Assembly (NCBI GenBank): GCA_913046215.1
Contig: CAJWRJ010000017.1
Span: forward strand, 1-34,839
Length of the DNA: 34,839 nt
Reading direction: 5' to 3'
DNA from: an uncultured Legionellales bacterium
GTDB lineage: Bacteria > Pseudomonadota > Gammaproteobacteria > Eutrophobiales > Eutrophobiaceae
Part shown: one piece after another, positions 1 to 34,839 of the stretch
Layout of the letters: every line of letters starts with the position of its first letter
How positions within the stretch are numbered: the first letter of the stretch is position 1
Translations under genes and position numbers: made by a program
Notes under the pieces: generated by a model
What the model saw: the letters and a program-made list of their open reading frames with translations, nothing else
What the model was told of the DNA's origin: nothing
Database searches by the model: none

Positions 1-327
<327 letters not shown>

Positions 328-421
328 ATAATGCTCAAGTAGTTTGTAACGTTATATTATGTATATAATCAATTTTCCGAACGAGGTTGTATGACATTTA
401 ATTGTGATACACCCAAAAGTT

Positions 422-541
422 TGCCTGGCGGCAATAGCAAGTGTGAACCACCCGATTCCATCTCGAACTCGGAAGTGAAACCATTTAGCGCCGATGATAG
501 TGTAGGGTTTCTCTATGTGAAAGTAGGTCACTGCCAGGCTT
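422..541 (+). rRNA. rrf: 5S ribosomal RNA
   Basis: About 120 nt, starting TGCCTGGCGGCAATAGC and ending CACTGCCAGGCT. The two ends pair to form the helix I stem. The internal blocks CGAACTCGGAAGTGAAAC and GCGCCGATGATAGTGT are typical of proteobacterial 5S RNA. It lies about 95 nt after the 23S end, in the usual 23S-5S order. The ends are accurate to a few bases. Confidence 0.96.
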
Positions 542-547
542 TTATTT

Positions 548-582
548 AAAACCTCTGAAGTATTTACTTCAGAGGTTTTTTT
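548..582 (+). terminator. Intrinsic terminator of the rRNA operon
   Basis: The stem ACCTCTGAAGT (551-561) pairs perfectly with ACTTCAGAGGT (566-576) around a 4-nt loop. It is flanked by an A run upstream and followed by a run of T, a textbook rho-independent terminator just after 5S. The tail also lies close to the stop codon of the convergent cysH gene. Confidence 0.93.
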
Positions 583-594
583 ATGAAATAAAGT

Positions 595-1212
595 TTATAA
601 CTTAGTATGTAGACCGCACTCTCTATTACCCAACGCCTTGGTTGGATCGAAATAGTTTTCAATATTAGGTAAGTCGTTTTGTTTAAGATAATTTTTCATA
701 TCCTGCTCTTTCCAATGCAACACAGGAGCAATTTTCAAAACATCGTTTGGCCCTGTTCCAATAACTTCCATAGATTGACGAAAAGCGGTTTGTTCACTTC
801 GTACTGCTGTAAACCAAGTCCCCGGTTGTTGCTCGCTCATAGCACGATTAAAAGGTTCAAGTTTAAACTGCATTGTAAATTCATCGTGTGCATCACTATC
901 AATATCAGGAATACCACCAAGCGCAGCTTCGCGTCTAGCGGCCGTGACTTTTGGGGCATATACATCAACATTTAGTTTTAATCGCTCAATTAACTCTTCT
1001 GCAAATGTATATGTTTCAGGTGTGTTGTATCCTGAATCTATCCAGATAATAGGCATGTCTGTTTTTACCTGAGTAACCATGTGTAATATCACAGCTTCAT
1101 AAGGGCCAAAATTAGTAGTAGTAATGGGTTTTTTACCATTAGCTACTGCCCATTCAATTATTTTTAGTGGTTCTGCTTCACGTAGTTCATCGTTTATTTT
1201 TTTAAAGTCCAT
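595..1212 (-). CDS. cysH: Phosphoadenylyl-sulfate (PAPS) reductase, short form
   Basis: CysH reduces PAPS to sulfite in assimilatory sulfate reduction in the cytoplasm, using thioredoxin or glutaredoxin. The PP-loop-type fold is recognisable from WIDSGYNTPETY, the substrate-binding WFTAVRSEQ and the C-terminal catalytic motif ECGLH. The Cys-Cys pairs that bind the Fe-S cluster of APS reductases are absent, which points to PAPS as substrate. The start was set at the ATG beginning MDFKKIND, giving 205 aa, because the longer frame opens with TTG. It is shorter than E. coli CysH (about 244 aa). No other cys genes are adjacent. It converges on the rRNA operon. Confidence 0.88.
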   Translation of the reverse strand: MDFKKINDELREAEPLKIIEWAVANGKKPITTTNFGPYEAVILHMVTQVKTDMPIIWIDSGYNTPETYTFAEELIERLKLNVDVYAPKVTAARREAALGGIPDIDSDAHDEFTMQFKLEPFNRAMSEQQPGTWFTAVRSEQTAFRQSMEVIGTGPNDVLKIAPVLHWKEQDMKNYLKQNDLPNIENYFDPTKALGNRECGLHTKL

Positions 1213-1335
1213 TATTAAATCCAAATTTATGTTGTTATAAAAACTAAATACTAAGGAAAATCAATCATTAATACAAATTAAAATAATAATAACCGCTATT
1301 ATTTTAAATAAATTTAGAGTTTTTTAGTTATAGGT

Positions 1336-1935
1336 TTAATAGATAACTAGTCTTCTAACTAATTCCGTATGAGCAAGGACTTCAGTAATTTCTGCATTGA
1401 TCGACGATTTTGTTGCATCTTGAAGTGATGGGTCGTCTCTTACCAAAACATAAACTGTTGCAGGATGAATGAAAAGATCTTTTGTGTGATAACACTCACC
1501 TGGTGCTTTGGGGAGCGCTCCATCATGATGATAATCTTTTTCTAGTGTCTCGTGTGAAATTTCTTCCAAGCTTGTTTTAATTGCCAATGTTTTTGTTAGA
1601 TATTCATTGCATTGTGGCAGTCTAAATTGCGCACTTTCGATAACTACTTCAGATAAACTTAGCAAATCTTTAGCCTTATTTTGAATTGTTTTAGAATTAA
1701 TATTTTTAGTTTTTAACATTTCGAGTAATTTTTTTGCTTCTATTTCATAATTTGTTAATAGACTTGCAGCTTTTGAAAGACGTTCTTTATCATCTTTTTC
1801 AACAACGTCAGTCTTTGAAACATTATTGATGTCTTTATCACTCATTGAAGCCCCGCCATCCGAGGAAAATGTATTTTGACTTATTAATAAACATAAAAAA
1901 GTTAAATAAATTATGCCTGGTACATTCAAATTCAT
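1336..1935 (-). CDS. Exported protein of unknown function, putative iron-regulated
   Basis: Not recognised as a known family. The 199-aa product has an N-terminal signal peptide (hydrophobic residues about 7-21, probable cleavage after FSS/SDGG), so it should be periplasmic or secreted. The middle is helical and lysine-rich. The C-terminal half is rich in His, Glu and Cys (YHHDG, GECYHTKD, FIHPATVYVLVRDDP), which could bind metal; that is inference. The ATG is preceded by GGAGATAAC, a good ribosome site. A strong Fur-box-like palindrome lies 34-48 nt upstream, suggesting iron repression. Its upstream neighbours are a zinc-ribbon-like protein and a metallo-hydrolase on the same strand. Confidence 0.75.
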   Translation of the reverse strand: MNLNVPGIIYLTFLCLLISQNTFSSDGGASMSDKDINNVSKTDVVEKDDKERLSKAASLLTNYEIEAKKLLEMLKTKNINSKTIQNKAKDLLSLSEVVIESAQFRLPQCNEYLTKTLAIKTSLEEISHETLEKDYHHDGALPKAPGECYHTKDLFIHPATVYVLVRDDPSLQDATKSSINAEITEVLAHTELVRRLVIY

Positions 1936-1968
1936 TGTTATCTCCTAAATTTTTATCGTTTTTCTATA

Positions 1969-1994
1969 TGATAACGATTCTCATTTAGAAATGA
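1969..1994 (-). promoter_or_regulatory. Putative Fur box with adjoining palindrome
   Basis: TGATAACGATTCTCA (1969-1983) matches the 7-1-7 Fur consensus TGATAATNATTATCA at 12 of 14 defined positions. It overlaps a second, perfect palindrome TCATTT-AG-AAATGA (1981-1994). The position, 34 nt upstream of the ATG at 1935, is right for repression of the exported-protein gene. No Fur gene is in the window. Confidence 0.6.
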
Positions 1995-2027
1995 AAGTAT
2001 TTTTTAAAAAAAATGAGGTAAAGAGGA

Positions 2028-2366
2028 TTAGCTTGTAATTTTTTTATTCAAGTGGGGGAGAGATGATTTATCGCCAGCCTTCATATATTTTTTTTCTCCA
2101 TCAGTAGCGGTTACATTTTCATAAACTCCATCATCACGTTTTACCAGTTTTGTGAAACCAACTTCTTTAAGTTTAGAATTACTAATAGGAATATTTATTG
2201 ATGGAGGGCTAATAACTAGCTTAACTGGCGCTAATGCATCTGTATTTTCTAGTGGAATTTGTGCAACAAAGCACACCTCGCCCCAAGTTTTTAATTTAGT
2301 ATTAACGTCATGGCTAACTTCTACGGTTTTGCCATTTTTTTTACAAAAATAATCGTAATTCGGCAT
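2028..2366 (-). CDS. FmdB-like small zinc-ribbon-type protein
   Basis: A 112-aa protein starting MPNYDYFCKKNGKTVEV, the opening typical of FmdB-like putative regulatory or zinc-ribbon proteins, followed by TWGEVC. Only one Cys of each usual CxxC pair is visible (Cys8 and the Cys of GEVC), so metal binding may be degenerate. The ATG at 2366 is preferred because the longer frame starts at a TTG six codons earlier and the family begins with MPxYxY. It lies 43 nt after the metallo-hydrolase and probably shares its transcript. Its function is unknown; it may be a small accessory of the neighbouring hydrolase. Confidence 0.65.
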   Translation of the reverse strand: MPNYDYFCKKNGKTVEVSHDVNTKLKTWGEVCFVAQIPLENTDALAPVKLVISPPSINIPISNSKLKEVGFTKLVKRDDGVYENVTATDGEKKYMKAGDKSSLPHLNKKITS

Positions 2367-2409
2367 ATTCTTTATTAGTTTCAATTTTTTACTAATTATA
2401 GAGGTAAAA

Positions 2410-3345
2410 TTATTCCCATTCTAGCTCAGTGTAAGTTCTTGATACATTTCTTGCGTGTTGATATTCATGCAGCAGCCATTCTAATTGATTTTCTTTATCT
2501 ATCGATTCCATTGCTTCATCAATAAATTTTCCCTCAGCGATAGCCTCACGTATCTTGTTTAATAGCAGTTCGAAATAATCTGTCTGTTGTTTCAAGGCTT
2601 CCTTCAGTGATGATGAGACTTTTCCGTGACCTGGAACAATAACTTTAACATCAAGTTTTTTAATTTTCTCTATTGTTTCTACCCAACCTTTTAAACTCCC
2701 TGTTAAAGACGGAATTCGTTCTATAAATATTAAATCTCCCGCCCATAGAGTTTTTGTTTTTTCATCAATTACGACAATATCATTTTGACTGTGCGAATTT
2801 GGAAATGGTATTAGTGTCAATACACGATTTCCCAAGTCTAGTTTAGTTAATTTTTCGATGAGAATATTAGGACTAATCAAGTCAGAGCCATTCGGATCTT
2901 CACTTAAATTTTTTTTAAATTGGGTTAAAAAGAAATCTTTATTTTGATTTATTGCCTCCGCTAGATTCTCATGACCGACGAAGTCAGCATTTTCATTAGC
3001 AAATGCTTTATTACCAAGAATATGATCATAATGAACATGTGTATTGATAACATAACATATTGGTTTATTGGTTATATTACGTATGCTTTTTTTAAATTTT
3101 TTACCAATATTGATTGATCCTCCAGTGTCAATAACCGCAATACAATTGTCACCGATTATAAATCCCATATTAGCAATATCGTCGTTTCCTTCATCTTCAA
3201 CCGTGAGATGCTTTCCTATATGAACATAGTTTTTTTCAGCTATCTCTTTTAGATTAAAATTTTGGCTTGACTCGGATGAGAAGGTTTTACCAAGCAAACT
3301 CAATGCTATAAGGCAAATACAAACGGCATTCCTTGTATTATTCAT
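2410..3345 (-). CDS. Periplasmic metallo-beta-lactamase-fold hydrolase, quinoprotein-associated type
   Basis: A 311-aa protein with an N-terminal signal peptide (hydrophobic residues 7-19). The metallo-beta-lactamase zinc motif THVHYDHILGN has the HxHxDH pattern at His103, His105, Asp107 and His108. It is followed by FPNSHSQND, the WAGDLIF Asp and VIVPGHGK, so both metal sites look intact. The layout resembles the SoxH-like hydrolases described as quinoprotein relay system zinc metallohydrolases, found near PQQ-dependent dehydrogenases. That assignment is from memory and less sure than the fold. It starts a three-gene minus-strand group with the FmdB-like and Fur-box genes. No clear Shine-Dalgarno precedes the ATG. 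A PQQ dehydrogenase lies about 31 kb away in the window. Confidence 0.82.
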   Translation of the reverse strand: MNNTRNAVCICLIALSLLGKTFSSESSQNFNLKEIAEKNYVHIGKHLTVEDEGNDDIANMGFIIGDNCIAVIDTGGSINIGKKFKKSIRNITNKPICYVINTHVHYDHILGNKAFANENADFVGHENLAEAINQNKDFFLTQFKKNLSEDPNGSDLISPNILIEKLTKLDLGNRVLTLIPFPNSHSQNDIVVIDEKTKTLWAGDLIFIERIPSLTGSLKGWVETIEKIKKLDVKVIVPGHGKVSSSLKEALKQQTDYFELLLNKIREAIAEGKFIDEAMESIDKENQLEWLLHEYQHARNVSRTYTELEWE

Positions 3346-3499
3346 TTATTTTTTTTGAAATCAATTTCATAAACATACCAATCGATTAGTAAGCAATACT
3401 TTCAATATTAACCATAAAGATTTGAAAAATATAGCACAAATATTATTCTTGAAATTATCGGAATTAAGCTTATTGTAATAGGCTCTGAAAATTTAAATA

Positions 3500-3526
3500 T
3501 ATACCAAAAAACATCCGTTTGGTATA
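3500..3526. promoter_or_regulatory. 9-bp inverted repeat upstream of the DUF465 gene
   Basis: TATACCAAA (3500-3508) and TTTGGTATA (3518-3526) are perfect inverted arms separated by 9 nt. They lie in the 282-nt space between two divergent genes. No T run follows, so a protein-binding operator is more likely than a terminator. The binding protein is unknown. Confidence 0.4.
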
Positions 3527-3557
3527 CGTGTCATTAATTAGAAAGCATAGGAGGTAA

Positions 3558-3587
3558 ATGACCCAGTCAGTTAATCTAAATACTTAA
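3558..3587 (+). CDS. Possible 9-codon leader peptide
   Basis: A very short frame encoding MTQSVNLNT, directly preceded by AGGAGGT (3549-3555), the strongest-looking ribosome site in this gap. It ends 40 nt before the DUF465 start and follows the 9-bp inverted repeat. It has no run of a single amino acid that would suggest classical attenuation. It may be chance. Confidence 0.22.
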   Translation: MTQSVNLNT

Positions 3588-3627
3588 TATTCATAAATGT
3601 TTCCAAATTAGTTGGAGAGGAGATGCG

Positions 3628-3852
3628 ATGTTCGAACAAGACGAAGAAATTGTGGAATCTTTATTGGATAATAATAAAAATTTTAGAAGACTATACAATA
3701 AACACTGCCAATTGAAGAGCAAGGTAAAAGAGGCAAATGAAGGTTCCGTTATGATTGATAATTTGTATCTAGAGGAACTTAAAAAAGAAAAATTATATAT
3801 AAAAGATCGTCTATCTGTAATCATTGAAGACTATAGACACACGCATACATGA
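3628..3852 (+). CDS. DUF465 / YdcH family protein
   Basis: A 74-aa helical, charged protein. The pattern LLDNNKNFRRLYNKHCQLKSKVKEA followed by a second helix LEELKKEKLYIKDRL matches the small two-helix DUF465 (YdcH) family, whose role is unknown. Its members have a conserved His in the first helix (here KHCQL) and Lys-Lys-x-Lys-Leu-x-Leu-Lys in the second. The ATG is preceded by GGAGAGGAG at 3614-3622, a strong ribosome site. It stands alone between a divergent hydrolase gene and its own terminator. Confidence 0.82.
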   Translation: MFEQDEEIVESLLDNNKNFRRLYNKHCQLKSKVKEANEGSVMIDNLYLEELKKEKLYIKDRLSVIIEDYRHTHT

Positions 3853-3872
3853 TATTAGACACTTCTAGTAAC

Positions 3873-3899
3873 AAAGCCCTAATATAACAGGGCTTTTTT
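3873..3899 (+). terminator. Intrinsic terminator after the DUF465 gene
   Basis: AAAGCCCT (3873-3880) pairs with AGGGCTTT (3889-3896) around an 8-nt loop and is followed by TTT. The last bases overlap the stop codon of the convergent TauE/SafE gene. In the opposite direction the U tract is broken, so it serves mainly the plus strand. Confidence 0.85.
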
Positions 3900-4701
3900 A
3901 TTGAATTAATAAAATTCCAATTACCAATAACATACTTGCCAAGATCATCCGCATAATTTTATCTGGTATCAAGCCTCCAACATGACTTCCAAGGTAGATA
4001 CCAGGCAATGAACCAATAATTAAACTCAAGAGAAGAATATAATTTACTGTTCCTAAATTTGCATGTCCAATTCCTGCTATTGCTGTTATTGGAATAGCAT
4101 GTGCCAAGTCTGTTGCTACAACTTCAATTGTTTTATATTTTGGATATAAAAAGAAAAGAAATGCTGCACCTATAACACCAGCGCCAACAGAGGAGAACGT
4201 GACTAGCGTTCCGATTAAAATTCCAGCAAAGATGGTAAAATGATCTGTATATTTACTATGCAATATTTTCAAAAATCCAAAATGTTCATTTTTACTTAAT
4301 TTATTCCATTGATTACGAAAGATTAAAAATATTGCAGTTAGTATCATAGCAAAACTTAAGGTATTTAAGATTAAGCTATCATAATTAATTCCTGAATCAT
4401 TGAGTTGTTTGATTACAAAAATTGATACAAGCGAGGCAGGGATGCTTCCCATACAAAGCAGACTCACAACTTTCCATTTTATATTACCTTGTTTTTGATG
4501 AGCAAATACACCAACAGACTTTGTTATAGCTGCGTATAGCAAATCTGTACCAACAGCAACAGCTGGTGGAATATGAAATCCCAGAACAAGGATTGGAGTC
4601 ATTAGAGAGCCACCACCTACGCCAGTCATACCAATAACGAATCCAACTGAGAAACCCGCAGCAATCTTGTATAAAAATTCTATAGTGAGTATAAATTCCA
4701 T
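3898..4701 (-). CDS. TauE/SafE family sulfite/anion exporter-like membrane protein
   Basis: A 267-aa inner-membrane protein with about eight hydrophobic segments in two repeats. The first repeat carries the family signature GFVIGMTGVGGGSLMTPIL near residues 19-37. The second begins GILIGTLVTFSSVGAGVIGA near 160-179. TSUP proteins move sulfite, sulfoacetate or related sulfur anions; the substrate cannot be told from sequence. The length is normal. CysH and a mercaptopyruvate sulfurtransferase lie nearby, which fits a sulfur role. It appears monocistronic, with 166 nt separating it from the upstream FHA gene. Confidence 0.88.
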   Translation of the reverse strand: MEFILTIEFLYKIAAGFSVGFVIGMTGVGGGSLMTPILVLGFHIPPAVAVGTDLLYAAITKSVGVFAHQKQGNIKWKVVSLLCMGSIPASLVSIFVIKQLNDSGINYDSLILNTLSFAMILTAIFLIFRNQWNKLSKNEHFGFLKILHSKYTDHFTIFAGILIGTLVTFSSVGAGVIGAAFLFFLYPKYKTIEVVATDLAHAIPITAIAGIGHANLGTVNYILLLSLIIGSLPGIYLGSHVGGLIPDKIMRMILASMLLVIGILLIQ

Positions 4702-4867
4702 TTATTTTTATCAATTTAATATATTTATGTTTTGTATGTTTGGTTTAGGGTCCGGGATTTTATCAGAAAGTATTACTCAGCGAGCGATTTTTTATTGGAA
4801 TTAACTATTTATACAGGCAAATACTACCTAAATTTTTCCCTTGGTAGGATTTTTTAGAATTGTTAAG

Positions 4868-5722
4868 CTAAATTAAGCTAAGACTGTTTTCAGCTACATA
4901 TTTTGCTGGAACGAAAGTGCCGTGTGACGACAGATCTGTTAGATACAACATGTTTCTTTCTGAGCCTTCAATAACAACATGCATACGAGATATATCTCTT
5001 AAATTTTTACTCATAACAATATCGCTATTACTTCCGCGCCCAATAATATTTTTCCCGTCTTTTAGTTGATAGTGGCGCCCCGACTCATCGACAAATTTTA
5101 TACTCGATTCTTCTCCAATGATTGAACATCTATGGTTTGATAATAAAAGTGCAATTTCATCACCTTCATTAACATGTATCGCAACATTTTCACCTTTCGA
5201 TAATCTTTCCATTTCATGCTGAATTGATAAGTCTTTTGAATTTTGATCTTTTGTGCTTTTACTATGAGAAGGAGATGATTTAAGTATTTCCTTTTTCTTT
5301 TCTCCATAAAATTCTTTCAACACCTCTTGTATGGATGAAAGGTATTGCAAATACTTAACTATAGCAATATGCCTGAAGTCATTTAATTCACTATTTCCAT
5401 TGTGAAGAGCACTTATTACTGTTCTCCAGCCATGATCTTGGGAAAACACATTTATATCAATTTCACGTAACGAACGATCAATACTACCTGGTTGTGATAT
5501 TGATACCGAAAGCATAGAAACCAATTCTTTTTCAACTACCTTGATTTTTTTATATTCTTTTTTTAGTTCACCAAGACTTAATTTCATGATTCTTTTAAAT
5601 TTTTCAATAGGCAACGAAGTTCTACCTGCCAAACTAAACTCAAAATCAGCAAGTGAGCTAAATTTATATGTGTGTTCACCAATGGCAAATTCGATTGGTT
5701 TTGATAAAATATTCGTTAACAT
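4868..5722 (-). CDS. FHA-domain protein with unknown N-terminal region
   Basis: A 284-aa cytoplasmic protein (no signal peptide or TM once the ATG at 5722 is used). Residues about 205-275 form an FHA phosphothreonine-binding domain: IIGRG at 216-220, ISRMH at 234-238 and LSSHGTF at 254-260 are the expected contact blocks. Residues 1-135 are an unrecognised helical region starting KPIEFAIGEHTYKFSSL. A polar Lys/Ser linker follows (about 141-165). The ATG at 5722 is chosen because the longer frame starts with TTG, reads through the CRP-type palindromes and adds Cys-rich unconserved-looking sequence. It is divergent from the sulfurtransferase. No Ser/Thr kinase is in view. Confidence 0.78.
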   Translation of the reverse strand: MLTNILSKPIEFAIGEHTYKFSSLADFEFSLAGRTSLPIEKFKRIMKLSLGELKKEYKKIKVVEKELVSMLSVSISQPGSIDRSLREIDINVFSQDHGWRTVISALHNGNSELNDFRHIAIVKYLQYLSSIQEVLKEFYGEKKKEILKSSPSHSKSTKDQNSKDLSIQHEMERLSKGENVAIHVNEGDEIALLLSNHRCSIIGEESSIKFVDESGRHYQLKDGKNIIGRGSNSDIVMSKNLRDISRMHVVIEGSERNMLYLTDLSSHGTFVPAKYVAENSLSLI

Positions 5723-5770
5723 AATATTAGAAATTATAGTTAGCCACAGGGCGTATGAATAATGAAACCT

Positions 5771-5848
5771 TGTGATATTGCTCACATTAATTGATATAAC
5801 CTTGTGAAATGGTTCACATTTATCATTGCATACGTGAAGTAGTTCACA
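5771..5848. promoter_or_regulatory. Three phased CRP-type binding sites
   Basis: Three palindromes of the form TGTGA-N6-TCACA occur at 5771-5786 (spacer TATTGC), 5803-5818 (spacer AATGGT) and 5833-5848 (CGTGA-AGTAGT-TCACA). The first two match the 10 core CRP bases perfectly; the third has one change. Centres are 32 and 30 bp apart, close to three helical turns, so all three face the same side of DNA. They lie in the 166-nt space between divergent genes: centres about 56, 88 and 118 nt upstream of the FHA start, and 48, 78 and 110 nt upstream of the sulfurtransferase start. Confidence 0.75.
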
Positions 5849-5888
5849 ACTTTTTTTACCTAGTTTTTTAAAAAACAAGGCTTAAAAA

Positions 5889-6719
5889 ATGTATAAAACA
5901 CTTATTGATTTCAATTCACTTCTAAACCAACTTGATAATAACAACTTGGTAATTTTCGATGTTCGATATGACTTAATGAATAAGTCTGCAGGTAGAGAAG
6001 AATATTCTTTATCCCATATACCGGGAGCAATCTATGTCGATTTAGGTTTAGATCTGAGTAGAAAACCTTCTACAAACCGCTCAAGACATCCACTACCTCA
6101 AACTGAGACCATGAATAAATTGTTTTCTGAGCTTGGTATTAATAGTAATAAACAGGTTATTATTTATGATAATGTATTTGGCGCATTTGCAGCGCGTCTT
6201 TGGTGGATGTTAAACCATATGCAACATAAGAGAGTTGCGGTACTTGATGGCGGCTGGCAACAATGGATTAATTTGCAAGGACCGACGTGTTCAAAGATTG
6301 AAAAACCTAAAGAAAGTAAATTTAATAATGCAGCCATGAATGATAGTGTGGTTTGTATAGAGAGAGTTAGAAATTTTGATTTAATCATTGATTCAAGAGA
6401 GCCATCAAGATACCGAGGAGATTCTGAGCCAATTGATAAAAAAGCTGGCCACATACCTAATGCAATTAATAGATTTTGGAAAAATAATTTGAATAATTCA
6501 GGACTCTTCAAAGAGCAAAATATTCTTGTTGAAGAATTCGAAGAACTTTTTGGCGAGACTTCGTCAGAAAACGCTGTATTTTATTGTGGGTCAGGTGTCA
6601 CCGCTTGCCACAATCTATTAGCTGCAGTTCATGCGGGGTTTAATTTGCCTAGATTGTATGCTGGCTCTTGGAGTGAGTGGTGTGCTACTTCAGGAAAGGA
6701 GATAGCAGTATCAAATTGA
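5889..6719 (+). CDS. sseA: 3-mercaptopyruvate sulfurtransferase (two-domain rhodanese)
   Basis: A 276-aa enzyme made of two rhodanese domains. The N-terminal one contains IFDVRYDL and HIPGAIYVDL. The C-terminal one contains IIDSREPSRYRG, AGHIPNAI and the active-site loop YCGSGVTACH. The loop CGSGVTA is typical of mercaptopyruvate sulfurtransferases, while thiosulfate sulfurtransferases usually have CRKGVTA. It transfers sulfane sulfur from 3-mercaptopyruvate to thiols or cyanide. Length is normal for SseA. It is divergent from an FHA gene and sits downstream of the CRP-type sites, with the nearest site centred 48 nt before its ATG. Confidence 0.9.
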   Translation: MYKTLIDFNSLLNQLDNNNLVIFDVRYDLMNKSAGREEYSLSHIPGAIYVDLGLDLSRKPSTNRSRHPLPQTETMNKLFSELGINSNKQVIIYDNVFGAFAARLWWMLNHMQHKRVAVLDGGWQQWINLQGPTCSKIEKPKESKFNNAAMNDSVVCIERVRNFDLIIDSREPSRYRGDSEPIDKKAGHIPNAINRFWKNNLNNSGLFKEQNILVEEFEELFGETSSENAVFYCGSGVTACHNLLAAVHAGFNLPRLYAGSWSEWCATSGKEIAVSN

Positions 6720-6842
6720 TCGTTATTTATCAAAAAACTATGACACATTCGTCAAAAATAAGATAAAAATATTGTGATTTTGATGAACATAGACAATTAT
6801 TAAGTTTCATATAGTCAATTTTAAATAGAATGAAATACATAA

Positions 6843-6857
6843 TTTAACCGGTTTAAA
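6843..6857. promoter_or_regulatory. Short palindrome before the vWA-FHA gene
   Basis: TTTAACCGGTTTAAA has a perfect 8-bp core (AACCGGTT, 6846-6853) with AT-rich extension, 13 nt before the ATG of the vWA-FHA gene. It could be an operator. Nothing identifies the regulator. Confidence 0.25.
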
Positions 6858-6870
6858 TAATTTTTTTATT

Positions 6871-8589
6871 ATGAAATATATTTCTTTACAAACACTAAAA
6901 ATATTAATGTTTTTTGTACTAAGTGCCGGATATGTTTTTGCTGGTCAAAATGATTCAGCAAAAACAGAAATAACCGACGATGCAACTATCAGTGAGGAGG
7001 CTAGTTCGCCTTCTGCAGATGAAGTCGTCATTGATGAAAAAGATCAGAATTCAGAGCTTACCTTTGATGCAAACACCTCTTTGCCAGTTGATGTAATTCT
7101 GGTGTTAGATAACTCGGGGAGTATGAAGAAAAATGACCCTCAATTTCTAGTGGGAGCAGCAATAAAGGGTTTCATAAATCAAGCAAATGAAAATACTCGC
7201 ATAGGAATTATTATTTTTGATGCGAAAGCAGAACTTAAAGTTCCTTTAGCGGATGCATCATATGCAGATCGAAATGTAGTTTTGAGTAGTATTAAGGGAA
7301 TAGACTATAAGGGACAGTTTACCGATTTTCCTGCTGCTATCGAGCGTGCAATATATGAGCTCAAGGAAAATGCTCGTGAAAATGCACAAAAATCAATTAT
7401 CTTTATGACAGATGGCATTGTTGATACAGGAAATTCCGGTCGTGATATAGAAAAATCTAGGTGGATGCGAGAAGATTTAGCGGCCGATGCTTTTGATAAT
7501 CAGATTAAAGTAATTGGTATTGCTTTTACAGAAGCAGCTGATTTTCAGTTAATTCAGTCGATTTCACAACAAACATCTGGAAAGTATTTTCGTGTGTTGG
7601 CTGCAGAAGACTTACAAAATGTTTTTATAGAAATTGATGAAATTATAAATCAAATACCAAATGCATCATTAACAGCAGAAACAGATAAGGAATTGATAAC
7701 CAGTACTGCTGAGATTGATAAGACACAAAGCGCACTGAATGAGATAGATAAGACCGTTGATACAATGCAGCCTAGAATTGAAGCGGTCGAAAAAGCTCTA
7801 TATGAAATAGAAGAACCAAGCTTATTTGCATTTAATTTGTTTTCTGCAATTGCATTACTTTTATTGATTTTGACATTATTATTTTTGTTTTTATGGCGAA
7901 AGCGCATATTAAAAGGTGGTGATGATGACTTTTTTCAAGAAGCCTATATAAATGATCCAAAAGGAAAGACTAACAAGCAGGCACACATCCTTGATCAAAG
8001 ACCAAAAATGATCGGGCGTGTTGCAGGAAAGGATATAGATCATATGGATTATATCGTTGTTAATGAATCAACAATTAGTCGTCGGCATGCTCTTATAGAA
8101 TATAAGGACTATTCATTTTGGATTATTGACCAAGGAAGCAGTAATGGTACTTTTATAAATAATGAAAGAATCGAAAATGAAGTTAGGTTAAAGCATGGAG
8201 ATAAAATAAGACTTCACAACTATGAATTTGATTTTATTGTCCCAGAGATGGACGAAAATGATGAGACAATTGTTTATACTCCAGGTATGTCCGTAGTAGA
8301 TGATATGAATTCAAATGCAGGATCTGTGCCTAATGAAATAACTTATGGACTAGAGGAGATTGCGAATACTCCAAATAAAGAAAAGATCGCACCAGTCAGT
8401 AGTAAATCGGAACTACCTGACGGTGAAGAAGTAACAGTGATAAATAATACTAATGATGACAGTGTTGATCTTGATTCGAGTGAAAATATTACTAATTTGA
8501 CTAATGATGACGTTGATGGTGCAACGATAGACGATGATGACGATGATGACGATGACGATACAACTGTAATAAGCACTATTAATAATTAA
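6871..8589 (+). CDS. Membrane protein with periplasmic vWA and cytoplasmic FHA domains
   Basis: A 572-aa protein. A signal peptide (cleavage near VFA24) is followed by a vWA domain (about 74-260) with an intact MIDAS: D80-x-S82-x-S84, T151 and D181. A helical region with Lys/Glu repeats (about 265-315) leads to one transmembrane segment (318-342) and a stop-transfer WRKR. Then comes an FHA domain (about 371-457; GR 382-383, SRRH 403-406, SSNGT 423-427). The topology implies a metal-dependent adhesion or sensing domain outside and phosphothreonine reading inside. The acidic tail carries TxV-type motifs (DETIVYT, EEVTVI and ten Asp then TTVIS). The partner kinase is not in the window and the function is unknown. 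Whether it works with the other FHA protein is inference. Confidence 0.85.
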   Translation: MKYISLQTLKILMFFVLSAGYVFAGQNDSAKTEITDDATISEEASSPSADEVVIDEKDQNSELTFDANTSLPVDVILVLDNSGSMKKNDPQFLVGAAIKGFINQANENTRIGIIIFDAKAELKVPLADASYADRNVVLSSIKGIDYKGQFTDFPAAIERAIYELKENARENAQKSIIFMTDGIVDTGNSGRDIEKSRWMREDLAADAFDNQIKVIGIAFTEAADFQLIQSISQQTSGKYFRVLAAEDLQNVFIEIDEIINQIPNASLTAETDKELITSTAEIDKTQSALNEIDKTVDTMQPRIEAVEKALYEIEEPSLFAFNLFSAIALLLLILTLLFLFLWRKRILKGGDDDFFQEAYINDPKGKTNKQAHILDQRPKMIGRVAGKDIDHMDYIVVNESTISRRHALIEYKDYSFWIIDQGSSNGTFINNERIENEVRLKHGDKIRLHNYEFDFIVPEMDENDETIVYTPGMSVVDDMNSNAGSVPNEITYGLEEIANTPNKEKIAPVSSKSELPDGEEVTVINNTNDDSVDLDSSENITNLTNDDVDGATIDDDDDDDDDDTTVISTINN

Positions 8590-8659
8590 AGTTTATTTCA
8601 TAGTTTTAATAATTTTTGGTGATTGACTATCTCGTGTTGACAATAGCAACATCTTACCA

Positions 8660-9637
8660 ATGAAAAAAGAATACCCCAGCCTCTTACGAATAATTTCTGA
8701 TGGTAATGTTCATTCAGGGGAAGTGCTTGCTGCGAAATTGGGAGTATCAAGAGTAGCTATATGGAAATCAATCCAATCACTTAGAAATATGGGTTTAGAA
8801 ATTTCTGCAATTTCGGGGAAAGGATACTGTTTGAATACTAAGCTCGAACTTTTAGCAGGTAGCGATATAAATAACATGTTATCTGAAAAAATAAAAAGGT
8901 TTTGTAGAGATATTAATGTTGTTTTGAAAATAAAGTCAACCAACTCGGATTTGCTTAATCGGTTAAATGAGCGAAAATCAATTCATGGTTGCGTTTTGCT
9001 GGCAGAATACCAGTCAGATGGAAGAGGACGAAGAAATAAGAAATGGTACTCGCCTATTGCTAGTGGTATTTGTTTTTCTTTAGGGTGGCGCTTTGAGTTA
9101 ATGCCAATATCTCCCGGGTTATTATCTTTATATATGGGTGTTGCAATAGCTCGAGCACTTGATTCTCTTGAGATTGAAGGAATTGGTCTGAAGTGGCCAA
9201 ATGATATTATTGTAAAAAATCATAAGATTGGTGGAATATTACTCGATATACGAGGAGAAAGTGCCGGTCCCTTAGATATTGTTATTGGTGTAGGAGTTAA
9301 TTATAAGCTAGCAAAAAAAGAAATCTTTGATATAAATCAGCCAGTAACTGATATAAGTAGTATTTCAAAAAAATCTTTATCAAGAAATATGATAGCAGCT
9401 AGTTTAATTTCAAATATTTTTGAGGTTTTAAGTGACTTACAGGTTGGTTTGAATACTAACCTAGTAGATGAATGGCGTAAGTATGATTGCTATTCTGAGA
9501 AAGAGGCCAAGTTAATTTTAGCCGGAGAGGAAATAACAGGGATATTAAAGGGCGTAAATGAGCAAGGTGCATTATTAATATCAGTAGATGGTGAGCTATT
9601 AAGTTATAATTCTGGTGAAGTCAGTTTAAGAATTTAA
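8660..9637 (+). CDS. birA: Bifunctional biotin-[acetyl-CoA-carboxylase] ligase / biotin repressor
   Basis: A 325-aa BirA. The N-terminal winged HTH (about 1-65; GEVLAAKLGVSRVAIWKSI) is of the repressor type. The catalytic domain shows the biotinyl-AMP loop DGRGRRNKKWYSP, GLKWPNDI and KIGGILLDIRGE. The C-terminal SH3-like domain begins near residue 275. It attaches biotin to BCCP and may repress biotin genes, since the HTH is complete. No bio operator is visible here. It lies 2 nt before coaX, a pairing common in Gammaproteobacteria. Confidence 0.95.
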   Translation: MKKEYPSLLRIISDGNVHSGEVLAAKLGVSRVAIWKSIQSLRNMGLEISAISGKGYCLNTKLELLAGSDINNMLSEKIKRFCRDINVVLKIKSTNSDLLNRLNERKSIHGCVLLAEYQSDGRGRRNKKWYSPIASGICFSLGWRFELMPISPGLLSLYMGVAIARALDSLEIEGIGLKWPNDIIVKNHKIGGILLDIRGESAGPLDIVIGVGVNYKLAKKEIFDINQPVTDISSISKKSLSRNMIAASLISNIFEVLSDLQVGLNTNLVDEWRKYDCYSEKEAKLILAGEEITGILKGVNEQGALLISVDGELLSYNSGEVSLRI

Positions 9638-9639
9638 AT

Positions 9640-10386
9640 ATGAAATTATTATTAGATATAGGCAATTCTTCAGTTAATTGGGCAAGTGAAAAAGAATCAA
9701 ATTTTCTATCACAAGGGTCATTTATCTATGACAAAAAGAATATAGAAGATAGTTTAGAAAATAATTTATTGCTTACAGAAAAAACTTCTAAAATATTACT
9801 ATCCAATGTTGCAGGTAAAGATATTTATAATTCTCTAAATTGCTGGATAAAAAAACATGGGAATATTGAGTTATGGGAATCTTCCATAGATAAAAAATTT
9901 GGCGGTTTAAAAATAAGCTACAAGGAAACCGAACAAATGGGAGTTGATCGTTGGTTGTCAATGATTGCAAGTTGGAATAAACATCGATCCCCATTATGTT
10001 TAGTTAGTTGCGGTACTGCATTAACAATTGATCTAGTTAATTCCGAAGGAAATCATTTGGGTGGGTACATATTGCCGGGCCATGATCTAATGCACAAAGC
10101 ATTAGTTGATAATGTGGAGAAAATTAATATTAAAATAACAAATACTCCATCTATTGAGTATGCTTCAAATACAGAGTCAGCCGTAAATAATGGAGTTTTT
10201 CTGGCTTTAGTGTCTGCCATAGATCGCATTGTTAAGGAATTTTCATCTGAATTAGGCGTTATGCCTAAATGTATTATTTCAGGTGGAAATGCAAAATTGA
10301 TTAAACCATTACTTGAATTTCAATTTAAGCATGAACCTAACCTTGTTTTACATGGCCTTCTAATTGCACATAATACTTCAATATAG
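9640..10386 (+). CDS. coaX: Type III pantothenate kinase
   Basis: A 248-aa CoaX that phosphorylates pantothenate, the first step of CoA synthesis. ASKHA-fold motifs are present: DIGNSSVNWA at the N-terminus, GVDRWLSMIA for pantothenate binding, SCGTALTIDLV and ISGGNAKLI near the end. Length is typical. It is almost contiguous with birA and likely cotranscribed, followed by a tRNA gene. Confidence 0.95.
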   Translation: MKLLLDIGNSSVNWASEKESNFLSQGSFIYDKKNIEDSLENNLLLTEKTSKILLSNVAGKDIYNSLNCWIKKHGNIELWESSIDKKFGGLKISYKETEQMGVDRWLSMIASWNKHRSPLCLVSCGTALTIDLVNSEGNHLGGYILPGHDLMHKALVDNVEKINIKITNTPSIEYASNTESAVNNGVFLALVSAIDRIVKEFSSELGVMPKCIISGGNAKLIKPLLEFQFKHEPNLVLHGLLIAHNTSI

Positions 10387-10410
10387 ATTAGGTATTTGCC
10401 TTAAATTTTT

Positions 10411-10418
10411 CGTATAAT
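10411..10418 (+). promoter_or_regulatory. Possible -10 element of the tRNA promoter
   Basis: CGTATAAT contains a perfect TATAAT (10413-10418), 44 nt before the mature tRNA. No good -35 hexamer is spaced at 16-18 nt; TTAGGT at 10388 would need a 19-nt spacer. Confidence 0.35.
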
Positions 10419-10462
10419 CGACTGAAAATCATACATAAGAATAAGCAAAGGGATGGTATTTT

Positions 10463-10536
10463 GCCCCGATAGTTAAATGGTATAACCGATGATTTGTAAT
10501 CATCTATTGGGGGTTCGATTCCCTCTCGGGGCTCCA
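10463..10536 (+). tRNA. tRNA-Thr (anticodon UGU), encoded CCA
   Basis: A complete cloverleaf: acceptor GCCCCGA with TCGGGGC, D stem GTTA/TAAC with loop AATGGTA, anticodon stem GATGA/TCATC with loop TTTGTAA (anticodon TGT at 10495-10497), and T arm GGGTTCGATTCCC. The discriminator base is U73, followed by encoded CCA (10534-10536). It reads ACA. The D-arm, T-arm and U73 resemble glycine tRNAs more than the usual threonine tRNAs (GCTC D stem, A73). The threonine call rests on the anticodon and on G1-C72 and C2-G71. Confidence 0.93.
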
Positions 10537-10582
10537 ATTTTTCGTTAAGATTTAAAAGTTTTATAAAAAAGAAATAAACAAT

Positions 10583-12133
10583 ATGAAAATAGTCAGATAC
10601 ATTATCTTAACTACTTTATTAAGCATTGTATGTGTAATCAATTCTAGCGCGGAGATTACATACGATAAGATTCAGTTACTTATAGAAAACGATAAACATA
10701 AAGAAGCACTTAATTTAACCGAAGATTACCTTTCTCGCAATAAGTCCGATATTAAATTTCAGTTTTTAAAAGGTTTAATTCTGGCCAGATTAAATAGATA
10801 TAACGATGCAGAAAAGATATTTTACAAAATGGCAGAGGAAAATCCTAATCTACCCGAACCTCTAAATAACTTAGCGGTAATTTATTCAATTCAGGGAGAA
10901 TATTCCAAAGCTCAAGAAATACTTAAAAAAGCATTAGAGTCTAACCGAAATTATGAGACAGTTTATCATAATCTAAGCGATCTTTATGCCAAAGTTGCCA
11001 GCCGTGCATATAATCAAGCACTTGGTATTTCGCAAACCGAAAGAGGACCAGTAGAGAAACTATTGTTTCTTAGAGAACTAAATTTACCTCAAACTATGCT
11101 TATTGAATCTTTGAATCGTGAAAATAAAGAGCTTAAAAGTGTAATGAAGGATACAGAAAAAGTACTTGAAGAAAATAAGCTTGCTATAAAAATTAAAAAT
11201 CAGGAATTATCTAAATTAGGAGAAGCTCAGAGATCAATTCAAAAATTAATGCAAGAGAAACTTGAGCTTAATATAGAGATTAAAGAGTTGAAGGGTTCTT
11301 TGGATGAGGTTATGTATTCCCTTTCACTTAAAGATGAACAATTAGCTAAGCTTGATGAAACAGAAAAAGCACTTGCAGGATTAACAAATGAAAATAAAGG
11401 TTTAAAGGATCGATTAGTAAAAGCCGAAGCATCATTAGGTCAATTGAGTAGCTCCCTTTCACTTAAAGATGAACAATTAGCTAAGCTTGATGAAACAGAA
11501 AAAGCACTTGCAGGATTAACAAATGAAAATAAAGGTTTAAAGGATCGATTAGTAAAAGCCGAAGCATCATTAGGTCAATTGAGTAGCTCTTTAATTCTTA
11601 AAGATGAACAATTAGCTAAGCTTGATGAAAATTTAAATAATATAAATGCAGCTGATTTAAAAAAAGAAAACTCTAATCTCAAAAGTAAAGTTAATGAGAC
11701 CGAATTATTGCTTGAAGAACTTAAAAAATCAGTGGCTGATGGGGCAGAGGATCCTAGTCCTGATATAGGTCAAAAAACTAACAAACTGAGCGAACAGAAA
11801 AAAGCCATAGAAATAGCTATTAATAATTGGGTAAATGCATGGGCATCAAAAAATATAGATAATTATATTTCAAGTTATGCAATGGAATTTAAGCCCTCGA
11901 GAGGATTAAGTAGAGCAAAATGGGAATTGCAAAGACGAGAACGTCTAGCCAATCCGTCTTTTATCAAGATAAAATTGACTAATATAAAAATAGAAATTCG
12001 TGATGATGGTCTAGCAAATGTAAGATTTACACAGCAATATCAATCAGACTCATATAAAGATGAGGTAAAAAAAATAGTAACAGTGAAAATGATTAATAAT
12101 AAATGGTTAATTATGCGAGAGCGAGTTCTTTAA
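10583..12133 (+). CDS. Exported TPR / coiled-coil protein with Csd6-like C-terminal domain
   Basis: A 516-aa protein. The signal peptide ends near residue 23 (NSSA-EI). TPR-like helices cover about 25-150 (NEDKHKEAL-type and LNNLAVIYSIQGEYSKAQEIL). A long coiled coil covers about 185-400. An NTF2/SnoaL-like domain covers about 405-516 (INNWVNAWASKNIDNYISSY ... KWLIMRERVL). The same C-terminal domain type ends the next gene, whose ATG overlaps this stop by one base, so the two are probably translationally coupled and may act together at the cell wall. The coiled coil includes a 45-residue perfect tandem repeat. The function is inferred only as a scaffold. Confidence 0.8.
   Translation: MKIVRYIILTTLLSIVCVINSSAEITYDKIQLLIENDKHKEALNLTEDYLSRNKSDIKFQFLKGLILARLNRYNDAEKIFYKMAEENPNLPEPLNNLAVIYSIQGEYSKAQEILKKALESNRNYETVYHNLSDLYAKVASRAYNQALGISQTERGPVEKLLFLRELNLPQTMLIESLNRENKELKSVMKDTEKVLEENKLAIKIKNQELSKLGEAQRSIQKLMQEKLELNIEIKELKGSLDEVMYSLSLKDEQLAKLDETEKALAGLTNENKGLKDRLVKAEASLGQLSSSLSLKDEQLAKLDETEKALAGLTNENKGLKDRLVKAEASLGQLSSSLILKDEQLAKLDENLNNINAADLKKENSNLKSKVNETELLLEELKKSVADGAEDPSPDIGQKTNKLSEQKKAIEIAINNWVNAWASKNIDNYISSYAMEFKPSRGLSRAKWELQRRERLANPSFIKIKLTNIKIEIRDDGLANVRFTQQYQSDSYKDEVKKIVTVKMINNKWLIMRERVL
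11318..11632 (+). repeat. 135-bp perfect tandem duplication plus partial third copy
   Basis: Copy 1 (11318-11452) and copy 2 (11453-11587) read identical base for base. A third partial copy (11588 to about 11630) matches over about 43 bp with changes near its start and then diverges. The unit is 45 codons, so frame is kept. In the protein it lengthens the coiled coil (residues about 246-335) by heptad-like units containing KDEQLAKLDE and LTNENKGLKDRL. Confidence 0.95.
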
Positions 12134-13347
12134 TGAACATAAAATATAAAATTATAGCATCAGTATTATTTTTCCAAATAAATTTTTTATTTGCTGAAAA
12201 TAATTTCGAAAAGAATACGTCCTTAACTGTTGAAGAAGTGTCTATATATTCAGAAAAGGTTTTAATTGATGCGCTTGATTTTGTTAAGAATGGTAATGTA
12301 GATGAAGCCATTGAAAAATTGGAAAAATTGATAGAATTAAACCCAAGTTTTAATGCAGCACAACTTATTTATGCCGATTTAATGTTATCCCGCTCCCAAC
12401 CAATCACTGATTTCGGAAATATAACAAATGCACCATATACACGTATAAACTCATTACTAAGTGAGGTAAAAGCAAGGTGGAATTTTCATAAAGCAACAAT
12501 TGATAACAATAAAATACCATCATCCTTAATAAAGTTAGCTAATAGCCAAAGCCATGTAATTGTGGTTGATGCTTTAACTTCGCGTTTATTTCTCTTTGAA
12601 AATAACAATGGTGTTCCAAAATTAAAAAGCGATTTTTATGTAACTATAGGTAAAAATGGAACGGGAAAATATGTTGAGGGAGATCAAAAAACTCCAATCG
12701 GAGTTTATTTTGTGACAGGTTTTATTCCATCAGAGGATTTACCCGATCTATATGGAGATGGTGCATTTCCAATCAATTACCCAAATGCTTGGGATCGGAG
12801 TCACAATCGAACTGGATATGGAATTTGGTTGCATGGGACCCCAAGCAAATTTTATAGTCGTGCTCCAAAAGATAGTGATGGTTGTGTTATTGTAAGTAAT
12901 AACGATCTTAATACTTTATCTCGATTTATAGATGTGGGTGAAACCCCCATTGTTATTGTTGACAACATCAATTGGATAACAAAGGATGAATGGGAAAAAA
13001 GAAATACCAGCTATAATTTATTTGTTGAACAGTGGCGTCAAGATTGGGAAAGTCGAAATGTTGGGTCGTATTTAAGTCATTACTCAAAGGATTATACAGG
13101 ACTTGGTAAAAATTATGATTCATGGGTTGAATATAAAAGTAGAATTATTCCAACAAAAAAATTTATTAAAGTTGATTTATCAAATAAAAGCGTTTTCGTT
13201 TATCCAGAACCAATCAATTTAATGGTTGTCACTTTTATGCAAGATTATAGTAGTGATACCTTTAGAAAAAAATTTCTAAAAAGGCAGTATTGGAAAATGG
13301 AGCAAGATGGTAAGTGGCGTATTATTTTTGAGGGTGCTGCATCCTAG
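12133..13347 (+). CDS. YkuD-family L,D-transpeptidase/carboxypeptidase with Csd6-like C-terminal domain
   Basis: A 404-aa exported protein. The signal peptide ends near FLFA21. A helical TPR-like stretch (about 45-85) precedes a YkuD domain (about 141-275). The catalytic motif is complete: H234 in IWLHGTP and S248-D-G-C251-V. An NTF2-like domain (about 293-402) follows, as in Helicobacter Csd6, which trims peptidoglycan peptides. It is either an L,D-transpeptidase or an L,D-carboxypeptidase; domain order favours the Csd6/YafK group. The ATG at 12133 overlaps the TPR gene stop (TAATG). The in-frame upstream start lies inside the previous gene and lacks a signal peptide. Confidence 0.88.
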   Translation: MNIKYKIIASVLFFQINFLFAENNFEKNTSLTVEEVSIYSEKVLIDALDFVKNGNVDEAIEKLEKLIELNPSFNAAQLIYADLMLSRSQPITDFGNITNAPYTRINSLLSEVKARWNFHKATIDNNKIPSSLIKLANSQSHVIVVDALTSRLFLFENNNGVPKLKSDFYVTIGKNGTGKYVEGDQKTPIGVYFVTGFIPSEDLPDLYGDGAFPINYPNAWDRSHNRTGYGIWLHGTPSKFYSRAPKDSDGCVIVSNNDLNTLSRFIDVGETPIVIVDNINWITKDEWEKRNTSYNLFVEQWRQDWESRNVGSYLSHYSKDYTGLGKNYDSWVEYKSRIIPTKKFIKVDLSNKSVFVYPEPINLMVVTFMQDYSSDTFRKKFLKRQYWKMEQDGKWRIIFEGAAS

Positions 13348-13353
13348 TCATTC

Positions 13354-14247
13354 TTACTCAGGATCATAATCATAATTTTCTTGTATTACATTGCCGTCAT
13401 TCTCAACAATATTTTTACGTAGCCAGCCCACCATATCACCCCAAATATTAGAAATTTCTTCTTTTGTAGGCATGATTCCAGCGTATGAGAGCTCCACTGT
13501 AATTGTAGGAATTTGACGTTGAACACCAGCAAAGTTTCCTAGAGATCCCGGGTAGGTACCAAGATAGCTTAAGGGTAAACTTCCAAATTTATCTGGTGCA
13601 GCTCTAGGACCATCATGATCAATTAATCCGTATGGTGCATGGATAGCTACAATTACATCAGGACGAAAAGTATTTATGTGTCCTACTAACCAGTTACTTT
13701 CTGGTTCACTTAGTGCTTCTGGACCTGGGTAGTATCTTGGATCCTTACCTTTTTTATCTATCCAGTATTTTATTGCCGTATTCTCCCAATCAGGTATTGG
13801 AAAATTACGATTTAAATCAACATTATTTTCGTTCATTCGCTGCGAATTTTTTCTTAACAAACCATCTGGATTTAATAATGGAACAATATGCCAGTGAAAT
13901 AGACCGCTATGATGTTTGTTTAGTATATTTAGCCATTTGAAGACCACGCTTACTGATGAATATTCATCGCCATGAGTACCACCTATTAGCAATACTTTTC
14001 CAAGGGGCAGGCGATTCTCCAATGGAGGGTATTCTTTTAGTAAAATTGGATCGCCCTTAACCGACTGCCCTTCAGTTGTAGAAAATTTCATATCCATACA
14101 TTCTTGGATACTAACACTCCCCAATTTATTTCCAATTTTTTCACATTGATTTTTAACAATATGATTGTTGGTATCTGCATTTAAAACTAATGGAAATAAG
14201 AATATAAGCAGAGTAGTTTTTAATAAAAATAACATATTAATATTCAT
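13354..14247 (-). CDS. Periplasmic M14 zinc peptidase, murein-peptide amidase-like
   Basis: A 297-aa protein with a signal peptide (MNINMLFLLK..., cleavage near LNA-DT). M14 metallocarboxypeptidase ligands are visible: H92-G-D-E95 in GGTHGDEYSS, H203 in AIHAPYG, and catalytic E252 in TVELSYAG, with the substrate motif DLNRNFP at 144-150. It resembles MpaA-type enzymes that cut muropeptides, but unlike cytoplasmic MpaA it is exported. The start was set at ATG 14247 because the longer frame opens with TTG; an ATG four codons later is also possible. It overlaps the ubiA stop by 11 nt. It converges on the YkuD gene, forming a cell-wall cluster. Confidence 0.83.
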   Translation of the reverse strand: MNINMLFLLKTTLLIFLFPLVLNADTNNHIVKNQCEKIGNKLGSVSIQECMDMKFSTTEGQSVKGDPILLKEYPPLENRLPLGKVLLIGGTHGDEYSSVSVVFKWLNILNKHHSGLFHWHIVPLLNPDGLLRKNSQRMNENNVDLNRNFPIPDWENTAIKYWIDKKGKDPRYYPGPEALSEPESNWLVGHINTFRPDVIVAIHAPYGLIDHDGPRAAPDKFGSLPLSYLGTYPGSLGNFAGVQRQIPTITVELSYAGIMPTKEEISNIWGDMVGWLRKNIVENDGNVIQENYDYDPE

Positions 14248-15118
14248 AATAATTAAAAAATAATCCAGCAAATATTAAAAGTCCAAAAAAATTATTATTT
14301 AAAAATGCTTTCATACAATTTTTACGATCTCTATTTTTTATCAAATATAACTGGTATGCGAATAAGCTTGAACCGAATAATAAGCTTACATAGTATTCAA
14401 GTCCCAAGGACGCTTCTTGCCCAACAATAATCAAAGCAACAATTACTAGCGATTGAATTATTCCAATAATTAATCTATCAGCATCATCAAATAAAATTGC
14501 TGTCGACTTAATACCAATTTTTAGATCATCATCGCGATCAATTATCGCGTAAATAGTATCATACGCAACAGTCCAAAGTATATTAGCAATAAATAATAAC
14601 CACGCAATAAGAGGAACGGAATTAGATACAGCAGCAAAAGCCATAGGAATTGACCAACCAAAAGTTACACCTAAAAAAAACTGAGGTATATATATATAAC
14701 GTTTAAGAAAAGGATAAATACTCGCTAATATAATCGCAATGAATGAAAGCTGAATAGTAAGTATATTTGTTGTTAAAATAAGCAAAAACGCAACACAAAT
14801 AAGAATGCAAGCAATAGTAAATGCTTCGATTGATGATAATTTATTTGATGCTAAAGGCCTATCTTTTGTCCGAGTGACAAATTTATCAAGATCTTTATCA
14901 ATTATATCATTTAGAATACAACCAGCTGAGCGCATTAAAAAAACACCTAAAATAAATACAAGAAGAATCTTTTGATCAGGAAATCCTTCAGCAGCTATCC
15001 ATAACCCCCAAAGAGTAGGCCATAACAGCAAAAAAATACCAATTGGTTTATGTAGTCTCATTAGTAATAGATATTGTTTAAATTTATTTATTTTTGATTT
15101 AATTATTTTTATATTCAT
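14237..15118 (-). CDS. ubiA: 4-hydroxybenzoate polyprenyltransferase
   Basis: A 293-aa integral membrane prenyltransferase of ubiquinone synthesis that attaches the polyprenyl tail to 4-hydroxybenzoate. The first Asp-rich motif NDIIDKDLDKFVTRTKDRP and the second YDTIYAIIDRDDDLKIGIKS are both intact and bind Mg-diphosphate. About eight to nine TM segments. It lies 9 nt after ubiC, which supplies its substrate, and overlaps the M14 peptidase start. Confidence 0.95.
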   Translation of the reverse strand: MNIKIIKSKINKFKQYLLLMRLHKPIGIFLLLWPTLWGLWIAAEGFPDQKILLVFILGVFLMRSAGCILNDIIDKDLDKFVTRTKDRPLASNKLSSIEAFTIACILICVAFLLILTTNILTIQLSFIAIILASIYPFLKRYIYIPQFFLGVTFGWSIPMAFAAVSNSVPLIAWLLFIANILWTVAYDTIYAIIDRDDDLKIGIKSTAILFDDADRLIIGIIQSLVIVALIIVGQEASLGLEYYVSLLFGSSLFAYQLYLIKNRDRKNCMKAFLNNNFFGLLIFAGLFFNYYEY

Positions 15119-15127
15119 AAATATATT

Positions 15128-15670
15128 TTATTGAGAATATTTAACTATTGCAGGGAGAAAAAACTCAACAACAAGCAAAGGTCTATCATCTATATAGAAC
15201 ATCGACTGCCTAACAAATAGATCATCCAATATTTTCTCTTTTAGTAAGGCTTCTATATGAGGCTCATTCATTATTGATATTTTTCCGTATTTTACATTTT
15301 TTCGGTTAGTCTGATTATTTTTGAATAGAATTTCACCTAGTGGCTTATGTCCTAATTTTGTAAGTTTTTCGTTCTTTCTATTAAGTGTTCGTCTTGGGAT
15401 TATAGTTCGCGCATATACTAATTTTTTTTTATTACAGCTTAAGTATGACTCTCTTATAAATGAAATTTCATAATTCCGTAAGGAAAGCAGATGCATTTCA
15501 TAGGGTAATGCCTTAGCCCATGATTCATTTATTAAATTTATATCAAATCTCCCCATACATTTTTCTTGTATTAGACGAGTAAGTGAACCACTTTCAAACA
15601 AAAATGTTCTCAAATTTTTACTTTTAACAGAGAGTCTTGCAATTTGCTTATTTTTCCAGTTTATTTTCAA
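15128..15670 (-). CDS. ubiC: Chorismate lyase
   Basis: A 180-aa protein that makes 4-hydroxybenzoate and pyruvate from chorismate. Family blocks are visible: SGSLTRLI, FIRESYLSC, YARTIIPRRTL, LGHKPLGEILF and RQSMFYIDDRPLLVVEFFLP. The overall similarity is weak, as is usual for UbiC. The reading frame begins with TTG immediately after an in-frame TAA, so the start codon must be TTG 15670 unless the stop is read through. An ATG four codons upstream opens a MENI mini-frame ending at that TAA. It lies 17 nt after recG and just ahead of ubiA. Confidence 0.85.
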   Translation of the reverse strand: MKINWKNKQIARLSVKSKNLRTFLFESGSLTRLIQEKCMGRFDINLINESWAKALPYEMHLLSLRNYEISFIRESYLSCNKKKLVYARTIIPRRTLNRKNEKLTKLGHKPLGEILFKNNQTNRKNVKYGKISIMNEPHIEALLKEKILDDLFVRQSMFYIDDRPLLVVEFFLPAIVKYSQ

Positions 15671-15686
15671 TTATATATTTTCCATT

Positions 15687-17786
15687 TTATACATTACTAT
15701 ATTCTTGTTTTTTTCCGAGCCAGCGTTCAATTATTAACTTTACTTTTTCTGGCTCATCCTTAATCAATTTTATAGCTATTTTCTGAATTTTTGTTAATAG
15801 ATAAGAGTCTCTTTTTAGATTTGCTATTCGAAGTTCAGGAATTCCTGCTTGTCGTGTTCCTAAAACTTCACCAGGACCACGTAACTCCAGATCCTTTTCT
15901 GCAATTAAAAATCCATCATTTGTAACACGCATTGTTTCAACCCTTTCTTTCGCTAAATCATTAAGTGGCGATTGATAGATTAACATACAATGACTTTCTT
16001 CATTACCTCTACCAATTCTTCCGCGCAACTGGTGTAGTTGTGAAAGCCCCAGCCTCTCCGCATTATCAATTATCATCAAACTAGCATTCGGAACATCAAG
16101 TCCAACCTCGATTACTGTTGTTGCTACCAAGAGATCTATTTCTTTTTCTTTAAAATCTCTCATTATTTTTTCTTTTTCATTTGGTTTCATTCTTCCATGT
16201 ATTAATCCAACATTAATTTTATCAAGTTTTTGTTTGAGCTGCTCAGCAGTCGCAATTGCAGTTTCACATTGCAGTGATTCGGATTCATCTATTAGAGTAC
16301 ACACCCAATATGCCTGACATTCCATATTAAGAATTCTTTTTTTAATACTTAATATTATTTCCTCTCTTTTTTTATTTGAATGACTAGTTGTATTTATAGG
16401 TATTCGTCCTGGTGGAAGTTCATCAATGATTGAATGATCAAGATCTGCATATGCAGTCATTGTAAGTGTTCTCGGTATTGGTGTAGCAGTCATTATCAAT
16501 TGATGCGGATATTTATCATACATTTTACCTTTTTCAATTAGAGCGAGTCTTTGGTGAACTCCAAATCTATGTTGTTCATCAATAATGACAAGACCTAGTT
16601 TTGAAAAAATAACATTATCTTGGAATAAAGCATGAGTTCCTACTACAACGATAGATTTTTTATCTTTTAGTTTTTCTAAAGCTGAGTCTTTTGAAGATTT
16701 TTTTAATTTTCCTGTTAGAAGCACAACATCTATATTGAGATATTCAAACCAATTACTGAAATTTTTATAATGTTGTTCCGCTAGTATCTCTGTTGGAACC
16801 ATAATTGCTACTTGATAATTATTTTCTATTGTTTGTAGTGCAGCTAGTGCTGCGATTACTGTCTTTCCAGAACCAACATCCCCTTGCAAGAGTCTAAGCA
16901 TTGCAGAATTTTTATTTAAGTCTGAGAAAATAGTTTGGCATGCTTTTTTTTGCGCATTAGTTAATTCAAAATTTAAATTTTCAAGAAATTTAGGTATAAG
17001 ATCTTTACTTTTTCTTATTATAGGAGATTCTTCTTTTCTTATTTCTTCTCGAAGCTTAAGAAGCGTCAATTGATGCGCAAGGAGCTCCTCTATGATTAAT
17101 CTTTTTTGTGCAGGATGGTTTTCCGCAATAAGGCTATCAATATTAGCTGTTGTAGGGGCGCGGTGCACATATTCAAGAGCATCGGTTAATGTCGGCAGAT
17201 TTTCTTGTGATAATATTTCTTCTGGTAGTAGTTCTGTGATATTTTTTTTATTATTTTTTAACACATCTAAAGCTTGTTCCATTAATTTGCGTATTCGAGG
17301 TTGTTGCAAGCCATCAGTACTTGGATAAACGGCTGTTAGTTGTTTTTCTAATTCAATCTCATTATCAAGATCAACTAGACGGTATTCTGGGTGCACTATT
17401 TCCAGTGAGCTTGATCCTTTACGAACTTTACCGTAGCAGCGTATATACTGGCCTCTTTTTAAATTATTTTGTTGTGATTTAGAAAAATAAAAAAACCGTA
17501 AAATAATTGCTCCAGTTCCATCACTTATACGACACAAAAGTGATCTTCGCCTTCCGTAACGAACTTGAGTTAGTTCTATTTCACCTTGTACATAAGCATC
17601 AGTCCCTGCCTTTAATTCGCCTAGAGGAATTAATCTTGTTCGATCAACATATCTATAAGGTAGGTGGAATAATAAATCCTGTATTTTATGTATACCAATA
17701 TTGTCTAATCTTTCCTGTAATCGAGGACCGATCCCAGTCAATGACATTATTGGATCTGATAAGTTAGATTGTTTTTTTGTCGCCAA
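15687..17786 (-). CDS. recG: ATP-dependent DNA helicase RecG
   Basis: A 699-aa helicase that regresses stalled replication forks and processes recombination junctions. The N-terminal wedge/OB region contains LTGIGPRLQERL and YRYVDRT. Helicase motifs follow: QGDVGSGKTVIA (Walker A), IIDEQHRFG, TATPIPRTL, ATTVIEVGLDVP and QLRGRIGRG. Length matches the family (about 690). The longest frame starts with TTG (MATKKQSN) and agrees in position with E. coli RecG; the first ATG is 13 codons later at MSLTGIG. It follows ridA by 25 nt and precedes ubiC. Confidence 0.96.
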   Translation of the reverse strand: MATKKQSNLSDPIMSLTGIGPRLQERLDNIGIHKIQDLLFHLPYRYVDRTRLIPLGELKAGTDAYVQGEIELTQVRYGRRRSLLCRISDGTGAIILRFFYFSKSQQNNLKRGQYIRCYGKVRKGSSSLEIVHPEYRLVDLDNEIELEKQLTAVYPSTDGLQQPRIRKLMEQALDVLKNNKKNITELLPEEILSQENLPTLTDALEYVHRAPTTANIDSLIAENHPAQKRLIIEELLAHQLTLLKLREEIRKEESPIIRKSKDLIPKFLENLNFELTNAQKKACQTIFSDLNKNSAMLRLLQGDVGSGKTVIAALAALQTIENNYQVAIMVPTEILAEQHYKNFSNWFEYLNIDVVLLTGKLKKSSKDSALEKLKDKKSIVVVGTHALFQDNVIFSKLGLVIIDEQHRFGVHQRLALIEKGKMYDKYPHQLIMTATPIPRTLTMTAYADLDHSIIDELPPGRIPINTTSHSNKKREEIILSIKKRILNMECQAYWVCTLIDESESLQCETAIATAEQLKQKLDKINVGLIHGRMKPNEKEKIMRDFKEKEIDLLVATTVIEVGLDVPNASLMIIDNAERLGLSQLHQLRGRIGRGNEESHCMLIYQSPLNDLAKERVETMRVTNDGFLIAEKDLELRGPGEVLGTRQAGIPELRIANLKRDSYLLTKIQKIAIKLIKDEPEKVKLIIERWLGKKQEYSNV

Positions 17787-17811
17787 AGCAAGAGTACGTT
17801 TTGAATATTTT

Positions 17812-18192
17812 TTATAGTGTCATTATTGCATCCATTTCAACCATTGCTCCTTTAGGTAAATTAGAAACACCAATAACTGCCCGAGCTGGATATGGTTCAT
17901 TAAAGTATTCGGACATTATTTCATTTACCAGTGGAAAATCTGATAAATCTACTAGAAAAATATTCAATTTACTTACGTCGGATAAAGACCCACCAGAAGC
18001 TTTTGCAACAGCATCTAAATTCATAAAAACACGCGTAATTTGTTCCTTAATATCACCATCTATCATTTCCATTGTTTTTGGTATTAATGGTATTTGTCCA
18101 GACAAATATACGGTATTTCCTATTTTAACAGCTTGTGAGTATGTACCAATCGCTTTTGGAGCATCATTAGTAAATATTATTTCCCGTTGCAT
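17812..18192 (-). CDS. ridA: RidA family 2-iminobutanoate/2-iminopropanoate deaminase
   Basis: A 126-aa enzyme that hydrolyses reactive enamines/imines made by PLP enzymes. Conserved features: GTYSQAVKIGNTVYLSGQIP, the active-site Arg in YPARAVIGV and the Glu in MVEMDAIM. Three consecutive ATG codons follow AAGGAG; the third (MQREII) has the best spacing (6 nt), so it is taken as the start. It sits between spoT and recG, as in many Gammaproteobacteria. Confidence 0.95.
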   Translation of the reverse strand: MQREIIFTNDAPKAIGTYSQAVKIGNTVYLSGQIPLIPKTMEMIDGDIKEQITRVFMNLDAVAKASGGSLSDVSKLNIFLVDLSDFPLVNEIMSEYFNEPYPARAVIGVSNLPKGAMVEMDAIMTL

Positions 18193-18227
18193 CATCATCT
18201 CCTTGTGATCCTTTGATAATTTCTATT

Positions 18228-20375
18228 TCAATTTCTATCTATTTGTGAGACGTTTTTTATTAATCTAATTTTTCTAATTACTTTAGCTAAATGGTCTCTA
18301 TTTTTTACTTCTACAATAAATCTTAAAGATGTTTGACGATCGTCTCGTTCTTTCATTTCGACACTATTTATATTAGCATCCGCATCAGCAATTGTTGCCG
18401 CAACAGTAGCTAGTACACCTCGTTGATTATTTACATTCATATGGATTTTTACTTGGTACTCACCTTCATTACTTGATTCCCACTCAACATTAATCCACTT
18501 TTCTTGTTGTTTTTGATATTTCGCGATGTTTTTACATATTTGTCTATGAATTACAATGCCGCGACCAGCTGTCACAAAGCCATGTATTGGGTCGCCTGGT
18601 ATTGGATAGCAGCATTTTGAAAATTTAACGACCATTCCCTCAGTTCCTTTGATTGATAACGGGATAATGTTTTTAGACGAACTATCATTTTCATTATTCG
18701 ATACTATTTTCTTCGATACCACAAGTTGTCTCGCAATTAACGGCGCCATTTTATTACCAAGCCCTATATCTTGAAATAGATCGTCTTCATTACTATCTTT
18801 ATTTTCTTTGAGAAGATATTTCATATCATTATCATCAATATCTTGATAAGTAAGTGAAAAAAACTCAAGCTCACGGTTCAATAATCGCTTACCTAAAGCT
18901 ATGGCTTCACTATTTTTAAGATTTTTTAAAAAGTGTCTTATTTGTGATCTTGCTTTTGCTGTTACAACAAAACTTAACCAAGCGGGGTTTGGTTTTCCAC
19001 TGCTTGCAGAAATAATCTCCACAGTTTGTCCATTTGTAAGCTGAGTGCCCAAGGGAACAAGCTTTCTGTTAACTCTTGCACCAACACATTTATTTCCAAT
19101 ATCAGTATGAATTGCATATGCAAAATCAATTGTTGTTGAGCCACTAGGTAAAGCCATAATTTTTCCCTTAGGGGTGAATATATAAACTTCATCTGGAAAT
19201 AAATCCATTTTGACATTTTCAAAAAATTCCTCTGGGTTTCCAGCAGTCTTATTCATCTCCAGTATATTTCTAAGCCATTCTTTAGCTCGACGTTGTGTAT
19301 CAGTACGATCTTTATTACCTTTAACTGAGCCTTTTGCTATATTTTGAGTTTTATACAACCAATGAGCAGCAATCCCAGTTTCCGCAACATCATTCATTTC
19401 TTTTGTACGTATTTGTATTTCAATTGGAACGCCATATGGTCCAAATAAAGCTGTATGTAGAGATTGATATCCATTTGTTTTTGGTATTGCAATATAATCT
19501 TTAAATTTTTCCGGCACTGGTTTGTATAAATTATGTACAGTACCAACTGTTCTGTAGCAAGTATCGACATCATCTACAATAATTCGAAAAGCATATACAT
19601 CATAAACGTCGGAAAATGAGAGATTTTGATCACGCATTTTTTTATAAATTCCATACAGATGTTTTTCTCTACCAAAAATTTGTCCAGGAATTTTTTCTTG
19701 TCGCATTCTTCTTTTCAAAGCTGTACGAATTTTTGTAATTACCTCCTTACGATGACCTCTTGCTTTGTTTATTTGCTCATTTAGTATCCTATATCTAAGC
19801 GGGTATAAAGTTGCAAATCCAAGTTCTTCTAGTTCTAAACGAATTGAATTAACACCAAGGCGCAAAGCAATGGGCGCATATATATCAAGCGTTTCTTTTG
19901 CTATTCGTATACGTTTCTCAGATTCCAATGCGCCAAGTGTGCGCATGTTATGAAGACGATCAGCAAGTTTGACTAGAATTACACGTATATCTGCGCTCAT
20001 CGCCATCAGCATTTTTTGGAAGTTATTAGCTTGAGCTTCCTCGAAACTTTCAAATTTAACTTTATCCAGTTTACTGACACCATCAACTAGTTCAGCCACG
20101 CCTTTACCAAATTTCTTTCTAATTTCAGTTTTTACTGTTTGAGTATCCTCAATAACATCATGGAGTATTGCGGCTGCTAATGTTTGATAATCCATTCGCA
20201 TATCTCCAAGGATATATGCAACTTCAAGTGGATGATGTATATACGGTTCTCCGCTTATACGTTTTTGTCCTTGGTGTGCTTCGGCACTAAATTGATAGGC
20301 GAGCTGAACTTTATCAACCTGCTCTGGTTGTAAGTAAGTGCCAATTGTTTTGCTTAGCTCATTAATTGTTAACAT
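18228..20375 (-). CDS. spoT: Bifunctional (p)ppGpp synthetase/hydrolase
   Basis: A 715-aa RelA/SpoT homologue. The hydrolase HD domain is intact: HH near 47-48 and HD72-73 with ED76-77 in ILHDVIEDT. The synthetase region has GREKHLYGIYKKM, YAFRIIVDD and TNGYQSLHT. A TGS domain (DEVYIFTPKGKIMALPSG) and a C-terminal ACT domain (NQRGVLATVAATIADADANI) follow. The intact HD block argues for SpoT rather than RelA. Placement after rpoZ on the same strand is the standard gammaproteobacterial order. Confidence 0.96.
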   Translation of the reverse strand: MLTINELSKTIGTYLQPEQVDKVQLAYQFSAEAHQGQKRISGEPYIHHPLEVAYILGDMRMDYQTLAAAILHDVIEDTQTVKTEIRKKFGKGVAELVDGVSKLDKVKFESFEEAQANNFQKMLMAMSADIRVILVKLADRLHNMRTLGALESEKRIRIAKETLDIYAPIALRLGVNSIRLELEELGFATLYPLRYRILNEQINKARGHRKEVITKIRTALKRRMRQEKIPGQIFGREKHLYGIYKKMRDQNLSFSDVYDVYAFRIIVDDVDTCYRTVGTVHNLYKPVPEKFKDYIAIPKTNGYQSLHTALFGPYGVPIEIQIRTKEMNDVAETGIAAHWLYKTQNIAKGSVKGNKDRTDTQRRAKEWLRNILEMNKTAGNPEEFFENVKMDLFPDEVYIFTPKGKIMALPSGSTTIDFAYAIHTDIGNKCVGARVNRKLVPLGTQLTNGQTVEIISASSGKPNPAWLSFVVTAKARSQIRHFLKNLKNSEAIALGKRLLNRELEFFSLTYQDIDDNDMKYLLKENKDSNEDDLFQDIGLGNKMAPLIARQLVVSKKIVSNNENDSSSKNIIPLSIKGTEGMVVKFSKCCYPIPGDPIHGFVTAGRGIVIHRQICKNIAKYQKQQEKWINVEWESSNEGEYQVKIHMNVNNQRGVLATVAATIADADANINSVEMKERDDRQTSLRFIVEVKNRDHLAKVIRKIRLIKNVSQIDRN

Positions 20376-20467
20376 AGCTTCTCTTTGGATGCTGTTTTAC
20401 ATAGAGCTATATAATACAACAGCAATATAACACTTGCTGCGTCTTTCTTCTGACAGGGAAATTTTAG

Positions 20468-20731
20468 TTATTTAGAAAGAGGGGGAAGTTCGAAAACATC
20501 CTCGGTTAGCTCTTCCTCTGTATCTAGTTGATTTATTTTATCAATATTGTCTGTATTGACTAGGTTTTCGGCTATTTCACGAAGTGCAATCACAGTTGGT
20601 TTATCATTATCGGGAGGTACAAGAGGGTCTGAGCCAAGAGAAATTTGACGAGCACGTTTACTTGCAAGCACAACTAATTCATATCTGTTGACTACATTTT
20701 CTAAACAATCTTCTACTGTTACTCTAGCCAT
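20468..20731 (-). CDS. rpoZ: RNA polymerase omega subunit
   Basis: An 87-aa protein starting [21 protein letters not shown], with KRARQI and [13 protein letters not shown], the omega core that folds against beta-prime. The C-terminal acidic tail is as in other omegas. It lies between gmk and spoT in the conserved gmk-rpoZ-spoT order. Confidence 0.97.
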
Positions 20732-20783
20732 CTAAATTCCTCATTTCACTTTTGAATTAAATAAGCGCCACATATTACCGAAA

Positions 20784-21413
20784 TCAGTCTCTTTGCGCCA
20801 TTATTTTGCTGATAAAATCATCGTGCGAGCTATTTCTCCTATTATGATCTGTTTTCGGATCAGATATAATTTCATTTAATTTGGCTACGGTCTCATCAAA
20901 TTTGTCATTTACAACAATAAAGTCGAATTCTTTGTAATGGGAGATTTCATCAAGAGCAGCATCCATCCTTTGTTTGATAGTCGTAGAACTATCTTTTTGT
21001 CGGTTGATCAATCTTTCCTCTAGGGTTATATAGTCAGGCGGCAAAATAAAAATACCAATTATTTCAACTCCTTTCGCTTTAATTTTTTGCATGCCCTGCC
21101 AATCTATTTCAAGAATAATCTTTTTCCCTGTTTGTATTTGAGATTCGACAAACGAGTGGGATGTACCATAGTGATTGCCAAATACTCTTGCGTGCTCGAG
21201 GAAATGATTTTCTTCAATTAATTTTTTAAATGATTTTTCATCAACAAAAAAATAATCTTCCCCCTCAATTTCACCATCTCTTGGCTTACGTGTTGTATGA
21301 GATATTGAAATAATTACTCGATTATTTTTTTTTGATAGCTCTTTTAGAAGTGATGTTTTACCTGCCCCAGATGGAGCAGCTACAACAAAAAGCATTCCAT
21401 TTTTAGCATTCAT
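20784..21413 (-). CDS. gmk: Guanylate kinase
   Basis: A 209-aa kinase that converts GMP to GDP. The P-loop APSGAGKTSLL lies at about 13-23. GMP-binding residues are in SHTTRKPRDGEIEGEDYFFV. The lid region ERLINRQKDSS is also present. Length is standard. It starts 5 nt after the end of yicC and precedes rpoZ, forming a likely operon that also includes spoT. Confidence 0.97.
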   Translation of the reverse strand: MNAKNGMLFVVAAPSGAGKTSLLKELSKKNNRVIISISHTTRKPRDGEIEGEDYFFVDEKSFKKLIEENHFLEHARVFGNHYGTSHSFVESQIQTGKKIILEIDWQGMQKIKAKGVEIIGIFILPPDYITLEERLINRQKDSSTTIKQRMDAALDEISHYKEFDFIVVNDKFDETVAKLNEIISDPKTDHNRRNSSHDDFISKIMAQRD

Positions 21414-21418
21414 TATAG

Positions 21419-22285
21419 TTATTCAATATTTTGTATCTGTTCGCGCATTTGTTCGATTAGAACCTTAAGTTCAACAGATGCATTACTTGTGTGTAGATGA
21501 TTTGATTTTGATCCTAACGTATTTGATTCTCTATTCATTTCTTGCATTAAAAAATCGAGGCGTCGTCCTATAGGACCTGATTGATCTAGAACTCTCTCAA
21601 CTTCTTCGGTGTGTGCGAGTAGTCGATCAATTTCCTCTGCTATATCCATTTTTTGAGATATAAATAGTAATTCTTGTTCGAGACGATCATTATCTAATTC
21701 ATTTACCAGTTCTTTTGCCCGTTTTTTCAATTTTTCACGTAATTTTTTTTGTATCATTGGTATTTTTTTCTGCGTGTTGCTAACAATTTTTTTTATTTTT
21801 GAACAACGCTGAACTAGCATTTTTTTTATTTTTTCTCCCTCACGTTTGCGTGTATCTATTACAACATCCAATGTCTGGCCAAGTAATTTTAGGATTGACT
21901 TATTTATTTTTGTTGGCTCAAGCGAATCTTTTTCAAGAACTCCAGGCCATTGAATTAAATCTAGTGCACTCAAAGCGCTTGGGTTCGATAAATTAATACT
22001 TGTATTTTCTGCTGCATCAATCACTTTTTTTAGGACATCCTGATTAATCAATAGGGGGTCATTTTTTGAGGTATTTTTATCTATTCTTATATTGCAATCA
22101 ATTTTCCCTCTTTTTAGCTTTCGGGAAATATTTTCACGAATCTTTTGTTCAAGCGATCTCAATTCCTCAGGCATACGAATTGATATCTCCAAATAACGAT
22201 GATTTATGGTTCTTATTTCACATGCAATTGAATTATCGTTTTTTTTATCTTCAGTTCTGCCATATGCTGTCATACTGTGAATCAT
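21419..22285 (-). CDS. yicC: YicC family endoribonuclease
   Basis: A 288-aa protein of the YicC/YloC family, RNases reported to affect small-RNA stability. The N-terminus MIHSMTAYGR, the motif EIRTINHRYLEI and the C-terminal block IGRRLDFLMQEMNRESNTL with AHTEEVERVL are characteristic. The start at ATG 22285 is chosen because family members begin at this point and AAGGAAA lies just upstream; the longer frame adds 23 unconserved residues. It is divergent from rph with a 111-nt shared promoter region, and heads the gmk block. Confidence 0.94.
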   Translation of the reverse strand: MIHSMTAYGRTEDKKNDNSIACEIRTINHRYLEISIRMPEELRSLEQKIRENISRKLKRGKIDCNIRIDKNTSKNDPLLINQDVLKKVIDAAENTSINLSNPSALSALDLIQWPGVLEKDSLEPTKINKSILKLLGQTLDVVIDTRKREGEKIKKMLVQRCSKIKKIVSNTQKKIPMIQKKLREKLKKRAKELVNELDNDRLEQELLFISQKMDIAEEIDRLLAHTEEVERVLDQSGPIGRRLDFLMQEMNRESNTLGSKSNHLHTSNASVELKVLIEQMREQIQNIE

Positions 22286-22396
22286 AAAATTTCCTTTTAT
22301 ATAATATTTTACCAATAGTAACGTTTCATACCCGTCAGGGAAATACGTAGACACATTTTAACGTTATAATACATTACTTTTTAGCGGGAGGCTTAT

Positions 22397-23110
22397 ATGC
22401 GCTCAGATGGACGTAATTCAGATCAACTCAGACAAGTTAATATTACCAGAGATTATACCTGTTACGCAGAGGGCTCGGTATTAATTGAATTTGGTAAAAC
22501 TAAGGTTATATGTAACGCAAGCATAGAGAGCGGGGTACCTAATTTTTTACGTGGCCAAGATGTAGGATGGATTACTGCAGAATATGGAATGCTGCCACGC
22601 TCAACAGATTCGCGGATGCGACGCGAAGCGGCGCATCATAAACAAGCGGGGCGGACGATGGAAATTCAAAGATTAATTGGGCGCTCACTTCGTACTGCAG
22701 TAGATATGGATTTATTAGGTGAAAATACCGTTATTGTTGATTGTGATGTAATACAAGCAGATGGTGGCACACGAACAGCATCAATTACGGGAGGCTATAT
22801 TGCCTTGTATGACGCGGTTAATAGAGCTATGGCAGACGGTTTAATAACTAGTAATCCAATTAAAGCTAAAATAGCTTCTATCTCAGTTGGTATTTATCAG
22901 GGTGAAGTATTATTGGATTTAAACTACAAAGAGGATTCAGCAGCTGATACAGATATGAATGTTGTGATGGATGAAAATTTTTCTTTTATAGAAATTCAAG
23001 GAACTTCAGAAAAACGACCATTCACAAATCAAGAACTAAACGGCATGTTAGATTTAGCCAGAAAAGGTATTAGCAAATTATTTGAATATCAAGAGAAGGT
23101 TATAGGATAG
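22397..23110 (+). CDS. rph: Ribonuclease PH
   Basis: A 237-aa phosphorolytic 3'-5' exoribonuclease that trims tRNA 3' ends. Motifs: [44 protein letters not shown] and [19 protein letters not shown]. Length is normal and nothing is truncated, unlike the frameshifted E. coli K-12 gene. GGGAGG precedes the ATG. It starts the rph-rdgB-hemW plus-strand operon. A TATAAT lies near 22364, but no convincing -35 is seen. Confidence 0.97.
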
Positions 23111-23115
23111 TAATA

Positions 23116-23718
23116 TTGAAATATAAAAAAATAGTTTTAGCAACCAATAATTTGAATAAGGTTAGAGAAATAAATGAATTATTTCAAGAAAGCATATATA
23201 AGATTATTCCGCAATCTGAATTTAAAGTGACTGAAGTAGAAGAAACAGGAAAAACGTTTACTGAAAATGCTTTGATAAAAGCACGTAATGCTGCAAAGTA
23301 TACAGATTTGCCTGTCATAGCTGATGATTCAGGAATTGAGGTTGATGCATTAGATGGACGTCCTGGAATTTTTTCTGCACGTTATTCTGGAATAGGAGCT
23401 ACAGACAAAGATAATTTGACAAAGCTTATAAAAGACATCAAACATATTGATAGAAAAAATTGTCAAGCAAAGTTTATTTGTGCGATGGTTTATATTGCAT
23501 ATGAAAATGATCCGAATCCTATAATAGTGGAAGGAATTTGGAAGGGATATGTGATAACAAAACCACGTGGCGTGAATGGATTTGGCTATGATCCGATATT
23601 TTACGTCCCTGAATATGAATGTACGTCGGCTGAGTTAGATAGAAAGAAAAAGAACCAACTAAGCCACCGCGGACAGGCTATAAGAAAACTAACTAAGAAG
23701 CTAAATGAAATAAAATAG
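23116..23718 (+). CDS. rdgB: dITP/XTP pyrophosphatase
   Basis: A 200-aa HAM1/RdgB housecleaning enzyme that removes dITP and XTP. Motifs: LATNNLNKVREINELF, ADDSGIEVDALDGRPGIFSARYSG and GFGYDPIFYVPE. The start is TTG with AGGATAG upstream overlapping the rph stop; no ATG fits the conserved N-terminus. It sits between rph and hemW with 5-nt and 3-nt gaps, so all three are likely cotranscribed. Confidence 0.96.
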   Translation: MKYKKIVLATNNLNKVREINELFQESIYKIIPQSEFKVTEVEETGKTFTENALIKARNAAKYTDLPVIADDSGIEVDALDGRPGIFSARYSGIGATDKDNLTKLIKDIKHIDRKNCQAKFICAMVYIAYENDPNPIIVEGIWKGYVITKPRGVNGFGYDPIFYVPEYECTSAELDRKKKNQLSHRGQAIRKLTKKLNEIK

Positions 23719-23721
23719 TAA

Positions 23722-24894
23722 ATGAAGAAATATTTTGATGTAAATAGCCCCTCTAGTGTGCCGCTTTCACTTTATATACATATTCCTTGGTGTATAAAGA
23801 AATGTCCATATTGTGATTTTAATTCACATGAGGCATCAATATCTTTTGACGAGCAAGGTTATGTTGATGCGCTAATAAAAGACCTTGAAGTCGAGTTACC
23901 TCATATTTGGGGAAGATCAATCGTAAGTATATTTATTGGAGGAGGCACTCCAAGTTTATTTTCACCCGAGTCAATAGATAAGTTACTTAGCTCAATTCGT
24001 GCATATTTAAATTTTAATTCAAGTATCGAGATAACTTTGGAAGTAAACCCGGGGACAGTAGAAGCAAACAGATTTTCTGAATATAAAGCTGTTGGTATAA
24101 ACCGCCTATCGATCGGAGTGCAAAGTTTTAATGATAAATATCTCAAATTACTGGGAAGAATACATACCTCTCGAGAAGCAGAGAAAGCAATTTCGATCTG
24201 TAAAGGAGCAGGGTTTAAAAATTTTAATATCGATTTAATGTTTGGTTTGCCCAGTCAAAACACAAACGATGCTTTATTAGATCTCAGTACAGCTTTTGAT
24301 CAATTACCAACACATATTTCATGGTATCAATTAACTATTGAACCGAATACCCAATTTAGTTTTAATCCACCTAATCTTCCTTGCGACGATAATATTTGGT
24401 CTATGCAAAAAGAAGGACAGGAATTACTCAAATGTAACGATTTTTTTCAATACGAAATTTCTGCGTATGCAAAGAAAAAATTTGCATCAATTCATAATAC
24501 TAATTACTGGGAGTTTGGAGATTACATTGGGATAGGAGCAGGAGCACATAGTAAAATTACAAATTTTAATGATGGAAAAATTGAAAGATTTTCCCGACAT
24601 AGAGTTCCAAAACGTTATATTGAGTTAGCCGGCCATAGTGACGTTATTGCTCATAAAAAAATATTGGATTCTGATGATATTTCGCTCGAATTTATGATGA
24701 ATACACTGCGTTTAACTAATGGCATACCAGCTAATCTTTTTTTTGAAAGAACAGGATTGCATATGAATCAAATAAAAAAGGAGTTGAAATATGCTAAAGA
24801 CAGGGGTCTTCTTGATTTATGTGGCGATCAAATAGTAGCTTCTAGCCATGGCCAACGGTATTTAAATGATTTACTTGAAATATTTATGAAATAG
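23722..24894 (+). CDS. hemW: Radical SAM heme chaperone HemW
   Basis: A 390-aa protein of the HemN-like group. The cluster-binding motif CxxxCxYC is at C24, C28 and C31 (PWCIKKCPYCDFNSH). The SAM-binding GGGTPSLF is followed by IGVQSF. The HNTNYW motif specific to HemW, rather than HemN oxidase, is present. It is thought to deliver heme to target proteins, not to oxidise coproporphyrinogen. It is the last gene of the rph-rdgB-hemW group and converges on yjbQ with only 7 nt between stops. Confidence 0.93.
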   Translation: MKKYFDVNSPSSVPLSLYIHIPWCIKKCPYCDFNSHEASISFDEQGYVDALIKDLEVELPHIWGRSIVSIFIGGGTPSLFSPESIDKLLSSIRAYLNFNSSIEITLEVNPGTVEANRFSEYKAVGINRLSIGVQSFNDKYLKLLGRIHTSREAEKAISICKGAGFKNFNIDLMFGLPSQNTNDALLDLSTAFDQLPTHISWYQLTIEPNTQFSFNPPNLPCDDNIWSMQKEGQELLKCNDFFQYEISAYAKKKFASIHNTNYWEFGDYIGIGAGAHSKITNFNDGKIERFSRHRVPKRYIELAGHSDVIAHKKILDSDDISLEFMMNTLRLTNGIPANLFFERTGLHMNQIKKELKYAKDRGLLDLCGDQIVASSHGQRYLNDLLEIFMK

Positions 24895-24901
24895 TTGAAT
24901 A

Positions 24902-25324
24902 TCATTCCCCCATAATTTGAAAAACAATATTTCGTTTTCTAGATTGAGTATCAAAATCAATTATTACTACATGCTGCCATGTTCCAAGCATAAGTTTTTT
25001 ATTCAAAAAAGGAATAGCTAATGACTGACCTTGAATTTGTGCGCGCAGGTGACTATGCGCATTATCTTCTCCCGCATTTAAAGTATTATGACTCCATTTT
25101 TTATCTTCAGGCACCAATTTTTTCCAAATAGTTTTCGTATCGCTACGAAGGCCAGGCTCATCCTCAAAAATCATGACCGAGGCTGTAGTATGTTTGACAA
25201 ATATAGTAATAACGCCATCATCCATGTCTATCTCTGAAAGTGTATCTGACATTTTTTTTGTTATATCTCTAATTTCATCATCACCTTTCATATTCAGTGC
25301 AAATTCTTTTGTAATTACTGGCAT
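24902..25324 (-). CDS. yjbQ: YjbQ / UPF0047 family protein
   Basis: A 140-aa single-domain protein. Family blocks: IFVKHTTASVMIFEDEPGL, DNAHSHLRAQIQGQSLAIPF and LGTWQHVVIIDFD. Conserved His/Glu residues suggest metal or phosphate binding. Some members have thiamine-phosphate synthase side activity, but the physiological role is unsettled. A GGAAAA site lies before the ATG. The first 10 nt overlap the end of the HD-domain gene, suggesting coupled translation. Confidence 0.92.
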   Translation of the reverse strand: MPVITKEFALNMKGDDEIRDITKKMSDTLSEIDMDDGVITIFVKHTTASVMIFEDEPGLRSDTKTIWKKLVPEDKKWSHNTLNAGEDNAHSHLRAQIQGQSLAIPFLNKKLMLGTWQHVVIIDFDTQSRKRNIVFQIMGE

Positions 25325-26199
25325 ACATTTTCCTCGGCATTAATCGATCTTAGATAGTCAAGTTCTTCCTTAGAAATATTCCCATCTCGTGCATCTTTTA
25401 GAATATCATCAAATAAACCATTAGCTAATAGTTTACGAAGCATAAGTAATACTGCTTTACCAATTCTACCTTCATTCATAAGTTTATTAAGATAGCCCAA
25501 GGCTTCTGAAAAACTCTCCTCTCCACGATTGTAATAATCGTTTCCTCGATTTCTATTGCTGTATGCTTCTAGTTGTTCACATGCTACAAGAATTTCACCT
25601 AATTCTCTTGTCCAGGCAGGCGCACTATTCATTTTTTCAGGGTAGTAATAATACAGCACCACTTTTTCCATCCAATCTTTCCATTCAATATCCTGTTTCT
25701 TGAGCTTAGGCTTAATTCTTTTCATTTGTCGTTTAAAACGTCTCGCATAGCCTAGTCTCATTTCTACTTGTTCTTTTGTCCAATCAACATTTTCAATTCC
25801 AATATTACGAAGTTTTGAGGAGAACATATCCAAAAATGCTTCGGTTTCTTTTCCATATATTGTGTCCGGGTATCTTTTACGCCATTCTAAAGGCCGTGTT
25901 GGTATATTATTATTTTTTGCCCATGACCATATTTCCCCAAATAATTTTTGGTCTAGACCGGCACGGCCTAAGTCATGTAAAAAACAACTAATTTGATACT
26001 CATAGATAATTTTTTCATTATGACCTAAATATTTAGCTACAACTGCACTCATTTTAGCCGTTCTGATTACATGGCCTTTATCGTAACCTGAAATTATTTC
26101 ACCTTTTTTTTCAGGGTGTGGATAATCGTAGTATTTCAACAATTCTTCAACTGTTGATTCAGGAATCCATATTAATGATTTAGGTAATATTAGTTTCAT
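25315..26199 (-). CDS. HD-domain phosphohydrolase-like protein
   Basis: A 294-aa cytoplasmic protein. The N-terminal part has an HD-type pattern: HVIRTAKMSAVVAKYLG followed by SCFLHDLGRAG, giving the first His and the His-Asp pair of the metal site. The C-terminal half is helical and unrecognised (PAWTRELGEILVACEQLEAY; RIGKAVLLMLRKLLANGLFDDI). The HHE and GYP signatures of c-di-GMP HD-GYP enzymes are not visible, so nucleotide substrate is unknown. It overlaps yjbQ by 10 nt. Confidence 0.75.
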   Translation of the reverse strand: MKLILPKSLIWIPESTVEELLKYYDYPHPEKKGEIISGYDKGHVIRTAKMSAVVAKYLGHNEKIIYEYQISCFLHDLGRAGLDQKLFGEIWSWAKNNNIPTRPLEWRKRYPDTIYGKETEAFLDMFSSKLRNIGIENVDWTKEQVEMRLGYARRFKRQMKRIKPKLKKQDIEWKDWMEKVVLYYYYPEKMNSAPAWTRELGEILVACEQLEAYSNRNRGNDYYNRGEESFSEALGYLNKLMNEGRIGKAVLLMLRKLLANGLFDDILKDARDGNISKEELDYLRSINAEENVCQ

Positions 26200-26279
26200 A
26201 TTAGAGAGTCTAAAAGAAAGATAAAGTAAAAGTAAATTAAATATAGTTATAGGTAAGAATATTTGTTATTTTTTATATT

Positions 26280-26909
26280 ATGTTAATAATTACTATTAAA
26301 AGCAGGTATTTTTTTACATTAATTCTGCTAATTTCAATAATTGCGGGCTGTACGAAAAAAACTCCAGCTCTACCTCTACTTTCAAATGATTCAGTAGTCC
26401 TTGCTTTTGGAGATAGTCTTACCTATGGTTATAATGTGACTAAAAATAAAAGCTATCCTGCGTTGCTTCAAAAATTAACAGGACTAAAAGTCATTAATGC
26501 AGGTATTTCAGGAGAGGTTTCTGAGGAAGGTTTAGCGAGATTTCCAAAAGTTTTAAATGATTATAATCCAAAATTAGTGATCCTTTGTCATGGCGGAAAT
26601 GATTTACTTCGTAAAATGGATATCGAAGAAATGGAGTCTAATATACGGGCTATGATACAGCTATCATTGGATAGAAAAATTCCACTTATTTTACTTGGAG
26701 TACCTAAGCCAGGCATATTTTTATCCTCAGCAGATGTTTATAAAGAAATTGCTAGTTCAATGAATACTATTTTTATGGAGGATCTAGTATCTAATGTGCT
26801 CAGCGATAAATTACTAAAATCTGATTCGATTCATCCAAATGAGAATGGCTATAATGTAATGGCTGAAGAAATATATTCATTATTGTTAGATTCAGGCGCT
26901 ATTAAATAA
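26280..26909 (+). CDS. SGNH/GDSL esterase lipoprotein (TesA-like)
   Basis: A 209-aa protein with a lipoprotein signal (hydrophobic stretch ending IIAGC, lipid on Cys23). SGNH blocks are complete: block I AFGDSLTYGYN with the nucleophile Ser, block II NAGISGEVS, block III GGNDLL and block V DSIHPNENGY with catalytic Asp and His. This matches the TesA/arylesterase group, usually periplasmic soluble; here membrane anchoring is predicted. Substrate is unknown. It is upstream of a MAPEG gene on the same strand by 50 nt. Confidence 0.9.
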   Translation: MLIITIKSRYFFTLILLISIIAGCTKKTPALPLLSNDSVVLAFGDSLTYGYNVTKNKSYPALLQKLTGLKVINAGISGEVSEEGLARFPKVLNDYNPKLVILCHGGNDLLRKMDIEEMESNIRAMIQLSLDRKIPLILLGVPKPGIFLSSADVYKEIASSMNTIFMEDLVSNVLSDKLLKSDSIHPNENGYNVMAEEIYSLLLDSGAIK

Positions 26910-26959
26910 CAATTTAATAAGTTTAATATATAATTTTTTAATTTCTATAGGAGGGTTTG

Positions 26960-27397
26960 ATGCAGCAAATTAATGAAATGCTTCTTCCATTTTTTCAAAT
27001 AGGTTTTCTACTATGTGTAGCTTTTTTGTTAATATGGAATAGGGTGCTTATACTACGAGTTGTCAAATTTAGACGTGAAAAGAAAATAATATTAGGTACA
27101 GGCGATGACGAAGAGTTAATACGTGCTATTAGGTGCCATGGAAATTTCGTTGAATGTGTTTCTATAGGAATTATTATTCCGATTATTCTTTTTTTTCAAA
27201 AAGAATTTGTAGTCTTTAGTTTCGTAGCACTAGTTTTGTTATGCATTGGAAGATATTTTCATTCAGAGGGACTCAAAAATGTTGATGAAAACTTAGATCT
27301 TAGAAGGAAAGGAATGTATTTTAGTTATCGCTATGCAAATATTGTATCACTTACTGGTGTTGCTCTTTATATTTTGCATATTATTATGTCTCTTTGA
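26960..27397 (+). CDS. MAPEG family membrane protein
   Basis: A 145-aa protein with four hydrophobic segments. IRAIRCHGNFVECVSIGIII carries the family RxxxxNxxE pattern after the first helix, and GRYFHSEGL follows the third. Bacterial MAPEG proteins (YecN-like) are of uncertain function; eukaryotic relatives use glutathione or eicosanoids. The start is the ATG at 26960, 4 nt after AGGAGGG; a TTG one codon earlier overlaps the spacing. Its end overlaps the NYN gene on the other strand by 51 nt. Confidence 0.87.
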   Translation: MQQINEMLLPFFQIGFLLCVAFLLIWNRVLILRVVKFRREKKIILGTGDDEELIRAIRCHGNFVECVSIGIIIPIILFFQKEFVVFSFVALVLLCIGRYFHSEGLKNVDENLDLRRKGMYFSYRYANIVSLTGVALYILHIIMSL

Positions 27398-27910
27398 AAC
27401 TTTTTTTGAGGGAAGCGTAAACCAATCCTCTTTTGTGATTTCATGAAAATGGTCAGCTTCCTCAATAATTAGTCTAGAGGTTGTGCTTACAACAGCGGCA
27501 ATTTCAACGCGCACGCCCTCTGATTTAAGATGTCGCACTAGCTCGATATAATCCGAATCGCCTGACATAATGATTATTGTATCGACTTTATCTGCAACTT
27601 GAATTGCATTGATAGATAGTGGTATATCAGCACTTTTATGACATGGCCTTACTGATCCGTGATAAAAATTATGTAAACGTTCCTGAAGTTTATTTGAAAT
27701 ATGCTTACCTTCTCGAAAATAAACTAGACGACTTAAACCTCTATTGACTAAAAGTTTTGGTATCAATATATCAAAATTTAACATTGTATTAGTGTCATTT
27801 GATTCTGAATGAACACTTCGTTCTATATTGTTTCCATCAATTAAAATTGCAACTGATTGTGAGATTGCTATATTTTCTCTATTATTTTGAGTTTCAGTGA
27901 TTTCATTCAT
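27347..27910 (-). CDS. NYN-domain (PIN-like) putative RNase
   Basis: A 187-aa protein of the LabA/DUF88 group. The PIN-like core shows SVAILIDGNNIERSV with the first acidic residue, then IIMSGDSDYIELVRHLKSEG with the Asp pair, then VEIAAV. These acidic positions bind Mg in NYN nucleases. The N-terminal about 17 residues and a Lys-rich tail are outside the domain. RNA target is unknown. It follows the dUTPase gene by 21 nt on the same strand and overlaps the MAPEG 3' end antiparallel. Confidence 0.85.
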   Translation of the reverse strand: MNEITETQNNRENIAISQSVAILIDGNNIERSVHSESNDTNTMLNFDILIPKLLVNRGLSRLVYFREGKHISNKLQERLHNFYHGSVRPCHKSADIPLSINAIQVADKVDTIIIMSGDSDYIELVRHLKSEGVRVEIAAVVSTTSRLIIEEADHFHEITKEDWFTLPSKKVSKRHNNMQNIKSNTSK

Positions 27911-27931
27911 AATGTTTTTTGCAAAATTTCA

Positions 27932-28369
27932 TTAATTAATTTTTTTATTATCATCTTCTGTTTTTGTTTTTATATTGTAATTTGCATTCTGCCTTTTAAT
28001 GTTAACAGCATGCTTTTGTTGATATATGTCAAATACTTTTTCAGCAGTCAATCCAGCACACATCATCGCTGAAACAAGAAAATGTAATATATCGATTAAT
28101 TCTACACGTATATTTTGTAAATCAATCTCATCTTTACTCCACCATTTCCATAATAGCTCATTATCTAATTCTAGTAATTCTTCTTTTATTGCTTTTGAAT
28201 AGTTTGCTAACCACTCATTGGGCAGTTCATTAACCATTATTTGATTTTTTTCTACCGCAGCCATAATCGTTTGCATATTTAAGTCATTACCCGATTTATC
28301 CTTAATATTATTCTTTTTAAAGACATAATTATTAAGATCTTGCTGCATTTTGAAAATGTCTTTTAACAT
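27932..28369 (-). CDS. dUTP diphosphatase, all-alpha type
   Basis: A 145-aa protein of the dimeric dUTPase / MazG-like all-alpha superfamily. Metal-binding acidic motifs are visible: KEELLELDNELLWKWWSK and VELIDILHFLVSAM. The C-terminal QQKHAVNIKRQNANY is also family-like. It would convert dUTP to dUMP, keeping uracil out of DNA; it differs from the trimeric Dut. GGAGATAGCT before the ATG is a good ribosome site. It is the first gene of a pair with the NYN protein. Confidence 0.85.
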   Translation of the reverse strand: MLKDIFKMQQDLNNYVFKKNNIKDKSGNDLNMQTIMAAVEKNQIMVNELPNEWLANYSKAIKEELLELDNELLWKWWSKDEIDLQNIRVELIDILHFLVSAMMCAGLTAEKVFDIYQQKHAVNIKRQNANYNIKTKTEDDNKKIN

Positions 28370-28533
28370 AGCTATCTCCGCATCTGATTACATATATACT
28401 TTATTACAATTCACTTCATATAGTGTTATATAAGCATAAATGTCTTAGTTTGTTTAATACTATATAATAATATTTTTTATATCTACTTATCTTTTTAATG
28501 TTTTAATCAATTAAACTAATAAAAAATAAAAAT

Positions 28534-29421
28534 ATGCAAGTTAATAAAAGATACATATTGCATGGCTTTTTACCTGCTTTTTTTTCTGCATGCTTTTTTG
28601 CTGTCATGGTTGCTTGTATTAAAATTGTATCCTCTGAATTATCAGTAATACAGCTAGTGTTTTTAAGAAGTTTTGTTGGCCTAATAATTATTTTTCCTAT
28701 AATTATTCCTCGAGGCATCCAATTTTTGAAAACTTCGGTAATTCATATGCATTTAATAAGAGGCTTAATAAGTATTTCAGCGATGACTTGTTTATATTTT
28801 GCTATCGCAAATATTGGCTTGTCTGAGGCTACATTGTTAAATGCAGCATCTCCTTTATTCATAGCATTATTAGCTTTTCCAATTCTTAATGAACGTATTA
28901 ATTTAAAAATTTTCTTTATTTTACTCATCGGATTTTTTGGAGTCGTTCTTATTTTAAAGCCTGGTACGTCTATGTTTTCTATTGGTGCTATTATTGGACT
29001 TTGTTCAGGTTTTTTTATTGCCTGTGCAAAAATATTAATACGATATATGGCTAATACTGAACCTGTTATGCGAACTGTTTTTTATTTTAGTGTTTTTTCG
29101 ACAGCGTATTCTGGCATAGCAATGATATGGTTTTGGGAAACCCCCAGTACTCATGATTTATTAATTATGATTTTTGCAGGTATCTGTGCAACAGGAGGTC
29201 AAATGCTCCTAACATATGCTTTTACAAACAATCAAGCATCCACGGTATCTCCATTTACATATGTAACAGTAATGATGGCAACAATATTTGCCTGGATTGG
29301 ATGGGGCGAATTACCAGACCTAAGTTCTGGTATTGGTGCTTTTTGCATAGTCAGCTCGTGCTTATTTTTAATATTTCAAGGAGGGCTACCAACTGCTTGG
29401 AAACGTAAGGAATTAAATTAA
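28534..29421 (+). CDS. DMT superfamily transporter, EamA type
   Basis: A 295-aa inner-membrane protein with ten hydrophobic segments forming two EamA repeats. SEATLLNAASPLFIALLAFPILNERI is the end of repeat 1 and ASTVSPFTYVTVMMATIFAWIGWGEL that of repeat 2. Such carriers export metabolites or amino acids, and substrate cannot be predicted. It is preceded by a 164-nt AT-rich gap and converges with an alpha/beta hydrolase 10 nt away. Confidence 0.9.
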   Translation: MQVNKRYILHGFLPAFFSACFFAVMVACIKIVSSELSVIQLVFLRSFVGLIIIFPIIIPRGIQFLKTSVIHMHLIRGLISISAMTCLYFAIANIGLSEATLLNAASPLFIALLAFPILNERINLKIFFILLIGFFGVVLILKPGTSMFSIGAIIGLCSGFFIACAKILIRYMANTEPVMRTVFYFSVFSTAYSGIAMIWFWETPSTHDLLIMIFAGICATGGQMLLTYAFTNNQASTVSPFTYVTVMMATIFAWIGWGELPDLSSGIGAFCIVSSCLFLIFQGGLPTAWKRKELN

Positions 29422-29431
29422 AACTTTGAAG

Positions 29432-30334
29432 TTACTTTGATCTAGCTATTACATCTAAGACATGTTTAATTATTTCATCTGGCGCTTCCCTATGAATCTG
29501 ATGCCCACTATCATTGATAATTGTCTGCCAGCTATTATTGCTTAATTTCAAAAGGTCTTTCTGCATGTTTTGCCACTCTGATTCAAGAGAGATTCCATCA
29601 ATCACAGGTAGTTGACCTTTTCCTCTAGACAAAATAGCAATCGGTATATCTTTTATAGGTCCTGAATGTTTAACTTGGTAGGCGCTTTCTTTAAAATATT
29701 TTAATTCGCCCATTTGAGCAAAAGTTGCTTTACGACTTGAGTTCAAAAAGTACCAATACTTTTCAAATTTACTGAAATCCTCTGGGGCAAGGTTTTTCCG
29801 GCCTGTTATCAGGGGTTTTTTCTCTGTATTGTCTAGTGCGGATAACCGATATATTTGGTCAGGATGGGAGGAATCGACTAAGACTAAACCAACTATATTT
29901 AGTGGAAACTTGGCTGCTAAATAACGGGCTGTAAATCCACCAAATGAATGTCCAATGATAACAAAGGGACCAGGCACTTCAGCTTTTTTAATTAAAAGAT
30001 TCAACTCGTGAACAATAGTTGCTGTTGTCCTCATGCCTCTACCGGGATCACTCCATCCATAACCTGCTCTGTCATAAAGACAAACGCGATTAGTATTGGA
30101 TAACCGTTGAGCGATTTTGTACCAGCTTGCTGATGATTCAGCGATACCAACATCTATTAGAATTGTTGGTAATTTATCACCAAGGCAGTCTATGTACATT
30201 GTTTGAAACCCAATATTAATAAAACGCCCTGGTGGTTTGAATGGTTTATGATCATCAGCATGAACATTCATAATAACGGGGATTGCTAAGCAAATAGCAT
30301 AAAAAAGATCTTTTAGTTTTTTTGAGATTTTCAT
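29432..30334 (-). CDS. Exported alpha/beta hydrolase
   Basis: A 300-aa protein with an N-terminal signal (hydrophobic 9-22, cleavage near VHA-DD). The alpha/beta hydrolase fold shows CLYDRAGYGWSDPG (oxyanion/cap region), the nucleophile elbow VIIGHSFGGFTA with Ser130, and the catalytic His in NDSGHQIHREAP. The acid residue is probably in the strand VLVDSSHPD or later. Substrate is unknown (ester or similar). It starts 2 nt after the MerR gene, hinting at coregulation. Confidence 0.87.
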   Translation of the reverse strand: MKISKKLKDLFYAICLAIPVIMNVHADDHKPFKPPGRFINIGFQTMYIDCLGDKLPTILIDVGIAESSASWYKIAQRLSNTNRVCLYDRAGYGWSDPGRGMRTTATIVHELNLLIKKAEVPGPFVIIGHSFGGFTARYLAAKFPLNIVGLVLVDSSHPDQIYRLSALDNTEKKPLITGRKNLAPEDFSKFEKYWYFLNSSRKATFAQMGELKYFKESAYQVKHSGPIKDIPIAILSRGKGQLPVIDGISLESEWQNMQKDLLKLSNNSWQTIINDSGHQIHREAPDEIIKHVLDVIARSK

Positions 30335-30336
30335 TA

Positions 30337-31326
30337 TTAATTATCGATAACTATCTCTTCAGCTGTAACAATCTCAGTAAGTGCTTTTTCAAGAATGGAT
30401 CTAGCATGCCCAGTCATGTTGCCTAACAATCTATGCAATTCAGCATCTTTCTTATATCTAGTTATACATTCCTCACTGTATGCTTCGAATTGCAATAACT
30501 TAATTATAATACTAGATAAGTGCTGAGGACACTCGCATTTAATAGTTGACGATGCTGATGATAGCTGTATCAATTGTTTAGTTGTGTAAGTCTTTTTTGG
30601 AGAAGACTTACGTATGTCCGAGTCGATAGCTATAACCTCTGCAGGTTGTTTGCTTTTAGCGATATTTCTAATTTCAGTTCTAAGATGTTCAACTGAGATC
30701 GGAGCTTGAAAGAAAACAATATTGTTTTGGCCTAATTTTTTCTTTGTGGAATTATTCATAAATCCATAAATAAGTACCAGCTGGTTCGCACCCGATTGTT
30801 TATACAATCTTTCAATATTATGCACATGATCACTTTGTATAGTTGGGAATTCCATAACTAATATATCGATTTTTTCTGTATTTTCTCTTTTGTTAAAATC
30901 TTCCTCATTTCTATAAATTCCAGAGAAGTAGAAATTAGAATCAACCGCATTTGAGTATTCTAGTTGTAAAGACAGGACATCTCCTATGGCTACAACACTA
31001 TTTTTCCTCTGCATGTCAGTTGTATCTGTTAATTGATTTCCTTTTGTTGCGAATTCCAAACGCTGACTGAGTTCACCATTATTCAGTTTTGCAATACTAC
31101 CAATTGCATGACCCTTATCGACAAGAAGCTTGAGTAGAGTAAGACGATTTATATCTTCACGTCTGTATAATCTATCTGCTTTCTCAGAACGATCAGGCAC
31201 TACAACACTATAACGCCTCTCCCAAATACGAAGAGTATCAACAGGAATGTTTGTGATACGGGAGACAACTCCAATTTTAAATGTGTTAGTTAAGTCTTTT
31301 TCTAAATTACTGTTTGAATATGACAT
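30337..31326 (-). CDS. MerR-family regulator with sensory-type C-terminal region
   Basis: A 329-aa regulator. A MerR HTH lies at about 15-80 (TFKIGVVSRITNIPVDTLRIWERRY, LYRREDINRLTLLKLL). The remainder has an alpha/beta, Rossmann-like segment (about 110-225; VVAIGDVLSLQLEY, IDILVMEF, NQLVLIYGF, IVFFQAP) and a helical end. The layout resembles CarH/LitR-type MerR proteins, but the cobalamin DxHxxG motif is not visible, so B12 or light sensing is not supported. It is divergent from a nitroreductase. A palindrome 13-32 nt upstream of its ATG may be its own operator. Confidence 0.84.
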   Translation of the reverse strand: MSYSNSNLEKDLTNTFKIGVVSRITNIPVDTLRIWERRYSVVVPDRSEKADRLYRREDINRLTLLKLLVDKGHAIGSIAKLNNGELSQRLEFATKGNQLTDTTDMQRKNSVVAIGDVLSLQLEYSNAVDSNFYFSGIYRNEEDFNKRENTEKIDILVMEFPTIQSDHVHNIERLYKQSGANQLVLIYGFMNNSTKKKLGQNNIVFFQAPISVEHLRTEIRNIAKSKQPAEVIAIDSDIRKSSPKKTYTTKQLIQLSSASSTIKCECPQHLSSIIIKLLQFEAYSEECITRYKKDAELHRLLGNMTGHARSILEKALTEIVTAEEIVIDN

Positions 31327-31338
31327 AGCAATTTACTC

Positions 31339-31358
31339 GTGTTTGTTAAGTTAAACAC
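31339..31358. promoter_or_regulatory. Palindrome upstream of the MerR-type gene
   Basis: GTGTTT-GTTAAGTT-AAACAC, perfect 6-bp arms with an 8-nt spacer, 13-32 nt before the regulator ATG. Position and symmetry suit an autoregulatory operator. Confidence 0.4.
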
Positions 31359-31475
31359 AATATAGACATAATATGGACAGGAGTCGATAAGAATTGAATT
31401 TTGACGTGTACAAAGCACATGGTTTGTAAAAATATTTTATAAATAACTGTTTTTATTATATATTTTTTTAAATTA

Positions 31476-31488
31476 TTGTCATGGACAA
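31476..31488. promoter_or_regulatory. Short palindrome in the MerR/nitroreductase divergent region
   Basis: TTGTC-ATG-GACAA, 5-bp perfect arms with a 3-nt spacer, about 87 nt before the nitroreductase ATG. It may be a regulator site for the divergent promoters. The rest of the 248-nt region is AT-rich with no ORF, and no other site is clear. Confidence 0.3.
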
Positions 31489-31574
31489 AAAGTTATATAT
31501 TGTGCGATTTCTTAGTATTTTTGGGGCATGCAAATACAATTGATTAATATGAAACACAAGTCTAAATTAAATAC

Positions 31575-32138
31575 ATGACCAATCAGTCTCGTAATCTTGC
31601 TAATTTGATTATGTCCAGAAGGACAATTCACAATTTTGTTCCAGATAAGGTGCCAGATATATCGTTAATCAAAGAAGCTATCGAAATTGCATGCTGGGCT
31701 CCCAATCATCATCTTACAGAACCTTGGCGTTTTTATTTACTGGGTAGCGAAACGATTACTAGCGTATGTGATTTGAATAAAAAGATCTTAACTGCGAGCA
31801 GCAGTAGTGATGCCGCACAAAAAAAATATTTACGATGGCTTAATATCCCAGGCTGGTTAATTGTAACATGTAGAAAATCTGCAAATGAACTTACCTATTA
31901 CGAAGACTATGCGGCGTGTTGTTGCGTGATACAAAATTTCATGCTTTATCTTTGGAGCAATGGTATTGGGACAAAATGGTCAACTGGAGATATCATAAGA
32001 GATGATGAATTTTACGATATCATTTGGGTTAATAAAGATTTAGAGAATGTTGTTGGAATTATTTGGTATGGTTATTCAGAGGATACCCCAAAAACTACTA
32101 GAAAAAATATATCGAAAACTCTAATTGAGTTACCATAA
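31575..32138 (+). CDS. Nitroreductase family flavoprotein
   Basis: A 187-aa FMN-dependent oxidoreductase. MSRRTIHNFVPDKVPD begins the FMN-binding region; ACWAPNHHLTEPWRFYLLG and IGTKWSTGDI are typical of YdjA-like short nitroreductases. It lacks the long C-terminal extension of larger members. The natural substrate is unknown. It is divergent from the MerR-type regulator, which may control it. Confidence 0.88.
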   Translation: MTNQSRNLANLIMSRRTIHNFVPDKVPDISLIKEAIEIACWAPNHHLTEPWRFYLLGSETITSVCDLNKKILTASSSSDAAQKKYLRWLNIPGWLIVTCRKSANELTYYEDYAACCCVIQNFMLYLWSNGIGTKWSTGDIIRDDEFYDIIWVNKDLENVVGIIWYGYSEDTPKTTRKNISKTLIELP

Positions 32139-32145
32139 ATTCTAG

Positions 32146-32670
32146 CTAGATACAGTCTCGTATCTTTATCCATTTTTCATCAGCAATTCCTATTTTTTTT
32201 GCCTCTGCAAAATACTCATCACAAAGATCGACCTGAGGATTGGTCGATCTAGATAATATCCAAGCGTACTTTAGTGTGGGGCCAATGACTAAAGCCATCG
32301 TGTAATCATTATCTAACTTTACTATGTTGTAGCCTCCGTAGAACGGCCAAAAGAAGGATACTTTTAGACTTCCAATATTTTCATTATTAACAAAATAAGC
32401 TTTGCCAATAGCCTCTTTCCATTTTGCATTACTTGGGTTTTTCCCTCGGTTAATAACAGTAATTCCACCATCTTCTCTGAGTGAATATTCAGCGTAAACT
32501 TCAACTAAATCTCTTTCAAAACTGTGATCAAGCCTAGCTATTTCATGCCATATTCCAAGATATTTATTAATATCAAAATTAGAGATCGGCCTTACACCTT
32601 TTGGTGTTGTTGTGCAGGCTATTATGCTAACTATAAAAAAAGTGATTACAATATTTTTTTTAAGATCCAT
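32146..32670 (-). CDS. blc: Bacterial lipocalin lipoprotein
   Basis: A 174-aa outer-membrane lipoprotein. The lipobox SIIAC puts the lipid on Cys19. The lipocalin start motif NKYLGIWHEIARLDHSFERD (GxW), the middle LDNDYTMALVIG (TDY-like) and the end WILSRSTNPQVD (R-containing) are intact. Blc binds lysophospholipids and similar lipids and is often stress-induced. It converges on the nitroreductase gene with a gap of 7 nt. Confidence 0.92.
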   Translation of the reverse strand: MDLKKNIVITFFIVSIIACTTTPKGVRPISNFDINKYLGIWHEIARLDHSFERDLVEVYAEYSLREDGGITVINRGKNPSNAKWKEAIGKAYFVNNENIGSLKVSFFWPFYGGYNIVKLDNDYTMALVIGPTLKYAWILSRSTNPQVDLCDEYFAEAKKIGIADEKWIKIRDCI

Positions 32671-32781
32671 ATTTCTTATACTTCTTTATTAATTTGACCC
32701 ATATCTTTATACTATTTAGTCTATAAAAAATAAAAGAGTTTTTTAAATAATTTTGATCTTGTTTTAGGAGTACTAGCTCGA

Positions 32782-33123
32782 ATGCGATTTTTCATTGTAT
32801 TTATTGCCTTATTTCTTATCCATGGATGTTCAAACGATGGGGATGGAGAAGGTATTGTTGAATATGATTCAGAGCAAGTTACCATCAATGTTGATCATGC
32901 AACTGATGAGATTGAGTTTATGCTAAAACGATCGATTGCAGGGATTGAAGATCTCGTTTTTTTATATGCAGATAATGGATGGCGTACGGAAGAATTACAA
33001 CGTCAATTGATGGAAAAAATAGATGAGTTAATGCTGTTTTATTTTGAAAATGGACGTGATATGTCAGAGTTAGAGAAAAAACTTGTCGAAATTGATAGGC
33101 AACTTAAATCATTAGAATATTAA
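32782..33123 (+). CDS. Small lipoprotein of unknown function
   Basis: A 113-aa protein with a lipoprotein signal (IHGC, lipid on Cys16). The mature part is acidic at first (SNDGDGEGIVEYDSE), then helical with two similar halves: ADNGWRTEELQRQLMEKIDELM and ENGRDMSELEKKLVEIDRQL. It is not recognised. It lies 20 nt before a periplasmic ankyrin protein on the same strand and may work with it. The ribosome site (AGGAG) is 13 nt from the ATG, which is rather far. Confidence 0.72.
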   Translation: MRFFIVFIALFLIHGCSNDGDGEGIVEYDSEQVTINVDHATDEIEFMLKRSIAGIEDLVFLYADNGWRTEELQRQLMEKIDELMLFYFENGRDMSELEKKLVEIDRQLKSLEY

Positions 33124-33143
33124 TATAGAGGATAATAATCGCA

Positions 33144-33899
33144 ATGACATTAAGAATATTTTTTTTACTCATCACTATTTTTTTCAATGGGAATGTTTTA
33201 GCTGAAAAAGAATATGATGCTATTGAATTTCGGGAGCTAAATTTGTCGCTTATCGCTGCGGCTAGAGATGGAGACATAGATAGTGTAAGAAAACGTCTTG
33301 ATGAGGGCGCGTCAATTAAGGCGAGAAATCGCTTTGGTAATACAGCGCTGATCTCAGCAACAAGAGCCGGTAATCTTGACATTGTTAAGTTGCTTGTCGA
33401 GGAGGGCTCAAATGTCGATATGTTAAATACCAATGCTGAAACTGCCATAATGAATGCTGCATCACGAGGACATGAGGACATAGTCAGGTATCTAATCGAT
33501 AAGAATGCTGATATTCACAAGCTGAGTGTTAAAAATATTTCAGCACTTATGGAGGCTGTTTTTGCTAATCATGAATCCATAGTAAAAATCTTTCTTAAGT
33601 TGTACGCAGATGTAAGTGTTATTGATTGGTCGGGAAAGACAGCACTTAATTATGCATCAGCAAATGGTAATGTGAAGATTATTAAGTTACTAGTGGAGCA
33701 TGGAGCGGATATTAATCGTCAAACTAAGAATGATTTAACATCATTAATGTGGGCAACAGGCTATCAAAAAACCGAAGCTGTAAAAATTTTATTACAATTA
33801 GGCGCTGACAAATCGTTAAGAGATAATCGCGGTTTAACGGCATTAATGATCGCAAAAGAGAATAATTTCAAGGAAATCATTAAGCTTTTAGAGCAGTAA
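33144..33899 (+). CDS. Exported ankyrin-repeat protein
   Basis: A 251-aa protein. A signal peptide (cleavage near VLA-EK, residue 20) precedes about seven ankyrin repeats covering nearly the whole mature protein. Repeat 2 is GNTALISATRAGNLDIVKLL and repeat 5 is GKTALNYASANGNVKIIKLL, each followed by a GADI-type turn. Repeats 1, 4 and 6 are degenerate. Ankyrins bind protein partners; a periplasmic location recalls AnkB-type proteins. Its partner is unknown. It follows the small lipoprotein and is convergent with a cytochrome gene. Confidence 0.88.
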   Translation: MTLRIFFLLITIFFNGNVLAEKEYDAIEFRELNLSLIAAARDGDIDSVRKRLDEGASIKARNRFGNTALISATRAGNLDIVKLLVEEGSNVDMLNTNAETAIMNAASRGHEDIVRYLIDKNADIHKLSVKNISALMEAVFANHESIVKIFLKLYADVSVIDWSGKTALNYASANGNVKIIKLLVEHGADINRQTKNDLTSLMWATGYQKTEAVKILLQLGADKSLRDNRGLTALMIAKENNFKEIIKLLEQ

Positions 33900-33931
33900 G
33901 TTTCTAAATAGAAAATCCTGTTTGCTAAAGT

Positions 33932-34528
33932 TTAAGGTTTAAAACCCGCAAGATAATCTGCGAGAGCATCAATCGCTTCGTCACTAGTATCAGCAAACAA
34001 TGAATTTTTAGCAGCAGAGTTTGTTCGAACCTTATTTTTAAAATCTAGCATTATTTTTTTCAAATATTCGTAATTCTGTCCTGATAACCTAGGAGTTCCG
34101 CTCGCGCCCTCAAAACCACCGAGATGGCATTGCACACATTGTCCTGCTGAAATGTTTTGTTTTGCAATCTTGGCCTTGTTAGGGTCTGACTCATACTTAA
34201 TTTCTGGCCATGCTTGCTCAGAGAAATATCCAGCAAGTAGTTTCATTTCATCCTTGTTAAGGTCTTGAACCATGGCAGCCATTACTTCGTTCTTGCGCAG
34301 GCCTGATTTTAAATCCTTAAGTTGGACATAACTATAATAGAAGTTTTGACCAGCGAGAATTGGATATACAGGCATAATCGTTACACCAGAATCTCCATGG
34401 CATGAAGCACACAACTGGATCTTACCTTTCATTTTTGCATTCATTTCCGGGGAGCTACTCTCCTCTGCATATGAAGTTGAGATAGAGTAGAGGACAAATA
34501 ATAATGTGATGATATATTTTTGGAACAT
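33932..34528 (-). CDS. Diheme cytochrome c (c4-like)
   Basis: A 198-aa periplasmic protein with a signal peptide (cleavage near SYA-EE). Two class I heme sites: C40-ASC-H44 and C131-VQC-H135, one in each half, as in cytochrome c4-like diheme proteins. Met residues for axial ligands are present in the first half (VMAAMVQDL); the second ligand is less clear. It lies downstream of a PQQ-dependent dehydrogenase on the same strand and is a plausible electron acceptor for it. A terminator separates the two genes, so its expression may depend on readthrough or its own promoter. Confidence 0.9.
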   Translation of the reverse strand: MFQKYIITLLFVLYSISTSYAEESSSPEMNAKMKGKIQLCASCHGDSGVTIMPVYPILAGQNFYYSYVQLKDLKSGLRKNEVMAAMVQDLNKDEMKLLAGYFSEQAWPEIKYESDPNKAKIAKQNISAGQCVQCHLGGFEGASGTPRLSGQNYEYLKKIMLDFKNKVRTNSAAKNSLFADTSDEAIDALADYLAGFKP

Positions 34529-34593
34529 AGTAAATTCCTTATTTTTATATATGACTTGTTATTACATTAAATCGTTCAGCTGTGTTTGTTAGT

Positions 34594-34623
34594 TAAAAAA
34601 ACGGCCACCATAAAGGCGGCCGT
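34594..34623 (-). terminator. Intrinsic terminator between PQQ-dehydrogenase and cytochrome c genes
   Basis: Read on the minus strand: ACGGCCGCC, 5-nt loop, GGTGGCCGT (nine pairs with one G-U), then a run of seven T. It sits 23 nt after the dehydrogenase stop and ahead of the cytochrome gene. Confidence 0.92.
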
Positions 34624-34645
34624 TCATTAACACACTTTGTTATAA

Positions 34646-34839
34646 TTATTTCAATTTGTAGGCAATAATTTCATTACCACGCTTTGAGTTAATTTGTGCA
34701 TTACCACCAGAACCAACTACGATGTATTGCTCACCACCAACATTATATGAAGATGGAGGTGCATTAACACCAGCATTAGTCTGATCTTGCCACATTAATT
34801 CACCGGTAGTTGAGTTATAAGCTTTGAAAAGCCCATTTG
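34646..34839 (-). CDS. PQQ-dependent dehydrogenase, C-terminal end (partial)
   Basis: The 64 residues before the stop codon read NGLFKAYNSTTGELMWQDQT, then AGVNAPPSSYNVGGEQYIVV, then GSGGNAQINSKRGNEIIAYK and LK. This is the last propeller repeat of quinoproteins: GLFKAYNSTTGELMWQ with Trp docking, GVNAPP and QYIVVGSGGN. It fits PQQ-dependent alcohol/methanol or glucose-type dehydrogenases. The upstream catalytic part is outside the window, so substrate, metal (Ca or lanthanide) and any heme domain cannot be told. It is followed by a strong terminator and then a diheme cytochrome c gene. Confidence 0.87.
   Translation of the reverse strand, partial: NGLFKAYNSTTGELMWQDQTNAGVNAPPSSYNVGGEQYIVVGSGGNAQINSKRGNEIIAYKLK

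Follow-up and report, generated by a model that had tools for sequence, protein, structure and literature searches.

Three CRP-type palindromes lie between a leftward gene for an FHA-domain protein and a rightward gene for a two-domain sulfurtransferase. The question is whether they form a genuine promoter array, which of the two genes they serve, and which regulator binds them. The locus was studied in the window (the whole 34,839-nt stretch of DNA analysed), which is contig 17 of a 1.40 Mb genome (98.8% complete, 52 contigs) whose nearest named relatives are gammaproteobacterial MAGs. The genome was examined by pattern and family searches. As far as sequence can tell, the three CRP-type sites, at which binding is predicted, make up a genuine promoter array that is conserved in the genus and uncommon elsewhere, and it is quite probably a cAMP-CRP array in which three dimer sites on one DNA face control the leftward FHA gene.

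The array and its conservation

A sequence-only reading had described two exact TGTGA-N6-TCACA cores and a third palindrome with one mismatch, spaced 32 and 30 bp on one DNA face within a 166-nt divergent region. All three palindromes were confirmed (Table 1). Their centres at 5778.5, 5810.5, and 5840.5 give the spacings of 32 and 30 bp, which support a same-face arrangement, and the spacer from the FHA-gene ATG (5722) to the sulfurtransferase ATG (5889) is 166 nt. Counting matches with up to one mismatch, the window holds five, where 1.18 would be expected; in 100 shuffles, this number was never reached. Moreover, the three sites agree with the published Vfr consensus at 15–16 of 18 specified positions, and site 2 has the top Vfr-consensus score of the whole window (16/18). 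The open reading frame called for the FHA gene reaches a TTG at 5878 and crosses the array. Coding sequence was ruled out because the open frame of the congeners extends just 2–8 codons further upstream (286–292 aa vs 284), so the array is non-coding.

Table 1. Features of the locus and CRP-site arrays of the genome.
Feature	Coordinates	Strand	Details
FHA-domain protein gene	4868..5722	-	284 aa; PF00498, 2.8e-8; probable ancestral target
Candidate -10 of FHA gene	5733..5738	-	TATAAT, 32 nt away from site 1; kept in all three species; predicted promoter
CRP-type site 1	5771-5786	.	TGTGATATTGCTCACA; exact core; exact in both congeners with the locus
CRP-type site 2	5803-5818	.	TGTGAAATGGTTCACA; exact core; exact in both congeners
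CRP-type site 3	5833-5848	.	CGTGAAGTAGTTCACA; one mismatch here; exact in both congeners
Likely Shine-Dalgarno of sulfurtransferase gene	5877..5880	+	AAGG; similar purine motif in congeners
Two-domain rhodanese/sulfurtransferase gene	5889..6719	+	PF00581, two stretches; divergent neighbour
Array C17 (window)			3 sites; upstream of FHA gene
Array C40	C40:134-234		4 sites, spacing 31/31/23; behind TpsB (ShlB/FhaC-type) gene, before gene cut by contig end
Array C23	C23:15676-15720		2 sites, spacing 29; between pilW and pilX

Conservation in relatives, on which the sequence-only reading had let its case depend, was found in the two congeners that hold the locus, G004 and G005. Both keep all three sites, with spacings of 32/30 and 32/31. 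In the three-way alignment, 28 of the 30 core columns are identical, compared with 53 of the 122 other intergenic columns (P=2e-7). The identity of the flanking proteins to those of the window is 74% (G004) and 70% (G005) for the sulfurtransferase and 82% and 74%, respectively, for the FHA protein.

The genome-wide count was also exceptional. A pattern search found six exact TGTGAN6TCACA sites, against one for the reversed control and approximately 1.5 expected from the window composition, and all six fall in three intergenic arrays of 2–4 sites. The claim that triple phased sites are uncommon holds, but the array is not unique, as the genome has two others. The exact triple pattern was present in one of 369 sampled class genomes, namely this genome, at its C40 array; exact pairs were present in 6 of 53 family genomes, four of which belong to this genus. 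In another genus of the family, two exact CRP sites lie 25 bp apart (L178, G014:C19:11363-11403), and the gene downstream of this pair encodes a protein whose N-terminus is probably cyclic-nucleotide-binding.

In the case of the C40 array, the counterpart in the congener G003 is a mirror-image array of four sites (23/31/31); it is flanked by tpsB and by a gene for a TPS-domain adhesin (tpsA), the first codons of which match the C40 contig end. The C23 array is followed by a gene for a long VWA protein, whose position suggests that it is PilY1-like; between pilW and pilX, the congener G004 likewise has two sites, with a spacing of 30 bp. Five of the six independent array spacings are 29–32 bp, near three helical turns (P=0.002 vs uniform 22–40).

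The gene served and the direction of control

Of 58 genomes searched, 31 had an orthologue or homologue of the FHA protein. For each FHA orthologue and each sulfurtransferase gene, the preceding 160 bp were compared for sites with up to one mismatch. Such a site was found in 14 of 29 FHA upstream regions, compared with 0.19 expected. Outside the genus, 11 of 26 FHA orthologues had an upstream CRP-like site, exact in four cases, and the other 15 had none within 160 bp; the sulfurtransferase upstream regions of the same length had none (0/26, with 0.15 expected). Most relatives likewise have the two genes in divergent orientation, but with 1.3–2.1 kb between them; in the relatives inspected, this gap usually holds a gene for an aminopeptidase-like lipoprotein (named by eye). 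The FHA-side sites outside the genus occur mostly in genomes where the genes are at least 1.3 kb apart. Because sites outside the genus accompany 11 of 26 FHA genes and none of 26 sulfurtransferase genes, the FHA gene is the apparent ancestral target, with which the site would have travelled. Judging from the present distribution, the intervening gene seems to have been lost in this genus, so that the divergent pair arose and the sulfurtransferase gene came to lie beside the array.

These comparisons support the earlier claim that the FHA gene is controlled, whereas the suggested two-way control including the sulfurtransferase gene is probably wrong. Sites associated with both flanking genes across relatives, as a bidirectional CRP promoter would have, were not seen. 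The naming of the rightward product as a mercaptopyruvate sulfurtransferase was not established either: its rhodanese domains are present, but it scored 126.6 bits vs 250 for the equivalog PRK11493. As for the FHA protein, a profile comparison with the PDB matched known FHA domains only, and its AlphaFold2 model (four sequences, mean pLDDT 50) was too poor for a fold search.

A bidirectional switch, in which the array activates the FHA gene and represses the sulfurtransferase gene through site 3 over its -35 (or activates it in class II fashion), is possible although unlikely. Site 3 is kept in both congeners and lies just 40 bp from the sulfurtransferase ATG, with a likely Shine-Dalgarno in between; because the gap is this short, a sulfurtransferase promoter between site 3 and the ATG must overlap site 3. 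However, no conserved -10 was found on the sulfurtransferase side, another start could serve the gene, and the lack of upstream sites in all 26 relatives outside the genus argues against this switch.

On the FHA side, taking TATAAT as the -10 places the site centres at predicted positions -52.5, -84.5, and -114.5. No recognisable -35 element was found at this promoter. A sigma-70 scan of the intergenic region found three candidates compared with 1.9 in shuffles, none of them in the array. The predicted positions differ from those of E. coli class III tandem promoters (-41.5, -61.5, and approximately -93.5), and E. coli CRP activates sigma-70 promoters weakly near -50 (PMC2859248). By E. coli rules, the -52.5 geometry is awkward, and either transcription starts elsewhere, or the rules differ in this lineage, or the array represses. 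Among FHA orthologues, no single spacing between -10 and CRP site was common to all. In the genus and in G029 and G021, a TATAAT-like box recurrently lies approximately 31–32 nt from a CRP site (centre -51.5 to -52.5), a distance at which activation is poor in E. coli.

Repression of the FHA gene, with CRP at -52.5 and upstream hindering polymerase rather than recruiting it, is somewhat less likely still. It would agree with a predicted position that is poor for activation in E. coli (PMC2859248) and with the tpsA array, which may lie downstream of a promoter. Yet site 1 overlaps neither the -10 nor the -35 region, and the lack of a usable -35 is usual for activator-dependent promoters. The single sites of other genera also speak against repression, as they lie approximately -40 to -121 from the start codon, some of them near -61.5 from a TATAAT-like box. 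Because the CRP sites accompany a conserved TATAAT and no recognisable -35, and because Vfr offers precedents, the array probably activates the FHA gene.

With regard to the tpsA array, an TTTATGTATAATCCAATTTT block with the look of an extended -10 lies upstream and is fully conserved (L165:134-290, L164:1900-2100). Because of this conserved block, the tpsA array may sit in a transcript leader, and a position downstream of an extended -10 may fit either repression or a leader position there. The approximately 50 nt preceding the tpsA ATG are also almost unchanged.

In P. aeruginosa, Vfr uses three sites to activate algZ, and the fimU minor-pilin operon is one of its direct targets (PMC8787478), as is the two-partner-secretion operon exlBA (PMC13001255). 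The present system resembles these promoters in its CRP/Vfr-type regulator with a matching helix, in having multiple sites per promoter, and in its predicted pilin-operon and two-partner-secretion targets (PMC8787478, PMC13001255). Unlike the degenerate Vfr sites of algZ, those of the window are near-perfect, conserved, and evenly spaced near three helical turns; furthermore, the probable target in the window is an FHA protein, and the cyclase carries a fused FHA domain, unlike CyaA/CyaB. At E. coli class III tandem promoters such as deoC, two or more CRP dimers likewise bind ahead of a single promoter (PMC5957442), whereas the window has three sites approximately 31 bp apart with site 1 at a predicted -52.5, not -41.5 or -61.5. 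Multiple canonical CRP sites, of the CRP-N type, are also found at Vibrio tfoX promoters, three of them in V. fischeri, but they are 43 bp apart centre to centre in V. cholerae and serve another target (PMC4595672).

The likely regulator and a candidate source of cAMP

A CRP/FNR homologue, which the sequence-only reading had assumed, is present. Only one HTH_Crp_2 protein was found in the genome, and it passes the PRK11753 equivalog cut-off (303 vs 266 bits). Its closest solved structure is P. aeruginosa Vfr (alignment with 7few), and the two proteins have the same recognition helix, IVGCSREMVGRVLKSLEE. The motifs of the cAMP pocket are also kept. The protein is 95–97% identical in three congeners (G004, G005, and G001), far above its targets, and the incomplete genomes G002 and G003 gave just weak cNMP-domain matches. 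The crp gene, at G000:C22:185-826, adjoins OsmC- and TusA-like genes (named by eye). This CRP/Vfr orthologue is the likely regulator of the array.

Binding of the palindromes by another CRP/FNR-family protein or by an unrelated regulator is improbable: the TGTGA-N6-TCACA core is common to some other proteins of the family, such as HcpR, but a single HTH_Crp_2 protein was found in this nearly complete genome, and that protein has the CRP/Vfr recognition helix. The idea that the palindromes arose by chance or are copies of a dispersed repeat, with no part in regulation, can be practically dismissed, for although short palindromes arise in a window as AT-rich as this (33% GC), the core is selectively conserved, chance triplets (up to one mismatch, both gaps 22–40) are expected from base composition at approximately 2e-5 per genome, and six exact copies, all in intergenic arrays, are too few for a dispersed repeat, which was ruled out.

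A candidate cAMP-producing enzyme was found in the genome by domain search. One class III adenylate cyclase domain, over the cut-off, is fused to an FHA domain and encoded on C40, and no class I adenylate cyclase was found in the genome. The cyclase-FHA gene adjoins a PP2C phosphatase gene and the start of a probable Ser/Thr kinase gene, and this operon (G000:C40:3798-5908, L165; also L188-L191) is kept across the family. The kinase start on C40 carries EEKTVIGG repeats, and the kinase linker in G005 repeats EEKTVIGGEE; a Pfam scan of the cut C40 fragment found no kinase domain. Such repeats resemble phospho-threonine sites that FHA domains would recognise. Among the papers searched, none joined an FHA-fused adenylate cyclase with CRP.

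For the preferred reading, control of the FHA gene by a cAMP-CRP array, we infer binding, cAMP dependence, activation over repression, and cooperativity. The FHA-fused class III cyclase would make cAMP, and at high cAMP the single CRP/Vfr-type regulator would bind the three sites as dimers and raise transcription of the FHA gene. In this genus, the one ancestral site ahead of the FHA gene, which is still present in other genera, would have multiplied to three sites approximately 31 bp apart, most likely for a stronger or steeper (cooperative) response. The arrays at the FHA gene, tpsA, and pilX would be the central promoters of a small CRP regulon that governs attachment to surfaces.

A possible wider regulon and other features of the window

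A more far-reaching proposal, which we regard as doubtful, is that the genus has concentrated its CRP regulon in a few promoters with 2–4 in-phase, near-consensus sites. On these, bound and bent dimers would form a compact cooperative complex and provide a sharp cAMP switch for surface attachment; the FHA kinase-phosphatase-cyclase module would feed this switch, and the FHA protein of the window would close a feedback loop. CRP promoters with several sites are known, but it is rare for all exact sites of a genome to lie in evenly phased arrays of near-perfect sites. Such arrays lend themselves as natural experiments on how site multiplicity and helical phase contribute to the cAMP response, and the window array would connect cAMP signalling in this uncultured lineage with an uncharacterised FHA protein.

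Other features of the window were also recorded. At the contig start (1-539) lie a 23S rRNA gene, represented by its 3' end, and a 5S rRNA gene. Downstream of the FHA gene, positions 595-4701 encode a sulfur-related group made up of a TauE/SafE exporter, a metallo-beta-lactamase-fold protein, and a PAPS-reductase-family protein; in G004 and G005, the FHA-adjoining gene looks instead like a CysH-type reductase (by eye). Farther to the right, positions 10583-13347 encode a TPR/coiled-coil protein with internal near-identical repeats, LKDEQLAKLDETEKALAGLTNENKGLKDRLVKAEASLGQLSSS. It adjoins an L,D-transpeptidase, and both proteins end in a Cds6_C NTF2-like domain.

Follow-up and report, generated by a model that had tools for sequence, protein, structure and literature searches.

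A candidate two-gene envelope module pairing a YkuD enzyme with a TPR protein that ends in the same Cds6_C domain

A family of YkuD enzymes sets helical and vibrioid cell shape in Helicobacter, Campylobacter and Bdellovibrio, and how trimming is aimed to one side of the cell is an open question in that family (PMC8938487). Csd6 of Helicobacter pylori (PDB 4XZZ, PMC4599014) is built from helical N-terminal, LD-carboxypeptidase and NTF2-like domains, in the same order as in the enzyme described here. Pgp2 of Campylobacter jejuni (PDB 6XJ6) is an LD-carboxypeptidase with a peptidoglycan-binding NTF2-like pocket (PMC8038945, PMC3961634), and it acts before the DL-carboxypeptidase Pgp1. Bd1075 of Bdellovibrio bacteriovorus (PDB 7O21, PMC8938487) likewise joins a YkuD domain to a Cds6_C domain, and its W303 is needed for targeting to the convex face of the cell.

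The T-E gene pair and its distribution

The window (the whole stretch of DNA analysed, 34,839 nucleotides) harbours two overlapping genes, here called T (a TPR protein) and E (a YkuD enzyme), in a neighbourhood that includes coaX, an M14 peptidase gene and ubiA. The features are as follows.

10463..10536, forward strand: tRNA-Thr(TGT), 46 bp upstream of T, as context only
10583..12133, forward strand: T gene (ORF of 516 aa), with signal-peptide-like N-terminus, three TPRs, coiled coil and C-terminal Cds6_C (aa 411-513)
11318..11630, forward strand: 2.3 tandem copies of a 135-bp (45-residue) unit, in frame, within the T coiled coil
11813..12121, forward strand: Cds6_C of T, pocket residues Y428, F436, R451, Y486, K497 and E513
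12131..12135, forward strand: TAATG overlap of the T stop with the E start, putatively coupling translation
12133..13347, forward strand: E gene (404 aa), with signal-peptide-like N-terminus, helical TPR-like N-terminal domain, YkuD (H234, G235, C251) and C-terminal Cds6_C
13021..13332, forward strand: Cds6_C of E, pocket residues Y313, Y321, K335, Y372, K383 and E400
13354..14235, reverse strand: M14 peptidase, convergent on E, MpaA-like, with hydrophobic signal-peptide-like N-terminus

The overlap reported in the preliminary description agrees with the ORF coordinates: an A of the T stop codon TAA (12131-12133) is the first base of the E start codon ATG at 12133, and E stops at 13347. A longer E frame from the ATG at 12103 is less likely, because the start at 12133 places the signal-peptide-like stretch N-terminally.

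By HMM-based counting, 76 of 80 public loci, most of them from Gamma- and Betaproteobacteria, have T as the gene immediately upstream of E, although physical linkage and common ancestry confound this statistic (like that for the M14 peptidase below). The pair is therefore real and widespread, reading it as a two-gene module is supported, and its carriers include Rhodocyclus, Nitrosovibrio, Azoarcus and Aromatoleum. When read by eye, T was found with E in all 40 relatives that have a pair-type E match, and the genes overlapped by 1 or 4 bases in 33 of the 68 measurable pairs. The pair is kept although its neighbours differ between clades (in the examined Betaproteobacteria, cysS or glnS and ppi genes), a comparison for which only clear cases were used, as neighbour clustering was inflated by overlapping shadow frames. 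E without T as a common arrangement was rejected, since only four of the 80 loci lack an adjacent T: two (L094 and L117) are at contig ends, with no second full Cds6_C match in their genomes; for L093 the genome has another T-E pair (G490:C35); and for L146 T is on another contig (G491:C31). Conversely, at least two near-complete genomes (G093 and G034) have T but no E that bears Cds6_C, and thus T is not E-dependent everywhere. One lineage of E carries HGY...TRGCF.

The enzyme and the shared C-terminal domain

In E, Pfam identified YkuD (aa 141-275, 6.1e-20) and Cds6_C (aa 297-400, 2.8e-25, 89.2 bits), each of which was found in 60 of 60 E proteins. The nearest solved chains by sequence were Bd1075 (4.4e-49), Csd6 and Pgp2, and Foldseek with the whole of E ranked 7o21 first (E=1.1e-28), followed by 4xzz and 6xj7/6xj6. 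The catalytic H234, G235 and C251 are each present in 60/60, and the Pgp2 residues that contact D-Ala, E107, Y130 and W155, correspond to E182 (56/60), Y207 (60/60) and W232 (60/60). Judged by sequence, active-site residues and modelled fold, E is a predicted LD-carboxypeptidase of the Csd6/Pgp2/Bd1075 type. Membership of the YkuD family would also suit an LD-transpeptidase or a DpaA/YafK-type lipoprotein-peptidoglycan amidase, and DpaA gave a weak NCBIfam match to E and ranked seventh in Foldseek; however, its 14.8 bits are far under the equivalog cut-off of 365 (NF040599), and most LD-transpeptidases carry Arg at position +2 from the catalytic Cys (PMC8938487), which in the 60 E proteins is V, I, A or T but in no case Arg. 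With Csd6, Pgp2 and Bd1075 fitting far better and having the entire two-domain layout in common with E, these other activities are improbable. For neither T nor E did any naming NCBIfam model score above its cut-off.

T has no catalytic domain and combines its TPRs with a Cds6_C domain (aa 411-513, E=1.6e-15, 57.8 bits against a Pfam gathering cut-off of 27), and a match to this family (PF24125) at E<=0.001 was found in 60/60 T proteins. Foldseek with the T model ranked Bd1075 first (116 columns, 1.8 A), in an alignment as long as the NTF2 domain of Bd1075, with Pgp2 and Csd6 also high in the ranking. That T and E end in the same C-terminal domain, as the preliminary description had it, holds: both are Cds6_C in Pfam, and comparison of profiles built on 60 sequences each gave 99.5% probability (E=1.3e-22, 26% identity, 108 columns). 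The models of both proteins match Bd1075, Csd6 and Pgp2 in Foldseek.

T had also been described as a TPR/coiled-coil protein; both elements are present in the window, but the coiled coil is not kept in relatives. The idea that T proteins in general are coiled-coil scaffolds was rejected: aligned relatives have a short linker rich in Pro, Ala and Lys at this place, and the expansion is seen in the window and in genomes G401 and G402. Units 1 and 2 of the 45-residue repeat are identical in DNA, and T is 516 aa here versus 304-414 aa in 68 relatives, whose start codons were assigned heuristically.

The five probed pocket residues of Pgp2 (Y233, F242, K257, K307 and E324) correspond to Y428, F436, R451, K497 and E513 of T (60/60 each), with Arg as the equivalent of Lys257, and all five have equivalents in E; in addition, Y274 of Bd1075 corresponds to Y486 of T (59/60). 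The chance of five named pocket columns all falling within the 13 invariant of 107 columns is 1.2e-5, and conservation of the pocket is partly inherent in any match to the Cds6_C family. The domains are basic (median pI 9.8 in T and 9.3 in E). What both domains conserve is the pocket known in Pgp2 to bind peptidoglycan. An isolated Cds6_C might bind weakly, because strong wall binding by Pgp2 needed both of its domains in the Pgp2 paper.

Possible contacts between T and E

Three arrangements of the two proteins were weighed. The preliminary description proposed a heterodimer formed through the NTF2-like domains, which would position the enzyme. Homology of the two C-terminal domains, gene overlap and near-constant adjacency are all compatible with it, yet these domains do not form the main dimer contact of the solved relatives: Bd1075 is monomeric (PMC8938487), as is the recombinant Pgp2 construct, and the dimer interface of Csd6 (PMC4599014) is 82.7% N-terminal domain and only 11.6% NTF2-like, the NTF2-like sheet face packing on the catalytic domain of Csd6 itself. 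When four sheet-interface positions of Csd6 were mapped, they were hydrophobic in 10, 27, 7 and 7% of T and in 100, 53, 93 and 2% of E; a hydrophobic exposed sheet face on both proteins was thus not found, the mapped positions of T being mostly polar. Furthermore, T is present without E in some genomes, and in genome G082 the YkuD frame adjoining T has no detectable Cds6_C. Such a heterodimer is very improbable.

Contact through the N-terminal TPR or helical parts, with each Cds6_C binding the wall independently, is a real though doubtful possibility. Four helices are predicted at the N-terminus of E, which has a weak, below-cut-off TPR match and weakly matches TPR1 of T in profile comparison (74.6%, E=2.6e-5); the TPRs of T are very conserved, TPR2-3 being on a par with the catalytic domain of E (mean entropy 1.00 versus 1.18 bits); and Csd6 offers a precedent of dimerization through N-terminal helices. 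On the other hand, the N-terminal domain is the least conserved folded part of E (mean entropy 1.88), and a TPR match at E<=0.001 is limited to 3 of 60 E proteins.

Alternatively, T and E may not touch but be co-expressed and both peptidoglycan-bound, with T serving another partner, for example in outer-membrane assembly. Occurrence of T without E supports independent action, BamE, SurA-like and barrel-like proteins unlinked to trimming also carry Cds6_C, and the conserved TPRs could suit any partner; the rarity of E without T (40/40 relatives and 76/80 loci, in neighbourhoods that vary by clade) argues against this arrangement, which is unlikely, if not strongly so.

Proposed function and comparison with known systems

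We consider it reasonably likely that the pair is a two-gene envelope module, in which a wall-held LD-carboxypeptidase (E) and a peptidoglycan-bound TPR adaptor (T) would together pattern trimming. Computation shows which domains the two proteins have, that active site and pockets are conserved, and that the genes overlap and co-occur. E would strip the terminal D-Ala from tetrapeptide stems in the periplasm, with its Cds6_C pocket keeping it on the wall; T would grip the wall through the equivalent pocket, bind neighbouring stems and offer a highly conserved TPR surface that, directly or via a third protein, would position E or restrict where it works. Stem trimming would then be patterned rather than uniform, possibly with an effect on cell shape, and in this family the convergent M14 peptidase would probably then take meso-DAP off the resulting tripeptides, the role that Pgp1 has downstream of Pgp2.

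E. coli MpaA is cytoplasmic, whereas the M14 peptidase of the window has a signal-peptide-like N-terminus. It occurs in 38 of 40 genomes with the T-E pair versus 4 of 56 without, counts confounded by linkage and shared ancestry. Its best match among solved chains is MpaA (4AXV, 5.4e-16), and Csd4 or Pgp1 was named on none of the 12 chains listed at E<=1; it is nevertheless under the MpaA equivalog cut-off (81.2 versus 157 bits, NF007897). Removal of meso-DAP from tripeptide stems is the reaction of Pgp1/Csd4, and by analogy this peptidase is a possible next step, from tripeptide to dipeptide.

The pocket is also found in Cds6_C domains fused to SurA-like, BamE, SPOR, Sel1 and barrel-like proteins, which points to a wall anchor that can be carried from one protein to another. 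On this broader and more tentative reading, which is plausible but a little less likely than not, Cds6_C may be a peptidoglycan anchor used on unrelated envelope machines much as SPOR, LysM or OmpA_C modules are, and several Pseudomonadota lineages may have made fusions (a T-type TPR adaptor, a SurA-like chaperone, BamE, a SPOR protein, a Sel1 protein, a TPR lipoprotein and an outer-membrane-barrel-like protein), which predicts that outer-membrane assembly factors carry a module anchoring them to the wall. T-E would be one common form, in which wall-bound T may pattern stem trimming and, in the genus of the window, may be a coiled-coil rod that varies by recently copied 45-residue units.

Among known systems, Bd1075 matches E best in both sequence and fold (33% identity when aligned by fold), yet its W303 extension is absent from E, where position 401, after E400, is Gly in 56/60. 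The main text on Bd1075 (PMC8938487) contains none of the words 'operon', 'TPR', 'tetratricopeptide', 'bd1074' and 'bd1076', and hence describes no T-like partner. No TPR partner is described in the available parts of the Pgp2 papers (PMC8038945, PMC3961634), one of which states that the NTF2 domain seems to be confined to helical cells; the ordinary Beta- and Gammaproteobacteria carrying the pair contradict this restriction. Csd6 forms a homodimer through its N-terminal domain, and the accessible portion of PMC4599014 describes no second Cds6_C protein. Among the matches listed from the open-licence PMC literature, neither the pair nor Cds6_C fusions appeared in titles or abstract openings, and PF24125 was absent from the 20 papers listed of 143. 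The view that such a module is little described outside Epsilonproteobacteria thus stands for the T partner in the literature searched, but not for the enzyme, as that of Bdellovibrio has been published (PMC8938487). T, a conserved non-catalytic partner with an equivalent pocket, is a candidate for the aiming part.

NlpI-type adaptors are non-catalytic periplasmic TPR proteins paired with wall hydrolases. T differs from them in that it appears to be soluble rather than a lipoprotein and has a probable wall-binding domain of its own.

The T-E gene pair and the identity of its enzyme

Two adjacent genes encode a TPR protein (T) and a YkuD enzyme (E), each ending in the NTF2-like Pfam domain Cds6_C:

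10583-12133, + strand: T; signal-peptide-like start, three TPRs, long coiled coil, C-terminal Cds6_C (PF24125)
12133-13347, + strand: E; signal-peptide-like start, helical N-terminal region, YkuD domain, Cds6_C

Consistent with the preliminary description, the two genes overlap as TAATG. Both Cds6_C domains score far over the Pfam cut-off, and the common C-terminal domain claimed there was recovered by profile comparison, in which T and E align at 99.5% probability; at the sequence level, the likeness is beyond chance. We infer from sequence a periplasmic location for both proteins.

The best phmmer matches of E in the PDB are the LD-carboxypeptidases Bd1075 of Bdellovibrio (4.4e-49), Csd6 of Helicobacter (2.2e-24) and Pgp2 of Campylobacter jejuni (1.4e-19), which are also the top three in Foldseek. 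Across 60 aligned sequences of E, the catalytic triad is invariant, the D-Ala-contacting residues of Pgp2 are conserved and the Arg typical of most LD-transpeptidases is absent (residue rules as given in section 10 of PMC8938487 and section 11 of PMC8038945). Because of this homologue ranking, the triad, the D-Ala contacts and the missing transpeptidase Arg, E is called by homology a putative Csd6-type LD-carboxypeptidase.

Distribution of the pair

One genome per species was scanned with a 14-sequence alignment. Among the best 80 of at least 523 confirmed loci, E is immediately preceded by a second, same-strand Cds6_C frame in 76, bearing out the co-occurrence of T and E expected earlier. In eight of these 76 pairs the T frame is truncated or its start unassignable (for example, 96 aa at locus L083); the 68 measurable pairs include 18 with a spacing of -1 and 15 with one of -4. 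Cds6_C and several TPR models match all 60 T proteins (that of the window plus 59). Among the named hosts of the pair are Rhodocyclus purpureus, Nitrosovibrio tenuis, Propionivibrio limicola, Azoarcus sp. and Aromatoleum tolulyticum.

A Cds6_C search in 96 relatives matched 46 (45 of them above cut-off). By eye, two same-strand matches 1.1-1.4 kb apart were seen in 40 of the 46, and the YkuD motif was read in the 30 of these 40 that were checked; no such couple was seen in the matching genomes G398, G399, G400, G481, G484 and G485. The congeners G398 and G400, whose assemblies are incomplete (92% and 80%), have neither T, E nor the M14 peptidase gene convergent with E in the window.

Cds6_C is present in at least 127 of the 398 genomes of a phylum sample. 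Re-examination of 22 genomes, 20 of them from that sample, found the pair in further families, including family f5, where the Cds6_C of E is weak-scoring and that of T is retained; in G082 (f5) the former was undetected, with T's still present. Genomes G093 and G034 gave no YkuD match to E although both carry T, which counts against obligate pairing. In the Betaproteobacteria examined, the pair is flanked by what we take to be cysS or glnS and peptidyl-prolyl isomerase genes. The order cysS or glnS, T, E, peptidyl-prolyl isomerase was observed at L105 (7430-12389) and L071 (2655-8066); in the latter, one genome, lpxH presumably comes next.

The Cds6_C pocket and the possible role of T

In the published work on Pgp2, substitutions of Y233, F242, K257, K307 and E324 did not restore helical shape and reduced tripeptides, and K307A weakened wall pull-down. 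By alignment, these five pocket residues map to Y313, Y321, K335, K383 and E400 in E and to Y428, F436, R451, K497 and E513 in T. Each of the five positions is kept in 60/60 T sequences, the Lys257 equivalent being Arg; the counts for E (n=60) are Y 54/F 6, F 52/Y 8, K 60, K 59 and E 60. Y274 of Bd1075 corresponds to Y372 in E (60/60) and Y486 in T (59/60). The chance of 5/5 among 13 invariant columns of 107 is 1.2e-5, and family membership itself biases this way. Both domains are basic, as the Csd6 study also reports (pI 9.4; PMC4599014).

The window's genome holds four Cds6_C matches, namely T, E and two within one 838-aa protein (first line below), and fusions were found in other genomes (remaining lines):

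Contig C1, L063, 6206-8722: protein of 838 aa carrying two Cds6_C domains at its N-terminus, between multihaem cytochrome genes
L155: Cds6_C with a SurA-like chaperone
L173: Cds6_C with SPOR
L174: Cds6_C with BamE
L172: Cds6_C with Sel1 repeats
L164 and L165: Cds6_C in TPR proteins, L164 with a lipoprotein-like start

By eye, the C-terminal half of the 838-aa protein looks like an outer-membrane barrel; it has no Pfam match. Alike proteins, with two N-terminal Cds6_C each, occur in congeners (L073, L074, L166 and L167). With conservative swaps (F/Y, K/R), the pocket set is complete in all but one of 24 aligned Cds6_C domains, the exception being the first copy in L164, unalignable beyond K497. 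Cds6_C is suggested as a general, predicted wall anchor; LysM and OmpA_C are anchor modules.

A T-E heterodimer formed through the NTF2-like domains had been proposed. In published work, Bd1075 is a monomer (PMC8938487); the Pgp2 construct is monomeric, but it is without the N-terminal helices and its authors expect oligomers in the cell; the N-terminal domain accounts for 82.7% in the Csd6 dimer, and the Csd6 NTF2 sheet contacts the catalytic domain via I278, Y280, Y290, V292 and Y316. Four of these sheet residues could be mapped onto both proteins: F355, Y357, V365 and T367 of E are hydrophobic in 100, 53, 93 and 2% of sequences, and positions 471, 473, 479 and 481 of T in 10, 27, 7 and 7%. 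E thus has two strongly hydrophobic positions of the four and T has none, so this face is probably occupied in E; at the mapped positions of T it is polar. With relatives monomeric or dimerising mainly elsewhere and the mapped sheet face of T mostly polar, the proposal is not upheld.

TPR2-3 of T and the catalytic domain of E are equally conserved (mean entropy 1.00 versus 1.18 bits), and TPR2-3 is more conserved than either Cds6_C (1.82 and 1.50), suggesting that the TPRs bind a conserved protein ligand. Candidates are E, with N-terminal helices that give a weak TPR-like profile match (74.6%, E=2.6e-5), and some other envelope protein. We lean modestly towards T as a wall-bound adaptor that would position E; a direct contact between T and E is proposed more tentatively, as a somewhat doubtful part of that reading.

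The coiled coil of the window's T contains an in-frame tandem repeat with a 135-bp unit (11318-11630; 2.3 copies), of which the first two units are identical in DNA. A different repeat of 135 bp, likewise exact, is seen in the congener G402 (L208, 3883-4190), 68% identical to the window unit and extending up to the contig end; none was detected in T of the congener G401. Therefore, unit number varies and copies are homogenised within each genome, so the rod is of variable length, as seen only in the window's genus. Elsewhere, the window encodes a VWA and FHA protein (6871-8589) with an acidic low-complexity tail bearing short repeats (8436-8555), and a 251-aa ankyrin-repeat protein (33144-33899).

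The convergent M14 peptidase

13354-14235, - strand: M14 peptidase, convergent with E; MpaA is closest

H89, E92 and H200 are invariant in the window and 17 relatives, and the N-termini are hydrophobic, being signal-peptide-like in the window's copy. Among relatives, the gene was found in 38 of the 40 that have the pair and in 4 of the 56 that lack it (Fisher 9e-20, inflated by lineage and physical linkage); within the family, 36 genomes have both, 1 the pair only, 2 M14 only and 14 neither (7e-10, likewise inflated). In G479 and G484, the M14 gene and the Cds6_C matches are on different contigs. In C. jejuni, according to PMC3961634, Pgp2 yields tripeptide, which the DL-carboxypeptidase Pgp1 then converts to dipeptide. 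By analogy, a periplasmic MpaA-like M14 enzyme would carry out the same tripeptide-to-dipeptide step after E as Pgp1 does after Pgp2.
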